Below are positions 1 to 32,364 of a stretch of 32,364 nucleotides of DNA, piece after piece. This DNA is from Acidobacteriota bacterium (GTDB lineage: Bacteria > Acidobacteriota > UBA6911 > RPQK01 > JAJDTT01), in contig JAJDTT010000114.1 in NCBI GenBank assembly GCA_022827025.1, positions 1 through 32,364 on the forward strand, given 5' to 3'. Positions within the stretch are counted from its first letter, which is position 1; the number at the start of each line of letters is the position of its first letter. The notes beneath the pieces are model-generated. The model had not been told where the DNA came from and did not search any database. It saw only the letters and a list, made by a program, of their open reading frames with translations. A program made the translations under genes and the position numbers.

Positions 1-344
1 CCGATTGTCAGACTGGCATCATCTCTTCCATGTATTATTCCACCTTCGTGCCGATACCCTTTAATGGCATTCGGTCATCCAGTGCCGTGAAGATCATTCC
101 TTGCAACGCGTCGTCCAAGACGATTCTTCGGGAATCGGTTCAAGCGGAGAAAGCGATCCCTCGTGATTTCCTTTATCGTTCTCGACTCCACGCCCCCTGA
201 TCCCCTGGTTTTCGTTGGCCCTGACGAATATTGGATCTCGTTTGAGATGGTAGGGACCATACGACGTAACGTGCGATTCATCCGGGAAGCATTTTCCCGC
301 GTGTGGAGAGAAAACTCTCATCCCAGCAAGCGGAGCTGTTCCTG
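1..344. other. Upstream region without a supported gene
   Basis: No reading frame here has convincing protein character. The short frames on both strands lack recognisable motifs. The stretch ends with the likely ribosome binding site of the following protease gene, GGAG at 332-335, nine bases before ATG 345. I see no promoter or terminator I would defend. Confidence 0.5.
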
Positions 345-3300
345 ATGAACTACTGGGGGCCTTTGGCGGCGTTGTTGTGGTTCCTGGTCGCTTCGGGGGC
401 ACCGAAGTCGCCGCAATCGTTGGAAAATCCTCGTCCGTTATCCGAAAACCCCATCCAGCACCAGACGGAGGATTCGGAGGGGGAGGCGACCCTGTACTTC
501 CCGGATTACGTGGATGGGGGCGGGTGGTCGGTGCAGTTGGTGCTCAGCAACGTCGATCCGGACGCTACGGCCGACGTCCGGATTGAGGTCTACGATCCGG
601 ACGGCCGGTCGATCCTGGATTTGTTCGATTCGGATTTGATGTTGGAGATTCCGCCCCTGGCCAGCCGAGTCTTGAAGAGTGCCGGCTCCGGGGCCATTCG
701 TCGCGGTTGGATCCAGGTCGAGACCGGTGCGCCCACGATCAGTGGCCTGTTGACCTACCGGAACCTTCAATCGGGGGTCGAAGTCGGCGTCAAACCGGTC
801 GAGTTGGGAGAGCAATTCGCACTGTTCGTCGAGGAATCACCGACGGTCGGCTCCGGAGTCGCCGTCTTCAAACCGGACGCCCCTGGTCGCCTCGAACTTC
901 GGATCCGAGGCGAGGAGGGGAACGACCCGCTGGAGGGTGGATTCGTCCCTTGGGGGGATTTCCATCACGCGGCGCGCACACTCCCGGAATGGTTCACCGC
1001 GCCGGGAGTCGATACGGGATTCCTGAAGGACTTGCGTGGCCTGTTGTTCCTGGAGGCCGAGGACGAATCCGAGTTCGCCCCGCTCGGCTTGCGGTTCGGG
1101 AAGGGGACTTCTTCGCTCTCGGTGGTGCCGGCGATCCGGAACCCAGGTCGGGAACCACAAGAGACTCCCCTGTACTTTCCCGACTATGTGGATGGTGACG
1201 GATGGTCGGTGCAGTTGGTACTCAGCAACATCGATCCGGACGCTGCGGCCGAGGCCGTGGTGGAAGTCTACGATCAAAACGGCGGGTCGATCCGGGACCT
1301 GTTCGATTCGGAACCGACGTTGGAGATTCCGCCCCTGGGCAATCGAATCTTGAAAAGCTCCGGCATGGGGCCGATTCGGCGCGGATGGGTCCAAGTCCGA
1401 GCGCCCTCCGAATCGGTCAGTGGGTTGTTGACCTACCGGCAAGCCCAGACCGGGATCGAGGTCAGCGTCGAGTCCGTCGCGTTGGGGAGTCAGTTCGGCT
1501 TGTTCGTCGAGGAATCGGAGGCGATCGGGGCGGGACTGGCCCTGTTCAAACCGGACGCCTCTCCGAGCGTCGAACTCCGCCTCCGCGACGAAGCGGGAAA
1601 CGACCCGTTGGGCAACGTGTACGTCCCTTGGGGGAATTTTCACCAGCGGGCGCGCACGCTCCAGGAATGGTTCGACGTGGCTGGAGTCGATGCGGAATTC
1701 CTGACGGACTTTCGGGGGTTACTGTTCCTGCGAACCGCAGACGGATCCTTGTTCGCCCCACTCGGGTTGCGGTTCGGCAAAACAAGCCGTTCGCTTTCGG
1801 CCGTCCCGGCGATCCGGATTTCGGAAGGAAGGGGAATCGACGGAGGCCAGGCCCCTCCCCCGGCGGTGACGATCTCGGCTTCGCCAAGCTCCATCAATCG
1901 GGGACAGAGCACAACGTTGACGTGGTCGTCCACGAGTGCGGAAAGTGCGGAGATCACCCAGGGCATCGGGGCGGTGCCCACTTCGGGCTCGCGGCAGGTG
2001 ACGCCGAACGTCACTACGACCTACCGCATCACGGTGCGTGGGGCGGACGGAGAGACGGGGACGGCATCGGTCACGGTGACGGTGGTCAGCGAGCGGGTGG
2101 TCCTGAGAGCGCTTTTCGAAGCGCTGGATGGACCGAATTGGACCCATGGCGACAACTGGCTGACGGACGCCCCCCTGGAGGAGTGGTACGGGGTCGAGGT
2201 CGATAGTCTGGGCCGGGTGGTCGGACTGAGGCTGACCCGGAACGGATTGACCGGGGAGATCCCGCCGGAGTTCGCCTCGCTCCCCTACCTGAGGGTCTTG
2301 GACCTCAGCGGGAACCAACTGAGCGGACCCCTCCCGCCCGAGTGGGGCCAGCTGTCCCAGGTGCAGCAGTTGTACCTCGTGAATAACCAATTGACCGGGC
2401 CGCTCCCGCCCGAGTGGGGCCAGTTGTCCCAGTTGCAGTACTTGAACCTCAGCGGGAACCAACTGAGCGGACCCCTCCCGCCCGAGTGGGGCCAGCTGTC
2501 ACAGGTGCAGCATTTGGACCTTGTGGAGAACCAACTGAGCGGACCCCTCCCGCCCGGGTGGGGCCAGCTGTTCCAGTTGCAGGGTTTGAGCCTCGCGGGG
2601 AACGAACTGAGCGGACCCCTCCCGCCCGAGTGGGGCCAGCTGTCCCAGGTGCAGCAGTTGTACCTCGTGAATAACCAATTGACCGGGCCGCTCCCGCCCG
2701 AGTGGGGCCAGCTGTCCCAGGTGCAGTGGTTGGGCCTCGCGTTGAACCAACTGAGCGGCCCCCTCCCACCCAGGTGGGGCCAGCTGTCCCAGGTGCAGCA
2801 TTTGGACCTCACGAATAACCAACTGACCGGGCCGCTCCCGCCCGAGTGGGGCCAGTTGTTCCAGTTGCAGGGTTTGAGCCTCGGGGGGAACGAACTGAGC
2901 GGCCCCCTCCCGCCCGAGTGGGGCCAGTTGTCCCAGTTGCAGGGTTTGAGCCTCGGGGGGAACGAACTGAGCGGACCTCTCCCGCCCGAGTGGGGCCAGC
3001 TGTCCCAGTTGCAGCGTTTGTACCTCTGGGGGAACCAACTGGGCGGACCCCTCCCGCCCGAGTGGGGACCGCTGTCCCAGTTGCAGGATTTGTACCTCGG
3101 GGGGAACGAACTGAGCGGCCCCCTGCCGCCCGGGTGGGGCCAGCTGTCTCAGTTGCAGCGGTTGTACCTTGGGGAGAACCAACTGAACGGCCCCCTGCCG
3201 CCCGAGTGGGGCCAGCTGTCCCAGTTGCAGCGGTTGGACCTCGACGGGAACGAACTGAGCGGCCCCCTCCCGCCCGAGTGGGGACAGCTGTCCCAGTTGC

Positions 3301-5105
3301 AGGAATTGGACCTCAGCTGGAAACAACTGAGCGGCCCCCTGCCGCCCGAGTGGGGACAGATGTCCCAGTTGCAGGGTTTGAACCTCAGCGGGAACCAACT
3401 GAGCGGCCCTCTCCCATCCGAGTGGGGGCAGCTGTCCCACCTGGAAAGTCTGGGACTGACCAACAATTTCGGGTTGTCGGGGACCTTGCCATCCAGTTTG
3501 ACTTCTCTCCGTCAGCTCGAAGAACTTCTGGCGAGAGGCACGGAGCTCTGCGCGCCTTCCACCACCGACTTCCAGAGCTGGCTGGCTGGCATTCGAACCC
3601 GGCGGATCGCCCCCTGTGTCCTGCCGATGGCGTACCTGACTCAAGCCGTGCAGTCGCGGGAGTATCCGGTGCCGCTGGTTGCGGGCGAGAACGCCCTGCT
3701 CCGGGTGTTCGTGACGTCCACACGTGCAGGCGTCGCGACGATTCCACGAGTCCGAGCCAGATTCTACGTCAACGGCCGGGAGATCCACGTCGTGGACATT
3801 CCTCCCAAGTCAGCCGCCATCCCGAACGAGGTCAATGAGGGGAATCTGAACGCCTCCGCCAACGCCACGATTCCTGGCCGGGTGGTGCAACCGGGGCTGG
3901 AGATGGTGGTCGACATCGACCCGGATGGAGCCCTGGGTTCCGATCTGGGTGTGACGAAGCGGATTCCGGAGAGTGGCCGCTTGGCGGTCGAGGTTCACGA
4001 GATGCCCGTCTTTGACCTGACGGTGATTCCATTCCTGTGGACCGAGAAACCAGACTCGACGATCGTGGAGGTGGCCAAGCGCATGGCGGCGGACCCGGAG
4101 AGCAACTCACTCCTCTGGCACACTCGCACACTGCTTCCGATCGGAGATCTTGAGGTGAGCGCTCACGAGCCGGTGATGAGTTCCAGCAAGAACAAATTTG
4201 CGTTGCTGGACGAAACCGGAGCGATCCGCGCCATGGAGGGCGCCAGTGGCTACTACATGGGAATGATGTCAGTGTCATCGCTCAATGACGGCGGGGTGGC
4301 GGCCCAGCCCGGCAAGATTAGTTTCGCGGGGCCTTGGTCAGAAGTCATAGGTCACGAACTCGGGCACAATTTGAATCTTGGACATGCGCCGTGCGGCAAT
4401 CCTGATCCTGACACTCTGGACCCGTCTTTTCCCGAGACCAATGGATCCATCGGAGCTTGGGGGTACGACTTCCGTGGGGCAGGCCGACTGGTGCCGCCGA
4501 CTCGACCCGAGCTGATGAGCTATTGCCACCCCAACAAGTGGATCAGCGATTACCATTTCACCAACGCGCTCCGTTACCGCCTGTCCTCCGCCGCCGAGGG
4601 CAGTCTGTCGTCCCTGGTCGCCGCCCCAGCGAGATCGCTCCTGCTTTGGGGCGGCGTGGACGCTGCCGGCACACCGTTCCTGGAACCCGCATTCGTGGTG
4701 GAGGCTCCAGCGTCACTTCCGCGCTCCACTGGTGAGTACCGGATCAGCGGACGACGCGCTGGCGGGGACGAGTTGTTCTCGTTGCCGTTCGCGATGCCAG
4801 AGGTGGCCGACGGAGACGGTCGATCCTCCTTCGCTTTCGTCCTGCCCGCGAAGCCCGAATGGACTGATACCTTGACCAGCATCACCCTGTCCGGACCCCG
4901 TGGCTCGGTCACCCTGGATCAAGAGACCAACCGGCCGGTCACCATCCTGCGAAATCCACGGACTGGACAGATTCGCGCTATCCTGCGCGGCGCGGCAGCC
5001 ACCCCCCCCAACGTGGACGCCACAGTGTCGGCGCTGTCGTTGGACCAGGGATTGGAAAGGTTGACCAGCCGTGGGATCCCGGATCCAGAGGACTGGAAGC
5101 GATAG
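345..5105 (+). CDS. Secreted LRR-containing zinc metalloprotease with duplicated FPDYV domain
   Basis: A predicted exported protease of about 1586 residues. The frame opens at GTG 303, but ATG 345 is preferred: GGAG lies nine bases upstream and the protein then begins with a typical signal peptide (MNYWGPLAALLWFLVASGA). Domains in order: two copies of a roughly 217-residue module starting LYFPDYVDG (about residues 49-266 and 275-491); an Ig-like module (about 505-582); an LRR region with N-cap (about 586-1080) containing fifteen near-identical 24-residue repeats; and a C-terminal metzincin-like protease. The zinc motif is HELGHNLNLGH (His1337, His1341, His1347), followed by a Met-turn in LMSYC (Met1391). 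The protease resembles M66/reprolysin-type bacterial proteins, but the exact family is uncertain. Repeat modules before a protease suggest adhesion to or recognition of an external ligand; this is inference. The same FPDYV module recurs in the protease at 5992-8571, so the two genes are related in architecture. Confidence 0.88.
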   Translation: MNYWGPLAALLWFLVASGAPKSPQSLENPRPLSENPIQHQTEDSEGEATLYFPDYVDGGGWSVQLVLSNVDPDATADVRIEVYDPDGRSILDLFDSDLMLEIPPLASRVLKSAGSGAIRRGWIQVETGAPTISGLLTYRNLQSGVEVGVKPVELGEQFALFVEESPTVGSGVAVFKPDAPGRLELRIRGEEGNDPLEGGFVPWGDFHHAARTLPEWFTAPGVDTGFLKDLRGLLFLEAEDESEFAPLGLRFGKGTSSLSVVPAIRNPGREPQETPLYFPDYVDGDGWSVQLVLSNIDPDAAAEAVVEVYDQNGGSIRDLFDSEPTLEIPPLGNRILKSSGMGPIRRGWVQVRAPSESVSGLLTYRQAQTGIEVSVESVALGSQFGLFVEESEAIGAGLALFKPDASPSVELRLRDEAGNDPLGNVYVPWGNFHQRARTLQEWFDVAGVDAEFLTDFRGLLFLRTADGSLFAPLGLRFGKTSRSLSAVPAIRISEGRGIDGGQAPPPAVTISASPSSINRGQSTTLTWSSTSAESAEITQGIGAVPTSGSRQVTPNVTTTYRITVRGADGETGTASVTVTVVSERVVLRALFEALDGPNWTHGDNWLTDAPLEEWYGVEVDSLGRVVGLRLTRNGLTGEIPPEFASLPYLRVLDLSGNQLSGPLPPEWGQLSQVQQLYLVNNQLTGPLPPEWGQLSQLQYLNLSGNQLSGPLPPEWGQLSQVQHLDLVENQLSGPLPPGWGQLFQLQGLSLAGNELSGPLPPEWGQLSQVQQLYLVNNQLTGPLPPEWGQLSQVQWLGLALNQLSGPLPPRWGQLSQVQHLDLTNNQLTGPLPPEWGQLFQLQGLSLGGNELSGPLPPEWGQLSQLQGLSLGGNELSGPLPPEWGQLSQLQRLYLWGNQLGGPLPPEWGPLSQLQDLYLGGNELSGPLPPGWGQLSQLQRLYLGENQLNGPLPPEWGQLSQLQRLDLDGNELSGPLPPEWGQLSQLQELDLSWKQLSGPLPPEWGQMSQLQGLNLSGNQLSGPLPSEWGQLSHLESLGLTNNFGLSGTLPSSLTSLRQLEELLARGTELCAPSTTDFQSWLAGIRTRRIAPCVLPMAYLTQAVQSREYPVPLVAGENALLRVFVTSTRAGVATIPRVRARFYVNGREIHVVDIPPKSAAIPNEVNEGNLNASANATIPGRVVQPGLEMVVDIDPDGALGSDLGVTKRIPESGRLAVEVHEMPVFDLTVIPFLWTEKPDSTIVEVAKRMAADPESNSLLWHTRTLLPIGDLEVSAHEPVMSSSKNKFALLDETGAIRAMEGASGYYMGMMSVSSLNDGGVAAQPGKISFAGPWSEVIGHELGHNLNLGHAPCGNPDPDTLDPSFPETNGSIGAWGYDFRGAGRLVPPTRPELMSYCHPNKWISDYHFTNALRYRLSSAAEGSLSSLVAAPARSLLLWGGVDAAGTPFLEPAFVVEAPASLPRSTGEYRISGRRAGGDELFSLPFAMPEVADGDGRSSFAFVLPAKPEWTDTLTSITLSGPRGSVTLDQETNRPVTILRNPRTGQIRAILRGAAATPPNVDATVSALSLDQGLERLTSRGIPDPEDWKR
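2331..3410 (+). repeat. Array of fifteen 72-bp tandem LRR-coding repeats
   Basis: Fifteen consecutive units of exactly 72 bp each encode a 24-residue leucine-rich repeat of pattern LPPEWGQLSQLQxLxLxxNxLSGP. Unit length is constant (15 x 72 = 1080 bp) and the DNA itself is strongly conserved, while variation concentrates at the positions between the scaffold leucines. More diverged LRR units flank the array on both sides (ending IPPEFASLPYL upstream and beginning LPSEWGQLSHL downstream). The pattern resembles plant-type LRRs. Near-identity at DNA level points to recent expansion or ongoing homogenisation. Confidence 0.95.
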
Positions 5106-5991
5106 GGGCTGATCGTCCTTTCAGAGAACGAACTCCGCCGGGGGACACCCGTTAACTGAAAATAGCGGGCGTCGAGCACGTTGCCCCGTGTGAGTCGAAA
5201 CTATCCCGCTGTGGACGTTAATGCCCACGATGAGCCTAACCTGCGCAATGCCCCTCTTTGCACCAGACCTGTACCCGCGCTCACGGGAGAGGCACGGGTT
5301 CTCGACTCCTACGCCAGCGTGACGGCCGTGCTGAAGCGGGCGATCCGGTGCCAAACGTTGGCAGACGCAGAAAACCGCTCCGTCGGCGAGGTCATCAACG
5401 GCTATTGCAGTCGGCGGGCAACTCGATTGCTGGAGGCTGGTTTTAGCCGGTGAAAAGTGGTGTCTCGTGTCGATCAGGGAGCGCACATGGGACAATGGGG
5501 GGCAGATGCACGAAAGAGGCTTTTCGAGGTGCACGGACGCCTTTCTCTAGCCGGCTCTGCCCGTTTCGGTTACGGCTCGCCTCGCGGCGACGCGGCGCCC
5601 GCACGGGGAAATCGGAGGTGGACGGGAGCGCCCCCCTTTTGCATCCCGGATCGGCACAGCAGGGCAGGTTGATGTGCGCTGACCGTGCGATCGCCTGGGA
5701 GGGTCGCTCCCGTCCCATTCATCCCTGCGGGAAGTCCCCGATGAAGACTACCGAAGAGACGATTCGGACGATTCGCTGGATCGAGTGTCAGATTTCTGAC
5801 GGCCATTGATAGCTGGGTCGTCTAGTGAGCCTTTGACATCGGAGTGTGTCATGAACGAGATAGCCTCTCTTTGGAGTCCCGCCGCAGTTCTTCTGCTAGC
5901 AGCAGTCAGCCGGTCCCTGCCGGACCGGCCTTCGTGGCGACGGACTCGGCAACTGCGGCGGCGTGGCATGGACGACATGGAGGCCCGGCGG
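5106..5991. other. Gene-poor interval between the two proteases
   Basis: No supported gene. A plus-strand frame at 5181-5453 (90 codons) is the longest simple candidate but has no motif and no clear ribosome binding site. The last part, from ATG 5851, is open and in frame with the downstream protease; it would encode a short hydrophobic stretch (SPAAVLLLAAV) and then an Arg-rich segment containing LRRRGMDDMEARR. GGAG lies shortly before ATG 5851, so an N-terminally longer protease cannot be excluded. The DNA at 5953-5975 closely matches 8755-8777, downstream of the protease. Confidence 0.4.
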
Positions 5992-8571
5992 ATGCATCAA
6001 CCGGCTACCATTGGCTCATCACGGCTGGACTGGCTTCGACTCTTCCCCCTCGTAGTCGCACTCCTGGGCACCTCTGCGCTTTCGTTCACGCAGGCTACGG
6101 CCGACGTCGATCTGTTCGTCGCCGTCGAAGATGACGCGCAGCGTTCACGGTCAGATGCGGCGACCGTGCGCGAGCGCCTTGTCGCGGTCGATCTTGAGCT
6201 GCTCGATGCGGCCCGCACCAACGTCGGCCTCCCGAGCACGGGAGAGAAGGTGCTGCGGCTGAACCTGTTCGACGACGCGATGCTCGATGCCGTGATCGAC
6301 CGAACGGGGCCGACGTCAGTCGGCTACTGGCTGGGTGGACATCTGGCGGGCGACGAGCTGAGTAGCGTGACCCTTGTCGTGAACGGTGAGGTGATCATGG
6401 GGACGGTGCGAAGTCTGAGCGCGATGTACGCGATACAGTCGGCCGGCAACGGCGTGCACGCCATTCGCAAGATCGACGTAGAGACACTCCCGTCGTTGGA
6501 GGCTGATTCCACTGCGGCCGGCTTCTTGGTGGCGACTCCACCTGACCATGTGCAGTCCGTCCGCCTGCCGGGTGCCACCCGCGACGCGACGGCTGAGGCT
6601 CGACCAGAGGAGGACGGCTCACGTATCGATGTCCTCGTCGTCTACACGCCGGCGGCGACGGATGCCGTGGGTGGGCACGAAGCGATCAAAGCGCGGATCG
6701 ATCTCTGGGTCACCGAAACCAATCAGGCGTACGCGGACAGCGGCGTGATTCAGCGGCTCAATCTGGTAGCGGCGTTGATGGTGGACTACGAAGAGGCACG
6801 ACCGGAAGGGGGCCTTTTGGCCGGTTCGGTGGATCTGAATCGCCTAGTGCGGCGGGAGGACGGCTACCTGGATGAAATCCACGACCTCCGTGACCGGTAC
6901 GCGGCCGACATCGTGACCTTTGTTGGTCATTATGCCGACGGCACAGGGGGAATCGCAGCCTCCTGGTGTGAGGGACACGCACCGTCGAGGGGATGTGCTC
7001 CGGAGGCCTGGATGGGTTTCAACCTTGTGGATCACGAGGTGTCGAGCACGACGTTCGCGCACGAACTCGGGCACACGATGGGACTTAACCACGACCGGTA
7101 CGCCGCAACCCGTTGTCCGCAATGCAGCGTCCCTCCAGAACAGGATCTGAGCAAGTGGAAGCCGTATCCTTACGCATTCGGCTACGTGAACCAGCGACAG
7201 TTCGAGCCGGATGCGCCGGAATTGAGCTACTGGCACACGATTATGGCCTACAACTCGCAATGCCGTGATGCCGGGATACGGTGTGGTAAGGTACTTCGCT
7301 TTTCCAATCCGGATCTGTTCTGGAACGGCGATCCGATGGGCGTGCCTGGCGACGAGCCGTCGTCGGACGTGACCGGCCCTGCGGACGCTCGGCGCACACT
7401 CAACGAGACGCGACACGCCATCGCCAACTTCCGTGTGGCGCCGTGTCTACGGGAGGGGGAGAAGATCAGCCTCCAAACCAGCAACGGGCAATTCCTCACG
7501 GCAGTGTACGGTGGCGGCGGCCCGGTTCTGGCCAACCGGGACGCCCCGCACGCTTGGGAACACTTCGAGCTGATGGATCTCAACGGCGGCTGTGTGGAGT
7601 CGGGCGACGCCGTGGCATTTCGCACGTTTGACGATTTCTACCTGAGCGCACAACCGGGCGGTGGGGCGGCGCTCGAAGCGATGGCGAGGTCGGTGGGACC
7701 ACGGGAGACGTTCACGGTGCATCGGCGTGCCGGCCAAAGCGAGGTTCGAAGCGGCGACTTCATCGCGCTCGAAGCACCGGACGGCCACTACGTTGTTGCC
7801 GTGCAGGGTGGCGGCGGCGCAGTCAATGCGGGAGGCACACATGTGGAAGCGTGGGAGACATTCAAGATCACCGTCGCTGCCACGAATGCGTTTGAAGGTG
7901 TCCCGGACGCGCTCATTTTCCCCGACTACGTGGAGGGGGAGGGGTGGTCCGTGCAGTTCGTGCTCGGCAACCTCAATCCGAACCGGACGGCTCCGGTCGT
8001 CGTCGAAGTCTACGATCAGCAAGGTGAGCGGGTTTCGGCGTTCTTCGATTCCGGAGACCGCATCACGCTTCCCGCCTTGGGCAGTCGCATCCTGAGGAGC
8101 TCCGGCACGGGGACGATCCGGCGGGGCTGGATCTCGGTCCGAAGTGACGTGGACTCGGTCCGTGGATTGTTGACCTACAAAAACGCCTCGACAGGGATCG
8201 AGGTCGGGGTCGAACCGGTCGAGTTGGGAGGGCACTTCGCCCTTTTCGTCGAGGAATCGAGAGACGTTGGAACCGGATTGGCAATCTTCAAACCGGACCC
8301 GGACTCCACGATCGAATTCCAAATCCGGGACGAGGAGGGGAACGATCCGATCGGGGGACACCCTCACAGCCGGGGAAATTTCCAACAATTGGCTCTCACC
8401 GTTCCGGAATGGTTCAGTGGCGCGACGCAGGCATTCCCGAAGGAGTTTCGGGGGCTGCTGTTTCTGCGGGGCGTGGATGGTGCTCCGTTCGCCCCGGTGG
8501 GGCTACGCTTCGGGAAGCGGACAGACTCGCTATCCACGGTGCCGGTGGTACCGGCCCCGGGCAAGAAATGA
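5992..8571 (+). CDS. Secreted M12B-like metalloprotease with fascin-like trefoil and FPDYV domain
   Basis: A predicted exported protease of 859 residues. ATG 5992 is chosen because GGAGG stands eight bases upstream and the protein then has a signal peptide (hydrophobic core LFPLVVALLGTSALSF). After a propeptide-like region, the catalytic domain (about residues 211-480) is reprolysin-like: HELGHTMGLNH supplies His357, His361, His367 with catalytic Glu358, and the Met-turn is in IMAYNSQC (Met418). Many cysteines in this domain suggest disulfides. Next comes a beta-trefoil of fascin type (about 485-632), seen in repeated motifs such as SLQTSNGQFL, AFRTFDDFYLSA and ALEAPDGHYVVA; such trefoils often bind sugars or other ligands. 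The C-terminus (about 641-859) is the module beginning LIFPDYVEGEGW, also present twice in the upstream protease. The frame is open further upstream, to ATG 5851 and beyond. Confidence 0.88.
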   Translation: MHQPATIGSSRLDWLRLFPLVVALLGTSALSFTQATADVDLFVAVEDDAQRSRSDAATVRERLVAVDLELLDAARTNVGLPSTGEKVLRLNLFDDAMLDAVIDRTGPTSVGYWLGGHLAGDELSSVTLVVNGEVIMGTVRSLSAMYAIQSAGNGVHAIRKIDVETLPSLEADSTAAGFLVATPPDHVQSVRLPGATRDATAEARPEEDGSRIDVLVVYTPAATDAVGGHEAIKARIDLWVTETNQAYADSGVIQRLNLVAALMVDYEEARPEGGLLAGSVDLNRLVRREDGYLDEIHDLRDRYAADIVTFVGHYADGTGGIAASWCEGHAPSRGCAPEAWMGFNLVDHEVSSTTFAHELGHTMGLNHDRYAATRCPQCSVPPEQDLSKWKPYPYAFGYVNQRQFEPDAPELSYWHTIMAYNSQCRDAGIRCGKVLRFSNPDLFWNGDPMGVPGDEPSSDVTGPADARRTLNETRHAIANFRVAPCLREGEKISLQTSNGQFLTAVYGGGGPVLANRDAPHAWEHFELMDLNGGCVESGDAVAFRTFDDFYLSAQPGGGAALEAMARSVGPRETFTVHRRAGQSEVRSGDFIALEAPDGHYVVAVQGGGGAVNAGGTHVEAWETFKITVAATNAFEGVPDALIFPDYVEGEGWSVQFVLGNLNPNRTAPVVVEVYDQQGERVSAFFDSGDRITLPALGSRILRSSGTGTIRRGWISVRSDVDSVRGLLTYKNASTGIEVGVEPVELGGHFALFVEESRDVGTGLAIFKPDPDSTIEFQIRDEEGNDPIGGHPHSRGNFQQLALTVPEWFSGATQAFPKEFRGLLFLRGVDGAPFAPVGLRFGKRTDSLSTVPVVPAPGKK

Positions 8572-8607
8572 ATCCGGGCGAGGAGCAAGAAGGGGAGACC
8601 GTGACTG

Positions 8608-8829
8608 ATGGAGACGACCCTTCGAGCTTTGAATTGGGTCCTGTTCGTGGCGTGGTGGCTCGCCGTTTGCTGGTCCCTGGTGGACAGTAAGCCGAATTGG
8701 TGGCTGCTGCCGCTGATTCTTCCGGCTTGAGCCATCTGGCGGTGGTTTCGGTGGCTGCGGAGGCGTGCCATGGACGATCCAGAAGAGTACCTGCGGCGGG
8801 AGCGGGCGCGGCGCGGCGGCCGCGATTAG
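8608..8829 (+). pseudogene. Small membrane protein frame interrupted by one TGA
   Basis: From ATG 8608 a single frame runs to TAG 8827-8829, interrupted only by TGA at 8728-8730. The first 40 codons encode METTLRALNW, then a hydrophobic segment (VLFVAWWLAVCWSLV) and a second one (WWLLPLILPA). After the TGA the frame continues AIWRWFRWLRRRAMDD and an Arg/Glu-rich tail. Both halves look like one small membrane protein, and a TGG-to-TGA change (Trp to stop) would explain the break. AAGGGGAG at 8590-8597 is a good ribosome binding site, and the gap from the protease stop is only 36 bases, so the two may be co-transcribed. A functional 40-residue protein ending at the TGA is the alternative. I do not recognise a family. 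Confidence 0.45.
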
Positions 8830-9478
8830 GACTGAGATACGGTCGCATGAAGAGACTGTTTCGAGATCCAGCGAGGTCTTGACAAGGTCGCTGGGGGACC
8901 GCTCCCCGTGCCCGAAGGTATACACTGAGGAGAAGTTGGTTGAAGAGCGTATGGCAGGCAACGAAGGGAACGAGTCGAGGCCCAAAGCCGTGCTGGAATC
9001 CAGATGACCTTTAGTATCAGCGCTTCAGCGAGAGCATGGGGATGACCTTGAGGGATGTTGTCCTGAAAGGAGACCCGATGCTGGCTTACTGGCCGGGGAA
9101 GTGCCTCTACATGGGGCTCCAACGGGCCACCGAGGACGGACCCCACGAGCAGCACGAATCGGTGCCAGGCGCGCAGGCTTGGCCTGGGTAGAGAAATCGG
9201 CCCCACATGAGAGAGGGTTTTGAATGTGCCCGATCTCGGGTCGATGTCCGGGGCGGGTTATTGCCAGTCGCAGGCCCGCCCCGGATACACCGCTACGGGA
9301 GAGCGACCTTTCCGCGTGGTGCGGAAACCCGTTCATACGACGATCTGAGGTGCTGGTTTGCGAATCAGGGGTCAACATCGGTTGCTCCTCCCGCAGCGGC
9401 CTGCTCTTCCAGCACAAACCTTTCCCTTTCAGCCGTTCCTGTGTTCGAGCACGGGGCAGCGGGCCGGGAGCGTCGTCT
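8830..9478. other. Gene-poor interval with one weak small ORF and a hairpin
   Basis: No confident gene. The best small candidate is ATG 9078 to TAG 9191 on the plus strand (37 codons, starting MLAYWPGKCLYMGLQRATED), with AAAGGAG five bases upstream; nothing in it is recognisable. A strong palindrome lies at 9245-9287. Other frames read as non-coding. Confidence 0.35.
9245..9287. repeat. Strong inverted repeat (hairpin)
   Basis: The arms CCGGGGCGGG (9248-9257) and CCCGCCCCGG (9275-9284) are perfectly complementary over ten bases, with up to three further outer pairs including one G-U. They enclose a 17-base loop. There is no T-run after it, so it is not a classical intrinsic terminator. It may be a REP-like palindrome or an RNA structure. 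Confidence 0.6.
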
Positions 9479-9595
9479 TCATGACAGACCGTCTCCCGCC
9501 GAGGGTGATTCGGCAGTTATTCGGTTGGCGGCGGCGGGCAGCACACACGCGAGGGTCATCAGGATCAGGGCCAGAAGGTTCTTGCATTTCAGCAT
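9479..9595 (-). CDS. Putative tiny exported peptide (38 residues)
   Basis: On the minus strand ATG 9595 opens a 38-codon frame. It begins MLKCKNLLALILMTLACVLP, a convincing signal-peptide pattern (Lys-rich start, hydrophobic core, then PAAA as a possible cleavage region). After it only about fifteen residues remain before TGA. AGAAGG sits about five bases upstream. It lies 46 bases downstream of the pentapeptide-repeat gene on the same strand, so the two may be co-transcribed. It could be a genuine small secreted peptide or the stump of a longer exported protein that has lost its body. Confidence 0.4.
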   Translation of the reverse strand: MLKCKNLLALILMTLACVLPAAANRITAESPSAGDGLS

Positions 9596-9641
9596 TTTTA
9601 CCTTCTCTTGCTGTGGGAGATCATTGATCCGGGTGTGCCCC

Positions 9642-10523
9642 TCAGCGGACAGTGCTTCGGCTTCGGAACTGAATTCCGATGGGTTTGTCCCCGGTCGATG
9701 AACAGCCGCTCAGCCATTTCTTGGCATTTGCTAAGCCGAATGGTTTTCCCGCAGGACTCCTGTACATCTCCGCGAGAAACTCCGGAGAACACCCGCAGGT
9801 TCCCCGTTTTAATTCTTTATTCGTTACCCCGGGACGGCTTTGGAACCCTGTCTGTGGGAAGTGGCCGTACTTTTCATCCGCGCTCATCCAGATAAGGTCC
9901 CAAATAGCGCGGTTGCCGCCGCAAATGGTTTCCGCATCTGCCCACGGGAGACGCGGAGGATCCGGGTCCATGCTGCCATCCGGGAGGAGAGCACCCCGCA
10001 GGTTTGCACCGGCAAGAGAAGTATTTTCGAGCTTCGCGCCGCGCAGATCCGCATTCTTCAGATTGGCGCCGGCCAGGTTCGCACCCCGCAGGTCCGCCCC
10101 GGTCAAGTCCGCGCTTCCCAGGTTCGCGCCCGCCAGATTCGCCTGGGCCAGGTCCGCGTCCTTGAAGTTGGCCCGCCGCAGGTCTGCGTCCAACAGGAGC
10201 GCCCTCTGGAGGACCGCCCGCTGGAAATCCGCCCCCGTGGCCCTCAATTGACTCAGGTTGGCCGTGGTCAGGACCGCAGATTCCAGGTTGGCCCTCGTCA
10301 AGTCCGCAGATTCCAGGGCCGCCTTCGTCAAGTTCGCCGCGCTCAGCGTGGCTCCACTCAGGTTGGCCTTGGTCAGGTCGGCGTCGACCAAGATCACCCC
10401 GTCCAGGTTCACCCTCGCCAGATCCTCGCCGGCCAAGTACCGGCCCGTCCAGTCTTTCACCTGAGCCAAAACCGCCGGAGTCGCCGTCAGGAGTAAAACC
10501 GCCGTCAGTACCGTTCCGTTCAT
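9642..10523 (-). CDS. Exported pentapeptide-repeat protein
   Basis: A 293-residue protein whose central part (about residues 28-185) consists of pentapeptide repeats of A(D/N)LxxA type, for example LTKANLSGATLSAANLTKAA and LAQANLAGANLGSADLTGAD. Such repeats form a right-handed quadrilateral beta-helix. The start is ATG 10523, not the longer frame start at 10640: GAGGAG stands just upstream and the protein then begins with a signal peptide (MNGTVLTAVLLLTATPAVLA). The C-terminal 105 residues are not repeats; they contain Cys residues (ETICGG, GTCGCSPEF, LSGCSS) and Trp-rich segments and are unrecognised. Some pentapeptide proteins protect gyrase, but export makes that role unlikely here. The function is unknown. 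Confidence 0.85.
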   Translation of the reverse strand: MNGTVLTAVLLLTATPAVLAQVKDWTGRYLAGEDLARVNLDGVILVDADLTKANLSGATLSAANLTKAALESADLTRANLESAVLTTANLSQLRATGADFQRAVLQRALLLDADLRRANFKDADLAQANLAGANLGSADLTGADLRGANLAGANLKNADLRGAKLENTSLAGANLRGALLPDGSMDPDPPRLPWADAETICGGNRAIWDLIWMSADEKYGHFPQTGFQSRPGVTNKELKRGTCGCSPEFLAEMYRSPAGKPFGLANAKKWLSGCSSTGDKPIGIQFRSRSTVR

Positions 10524-11440
10524 GAATCTCCTCGCTGTCAATAATGTCGTGTTGAAATGTACGATAATCCTTCTCTCTCTGTCGAGTTGGGCAACTTGGA
10601 CAAGTGGGCTGAAACGATCGACATTCTCCTCTCTGGACATTTCACTGTGACGCTACTGGATAATTATACGGAGGAGGTTCCAGACCGCAAAGCCGCCCCG
10701 CTGGCTACCTTTGTTTTTCCAGTGGATCCGTTACTTCTTCGTTGGGATCGTGACACTCTGCATGGCTGGCTATGTAACGTATTGGGGCGCCGGGGGATCG
10801 TAGCCACCCGACGGACAAACAGGGCAGAAGGGACCCCGGGCCTTGCAGCCCGTGGACGGCCCCGGCGGGCAGGCCGCAATCGCAGCACCACCAGGAGATT
10901 TCATCGTAGGCCCGCCGTTTCTGGTAGAGGGTGTTTTGTCCGGACGGACAGCGGCAGCGGGGCCAGCCCTCGGTCCGGTTCGGCTCGGGGATGGGCCGTT
11001 GGCGTCATGCCCTGTCTGCACCGCTCGTTGCGCTACCAGTTCGAGGCGCGGCTGGAACACGGGCAAGCGAAGCTGGAAGGGCTCCTGGAAGACTTGCGAG
11101 CCGCAATCACTCGCCAAAACGTCGCGTGAGGCTCGAACCGCCGTCGTGCATACGCGGCCTTTGCCACGTTGGCCAGGGGCCAAGTTTTCGCCCAATCGGG
11201 CGATTTCCAGAAGTTCCGGAAGAGATCGCCGTATCTGCCCCCCGCGACTCCAGACACCTCGTCCCGATCCTCGCGCGAATGTGTTACACTCAATCCAACA
11301 TCGGCCAACTAAAGAGTTGAAATGCTGAATCCTCCTTACAGAGTTGAAATCGGCGCCGAGGATCTCTCCTACTCACGCGCTTCCCGGACTGTGGTCTAAG
11401 GCGCTTCTTCTCAATCTTCCCCACTTAGAGGACTGCCGAA
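10524..11440. other. Divergent intergenic region with degenerate coding traces
   Basis: This interval lies between divergently transcribed genes. No intact gene is supported. The minus strand from about 11004 to 10770 has protein-like but frameshifted Cys-rich sequence, listed separately. A plus-strand frame from ATG 11007 to TGA 11129 encodes a 40-residue charged peptide (RYQFEARLEHGQAKLEGLL) that could be helical but overlaps the start of that region. Two copies of AGAGTTGAAAT occur close together shortly before the next gene, of unknown meaning. Confidence 0.35.
10770..11004 (-). pseudogene. Degenerate Cys-rich (zinc-knuckle-like) frame with one frameshift
   Basis: Reading the minus strand downward from 11004, one frame gives EGWPRCRCPSGQNTLYQKRR, then AYDEISWWCCDCGLPAGAV. 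Near 10830 the sensible reading moves by one base into a second frame ending FCPVCPSGGYDPPAPQYVT and a stop at 10770. The paired CxC, CCxC and CPxC motifs across the two frames suggest a small metal-binding protein broken by a single-base indel. No start codon is evident: the first frame is closed upstream by TGA at 11005-11007. I do not recognise the family. Confidence 0.3.
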
Positions 11441-13141
11441 ATGTACAAAACCATCTCTGGATCAAAACAACGAAGCCCCTCAGCGCTGGGCGCGACGGTG
11501 TGCTGGGTGAGCCTCCTGTTAGTACCAGGACAGTCTCTATTGGCCGATGTCGTCCAGCCCACCGGGAAGCCGGTGCGGGGGCATATTTCAAGCGGATTTG
11601 GCTACCGGAAGAGCCCCTTCACCGGCAAGAGGGAGCATCACAACGGCGTTGACATCGTTGCGCCACGAGGGGCCAAGGTGGTGGCCACCGGCGACGGGAC
11701 AGTGATCCGCGCCGGCTGGCTGAACGGTAGTTGCGGCCGAGGGGTCGAACTCCAGCACAGCTTTGACTACATCACGACGTATTGCCACATGAGTCGAGTC
11801 CGTGTCACAGTCGGCGATCGGGTCAGGCAAAGCGCCATCATCGGCAACGTCGGTTCCACCGGTCGAAGTACCGGCCCTCACCTGCACTACGAAATCTCTC
11901 GGAAAGGCCGGTTCCTGAACCCGAAGTCCTTCATGGGTCGAGGTCTAACGAACGCCAACATGGCGGGCGTGGACGGGAAGGATGCGGTGAGGATGGTCTG
12001 GAAAGTGCGGCCCAACACTGGGGTTAAGATCCCAGATCCGTACGCAACCCTCCTTAGGAAAGTCGGCTACTTCAACTACGTGAACAACAACATCGACCAG
12101 ATCGACTTCGTCGAAGTGCGTACGCTTGCCAGGAGCGACGGTACGCTTGGTGTTGGATTCGCGGGTGTGGTTAAAAACCACCGGATCGCAAAGGTAGCGA
12201 CCCTGGGTCGTTCCCCACTGGAAATCACCTCAACGATCGTTCACGAGGCGGCACACCTTGAGCCCTGGTCCCGTTCGAAGCGATATGCGTCGCAGGAACA
12301 AGCGTATAGAAAGCAGTCCTGGTTCTTGCAGCGTTCGGGAAATGCGCAGGCTAAGGAAATGGCAACGCTCCGGGAGGACAAGAAGCGGTTGCGGGAAGAT
12401 GTGAAGCAAGCGGAAACCCGCGCGAAGTCCCACGAGGCGGAATTGGCGCAGCTTCGCAAAAACGAGCGGCGGTTGCGAGCCGACGTGAAGCAGCGGACAG
12501 CCCGCGAGAGGTCCCACAAGGCGGAATTGGCACAGCTTCGCCGGAAGATGCCGCTGTTGCAAGGAGACATCAAGCGGTGGAAGGCCCGTGCGGAGTCCCA
12601 GGGAGCAGAATTGGCGCAGCTTCGCAAAAACGAGCAGCGGTTGCGAGCCGACGTGAAGCAGCGGACGGTGCGCGAGACGGCTTCTATCAGAGCCTTCCGG
12701 GATCGCGTGGACCGGATCGAGGGGAATCTCGACAGGCTCCGGGACACGAGGCAACTTCACGGAGCCGGTCCGCCGGACGACGCTGAAGGTCAGATTCGCC
12801 TGGGTGTCTCCTATCGATACGGCGAGAATGGTTTTCCGAAGGATCACCAGCGAGCAGCTCGATTTTTCCGGCTCGCAGCCCAGCAAGGCCACCCTGAGGG
12901 CCAAGTCTACATGGGAATTCTATACAGCTGGGGGGAAGGGGTCCGAAAGAACGACTTCGAGGCGGCCCGGTGGTTCCGGCTCGCAGCCCGGCAGGGCCAC
13001 AATCACGCTCAGTTTCACTTGGGTCTTGCATATTGGGACGGCGAGGGGGTCCCGCAGGATTATCAGGAGGCTATCCGGTGGTTGCGGCGCGCAGCGCACC
13101 AGGGGAACCTTGCCGCCCAGAGGTTCTTGGCCAACATCTGA
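11441..13141 (+). CDS. M23 peptidase with second HExxH motif, coiled coil and Sel1 repeats
   Basis: A 566-residue exported protein probably acting on peptidoglycan. ATG 11441 follows AGAGGA by eight bases, and the N-terminus has a signal peptide (hydrophobic core ATVCWVSLLLVPG). Residues about 40-165 are an M23 (LytM/lysostaphin-type) endopeptidase: His67-x3-Asp71, His116 and HLH at 147-149 match the family zinc and active-site pattern. Residues about 200-300 carry a second zinc-peptidase signature, HEAAH (268-272), with Glu286 in SQEQAYRKQSW as a plausible third ligand. Next, residues 325-408 are three 28-residue repeats of strongly charged coiled coil (ELAQLRKNE, RLRADVKQ). The C-terminus (about 449-566) holds three Sel1-type repeats (AEGQIRLGVSYRYGE and similar), known as protein-interaction scaffolds. 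The combination of two putative peptidase sites with Sel1 repeats is unusual. Confidence 0.88.
   Translation: MYKTISGSKQRSPSALGATVCWVSLLLVPGQSLLADVVQPTGKPVRGHISSGFGYRKSPFTGKREHHNGVDIVAPRGAKVVATGDGTVIRAGWLNGSCGRGVELQHSFDYITTYCHMSRVRVTVGDRVRQSAIIGNVGSTGRSTGPHLHYEISRKGRFLNPKSFMGRGLTNANMAGVDGKDAVRMVWKVRPNTGVKIPDPYATLLRKVGYFNYVNNNIDQIDFVEVRTLARSDGTLGVGFAGVVKNHRIAKVATLGRSPLEITSTIVHEAAHLEPWSRSKRYASQEQAYRKQSWFLQRSGNAQAKEMATLREDKKRLREDVKQAETRAKSHEAELAQLRKNERRLRADVKQRTARERSHKAELAQLRRKMPLLQGDIKRWKARAESQGAELAQLRKNEQRLRADVKQRTVRETASIRAFRDRVDRIEGNLDRLRDTRQLHGAGPPDDAEGQIRLGVSYRYGENGFPKDHQRAARFFRLAAQQGHPEGQVYMGILYSWGEGVRKNDFEAARWFRLAARQGHNHAQFHLGLAYWDGEGVPQDYQEAIRWLRRAAHQGNLAAQRFLANI
12413..12664 (+). repeat. 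Three 84-bp repeats encoding a 28-residue coiled-coil unit
   Basis: Three consecutive 84-bp units encode 28-residue coiled-coil segments sharing AELAQLR and, in units one and three, RLRADVKQ. Units one and three are nearly identical in DNA, while the middle one is diverged, which suggests duplication or partial gene conversion. Four heptads per unit is consistent with a regular coiled coil. Confidence 0.85.
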
Positions 13142-13310
13142 CGTGGCCTAGCGGAAGACGTTTTGACACCGCCAGCGACGGAGCGGGATTTGGTCCAGAC
13201 CTACCGGTGGGAGCCGTCCTTTAAGCTGAAATTCCAGGGGAAACCATAGGTCAAATCGTTGATATCAAGGGAGTTAGGGGGTGTTTTCAGGGAAATTGTG
13301 TAGCCACTAA

Positions 13311-13590
13311 ACCCAATCCAAACTGGCCACCGCCCGGGCGCTCTCCAGCGAGACCGCACTCTCCACCCTTTCGGAAACCCTCGGTCTCGGCACCGTCGAT
13401 GAAAACGAGATCTACGGGGCCATGGACCGACTCCTGGGTCCCCGCCAGGAGGCCGTCGAGAACGCCCTGGCCCGGCGTCACCTGCGGGAGAACACGCTGG
13501 TCTTGTACGACGTGACCTCCTGCTACCTCGAGGGCCGTCGCTGCCAGTTGGCCCAGCGCGGATACTCGCGCGACGGCAAGCGGGGCAAAC
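13311..13590 (+). pseudogene. IS1634-type transposase fragment
   Basis: The plus-strand frame reads KLATARALSSETALSTLSET, then a segment with RHLRENTLVLYDVTSCYLEG and QRGYSRDGKRGK. These match the central DDE-type region of IS1634/IS4-like transposases (LVLYDV contains the first catalytic Asp, followed by a conserved YLEG and GYSRDGKRGK). The frame is closed by TAA just upstream of 13311, and homology stops abruptly near 13590, so both ends are missing. No terminal inverted repeats are visible. It is an inactive remnant of an insertion sequence. Confidence 0.75.
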
Positions 13591-13665
13591 TAATGAAAGA
13601 GTTACTCGACTTCAGCTCTGGAACTTCAGATTAGAAGAGCCAACAAAATTGCAAAGGAAAACAAT

Positions 13666-13953
13666 GTGCCTCAGATCACCGACCATGACATTGAATGCTT
13701 GATCGATAGATATAAAGGTTTGTACTCCGAAATACGGTATGGTGTCGATAGAAAAGGCAAAACTGCAAATTGGTCGTTCACCAATCGGGAGATCCGTGTG
13801 CTTGCCTGTTTTTCGTCGGGACTTTTGGGAGCTAATGGCAAGTTGCTAGAGGCGGAAGGGATAGGGCGGGGGAGGTTGACCCGCCTATCGGAGTCGGAAA
13901 TAACTCCCGATCAGCAAAGAGTTGTAGATGACCTGCGGAAACGAAGCAAGTAA
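13666..13953 (+). CDS. Hypothetical protein of foreign base composition
   Basis: A 95-residue frame from GTG 13666 with AAGGA seven bases upstream. It is visibly richer in A and T than everything around it. I do not recognise it; the sequence looks soluble and helical (HDIECLIDRYKGLYSEIRY, ITPDQQRVVDDLRKRSK). The frame is open upstream to about 13597 and reads ALELQIRRANKIAKENNV before the GTG, which looks like genuine protein. ATG 13592 begins MKELLDF in a different frame only a few codons away, so the true gene may start there with a one-base frameshift, or the N-terminus may have been lost at the junction with the transposase remnant. Likely acquired horizontally. Confidence 0.5.
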   Translation: MPQITDHDIECLIDRYKGLYSEIRYGVDRKGKTANWSFTNREIRVLACFSSGLLGANGKLLEAEGIGRGRLTRLSESEITPDQQRVVDDLRKRSK

Positions 13954-14054
13954 AAGGGGATTTTTTGAGAAATTCTGTCGGTGGCGGACCCGGGGTTCCG
14001 CGAACGGCGTCAATTGCTGCCGCCTCGGCTGCGAATCCTTCCTTCTCGCCGTAC

Positions 14055-14897
14055 TCAGTCCTCCCACGGAACCGGCTCGACCACATAACGGCCCTCCTGG
14101 CGGCTCATGACGCCGGCCACCACGTCCGGGTCATGGTCGAAGAGCAGGAGCCACTTCTCCGCCGCCGCCCGGGCGTAAATCCTTTTTCTCGTTTCCAGGG
14201 TGGTCAAAGGGAAGAGGTCGTAACCCATGATCCAGGGGAGTGGCACGTGGGCCGTGGTGGCGCAGAGGTCCCCCAGGAAGAAGACGGTCTCGCCGCCGGA
14301 CCGGACCTTGACCGAGTGATGTCCGGGGGTGTGGCCGGGGGTGTGGACCAGCGATACGCCCGGGACGATCTCCTGCTCTCCTTCGACGAGCCGGAGTTGG
14401 TTCGACTCCTGGAGCGGCGCCCAGTTTTCGGACCGGTAGGAGACCGCCGTCCTCTCGTTCCGGCCGGTTGCCGTCAGGTAGTCTTCGCGCGCCACGATGT
14501 AGGTGGCGTTGGGAAAGTTGGGCGCCACCGCCGCACCCTCCCGGCGGGTGTTGCCTCCACAGTGGTCGAAGTGGAGATGGGTGTTGATCACGAGGTCGAC
14601 GTCGCCCGGCTCCATGCCAAGGCGCGCCAGGCGCGCAACGACGTCCGGCTCCCCGCCGACGCCGTAGATGTCCTGCTCCTTGGGGGAGTATTTCCGTCCG
14701 GCTCCCGTGTCCACCAGGATGGCTTCATGCGGGGTGCGGATAAGGAGGCAGTTGAGTCCGAGACGAACCCGGTTGCGGTCGTCCGGACGCAGCTTCCGTT
14801 CCCAGAGGACCCTGGGCACGATCCCGAATACGGCGCCGCCGTCCAGGCGGATGGAGCCGTCGGAGATGTGATTGAGTTGGAACCTTCCCAGCCTCAT
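14055..14897 (-). CDS. MBL-fold metallo-hydrolase
   Basis: A 280-residue cytosolic metallo-beta-lactamase-fold hydrolase. The metal motif HxHxDH is seen as THLHFDH (His107, His109, Asp111, His112), with further ligand candidates in HTPGHTPGHHSV and FFLGDLCATTAH, plus LLFDHD near the C-terminus. It resembles the quorum-quenching-lactonase/glyoxalase II-like branch of the family; the substrate cannot be told. ATG 14897 overlaps the epimerase stop by four bases (ATGA), so translation is probably coupled. The frame stays open to 15335 but that extension is a shadow of the epimerase gene. It is the last gene of the MetE-like/meaB/epimerase operon, where it might act as a thioesterase or other hydrolase on pathway intermediates (inference). 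Confidence 0.87.
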   Translation of the reverse strand: MRLGRFQLNHISDGSIRLDGGAVFGIVPRVLWERKLRPDDRNRVRLGLNCLLIRTPHEAILVDTGAGRKYSPKEQDIYGVGGEPDVVARLARLGMEPGDVDLVINTHLHFDHCGGNTRREGAAVAPNFPNATYIVAREDYLTATGRNERTAVSYRSENWAPLQESNQLRLVEGEQEIVPGVSLVHTPGHTPGHHSVKVRSGGETVFFLGDLCATTAHVPLPWIMGYDLFPLTTLETRKRIYARAAAEKWLLLFDHDPDVVAGVMSRQEGRYVVEPVPWED

Positions 14898-15307
14898 TCC
14901 TTCGGCTGGACGGGGGCCTGGGTCAGTTCCACCAGGACTCCGCCGGTGCTGCGCGGATGGATGAAGGCGATGAGGCGGCCTTCGGCACCGGTACGCGGCA
15001 CCTCGTCGATCAGGTCCACGTTCCGTTCCCTCAGCCGTCTCAGGTCTTCCCGGAGATCGTCGACTTCGAAGGCGATGTGGTGGATGCCTTCCCCCCGTTT
15101 CTCCACGAAGCGGGAGATGACCGAGTCGGGTTCGGTTCCTTCCAACAACTCGACGGCCGTATCCCCCACGGGCAGGATCGCTGCCCGGACCTTCTGGTCC
15201 GCTACGGTTTCGGTGGATTCCACCTCCAGGCCGAGGTCTTGGTAAAGGCGGGAGAGAGACTCCAGGGAGCGGGTGGCGATCCCCACGTGGGCCAGTCTTC
15301 GAATCAC
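14894..15307 (-). CDS. mce: Methylmalonyl-CoA epimerase (VOC family)
   Basis: A 137-residue vicinal-oxygen-chelate protein that interconverts (R)- and (S)-methylmalonyl-CoA, linking propionyl-CoA carboxylation to the B12-dependent mutase. Typical features are RLAHVGIATRSLES at the N-terminus with metal-ligand His7, GEGIHHIAFEVDD (His76/77), and GVLVELTQ (Glu127) as the last ligand. Length is normal for the family. The start at ATG 15307 lies only two bases past the MeaB stop, and its own stop overlaps the MBL gene start, so these genes form a tight operon. The MeaB neighbour, a chaperone of methylmalonyl-CoA mutase, supports this assignment over other VOC enzymes. Confidence 0.93.
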   Translation of the reverse strand: MIRRLAHVGIATRSLESLSRLYQDLGLEVESTETVADQKVRAAILPVGDTAVELLEGTEPDSVISRFVEKRGEGIHHIAFEVDDLREDLRRLRERNVDLIDEVPRTGAEGRLIAFIHPRSTGGVLVELTQAPVQPKE

Positions 15308-15309
15308 TT

Positions 15310-16269
15310 TCAGGGCCTCGATCCCGATCGCTCAAAGATGCGGTCCACCAGAGTATAGGGGTCCACCTCCCGATTGGCCATTTGCCGCGCCCATCGGTCC
15401 AACTCTTTCGATCCCAGGTCGTTCACGACTCGCTCGGCCACCCGGTCCCGGATCATCTCGAGCACTTTCTGCCGGTAGAGGAAGACCCGTCTCCGGGAGG
15501 CCGTCTCGCGGCTGGTGAATCGCCGGTACGTTTCCACCGCTTCGGCCACCTCTTCGATTCCCTGGTCCCGCGTGGCCACGGTCTGAACGATGGGAGGGTC
15601 CCAGCCGTCGTCACGCGCCGCCAGGGAGAGGACGGCTCGCAGTTCCCGCTCCGTCTTCATGGCTTCGGGGCGGTCCGCCTTGTTGATGACGAAGATGTCT
15701 CCGATCTCCATGATTCCGGCCTTGATGCTCTGGATCTCGTCTCCCATGCCCGGGACCAGCAGGACCAGGACCACCTCGGCGGTCCGCACCACGTCGACCT
15801 CGTCCTGACCCACCCCCACCGTCTCCACCATCAGCCGCTTGAAACCGCCGGCGCCCAGCACCACGAGCGCGTCGTCCACGGCGCTGGAGAGCCCTCCCAG
15901 GCGTCCCCGGGTGGCCATGCTGCGGATGAAGACCCCCGGATCGGTGAACAGGTTCTGCATTCGAACCCGGTCGCCCAACAGGGCGCCTCCCGTGAAGGGG
16001 GACGTCGGGTCCACGGCCACGATCCCCACCTTCTCGCCGGCGCTGCGATAGTGACGAGCCAGCGCCTCCACCAGCGTGCTTTTCCCGGAGCCGGGACTTC
16101 CGGTGATTCCCGTCACCCAGGAGCCGTCGGTCATCGGAAAAAGAGCCTTGAGCAGGCTTCGGGTTGCATCCGTCGGAGAACTCTCGACCTCGGAAAGGAT
16201 GCGGGCGAGCCGGCGCACGTCGCCGCGGCAGATGTCCCGGATCTCGTCCAGTCTTTCCAGGTCGTTCAC
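15310..16269 (-). CDS. meaB: Methylmalonyl-CoA mutase-associated GTPase MeaB
   Basis: A 319-residue G3E-family GTPase that gates cobalamin loading and protects methylmalonyl-CoA mutase. Visible motifs are Walker A GSPGSGKST (from residue 57), VDPTSPFTGGALLGDRVRM, the VETVGVGQDEVDV segment typical of MeaB/ArgK, and NKAD for guanine specificity. The C-terminal dimerisation region (RVFLYRQKVLEMIRDRV) is present. The frame is open far upstream, to 16743, but that part is low-quality shadow of the preceding gene; GTG 16269, just before NDLERLDEI, gives normal length, though its ribosome binding site is weak. The preceding gene stops 23 bases before it. The mutase itself is not in this window. Confidence 0.93.
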   Translation of the reverse strand: MNDLERLDEIRDICRGDVRRLARILSEVESSPTDATRSLLKALFPMTDGSWVTGITGSPGSGKSTLVEALARHYRSAGEKVGIVAVDPTSPFTGGALLGDRVRMQNLFTDPGVFIRSMATRGRLGGLSSAVDDALVVLGAGGFKRLMVETVGVGQDEVDVVRTAEVVLVLLVPGMGDEIQSIKAGIMEIGDIFVINKADRPEAMKTERELRAVLSLAARDDGWDPPIVQTVATRDQGIEEVAEAVETYRRFTSRETASRRRVFLYRQKVLEMIRDRVAERVVNDLGSKELDRWARQMANREVDPYTLVDRIFERSGSRP

Positions 16270-16292
16270 CTTCGTGATCCGCGGCGATGAGC

Positions 16293-17381
16293 TCAGCCGT
16301 GTCTTTCGCGCAGCATCCGCGCCCCGAGGCACATGGCCTTGAGCTTCAGGTAGGCCTCGTCCAGGTCCATGGGATTGAGGCTGGAGGGGGCAAATCCGCA
16401 GTCGGGGTTCAGGGTGATCCGTTCCGGCGGGACGAACTCCATGGCCCGCTCGACCCGGCCGGCCACTTCCTCGGGAGTCTCCACATGCGGATCGGTGTGG
16501 TCGATCACCCCCAGTCCCAGGAGCTTGTCCCGGGGGAATCGTCTGAGGCTCTCGATGCCTCCGGCGTCCGGCGTAGCGAACTCCATGGCGATTCGATCCA
16601 CGTTCATATCCCCCAGTGCGTCCATGATGAGGTGATAGGGCCCGCGGGTGGAGTGGGCGCGGTTGAAATGGGCGTGGCACAGATGGACGCTGATGAAAGC
16701 GCCCTCGAATCCACGGACCGTTGCATTGAAACACTCGACGCAAAGGGAGATCTCCTGCTCCAGATCGACGATGCCTTCACGCTCCCGGTAATCGGGGTCC
16801 ACCAGCAGCGCCAGCCACGGGTCGTCCAGTTGAATGGCATCGGCCCCTATGGCCATGAGCTCCCGGATCTCCCGGCGCAGAAAGGGAATGCAGGCGTGCA
16901 TGAAGGCTTCCCGCGTCGGATATGCCCCGGTCGAATAACGGGGGTCCCACATCCGGCGGCCCAAGGTGTACGCGGAAGGGATGGCAGCGAGAACCCTGCG
17001 GTCCGTGTGCCCGCGGACGAAGCGGATCTCGTCCACGGCGATGAACCGGTGCGCTTTCATCTCCGAGACCACCGACGGGTATCTGAGCTGGGGGAAATTG
17101 GAGGCTCCCGCCGAGACCGTATCGATTTCGAAGCCGGAGACCGATTCGGAGAAGACCTTCATGTAGCTCTCGCGGCGCCATTCTCCGTCGGAGACGTAGT
17201 CGAGGCCGGCCCGTTCCTGCATCTTCAGGTTCGACGGGATGGCTTCGTTGAGAAGCTGGTTGGCCTCAGCGGCATCGATTTGTCCCGCCTTCCGGTCTTC
17301 GATCAAATCTCGAATCCACGCCGGCCTGGGCAGGCTTCCGACCACGAAGGTGGGGAAGGGGTGTGGAACGGCTTCCTTCAT
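16293..17381 (-). CDS. MetE-like (cobalamin-independent methionine synthase family) protein
   Basis: A 362-residue protein with the C-terminal catalytic fold of cobalamin-independent methionine synthase but without the long N-terminal domain of true MetE. All four zinc-binding residues are recognisable: His233 and Cys235 (SVHLCHAH), Glu267 (IAMEFAT) and Cys328 (LNPDCGF). VVGSLPRP near the N-terminus and IQLDDPWLA are also family features. Members of this group include short core methionine synthases and transferases of unknown methyl donor, so the reaction is uncertain. GGGAG ten bases before ATG 17381 supports the start. It is the first gene of an operon with meaB, the epimerase and an MBL hydrolase, an association that suggests a role tied to methylmalonyl or one-carbon metabolism (inference). 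Confidence 0.87.
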   Translation of the reverse strand: MKEAVPHPFPTFVVGSLPRPAWIRDLIEDRKAGQIDAAEANQLLNEAIPSNLKMQERAGLDYVSDGEWRRESYMKVFSESVSGFEIDTVSAGASNFPQLRYPSVVSEMKAHRFIAVDEIRFVRGHTDRRVLAAIPSAYTLGRRMWDPRYSTGAYPTREAFMHACIPFLRREIRELMAIGADAIQLDDPWLALLVDPDYREREGIVDLEQEISLCVECFNATVRGFEGAFISVHLCHAHFNRAHSTRGPYHLIMDALGDMNVDRIAMEFATPDAGGIESLRRFPRDKLLGLGVIDHTDPHVETPEEVAGRVERAMEFVPPERITLNPDCGFAPSSLNPMDLDEAYLKLKAMCLGARMLRERHG

Positions 17382-17512
17382 GCTGAATCCACTCCCAGTC
17401 TACTACGAGCCGGTGCTGGAAAGCCGGAGGACAGGGTGTGATTCGCGGCGGCCGGTGTGGATGGATGGACGCGGGTTGAGCGCCACGGCCGCATCTGTTA
17501 AGACGGAGGCCT

Positions 17513-18175
17513 ATGAGTCTTCGAAAGAGCTTGTTGGTCTGCGGTTGCTTTCCGGTTCTGGTCCTGATGCCCTTTCTGCTCGCTGAGACCGGCGACGCGA
17601 TCGCGGTCGAAATCTCGCCCGGCCGGATCCAGGTCGCGGCCCCCGAGTGCCTCACTTTCCTCTTCAACCGGATGACTCCGGTTCCGGTCGGGATCAAGAA
17701 CCGGACGGGGAAGGACGCCGAGCTTGAGATATCCACGCGTTCCGACGTCTTGGGCCTGGTTCCGTTTCGGGGAAAGGTTTCGGCCGGCGGGAATGGGGAA
17801 GGGGAGCAGTTGGTCCTGATTCCGCTGATGGCCGGAGAGTGGGATGCCGATCTGATCCTGACGTCCGGGGACCGGACCCGGTCTTGGACCCAACGTTTCT
17901 GTGTCTTGCCGCCGGCCCGATTGCACGCTCGGGTCCACGATTCGGGCCGGGTGGCGGCCGCCCGGGTCCGGGTGACCGGTGCGGACGGACGTGAGTACAC
18001 TCCGGACGGACACGATGCGGGTGAGTTCCGGACGGAGGGGCTCTTCGAGTTGCTGGTCCCGGCCGGCGCGGCCACGGTATCCGTACGGTCGGTGGATGGA
18101 GACGGGCCGGCGCGCGAGACTCGAGTCGACCTTCCGGTGAACCGCACCATATTCATCGAGTTGCCGCTCCCATGA
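17513..18175 (+). CDS. Exported protein of unknown function, coupled to CehA-like gene
   Basis: A 220-residue protein with an N-terminal signal peptide (MSLRKSLLVCGCFPVLVLMP). The rest is beta-rich. The first half (about residues 30-130) looks like an Ig-like or cupredoxin-like module (VPVGIKNRTGKDAELEIS). The second half resembles a carboxypeptidase-regulatory-like beta sandwich (ARVRVTGADGREYTPDG, FELLVPAGAATVSV). No catalytic motif is seen. GGAGG precedes ATG 17513 by only three bases, which is short. Its stop overlaps the start of the next gene by four bases (ATGA), and the next protein contains similar beta-sandwich segments, so the two products probably work together outside the cytoplasm. 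Diverges from the MetE-like operon. Confidence 0.75.
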   Translation: MSLRKSLLVCGCFPVLVLMPFLLAETGDAIAVEISPGRIQVAAPECLTFLFNRMTPVPVGIKNRTGKDAELEISTRSDVLGLVPFRGKVSAGGNGEGEQLVLIPLMAGEWDADLILTSGDRTRSWTQRFCVLPPARLHARVHDSGRVAAARVRVTGADGREYTPDGHDAGEFRTEGLFELLVPAGAATVSVRSVDGDGPARETRVDLPVNRTIFIELPLP

Positions 18176-20316
18176 AATCTCGCGGCATGGTTTGGATTCT
18201 GCTGATCCTGGCCCAGGTTTCTCCGGCGGCGGGCGCCCGCGCCTGGAATCCCTACGGTTTGAGCGAGGATGAGGTGGATGCCCTGCGGGTCCGGCATCCG
18301 GCCCTCCGGGAATTCGCCGAGTTCTTTAACGCGGTTCTTCGACATGAGGATGCTCCCCGGGACGAGAACCTCTCGGTCTACCGTCCGATCCGGCGACTCG
18401 CCATGCGGCGCAGGACGGTTCGAGGCTCCTGGTCTCCCGGCGCGCAGGACCAGATCCAAGGCCAGGTCAGCCAGGCTCTCTGGCAACTGACCTCACCCGA
18501 GTTGACCCGGATCGATCTGAACCCGGGAGTGCGGCTGACACCTCCCACGCAGGCGCCCGTCTTCACCATGGGGCTGGAGAACCGGGTTCTGCTGCTGCTG
18601 CGCAACAACCACAGGAACCCGGTGGAATTGAGCCTGTCCCCGAACGGCAATACGCTTCATTTTCCGCCTCGCGAGGCGTCTCTGGCTCCGGGACAGGTGA
18701 CGGGAATACAGCTTCGGGTCTGGGGAAGGGGCGCCGACTCGCTGGCTCTGCGGCTGGACGTCCAAGGGAAGACGGCCGAACTCTCATTGCCGATCCGGTG
18801 GCGCGAGGCGGCCCGGTTGGAACTGACGGTCAAGACGCGCGACCGAGCCGGTTTCCTGCCTTCCCGAGTCTACGTGGTGGGGTCGGATCGCCTGGCTCGC
18901 GGTCCGGCGGGGACCTTTCTGCGAAGTACCTGGACGGGAGGGCACCAATACTTCCATACCCGGGGAGCCAGCTCTCTGGTCCTGCCCTCGGGACCGGCTC
19001 GCATACTGGTGGTTCATGGGTTCGAGCATGCACCCGTGACCGTGGACGTGGATCTGGAGCCGGAAGGCAACAGGGTGGAAATCCAACCTCGGCCGACAAT
19101 CGATTGCGCGTCTCGCGGATGGTATTCCGGAGACATCCACATCCACCTCAACCTGGTGCACAAGACTCTGGACCAACTGGTCTTGACCCAAGATGCCCTC
19201 CTCCAGGCAGAGGCCGAGGACCTGGATGTCTCCAACCTGTTGGTGTGCAACTCCCTGGGCTCCATCACCTTCGATCGCAACCGCTTCACCGGGTCGGTCC
19301 ATCCACTCTCGACGGCCGACCGGATTCTGTATTGGAACGAGGAGGTCCGGGCCTCCCTCTACGGCCATTTTGCCGCACTCAATCTCAAGACGTTCCTCGA
19401 GCCCCACTTCACCGGGTTTCGGAACACCGACCACGCCTTCGACTATCCCTCCAACACCATTCAGGCCCGAAAGGGCCGGGAACAAGGGGCCGGGATCTTC
19501 TACGTTCATCCGGTCCACAATCCCGAAGCCAACGACCTGGCCGGGTCCAGCGCCAAGGCGGTTCCCGTGGACGCGGCGCTGGGCCTCGTCGACGGACTGG
19601 AAATCCTGGGGTACGGCCACACCGCCGCCTCCCTGCGCCTCTATTACCGGTTGTTGAACTGTGGTTTCCGGCTGGCCGCTGCGGCGGGCACCGACGCCTT
19701 CAACAACATCCGGCGCCACAAGGTCATCGGTGCCGACCGCGTCTACGTGCATACGGGGGACGACTTCGACTATGGCTCCTGGGTCCAGGGGCTCAAGGCA
19801 GGCCGAAGCTTCGTCACCAACAGCCCCCTCCTGTTCTTCGAGGTCAACGGCCGCTTGCCGGGATCGGAACTGGAACTGGACGAGCCGGGCCAGGTTCGGG
19901 TCCAGGTGGAAGCTCATTCCCATGCCCCCATGGATCGACTCGAGCTGGTCTTCAACGGGACGCCGATCCGCACGGTGAAGGCATCGGGAAACGGGAACCA
20001 TTTGATCTTTCGGGGCTCGCTTCCCATCACCGGGAGCGGGTGGCTGGCTGCGCGGATCCAGGGCGGCCCTCACCGCCTGGTCGTCAACAACCCGGACCTG
20101 TTTGCCCATACGACGCCCGTGTACCTGACCGTGGGGGGCAAGCCGTATGCGGACCCCGAATCCGTGACCCACTTTTTGCGTTGGATCGGAGATTTGCGGA
20201 AGCGGGCGCTGTCCGAGGGGTTGTTCCAGGAACCGATTCACAAACGCGAGGTCCTGGATCAGTTCCGGCGGGCCGAAGCCGTCTACCGGCAGAAGTTGGC
20301 TTCCGTCGAGGAGTAA
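18172..20316 (+). CDS. CehA/McbA-family metallohydrolase, exported
   Basis: A 714-residue exported protein with signal peptide (MKSRGMVWILLILAQVSPAAGA). The N-terminal 300 residues are beta-rich modules. The catalytic part begins around residue 315 with GWYSGDIHIHL, the metal-binding DxHxH motif (Asp321, His323, His325) of the PHP-like CehA/McbA family. Later motifs FYVHPVHNPEA, LEILGYGHTA and AAAAGTDAFNN supply further metal ligands, and WVQGLKAGRSFVTNSPLLFF is typical of the family. CehA and McbA hydrolyse carbaryl, but most relatives have unknown ester or phosphoester substrates, so a pesticide role should not be assumed. The start overlaps the upstream gene by four bases. The stop lies four bases from the stop of the convergent gene. 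Confidence 0.87.
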   Translation: MKSRGMVWILLILAQVSPAAGARAWNPYGLSEDEVDALRVRHPALREFAEFFNAVLRHEDAPRDENLSVYRPIRRLAMRRRTVRGSWSPGAQDQIQGQVSQALWQLTSPELTRIDLNPGVRLTPPTQAPVFTMGLENRVLLLLRNNHRNPVELSLSPNGNTLHFPPREASLAPGQVTGIQLRVWGRGADSLALRLDVQGKTAELSLPIRWREAARLELTVKTRDRAGFLPSRVYVVGSDRLARGPAGTFLRSTWTGGHQYFHTRGASSLVLPSGPARILVVHGFEHAPVTVDVDLEPEGNRVEIQPRPTIDCASRGWYSGDIHIHLNLVHKTLDQLVLTQDALLQAEAEDLDVSNLLVCNSLGSITFDRNRFTGSVHPLSTADRILYWNEEVRASLYGHFAALNLKTFLEPHFTGFRNTDHAFDYPSNTIQARKGREQGAGIFYVHPVHNPEANDLAGSSAKAVPVDAALGLVDGLEILGYGHTAASLRLYYRLLNCGFRLAAAAGTDAFNNIRRHKVIGADRVYVHTGDDFDYGSWVQGLKAGRSFVTNSPLLFFEVNGRLPGSELELDEPGQVRVQVEAHSHAPMDRLELVFNGTPIRTVKASGNGNHLIFRGSLPITGSGWLAARIQGGPHRLVVNNPDLFAHTTPVYLTVGGKPYADPESVTHFLRWIGDLRKRALSEGLFQEPIHKREVLDQFRRAEAVYRQKLASVEE

Positions 20317-20320
20317 TCGA

Positions 20321-21166
20321 CTATTCGGGAGCCGGCTCAGGATCCGGGTTCGAGTTGGGCGCTGCCTCCGGCACGGGTTCCGGCTGTGATTCCGGCTCGA
20401 CGTCCGGTTGCGGTTCCGGTTCGCCGACGACCTCTCCGAATTTGATCGAGGTTCCGACTTCGTACTTCTTGAAGTCGGAATAGGTGATCAGCTCGCGGAC
20501 ATGGACGCGGCGGCTTCGGCTGAAGCCTCCCCCGAACACCAGGATGTCGTCCGCCTCGCTCCAGGTGGGGAACCAGTATTTGCCGTCGACCTGTTGCCGG
20601 AGAGTCTCGAAGGCCGGGAACTTGTTGTTGCCCAGGTCCGGAACGGCTTTTCCCTTGGTCATCACGATCTGCATGTCCAGGTCGTCCACCCAGATCCGTC
20701 CCCGGAAGTAACGCCGGTTGCGGCGGATCCGCTTCGGCTTCACGTCAAACACGTAGCAGTTGAGCTCGTCCACCTGCTCCTCGCCCTTGTATTTGACCTC
20801 GTATTGAGGAAGGTCCTCCGAAGTCAGCGCAAAGGGTTGCAGGTTGAGGGCATCGTCCAGATCTTCTCGAGTCAGTATCAACGATTCGAGTCTCCCCCGG
20901 TCGTCCACGATGCGATGTTGCCGTTCCCCATCGCTGGTGAAGAAGATCTCGATGGTCATCTCCCGCTGTTCGCGCACCCGGCCGGTGCGGGTCAGGACCT
21001 GAAAGACAATATGCTGGGTGTAGGTGTACTGCTGCCAGACCTTGCTGAATTCCGACTCTTTCTGAGCGAACCGTTTGATGATCTCCTGGGGATCCACCTT
21101 CGCTCCGGCCCCGGATCCTGTGGCGAGGAAGAAAAGAAGCAGCAATATTGAGGAATATCTCTTCAT
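20321..21166 (-). CDS. LolA-like exported protein with Pro/Glu tail
   Basis: A 281-residue protein with signal peptide (MKRYSSILLLLFFLATGSGA). The body resembles the outer-membrane lipoprotein-sorting (LolA/LolB-like) beta fold: long amphipathic strands, a YVFDVKPKRIRRNRRYFRG segment, then GRIWVDDLDMQIVMTKGKAV, and near the end VHVRELITYSDFKKYEVG. The last 35 or so residues are a low-complexity tail of Pro, Glu, Gln and Asp, probably disordered. Such proteins occur in Acidobacteriota without a fixed role. It could carry lipids or lipoproteins across the periplasm (inference). It converges with the CehA-like gene, with only four bases between stops. Confidence 0.72.
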   Translation of the reverse strand: MKRYSSILLLLFFLATGSGAGAKVDPQEIIKRFAQKESEFSKVWQQYTYTQHIVFQVLTRTGRVREQREMTIEIFFTSDGERQHRIVDDRGRLESLILTREDLDDALNLQPFALTSEDLPQYEVKYKGEEQVDELNCYVFDVKPKRIRRNRRYFRGRIWVDDLDMQIVMTKGKAVPDLGNNKFPAFETLRQQVDGKYWFPTWSEADDILVFGGGFSRSRRVHVRELITYSDFKKYEVGTSIKFGEVVGEPEPQPDVEPESQPEPVPEAAPNSNPDPEPAPE

Positions 21167-21218
21167 GACAACCTATTGGATGCGTCGTCGCCCGAAAAGG
21201 GTCTCGATAACTTCCACT

Positions 21219-22205
21219 CTAACTCTCCCGGGGAGGGGTCTTCAACAGGGAAAGGACCTCATCCAAGGGGGGGATGCCGGCCCTGGCGCCGACGCGGGTG
21301 CAGGCCAGGCCTGCGGCGGCGCTGGCAAAGAGGAGGCAACGCGCCACGCTCCAGTCCTGGAAGAGGCTGTAGATGAACGCTCCGTGAAAGACGTCTCCCG
21401 CACCGTTGGTATCGACGGGACGGACAGGGAAGGCGGGGAGCCGGAAGATCCTGCCGTTCCAGATTGCGGCGGTCCCCTCACTGCCCCGGGTCATGGCCAC
21501 GAAACCGCAGGTCCGCAAGACCAGTTCCCTCAATCCCGACCTCCAGTCCTCATGTCCGGTGAAGTTTTTCACGAAGGCCTCACTCGGAATCAGAAAGTCA
21601 GTCAGTTCCACGACCTTTTGGATGCCCGGCTGGACGTCGTCCACGTCCAGGGACACCTTCATTCCGGCCTCTCTGGCCCAGCGGGCAGCCTGGAGGTTGG
21701 CGTCCGGGTCGCAGCCGTCCAGGTGAAGGAGCCGGCCGGCAACGATCCACTCCCGTTTCAGCTCGCCCTCGGCGTAGCGCAGTCTGTGGTCCCGGTGCCA
21801 GAGGACGGTCCTCTCGCCCGTGAGCCGATCGACCAGGATGATGCCCAGTTGGGTGGTTGCGCCGGGAACGACCCGGACGCAGGAGAGGTCCATGGGCTCC
21901 CGTCTCAGATCCTCAAGCGAGAAACGGCCCAATTCGTCTCCTCCCACGCTTCCGATGAATCTGGCCTTGAGGCCGTAACGTCCGCAGAGTGCGGTGGCCG
22001 TGGCCACGGGTCCGCCGCCCAACTTCGTAACTTCGTCGCATTCGGTACGGCTGGCAAGGGCCGGATAATGGGGAAGGAAGCAGACCCAGTCCACCGCGTC
22101 CATCCCCTGGCCGATCACGTGAAAGGTCCGGTCGCGGGGCCAGCGAATGTCGAAAAAGGCGCCATCGAGAGGGCCGGGAGACGGTTTCGGAGTTGAGCCG
22201 GTCAT
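21219..22205 (-). CDS. PfkB-family carbohydrate kinase
   Basis: A 328-residue cytosolic sugar or nucleoside kinase of the ribokinase/PfkB family. Visible are the N-terminal FHVIGQGMDAVDW, the GGGPVATATAL substrate-side glycine motif, and the second PfkB signature VDTNGAGDVFHGAF with catalytic base Asp271 in the anion-hole GAGD. Length is normal for the family. The substrate cannot be assigned by eye. ATG 22205 is preferred to the frame's earlier start at 22316 because it gives a usual-length N-terminus; the ribosome binding site is weak. It follows the RadC-type gene on the same strand by 55 bases. Confidence 0.88.
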   Translation of the reverse strand: MTGSTPKPSPGPLDGAFFDIRWPRDRTFHVIGQGMDAVDWVCFLPHYPALASRTECDEVTKLGGGPVATATALCGRYGLKARFIGSVGGDELGRFSLEDLRREPMDLSCVRVVPGATTQLGIILVDRLTGERTVLWHRDHRLRYAEGELKREWIVAGRLLHLDGCDPDANLQAARWAREAGMKVSLDVDDVQPGIQKVVELTDFLIPSEAFVKNFTGHEDWRSGLRELVLRTCGFVAMTRGSEGTAAIWNGRIFRLPAFPVRPVDTNGAGDVFHGAFIYSLFQDWSVARCLLFASAAAGLACTRVGARAGIPPLDEVLSLLKTPPRES

Positions 22206-22260
22206 CCGGGCGCGTTCCCGGTTCGGGTGGGATGCATGATACTCACGACGGAGTTCCCGA

Positions 22261-22923
22261 TCAGAGCAGGCCTTCGTCGGCGAAACTGAAGTACCGGTGG
22301 GGACCGATGATAACATGGTCCAGAACCCGGATCCCCACCATCTCGCCGGTGGCCACGAGGCGGCGCGTGATCTCGCGGTCCTCCCGGCTGGGCGTCGGAT
22401 CCCCGCTCGGGTGGTTGTGAGCCAGGATGACGCCGGCGGCAGCTTCCTCGATGGCCGGCCGGAAGACTTCCCGCGGGTGGACCAGCGACGAAGTCAGCGT
22501 TCCCTCCGAGACCTTGACGAGTTTCAGGGTGCGGTTCTTCCCATCCAGGAGCAGAGTCCAAAAACACTCCTTGAGAAGCGCCGGGACCGAAGCCCGAAAG
22601 TGGCGGTACACCTGGGCGCTGTTGTGCAGCGAGTCCCCGGCCACAAGGGGGACATTCCCCAACCGCTGGAAGAGATGGGCCGCGGCCAGGAGTGCCTGAG
22701 TCTGTCTTCGGGTCAACCCGGCCTGGCGGAGAAGGGAGTAGCTTGCCCGGCGCAGCCGGCGGATCGAGCCCAGCAGTTCCATGATTCGCCGGGCCCGCGT
22801 GAGAGCCTGTTGATCCGAGTCGGTCGGTGCGAGCACGAGCGCCAGCAGTTCCACATCCGAGAGTGAATTCCAGCCGGACTCGAAGAGTCGCTGCGCAGGC
22901 AGGAGTTCGACGCTTCCATTCAT
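22261..22923 (-). CDS. radC: RadC-type JAMM/MPN-domain protein
   Basis: A 220-residue protein of the RadC (UPF0758) family. The N-terminal half has helix-hairpin-helix character, and the C-terminal half is a JAB/MPN metalloprotease-like domain. The zinc signature is complete: HNHPSGDPTPSRED gives His169, His171, Ser179 and Asp182. The older link with DNA repair has been withdrawn for E. coli RadC, so the molecular role is open. ATG 22923 is used; the frame also has TTG at 22935. It is divergent from the RRM gene and may be in an operon with the PfkB gene. Confidence 0.9.
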   Translation of the reverse strand: MNGSVELLPAQRLFESGWNSLSDVELLALVLAPTDSDQQALTRARRIMELLGSIRRLRRASYSLLRQAGLTRRQTQALLAAAHLFQRLGNVPLVAGDSLHNSAQVYRHFRASVPALLKECFWTLLLDGKNRTLKLVKVSEGTLTSSLVHPREVFRPAIEEAAAGVILAHNHPSGDPTPSREDREITRRLVATGEMVGIRVLDHVIIGPHRYFSFADEGLL

Positions 22924-23007
22924 ACTCACTAACAACGATTCAGGGCGGCAATCAATGGAAAAAGATTTCCCGACGAAACGCCTTTCGTCTCCATGTTTTG
23001 CGGTGAC

Positions 23008-23036
23008 TTGTGAGGGAACGGGGATGGTGGTATGGT
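23008..23036 (+). promoter_or_regulatory. Putative sigma70-type promoter for the RRM gene
   Basis: TTGTGA (23008-23013) and TATGGT (23031-23036) are separated by exactly 17 bases, giving a reasonable housekeeping promoter facing the RRM gene. Transcription would begin near 23043 and leave a leader of about 117 bases before ATG 23160. Only the spacing and partial consensus support it. Confidence 0.35.
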
Positions 23037-23159
23037 GATTTCAAGCTGAATGACCTGCTCGTTCCAAATGACCTGATCCGAACATCCGGAATTTGTGCCG
23101 TGGTTCGTCTTGGGGACTGACCAGCGCCGGGCGGAGTTTCACCATCCTAAGGAGTCCGA

Positions 23160-23474
23160 ATGAACAAAATTTTCGTTGGCAATCTGAGCTTCAGCGTCAG
23201 TGAGAGCGCCCTGGAGATGTTTATCCGCGAGTTCGGTATAGAGGTCGAAGAGATTCGGATCATTCGAGACCGCTATACCGGCCGGTCCAGAGGCTTTGGG
23301 TTCGTGGAGTTGCGCGAGGGCCAGGATCTGGACGAAGTCATTTCCCAGTTGCACGGAAGGAACCTGGAAGGGCGCGACCTGCGGGTCGACCGGGCCAACG
23401 AGCGCCCGAAAAGGGAATCGTTTGGAGGCCGAAAGGACTCGTACGGGGATCGGCCGCGACGCCGGTACTATTGA
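23160..23474 (+). CDS. Small RRM RNA-binding protein
   Basis: A 104-residue protein with one RNA-recognition motif. RNP2 is IFVGNLSF (residues 4-11) and RNP1 is RGFGFVEL (44-51), both intact with the aromatic residues needed for RNA stacking. The tail (about 80-104) is basic and rich in Arg, Gly, Asp and Tyr (ERPKRESFGGRKDSYGDR), like the Gly/Arg-rich tails of bacterial Rbp proteins, several of which respond to cold. AAGGAG four bases before the ATG spacer confirms the start at 23160. The gene stands alone with its own predicted promoter and a long leader, which fits post-transcriptional control (inference). Confidence 0.93.
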   Translation: MNKIFVGNLSFSVSESALEMFIREFGIEVEEIRIIRDRYTGRSRGFGFVELREGQDLDEVISQLHGRNLEGRDLRVDRANERPKRESFGGRKDSYGDRPRRRYY

Positions 23475-23511
23475 GTTCGCGCGGTGAGCCGCACCGCGAA
23501 ACCCTTCGCCC

Positions 23512-24141
23512 TCAGCTCCGTTTGACGCTCACCGATACTCCGTCGCGAATCGGAATCACGGTGGAAACATACTCTTCGTTCTGGAAGATCAGCCGCGTAT
23601 ACTCCTGCATTCCTCGAACGTCTTCATCAGCGCCCGATTTCAGAACCCGTCCCTGACACAAGAGATTGTCCGAGATCAGTAATCCGTCCGGCTTCAACAA
23701 TCTTGAAGCCTGCATGAACACTTGCGGATACCGCACCTTGTCCACGTCATTGAAAATGATGTCGAAGGGACCCGAGAGCTGCTCCAGCGTCCGCAGGGCA
23801 TCCCCGACTCGAAACTGCGTGCGGCAGGAGATTCCTCCCCGTCTGAAGTAACTTTCGGCGTCCCGAAGGTTCCGGGACGAGAGATCGGTCAGAATGAGCT
23901 CGCCGCCGGAGCCCGCGGCGGAGCCGAACCAGTAGCCGGAATATCCGAATCCCGAACCCAACTCCAGAATGCGTTTGGCTCCGCTGATACAGACAAGCTG
24001 AAACAGCAGGCGTCCCACCAAGGGGCCGACGATGGGAAAGGAATCGGCCGCCGCCCGGGATTCCATTTCCTCCAGGATCGAGTCTCGCGGGGGACAAGCC
24101 TGGAGCAGATACGCGTCAATGTCCGCCAGGAGCATGTTCAT
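23512..24141 (-). CDS. Class I SAM-dependent O-methyltransferase
   Basis: A 209-residue methyltransferase of the catechol/caffeoyl-CoA O-methyltransferase type. SAM-binding motif I is ILELGSGFGYSGYW, followed by ELILTDLSSRNLRDA and DIIFNDVDKVRYPQVF, where this family usually has IDADK; here Asp-Val-Asp-Lys preserves the metal-binding region. LKPDGLLISDNLL is also typical. The start ATG 24141 (a second ATG lies at 24135) is chosen over the frame's upstream start, which runs into repeat sequence. No strong ribosome binding site is seen. The substrate is unknown. It converges with the RRM gene. Confidence 0.87.
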   Translation of the reverse strand: MNMLLADIDAYLLQACPPRDSILEEMESRAAADSFPIVGPLVGRLLFQLVCISGAKRILELGSGFGYSGYWFGSAAGSGGELILTDLSSRNLRDAESYFRRGGISCRTQFRVGDALRTLEQLSGPFDIIFNDVDKVRYPQVFMQASRLLKPDGLLISDNLLCQGRVLKSGADEDVRGMQEYTRLIFQNEEYVSTVIPIRDGVSVSVKRS

Positions 24142-24208
24142 CGGAATATGTTGGCATTTGGTTGGGATGTGGACAACTGCAGGGCGCGGGGAGTTTTGCA
24201 GATCGAAA

Positions 24209-24236
24209 GAGGGCACCCACAAGGGGTGCCCCTACG
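24209..24236 (-). repeat. Dispersed palindromic repeat, copy 1
   Basis: On the minus strand the sequence is CGTAGGGGCAC, a seven-base spacer, then GGGTGCCCTC. The inner parts GGGCACCC and GGGTGCCC pair to form a hairpin. Both outer arms are identical to those at 32257-32280, where only the loop differs, so this is a dispersed intergenic element. Confidence 0.8.
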
Positions 24237-24306
24237 TTTACCTGGAGGCGGCCCGGTTCGATCCGGGATGGGCAAACCCGAACGTAGTGCCCTACGTTTA
24301 CCTGGA
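24231..24306. repeat. Direct repeat pair with internal palindrome
   Basis: CCTACGTTTACCTGGA occurs at 24231-24246 and again at 24291-24306, exactly 60 bases apart. The second copy is preceded by AACGTAG (24281-24287), which pairs with CTACGTT (24292-24298). CCCGGTTCGATCCGGG near 24251 forms a further small hairpin that resembles a tRNA T-arm but has no tRNA around it. The block joins the repeat at 24209-24236 in the gap between two minus-strand genes. Confidence 0.75.
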
Positions 24307-24351
24307 ACCGGAGGGTGCAGTTGAGTGGGGTGCGACAACGAGAGTAGGGGC

Positions 24352-26115
24352 CTATGGCGGCGAACCTGTGGTCGGCCCCGGGAGGTCCATGGCGGAAGCG
24401 ACCGGCGTAAAGATGGGATCGTCCTCCCGCCAAGGGCTCCGGCAGGGTTGCCGGCTCTGGTAGAGCGCAAGGTTTTCGTTCAGGAGCATCGCCAGGTCGA
24501 AGCGCCGGTTCCGCTGCAGATCGGAAATCATGTCGCGTTGCAACTGCGCTGCCCGCTCATACCGGCCGGTTTCGGCGAGCGCCATAGCCAGCGTTTCGAC
24601 ATACTCCAGATCAATGCCGCCCGGGCTCTGCAACAGGGGGCCCAGAAGCTGCAAAGCTCTCATTCCGTTTCGGATCTTCGGGTCGGGAGAAGCGGCCAGC
24701 AGCCGGGCCACGGCATGCGTCATGTCGGGGTGGCCAGGAAAAACCTCGAGAGCTTTCTCCAAACCGGTCAACGCCTCCTCATGCCGGCTCAGTTGGACCA
24801 GAGCCATCGCCCGCATGAAATGAGCCAGGATGCTCATCTGTCGGATCTGTCCGCCGCCGGGGCTACCGGCCGGTGCGCGGCCGCCGAAGCCGGAATCGAG
24901 TTCGACAACGGAGGTGTAGTGGGGAATGGCCTGATCGTAACGCCGGAGGCGCATGAGGAGATTGGCCAACTGAAAGTGCGCCTCCATGAATCCGGGGTTC
25001 GCCCCGATGGCTCGCTGATAGTGTCTGGCCGCTTCCTCCTCGGACTGCAGCCCCATCAACGTGGTTCCCAGGTAGTAATGGAGCATGGGATTGCCGGGCG
25101 AAACCCGCAGCGCTTGCGCGTACTCCCGCGCCGCCCCCCTGAGGTCCCCCGTTCGGGCCAACGCCGAGCCCAGATCGGTGAGCGGAACGGGGTTCTTGGG
25201 GTCCAGAGCCACGGAGGTGCGATATTCCTTGACGGCCTCTTCAAAACGCCCCTTTCCGAAAGCCCGCATACCACGGACCCAATGATGGCGCCAACCGGTG
25301 GTCAGATCGTCCAGGGCTTCCATCATGGGATCGGGATAGCCTGCGGTGGCATGCCCGCGCCGGAGCCTCTCCAGCATGGCGACCTGCTGGAAATGAGTCT
25401 CGGCCCGGTCCAGGTCTCCTTGCCTTCGGTAACTCATGGCCAACAGGTAGTGGATGCTGTTGGCTTCCGGTTGCAGCGCCAGCGCGGCCTCGAAGTTGCG
25501 GATGGCTTCCTTGGCATCCCGTCTTGAGGACGCGATCTTTCCCATCCCTACCAGGGCCGGCGCACAGTCTTCGTCCAGGGCCAGCGCCCGCTCGAACAAC
25601 GGCTGCGCCCGGTCGTACCGGTTCAGGCTGAGGTGGCCTTCGGCGGCGCCCAGGATGGCCGGAACGTTCTCGGGCTGGTGCTCCATTGCCCGCTGGTAAG
25701 CGGCGATGGACTGCTCGAGATCACCCTTGTTCTTGTAGATGTGACCCAGGTAGTAGGGCCAGCGGAAGTCAGTCGGCGCCAGTGACTCTGCGTTGAGATA
25801 GCAGGCCTCGGCCGCGCCCAGGAAATCCTGGACGTGGTAGAGCTTGCCCATCTCCCCGTAGGCTGGGGAGAGTTCCTCGGGGCCGGCCTTCTCTGCTTTC
25901 GCCATGGACTCCAGCCCAGCCCGCGTGTCCCGGATTCGCTGCCGGGCGGCGGGCTCCAGACGGCTCAAGTCCGGGTGGGGTATCGGTCGAAGTGGAACGT
26001 TCGAGTGGGGGACCGGTGCGGATTCTCCAATGACCGGAATGGGCAGGACGCCGAGCCCGATCAGGCACAGGGCGCCGGCACGAAACCGGTTGAGGAGCTT
26101 CGTCGAATCACTCAT
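24352..26115 (-). CDS. Exported TPR protein with paralogous C-terminal cap
   Basis: A 587-residue protein with an N-terminal signal-type segment (LLNRFRAGALCLIGLGVLPI) followed by an array of tetratricopeptide repeats (about residues 80-470), for example GDLEQSIAAYQRAMEHQPEN, AVKEYRTSVALDPKNPVPL and AARHYQRAIGANPGFMEAH. The last 150 residues differ from ordinary TPRs and end in CRSPWREDDPIFTP. This closely matches the C-terminus of the lipoprotein at 29734-32004 (CRKPWKDDDPVFSP), so the two are paralogous there. ATG 26115 overlaps the CRTAC1 stop by eight bases (ATGAGTGA), which indicates translational coupling. The role is probably assembly or scaffolding for the envelope proteins made by this locus. 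Confidence 0.88.
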   Translation of the reverse strand: MSDSTKLLNRFRAGALCLIGLGVLPIPVIGESAPVPHSNVPLRPIPHPDLSRLEPAARQRIRDTRAGLESMAKAEKAGPEELSPAYGEMGKLYHVQDFLGAAEACYLNAESLAPTDFRWPYYLGHIYKNKGDLEQSIAAYQRAMEHQPENVPAILGAAEGHLSLNRYDRAQPLFERALALDEDCAPALVGMGKIASSRRDAKEAIRNFEAALALQPEANSIHYLLAMSYRRQGDLDRAETHFQQVAMLERLRRGHATAGYPDPMMEALDDLTTGWRHHWVRGMRAFGKGRFEEAVKEYRTSVALDPKNPVPLTDLGSALARTGDLRGAAREYAQALRVSPGNPMLHYYLGTTLMGLQSEEEAARHYQRAIGANPGFMEAHFQLANLLMRLRRYDQAIPHYTSVVELDSGFGGRAPAGSPGGGQIRQMSILAHFMRAMALVQLSRHEEALTGLEKALEVFPGHPDMTHAVARLLAASPDPKIRNGMRALQLLGPLLQSPGGIDLEYVETLAMALAETGRYERAAQLQRDMISDLQRNRRFDLAMLLNENLALYQSRQPCRSPWREDDPIFTPVASAMDLPGPTTGSPP

Positions 26116-27895
26116 TCCGGCTGACTGTCCGGCCGCTGCCCGCCCGTAGTGTGGAATAGCGGTCAATGGGGAGATCGCTCCACTCTTCGACACCGCCGCC
26201 GGGCCAGGAGACACGGACGGCCGCGACGCGGTTCCGGTTCCCCAGCCCCACCAGCACCCGGGGATCGTTGGCGGAACCGTAGCTGCCGTCGGTCCTCACA
26301 CGCCGCAGCAGCGTGAGACCGTCAGGGAAGACGACTTCCACCCGGGCTCCCAACATGTCCCGCGGGATGTCTTGGCCCAGCAGCCGCAATCCCAACCAGT
26401 GACGGCGGGTCCCCACGTTGTTGATGAGCAGGCGTGCCGGACCGTTGTTGTTGACGATCAGCACGTCCACGTCTCCATCGTTGTCGACGTCCCCAAAGGC
26501 GCCGCCGCGGCTCACCTCGGAGAGCTGGAATACGGCTCCGCCCTGGCGGGTGACCTCCTCGAAACTTCCGTTGCCCAGGTTGCGGAAGAGCTGGTTGGGC
26601 TGATGCAAGGGATAGGGGTCCCGCAGTTTTTCCAGGGCCTCGATGGTCGCCACCTCTCCGTGCAGGGACAGAATGTCCAGCCAGCCGTCGTTGTCGTAGT
26701 CCAGGAAGGCGGTCCCGAACCCGGTGTAGGGCATGCTCGCGACCCCCAATTCGCTCTCGAAGGTCTGGTCTTCGAACCATCCCCGGCCATTGTTGAGGTA
26801 GAGGGTATTGGTTTCCCGGATCAGATGGGTCATGAAGAGATCTTCGTCACCGTCGTTGTCCAGGTCTCCGGCGTCGACGCCCATGCTGGCCTCGGTTTTC
26901 CCGTCCCGGTTCAGGGCGCAGCCGGCCACCAACGCCTCTTCCCGGAAACTGCCGTTTTTCTGGTTCATCCACAAGTGATTGGGCCGCTGATCGTTGGCGA
27001 CGTAGAAATCGATCCAGCCGTCTCCATTGAAGTCGGCGCTCACCACGCCCAGCGCGCCGCCGTGCCTGGTGGCGACGCCGGTCTGGGAGGACACGTCCTG
27101 GAAACTCCCATCACCCCGGTTGCGATAGAAACGGTTGGCCTGGGCCGGGTAGCTGCGGGGTCCACAGTAGTCGATGGCTCCCGTACTGGAGTAGCACCTC
27201 TTGGGATTGGACAGCCGGTAGTCCACGTAGTTGCCCACGAAGAGGTCCAGCCAACCGTCCCGGTCGTAGTCCAGGAAGGAGGCGCTCACGCTCCAAGCCG
27301 TATCGGCGCCGTCACCCGCGGGGACCTCGGAGAAGGTGCCGTTGCCGTTGTTGCGGTACATCTGGTTCTTGCCGAAGTTGGTGACGTAGAGATCGACCCA
27401 GCCGTCGTTGTCGATGTCGCCCGCCGCCACGCCCATCCCGTAGCCCAGCGAGACGATTCCGCTCTGCGCGGTCACGTCGGTGAAGCGCAGGTCGGGCGTC
27501 CCGTCCGGGTTCGACTTCAGGTCGTTTCGAAAGAGCCGGTCGCGGAGCGGAGGCTCTTCCGGGGGCGGGAAGAGGGCGTCGTCGATGGTCTTGTCCGGAC
27601 CCAGCAACTGGCCCTGCACCAGGTAGACGTCCAGGTCGCCGTCGTTGTCGTAGTCCAGGAGGGCGCCTCCGGGACCCATCATCTCGCAAAAGTAGTACTC
27701 GCCGGACATGCCGTTGAAGTGGCGGAAGTGGATCCCGGCCTCCGGGGCGACGTCCTCGAACCAATCGGTGCCGCCGTCTCCAGTCTTGGACGGGTGCACC
27801 CAAGACGTGCAGACCCCCAAGGTGGCGGCCCCGATCAGAACGATCAGCCGGTTGAGTTTTGGGGTTGGAGGAGGAGAAGAGGAGTTCCTAGCCAC
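26108..27895 (-). CDS. CRTAC1-family seven-bladed FG-GAP propeller with ASPIC/UnbV domain
   Basis: A 595-residue exported protein. Seven Ca-binding-type motifs mark a beta-propeller: DYDNDGDLDVY, GDIDNDGWVDLY, DYDRDGWLDLF, DFNGDGWIDFY, GDLDNDGDEDLF, DYDNDGWLDIL and GDVDNDGDVDVLI. The C-terminal 90 residues are an ASPIC/UnbV domain (HWLGLRLLGQ, GARVEVVFPDG, VRVSWPGGGVEEW). An N-terminal hydrophobic segment (LIVLIGAATLGVCTSW) acts as signal or anchor. GTG 27895 is preferred: it overlaps the GWxTD stop by eight bases (GTGGCTAG), as the next pair does; the longer start at ATG 27934 would overlap by 47. CRTAC1 proteins are secreted with unclear function, probably binding proteins or polysaccharide. 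Confidence 0.9.
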   Translation of the reverse strand: MARNSSSPPPTPKLNRLIVLIGAATLGVCTSWVHPSKTGDGGTDWFEDVAPEAGIHFRHFNGMSGEYYFCEMMGPGGALLDYDNDGDLDVYLVQGQLLGPDKTIDDALFPPPEEPPLRDRLFRNDLKSNPDGTPDLRFTDVTAQSGIVSLGYGMGVAAGDIDNDGWVDLYVTNFGKNQMYRNNGNGTFSEVPAGDGADTAWSVSASFLDYDRDGWLDLFVGNYVDYRLSNPKRCYSSTGAIDYCGPRSYPAQANRFYRNRGDGSFQDVSSQTGVATRHGGALGVVSADFNGDGWIDFYVANDQRPNHLWMNQKNGSFREEALVAGCALNRDGKTEASMGVDAGDLDNDGDEDLFMTHLIRETNTLYLNNGRGWFEDQTFESELGVASMPYTGFGTAFLDYDNDGWLDILSLHGEVATIEALEKLRDPYPLHQPNQLFRNLGNGSFEEVTRQGGAVFQLSEVSRGGAFGDVDNDGDVDVLIVNNNGPARLLINNVGTRRHWLGLRLLGQDIPRDMLGARVEVVFPDGLTLLRRVRTDGSYGSANDPRVLVGLGNRNRVAAVRVSWPGGGVEEWSDLPIDRYSTLRAGSGRTVSRNE

Positions 27896-29504
27896 CCTTG
27901 ACCCGGAAGCTGTCTCCGACCTGAGTCTTGGCATCGTTGAGCTGATCCCACGCTTCGACTTCCACCCGGTAGGTTCCGGGCTCCAGGCCCCCCAGGTGAA
28001 ACCCCTTCACCAGGACCAGTCTGTCCGGCGAGAAAAACTGAACCGATTCCCCGTTGTTGTCGGTGGTCTCGTGGATGAGGTCGCCGCCGCGCCTGATTCG
28101 ATAACGCACCTTCAACTCGGGCGCGTTGGAGGATTGATCCAGTCCGAAATTGTACAGGTGCAGGTAGACCGCCAGCAGAGACCGGGGGGAAAAGCTCTTG
28201 TCCATGCTGGGCCGTACCTTGACGTCTCCCAAAACGAACATCTGGTTGTCTTCGGGCACCACGTCCAGCTTGCGGATGAAGTCGGAAAGAACGAGCGAAC
28301 TGTTGCTCAGTTTCGTTCCTTCCTTCAAGCCCGACGGCGGAATAATGGCTTGTTTGACGGCGCCGATGTTGCTGCTTTCGACGTCCTTCACGACCAGATC
28401 GAGCTTGTATCGGGTCTTGTTTTCCAGGATCAGGACCTTCTGGTACAGCGATCGGCCCCGCAAACTTCTCTCCAGCTCCTCCGGCGTGTATGAGATCACC
28501 AGTTCATCGTCGAATTCCTGGATCAACCGGTTGTCCAGGCTGGTCACGGCGCCATAGAGGCCGATTCGAGCGGTATGCAGATCTCCTTTGCGCTTGAAGG
28601 TCATGTCCTTGTTCTGGAGCTGCAGGGTGACGGGAACCAGAATCTTCTCCCGGTTGAGTTTGAAGTAGTCGTTTCGAACCTGGAAGGCGAGGTTCGAATA
28701 GCCGATGTCGACCTTCACCAATTCTCTCAGATCGTTGTACTTGATCTCCTTCGGGGTCTGTACCTTGGAGAAAATCTCGTAGCGGTAGAAGGGGTTGTTC
28801 CGAAAACTGCCGGTGTTGTAGGCGGGGTTGTGCCGTCCCGGAGCAAAATAAGGGCGGTCCTCTTTTTTCATGAGACCCACCTGCTCGGCCCAGGTCAGGC
28901 CCTGGCCCGGCATGTGCAGAAGCGCATCCTTTTCTTCCGGATTGAGAGCCAGGTGGTAGTCCCCTGTGAAGGAGCTGTCCACGAATTCCAACTCGATGTC
29001 GTCCCCAATGCCGTCCAGGTGCCGATAGCGCCACCGTTCGAACGCATAGACGGTGGTCTGTCCGCCACCCTGTTCGAACTCCCGGTCGTAGAAGCTTCCC
29101 GCGGCGTAGGTCTCAATTTCGACCGGTTCCCCGTGAATGATGTAGACACGGCCCCGATCCGAGCGCCATCCCTCTTTGCCGGAGTGGAATCGCTCATTGG
29201 CATAGGCGATGCGCCGATAGTGTTCTTCCTTGAACTCGTTGAGCGCCGTCCGGGGATCGGGGTCTCGCCGGCGCCAGAACTGTTCGATGAAACGCTCCTT
29301 TTCGTCCTCCGTGGTCAACTGCGCAAAAACCGACTTCTCGTCGTCCGTAATGATGTAGACGGCATCCCTTTCCAGCCAGTTCTTGAAATAGTCTTCGCTT
29401 TCCTCACGTCGAACGTCGGCATCTACTTCTTGCTTTGCGGCCGCCGCGGAAAAGGACGGCCCCAGCGACAGAAGCATCAAAAGGGGAGGGAATAGAAGTC
29501 GCAC
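27888..29504 (-). CDS. GWxTD-domain exported protein
   Basis: A 538-residue exported protein. The GWxTD domain (about residues 30-190) has FWRRRDPDP at 76-84 followed by EEHYRRIAYANERF and the name motif as GWRSDRG (112-118), with Ser replacing Thr. The family is frequent in Acidobacteriota and Bacteroidota and is uncharacterised. The C-terminal half is beta-rich (about 250-538) and includes DLVVKDVESSNIG and VEVEAWDQLNDAKTQ. GTG 29504 is preferred because AAAGGA lies eight bases upstream and a compact signal peptide follows (MRLLFPPLLMLLSLGPSFSA). GTG 29537, which opens the frame, is the alternative. First gene of a three-gene operon with CRTAC1 and TPR proteins, and divergent from the haem/copper lipoprotein. 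Confidence 0.87.
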   Translation of the reverse strand: MRLLFPPLLMLLSLGPSFSAAAAKQEVDADVRREESEDYFKNWLERDAVYIITDDEKSVFAQLTTEDEKERFIEQFWRRRDPDPRTALNEFKEEHYRRIAYANERFHSGKEGWRSDRGRVYIIHGEPVEIETYAAGSFYDREFEQGGGQTTVYAFERWRYRHLDGIGDDIELEFVDSSFTGDYHLALNPEEKDALLHMPGQGLTWAEQVGLMKKEDRPYFAPGRHNPAYNTGSFRNNPFYRYEIFSKVQTPKEIKYNDLRELVKVDIGYSNLAFQVRNDYFKLNREKILVPVTLQLQNKDMTFKRKGDLHTARIGLYGAVTSLDNRLIQEFDDELVISYTPEELERSLRGRSLYQKVLILENKTRYKLDLVVKDVESSNIGAVKQAIIPPSGLKEGTKLSNSSLVLSDFIRKLDVVPEDNQMFVLGDVKVRPSMDKSFSPRSLLAVYLHLYNFGLDQSSNAPELKVRYRIRRGGDLIHETTDNNGESVQFFSPDRLVLVKGFHLGGLEPGTYRVEVEAWDQLNDAKTQVGDSFRVKGG

Positions 29505-29733
29505 GGTTCTGATCCTTTGTTTCAATGGAGATCTCACCGGTGCAACCTAGTTTAGGCAAGATCCGATTCGGGATCAACGATGCGAATCGACCTCCAGCAT
29601 CCCCGCCGGTGCTCCCTCGACTTGACCGGTTTGTCCGTCAGCCAGCAGGATGGACTCAGTGGCTGGAATCGTCAGGGAGACCAGGACTAACTGCGCTGTC
29701 GGGAATCTCCGTGGCCTGCGGCGGCGTCAGGCG

Positions 29734-32004
29734 GTGGAGCTGAACAGGTCGATTCGCTCCCGACTGAGGAGATTCAAGGCAACCGTTGGGTTTCCCCTCA
29801 TATTGGGGGCCTTGTTCGCCTCCATTTGGACCGGATGTACCCACTCGGACCCTCCGCAGCCCTCACCGGCAGTTCCAGCTTCCGTCTCTGAAGAAGCAGT
29901 GGCCAGCAAGGTGCCCGAGCCGCACGGCAGCTTGACCTTCACCCGGGACATCGCGCCCATTGTCTTCCGCAATTGTTCTCCTTGTCATCGTCCGGGCGGG
30001 GCGGGTCCGTTCGATCTGCTCAGCTACGACGACGTCAAAACCCGGGGCCGGTTGATGGTCGCGGTCACGCAGAGCCGGTACATGCCTCCCTGGCAGCCCG
30101 AGCCCGGCTATGGTGAGTTCATCGGCGAACGCCGGCTCGGTGATGAGCAGATCGACATGCTTCAGAAGTGGGTGGCCCAGGGGGCGCCAGAAGGGGACCC
30201 GGCCGACCTGCCCGGCGTCCCGGAGTGGCCGACGGGATGGCTGCTGGGGCCGCCCGATCTGATTGTGACCATGCCCCGGCCCTACATGCTGGCCGCCGAG
30301 GCCGGCAGTGCAGGGAAGGATGTCTTTCGCACCTTCGTGCTGCCGGTTCCGCTGGAGTCCATGCGTTACGTCCGGGCGTTGGAGTTGAGACCCGGAAATC
30401 CCAAGGCCGTGCATCACATCGTGGGAGGGGTCGACCCCACGCCGCGCTCCCGGCAACGCGACCAGCAGGACCCGACGCCCGGTTTCGACGGGATGAGGTC
30501 CACTCAGACGGCTCGCCCGCCCGGGGGCCATATCCTGGTCTGGACGCCTGGAAAGGTCCCCACGGAGTACGCCGAGGGCTTGGCGTGGGGAATACGGGAG
30601 GGGACCGACCTGGTGCTGGAACTGCACATGCAACCCTCCGGCCGGCCGGAACCGGTTCAGCCCAGCGTCGGCCTCTATTTCAGTGACGAGGCGCCCACCA
30701 AGACCCCCTTCATCCTGATTCTGGGCTCCGTCGCCATCGATATTCCGGCGGGCAGCAAGGACCACCGGGTCGAAGACAGCTATGTGCTGCCGGTGGACGT
30801 GCGGGTGACGAGTCTCTATCCGCATGCCCATTTTCTGGGCAAGCAGATGGAGGTCTTTGCGCGCCTTCCGGACGGGAGCCGGCGTTGGCTTCTCTACATC
30901 AAGGATTGGGACTTCAACTGGCAGGACGATTATCTCTACGCCGAGCCCGTGTCGCTCCCGCGTGGCACCGAACTGACCATGCGCTACAGCTACGACAACT
31001 CGGCAGACAACGTTCGCAATCCACATAATCCACCCCGGCGAGTGGTCTACGGCCCCAATTCCTTCGATGAGATGGGTGAGGTGTGGATCCAGATGCTGAC
31101 CCGCGACCAGGGCGACCGGGCAACGCTGCAGAGCGATTACCGGCGCAAACAACTCGACCTGGGCATTGCCGGCTTCCGGCATTCCCTGGACACCAAGCCC
31201 CAGGACGCCAAGACCCATCTGCAACTGGGTCAGGCACTCTACGCCCAGGGAAAGATCGAGGAGGCCATCAGGCACTATCGCCAGGCGCTGGATTTGCAAC
31301 CTTCCAACGCCGAAACGCACGCCTATCTGGCCAACGCCCTGATGCAGCAGGCCAACCCGGAGGAGGCGATTCGCCATTACTCCCGGGCGTTGGAGCTCAA
31401 ACCGGACTTTGTCGAGGCTCACCTCCATGCCGCCAACTCGCTGATGGGCCTCGGAAGACACGCTCAAGCGGAAGGGCACTATGCGCGGGTCGTCGAATTG
31501 AAAGGCGGCCATGCCTTTGCCCGCTACATGCAGGCCATGGCGCTGATCCGGCTGGGCCGCTACCAGGCCGCCCGGTCCCGGTTGGAAGAGGGCCGCCGGG
31601 TGGTGCCTGAGGATATCGACATCACTCACGCCCTGGCCCGGCTGCTGGCGGCGGCTCCCGACAGCAGCGTTCGAAACGGACCGCTGGCCCTGCAGCTCTT
31701 GCAGAAGGTGTTTCAAGCTCAGCCGGAAGTTTCCTTCGAACACGTGGAAACGCTGGCGATGGCCTTCGCGGAAACGGGGCAATTCCAGCGAGCGGTCCAG
31801 ATGCAGCAGGCCATGGTCGAGGACGTCAGCCGAGGCGGCCGTCCGGATCTCGCCCAAATGCTGCAGGAGAACCTGGGCCGGTATCGCCGGGGAGAGGCCT
31901 GCCGGAAACCCTGGAAGGACGATGATCCGGTGTTTTCACCACGTCCCGGCGAATGGGCTCCGCTTGGGTCTTCGTCCGAGGCCAACCGGCGGCCCCGACC
32001 CTGA
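29734..32004 (+). CDS. Lipoprotein with c-haem site, PHM-like copper domain and TPRs
   Basis: A 756-residue envelope protein. GTG 29734 gives a normal lipoprotein signal ending in SIWTGC; ATG 29650 is the alternative start. Residues about 65-140 hold a cytochrome-c-like domain with haem motif CSPCH (81-85) and a later Met candidate in RYMPPW. Residues about 180-470 resemble the copper type II ascorbate-dependent monooxygenase fold (peptidylglycine hydroxylase type): His227-His228 (AVHHIVGG), His298 (LELHMQPSG), His364-x-His366 (YPHAHFLGKQME) and Met447 (FDEMGEVW) match the two-copper ligand set. TPRs follow from about residue 490, and the C-terminus (CRKPWKDDDPVFSP) is paralogous to the TPR protein at 24352-26115. 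A redox or hydroxylation role at the cell surface is likely; the substrate is unknown. Confidence 0.88.
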   Translation: MELNRSIRSRLRRFKATVGFPLILGALFASIWTGCTHSDPPQPSPAVPASVSEEAVASKVPEPHGSLTFTRDIAPIVFRNCSPCHRPGGAGPFDLLSYDDVKTRGRLMVAVTQSRYMPPWQPEPGYGEFIGERRLGDEQIDMLQKWVAQGAPEGDPADLPGVPEWPTGWLLGPPDLIVTMPRPYMLAAEAGSAGKDVFRTFVLPVPLESMRYVRALELRPGNPKAVHHIVGGVDPTPRSRQRDQQDPTPGFDGMRSTQTARPPGGHILVWTPGKVPTEYAEGLAWGIREGTDLVLELHMQPSGRPEPVQPSVGLYFSDEAPTKTPFILILGSVAIDIPAGSKDHRVEDSYVLPVDVRVTSLYPHAHFLGKQMEVFARLPDGSRRWLLYIKDWDFNWQDDYLYAEPVSLPRGTELTMRYSYDNSADNVRNPHNPPRRVVYGPNSFDEMGEVWIQMLTRDQGDRATLQSDYRRKQLDLGIAGFRHSLDTKPQDAKTHLQLGQALYAQGKIEEAIRHYRQALDLQPSNAETHAYLANALMQQANPEEAIRHYSRALELKPDFVEAHLHAANSLMGLGRHAQAEGHYARVVELKGGHAFARYMQAMALIRLGRYQAARSRLEEGRRVVPEDIDITHALARLLAAAPDSSVRNGPLALQLLQKVFQAQPEVSFEHVETLAMAFAETGQFQRAVQMQQAMVEDVSRGGRPDLAQMLQENLGRYRRGEACRKPWKDDDPVFSPRPGEWAPLGSSSEANRRPRP

Positions 32005-32215
32005 CCCGCATTTCTCACCAGGCCGCTTGGTGTATGTTGAAAAAGATATTCCTCTCGGGCATTTAATCGATTTTTGTCAAGGTATCGCCGAGACACACTG
32101 CGCTGGGCACGCCCTCGCTGGTCTTTTCGCCCTCAGCGCGCACATGCTCCCTTAACCGTAGTTACCACTACGCTTGCGGTCGCGAGCACGCGCTGAGGGC
32201 GAAAATCCTGCGCGA
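32005..32215. other. Intergenic region dominated by an inverted repeat
   Basis: After the lipoprotein stop no coding sequence is supported. From 32124 to 32205 the DNA is a large nested palindrome, listed separately. Confidence 0.5.
32124..32205. repeat. Large nested inverted repeat (82 nt)
   Basis: The arms TTTTCGCCCTCAGCGCG (32124-32140) and CGCGCTGAGGGCGAAAA (32189-32205) are perfect 17-base complements. Inside, TGCTC pairs with GAGCA across a four-base bulge, and CGTAGT (32157-32162) pairs with ACTACG (32167-32172) around the loop TACC. The whole could fold as a long hairpin. The T-tract is at the left end and an A-tract at the right, so read on the minus strand it ends in TTTT and could act as a terminator for the frame arriving from the right. 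Alternatively it is a REP- or MITE-like element. Confidence 0.8.
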
Positions 32216-32364
32216 TCATCGTGCCCCCTTCTTAGTAACTTCACCTCCTCGATGACCGTAGGGGCACTGCGGGTGCCCTCCGGCGTCGCATCGTTCCCCG
32301 GCACCCGGTCCGGTCGGGACCGGGTCGTTCGTCAGACCGCAACGCGGACAGGCGCCGCCGCCGA
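32216..32364 (-). CDS. Possible C-terminal end of a zinc-ribbon protein (partial)
   Basis: The minus-strand frame entering from the window edge reads ACPRCGLTNDPVPTGPGAGE, then a stretch with RCDAGGHPQCPYGHRG, and stops at TGA 32216-32218. CPxCG and CDAGGHPQCPYGH give spaced Cys/His pairs like a zinc ribbon. However, the same DNA carries the dispersed repeat at 32257-32280 and another hairpin, so the reading may be accidental. The window ends before any start. Confidence 0.25.
   Translation of the reverse strand, partial: GGGACPRCGLTNDPVPTGPGAGERCDAGGHPQCPYGHRGGEVTKKGAR
32257..32280 (+). repeat. Dispersed palindromic repeat, copy 2
   Basis: CGTAGGGGCAC, a three-base spacer TGC, then GGGTGCCCTC. 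Both arms are identical to those of the copy on the minus strand at 24209-24236; only the spacer differs in length and sequence. Confidence 0.8.
32303..32325. repeat. Short perfect hairpin
   Basis: ACCCGGTCC (32303-32311) and GGACCGGGT (32317-32325) are perfect nine-base complements around a five-base loop. No T-run follows. It stands just beyond the dispersed repeat and may belong to the same repeat-rich segment. Confidence 0.6.

Follow-up and report, generated by a model that had tools for sequence, protein, structure and literature searches.

The Anabaena sensory rhodopsin-associated homology (ASRAH) domain is a small beta-sandwich that was first recognised in a partner of a bacterial rhodopsin and is predicted to bind sugar, and de Souza and colleagues (2009) described an ASRAH superfamily of three families (PMC2739507). 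The hallmarks of the superfamily are a nearly absolute Asn that ends strand 2 and a well-conserved Trp that opens strand 1, and the extracellular ASRAH proteins carry dyads or tetrads, with amidase-associated tetrads in Chloroflexi (PMC2739507). Sugar binding was argued from structure, operons and domain context; the dimer interface forms part of the proposed binding cleft, and Thermotoga TM1070 is a homotetramer (PMC2739507).

We analysed a stretch of 32,364 nucleotides from an Acidobacteriota bacterium (contig JAJDTT010000114.1; the window). The original prediction had placed a module, here named after its FPDYV motif, three times in two metalloproteases, in duplicate at the N-terminus of the first (ORF1) and as a single copy at the C-terminus of the second (ORF2). 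DNA repeats D2-D4 and the translations bore out the three copies and their arrangement and gave their exact ends (Table 1), and all the quoted signatures were found, in the same order, in a 218-residue alignment of the copies. Over these 218 residues the two other window copies were 65% and 54% identical to copy 1, and identity among the three ranged from 54% to 65%. The DNA of copy 1 and copy 2 differed by codon position at 56, 40 and 73 sites, as is expected of coding DNA. A profile of the three window copies gave E-values of 1e-122 to 1e-127 in their own genome, which holds 8 strong and 3 weak FPDYV copies by this profile.

Table 1. Positions of the FPDYV copies and of the other domains of the two carrier proteins in the window
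Feature	Position	Strand	Remarks
ORF1, putatively secreted LRR metzincin	345-5105	+	likely start ATG 345, open frame 303-5105; hydrophobic signal-like N-terminus MNYWGPLAALLWFLVASGAPKS
FPDYV copy 1, ASRAH-like dyad	489-1142	+	DNA repeats D2-D4, translation, 218-residue alignment, profile
Copy 1, N-terminal ASRAH-like unit	489-809	+	residues 1-107, with invariant Asn21; AF2, Foldseek, hhalign
Copy 1, C-terminal ASRAH-like unit	810-1142	+	residues 108-218; hhalign against N-half and against ASRAH
8-residue linker, copy 1 to copy 2	1143-1166	+	same length in 17/19 tandem proteins
FPDYV copy 2, ASRAH-like dyad	1167-1820	+	halves 1167-1487, 1488-1820; repeats, alignment, profile
PKD/Ig-like linker domain in ORF1	1851-2084	+	K319L-like, under cut-off
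Leucine-rich repeats in ORF1	2091-3536	+	72-nt period
M66-like metzincin core in ORF1	4329-4511	+	HELGHNLNLGH at 4353-4385
ORF2, putatively secreted reprolysin-type metzincin	5992-8571	+	likely start ATG 5992; open frame 5806-8571
M12B reprolysin-like catalytic domain in ORF2	6619-7134	+	HELGHTMGLNHD at 7060-7095
DUF7910 domain in ORF2	7462-7740	+	second, weaker copy after it, to about 7900
FPDYV copy 3, C-terminal ASRAH-like dyad	7909-8562	+	halves 7909-8229, 8230-8562; repeats, alignment, profile, model

In ORF1 the tandem copies are followed by a PKD-like domain, leucine-rich repeats (LRR; a 72-nt array) and an M66-like metzincin, and in ORF2 a reprolysin-like metzincin and DUF7910 precede the single copy. 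A signal-like hydrophobic stretch stands after each likely start, ATG 345 in ORF1 and ATG 5992 in ORF2, and we infer that FPDYV proteins are exported by signal peptide. The two catalytic domains had been called clearly different. Pfam does assign them to separate families, M66-like in ORF1 and M12B reprolysin in ORF2, yet each is of the metzincin type, having HELGH plus a Met-turn (ELMSYC, TIMAYN), and they matched each other by BLASTP at E 2e-4. With the Peptidase M66 model ORF1 scored 19.4 bits, just short of the gathering cut-off of 20.6; its paralogues scored 19.4-33.1, and four of them (L048, L047, L042 and L069) exceeded the cut-off. The last of these, L069 (genome G003, ORF 129-6515), holds two LRR plus M66-like metzincin units in a single open frame, with HELGH motifs at residues 1130 and 1983. 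At 2167-3474 ORF1 has at least 15 of these repeats. Their period is exactly 72 nt and most are 73-83% identical in DNA to a reference stretch, which suggests a recent expansion or homogenisation of the array.

Within the 218-residue FPDYV unit a segment of about 108 residues is duplicated, so that the unit consists of an N-half and a C-half. When a 52-row alignment was cut at residue 108 and its halves were aligned by hhalign, the N-half matched the C-half with a probability of 96% and a score of 49.2, against controls of at most 13.6 in 40 column shuffles (probability in the shuffled controls at most 0.9%) and 7.1 with a reversed profile. This corrects the domain boundary, as the true unit has about 108 residues instead of the 217 that had been proposed. 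The N-half alone gave a confident AlphaFold model (pLDDT 88, pTM 0.79) with exactly eight strands and is predicted to fold by itself. The whole copy was modelled with 8 + 8 strands at moderate confidence (pLDDT 74.7, pTM 0.60), so that the packing of the two halves within the dyad stays putative, and it is in this lower-confidence model that the eight strands of the C-half were seen. Structure prediction thus returned an all-beta, eight-stranded sandwich for each half.

The search of the N-half model against the whole PDB by Foldseek placed three chains of Thermotoga TM1070 (1nc7) at ranks 1-3, with TM 0.75-0.77, rmsd 2.5-3.1, probability 1.00 and E 1.7e-5 to 4.4e-5, and the Anabaena sensory rhodopsin transducer entries 2ii7-2iia next. 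The whole-copy model matched 1nc7 and 2ii8 across one half, also with probability 1.00. For hhalign we combined four ASRT orthologues with eight repeats from a pair of secreted Acidobacteriota proteins, each with four repeats, into an ASRAH alignment. Its profile matched the N-half with a probability of 93.7% and a score of 42.7 and the C-half with 85.2% and 34.6, while the best score in 100 shuffles for each half was 15.0, and a profile from the ASRT orthologues alone gave 81% for the N-half and 63% for the C-half. The Pfam ASRT model came close to its cut-off of 25 with 23.5 bits for one family member (in L131), whose second half it matched. Because of the TM1070 match of the N-half, the profile support for both halves and the duplication, each FPDYV copy is very probably an ASRAH-type dyad, and the N-terminal tandem of ORF1 is then four ASRAH units.

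The Asn that ends strand 2 was present as N21 in 51 of 51 N-halves and as Asn in 39 of 51 C-halves of the wider family, with Lys replacing the second-half Asn in the window's own copies. The strand-1 Trp was not conserved, its position being mostly Leu (27/51; L-Y-F-P versus W-Y-F-A). Since this residue is not conserved, the FPDYV family falls outside the three published ASRAH families and is a divergent secreted sister family of them. The His/Cys pocket residues of the ASRT type were also absent (equivalent positions S14 and V18), and for these two reasons any ligand would differ. The organisation known from extracellular ASRAH proteins was found, with internal duplication and tandem dyads whose spacer was exactly 8 residues long in 17 of the 19 tandem proteins.

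The closest PDB structures, TM1070 (PDB 1NC7) and the Anabaena transducer (PDB 2II7; ASRT PF07100), thus have in common with the FPDYV units the eight-stranded sandwich, the Asn ending strand 2 and profile homology to both halves. However, TM1070 and ASRT are single-domain intracellular homotetramers with a SHEshChhN motif, whereas the FPDYV units lack this motif and the strand-1 Trp and are fused as dyads in multidomain proteins with signal-like N-termini, which we take to be secreted. ORF1 is also similar to the Chloroflexi amidase-associated tetrads and to two Acidobacteriota proteins, L132 and L133, in being secreted and tandem, with four units attached to a catalytic or other region, but tetrads of this type consist of four similar single repeats with W-x-FAEG, whereas ORF1 has two dyads with unlike halves. 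Both L132 and L133 were found in one genome (G151) as secreted four-repeat ASRAH proteins with W-x-FAEG. The likeness to CBM4/CBM22 lies in the proposed role as accessory module of a secreted enzyme and in weak fold matches to CBM22 (4xup, 1dyo). These matches reach a TM of about 0.35-0.4 alone and the strand order of CBM4 differs from that of ASRAH (PMC2739507), and on present evidence we do not regard these modules as homologues.

Family profile A2, built from the window copies and 16 divergent members, gave E-values of 1e-40 to 1e-70 across the window's class. At E<=1e-6 it matched 47 of 297 Acidobacteriota genomes, 29 of these in the window's own class, with copy counts that are lower bounds (at most ten candidates scored per genome). 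By the profile of the three window copies, three same-genus genomes had 17, 5 and 25 matches. Searches of phages, plasmids and viral contigs yielded no relatives. Partner domains in the genus included an M60 peptidase (L072), an S9-type hydrolase (L057), DUF3472 (L064), LDL-receptor-b propellers with or without LRR and CARDB (L073, L076) and fn3/cadherin (L058), together with many LRR-metzincin proteins and with M66-like, M12B and DUF7910 domains; an NHL-propeller protein (L050) carried a weaker, divergent copy pair. The module was N-terminal, internal or C-terminal according to the protein. In the main genus subfamily it was mostly an N-terminal tandem right behind the signal peptide and sometimes internal, and weak divergent copies stood at the extreme C-terminus in L061, L062, L063, L050 and L051. 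This range of positions and partners agrees with the mobile, autonomous domain that had been postulated, here all-beta and in secreted proteins. In a tree of 58 copies, whose deep forks lack resolution and which gives no dates for moves, first, second and single copies grouped far above chance and the labels switched at least 13 times, a pattern that would fit repeated duplication, loss and fusion, with several independent changes between single and tandem forms. Records with close copies were Bryobacterales or Terriglobia MAGs, some with the bin names APA and RHO3, which suggest sponge sources like those in PMC8163846.

The expectation that the module had no named family held, as no Pfam or NCBIfam model covered the three window copies and PHROGs likewise gave scores at chance level. 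A PDB sequence search with a broad family profile returned chance matches alone. The Pfam model DUF5719 (PF18986), with which the family has the dyad organisation in common, matched 7 of 19 family members weakly and exceeded its cut-off in 21 of 40 relatives, nearly all on family-profile regions and in either half; it was unmatched in all 14 control genomes. A same-genus paralogue (L068) scored 26.6 bits against the gathering cut-off of 26.2, which neither window protein reached; neither was reported at E<=1, and copy 1 was unmatched. The window copies further differ from DUF5719 in being attached to hydrolases and LRRs. We presume that DUF5719 is the ASRAH dyad lipoprotein of actinobacteria that PMC2739507 places at the cell surface; among the papers searched, none named DUF5719 and one used the term ASRAH as it is used here. 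In a sequence search with the N-half profile the MpAFP RII adhesin (4p99) reached E 2e-6, but this value adds up the scores of four nearly identical repeats, which give 8-11 bits apiece and independent E-values of 4.2 or worse, and we discarded the match. We also discarded the matches with the best E-values for the whole-copy model (PAD3, SIDT1 and viral fibres), as they had rmsd 14-22 and a TM of about 0.2. A truly novel beta fold or family without known relative, which the original prediction had envisaged, would account for the chance-level scores of the window copies and for the lack of a convincing PDB sequence match, but it is contradicted by the structure matches to TM1070 and ASRT and by the ASRAH profile homology, the DUF5719 and ASRT models reach relatives within the family, and we consider it highly improbable. 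A hit to an existing family had been named beforehand as evidence against the original prediction; there is one at the level of the superfamily, ASRAH, and none to a named sequence family.

Cell-surface anchoring, ligand binding and sorting had all been suggested as roles, and of these we favour ligand binding; terminal sorting fits less well with a domain that is not tied to one end of its proteins. That the module holds the protein on the producer's envelope or marks a secretion route is unlikely: every fused protein looks secreted, the weak copies in five proteins are C-terminal and the ASRAH dyads of actinobacteria have been predicted to be lipoproteins of the cell surface (PMC2739507), but the N-terminal and internal positions in the main genus subfamily do not suit such a signal, the terminal transmembrane segment, basic tail or processing motif typical of known sorting signals is missing, and no NCBIfam sorting model matched the window copies. 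We are equally doubtful of a mainly structural role, in which a rigid oligomerisation or spacer unit would project or tetramerise the enzyme without binding a ligand. The near-invariant residues of the wider family are structural Gly, Asn and Phe and not a catalytic or binding set, TM1070 is tetrameric (PMC2739507) and the linker length is constant, all of which such a role would explain. Against it, a large number of polar or charged residues (D6, E98, E115, E116, R140, D146, E167, R200, K203 and others) vary little or not at all in the genus subfamily despite different partners, beyond what a spacer needs, although this argument is weak because the genus copies are closely related.

The explanation that we find probable as a whole is that the FPDYV dyad is an ASRAH-fold, non-catalytic accessory module that binds ligand for secreted hydrolases and LRRs. 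After export by the signal peptide, the sandwich units would bind a ligand, for which a glycan on a bacterial or host surface is the most likely candidate, and the bound module would keep the hydrolase or LRR region that is fused to it close to the substrate. The two dyads of ORF1 and the short constant linker would place four ASRAH units in one chain and so mimic the TM1070 homotetramer within one polypeptide. We infer glycan binding, tetramer-like packing and targeting from these comparisons. For the binding accessory role by itself the chances are about even or slightly better, and it is the most likely role because of the ASRAH context and because the partners (M60, M66-like, LRR, propellers) have glycoproteins as substrates or contain binding repeats. 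A more specific and speculative version, which is improbable as it stands, is that the tandem dyads form single-chain pseudo-tetramers with composite clefts for animal-host glycans, and that a host-associated genus has expanded the module to about 25 copies per genome and uses it to direct LRR proteins and M60/M66-type glycoprotein peptidases to the surfaces of its host.

The FPDYV domain is thus a mobile, autonomous, unnamed module whose fold was already known, and its copies make up a large family that is new within an established superfamily. A large unannotated Acidobacteriota family of secreted modules gains a fold and a superfamily, a fourth family joins the three that have been published for ASRAH, and the ligand-binding hypothesis is now testable for many 'hypothetical' proteins. 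A Pfam entry or clan joining ASRT, DUF5719 and the FPDYV family would annotate many proteins together.

Elsewhere in the window, positions 18172-20316 encode a predicted protein of 714 residues without a Pfam match at E<=1e-3. It carries the motif WYSGDIHIHL, which we take to resemble those of PHP/CehA-type metallohydrolases. The gene at 11441-13141 has the unusual combination of an M23 peptidase, a long coiled-coil-like stretch and C-terminal Sel1 repeats, and between it and the metzincin genes a pentapeptide-repeat-like protein, with A-N/D-L-x-x runs in its translation, lies on the minus strand (9642-10640).
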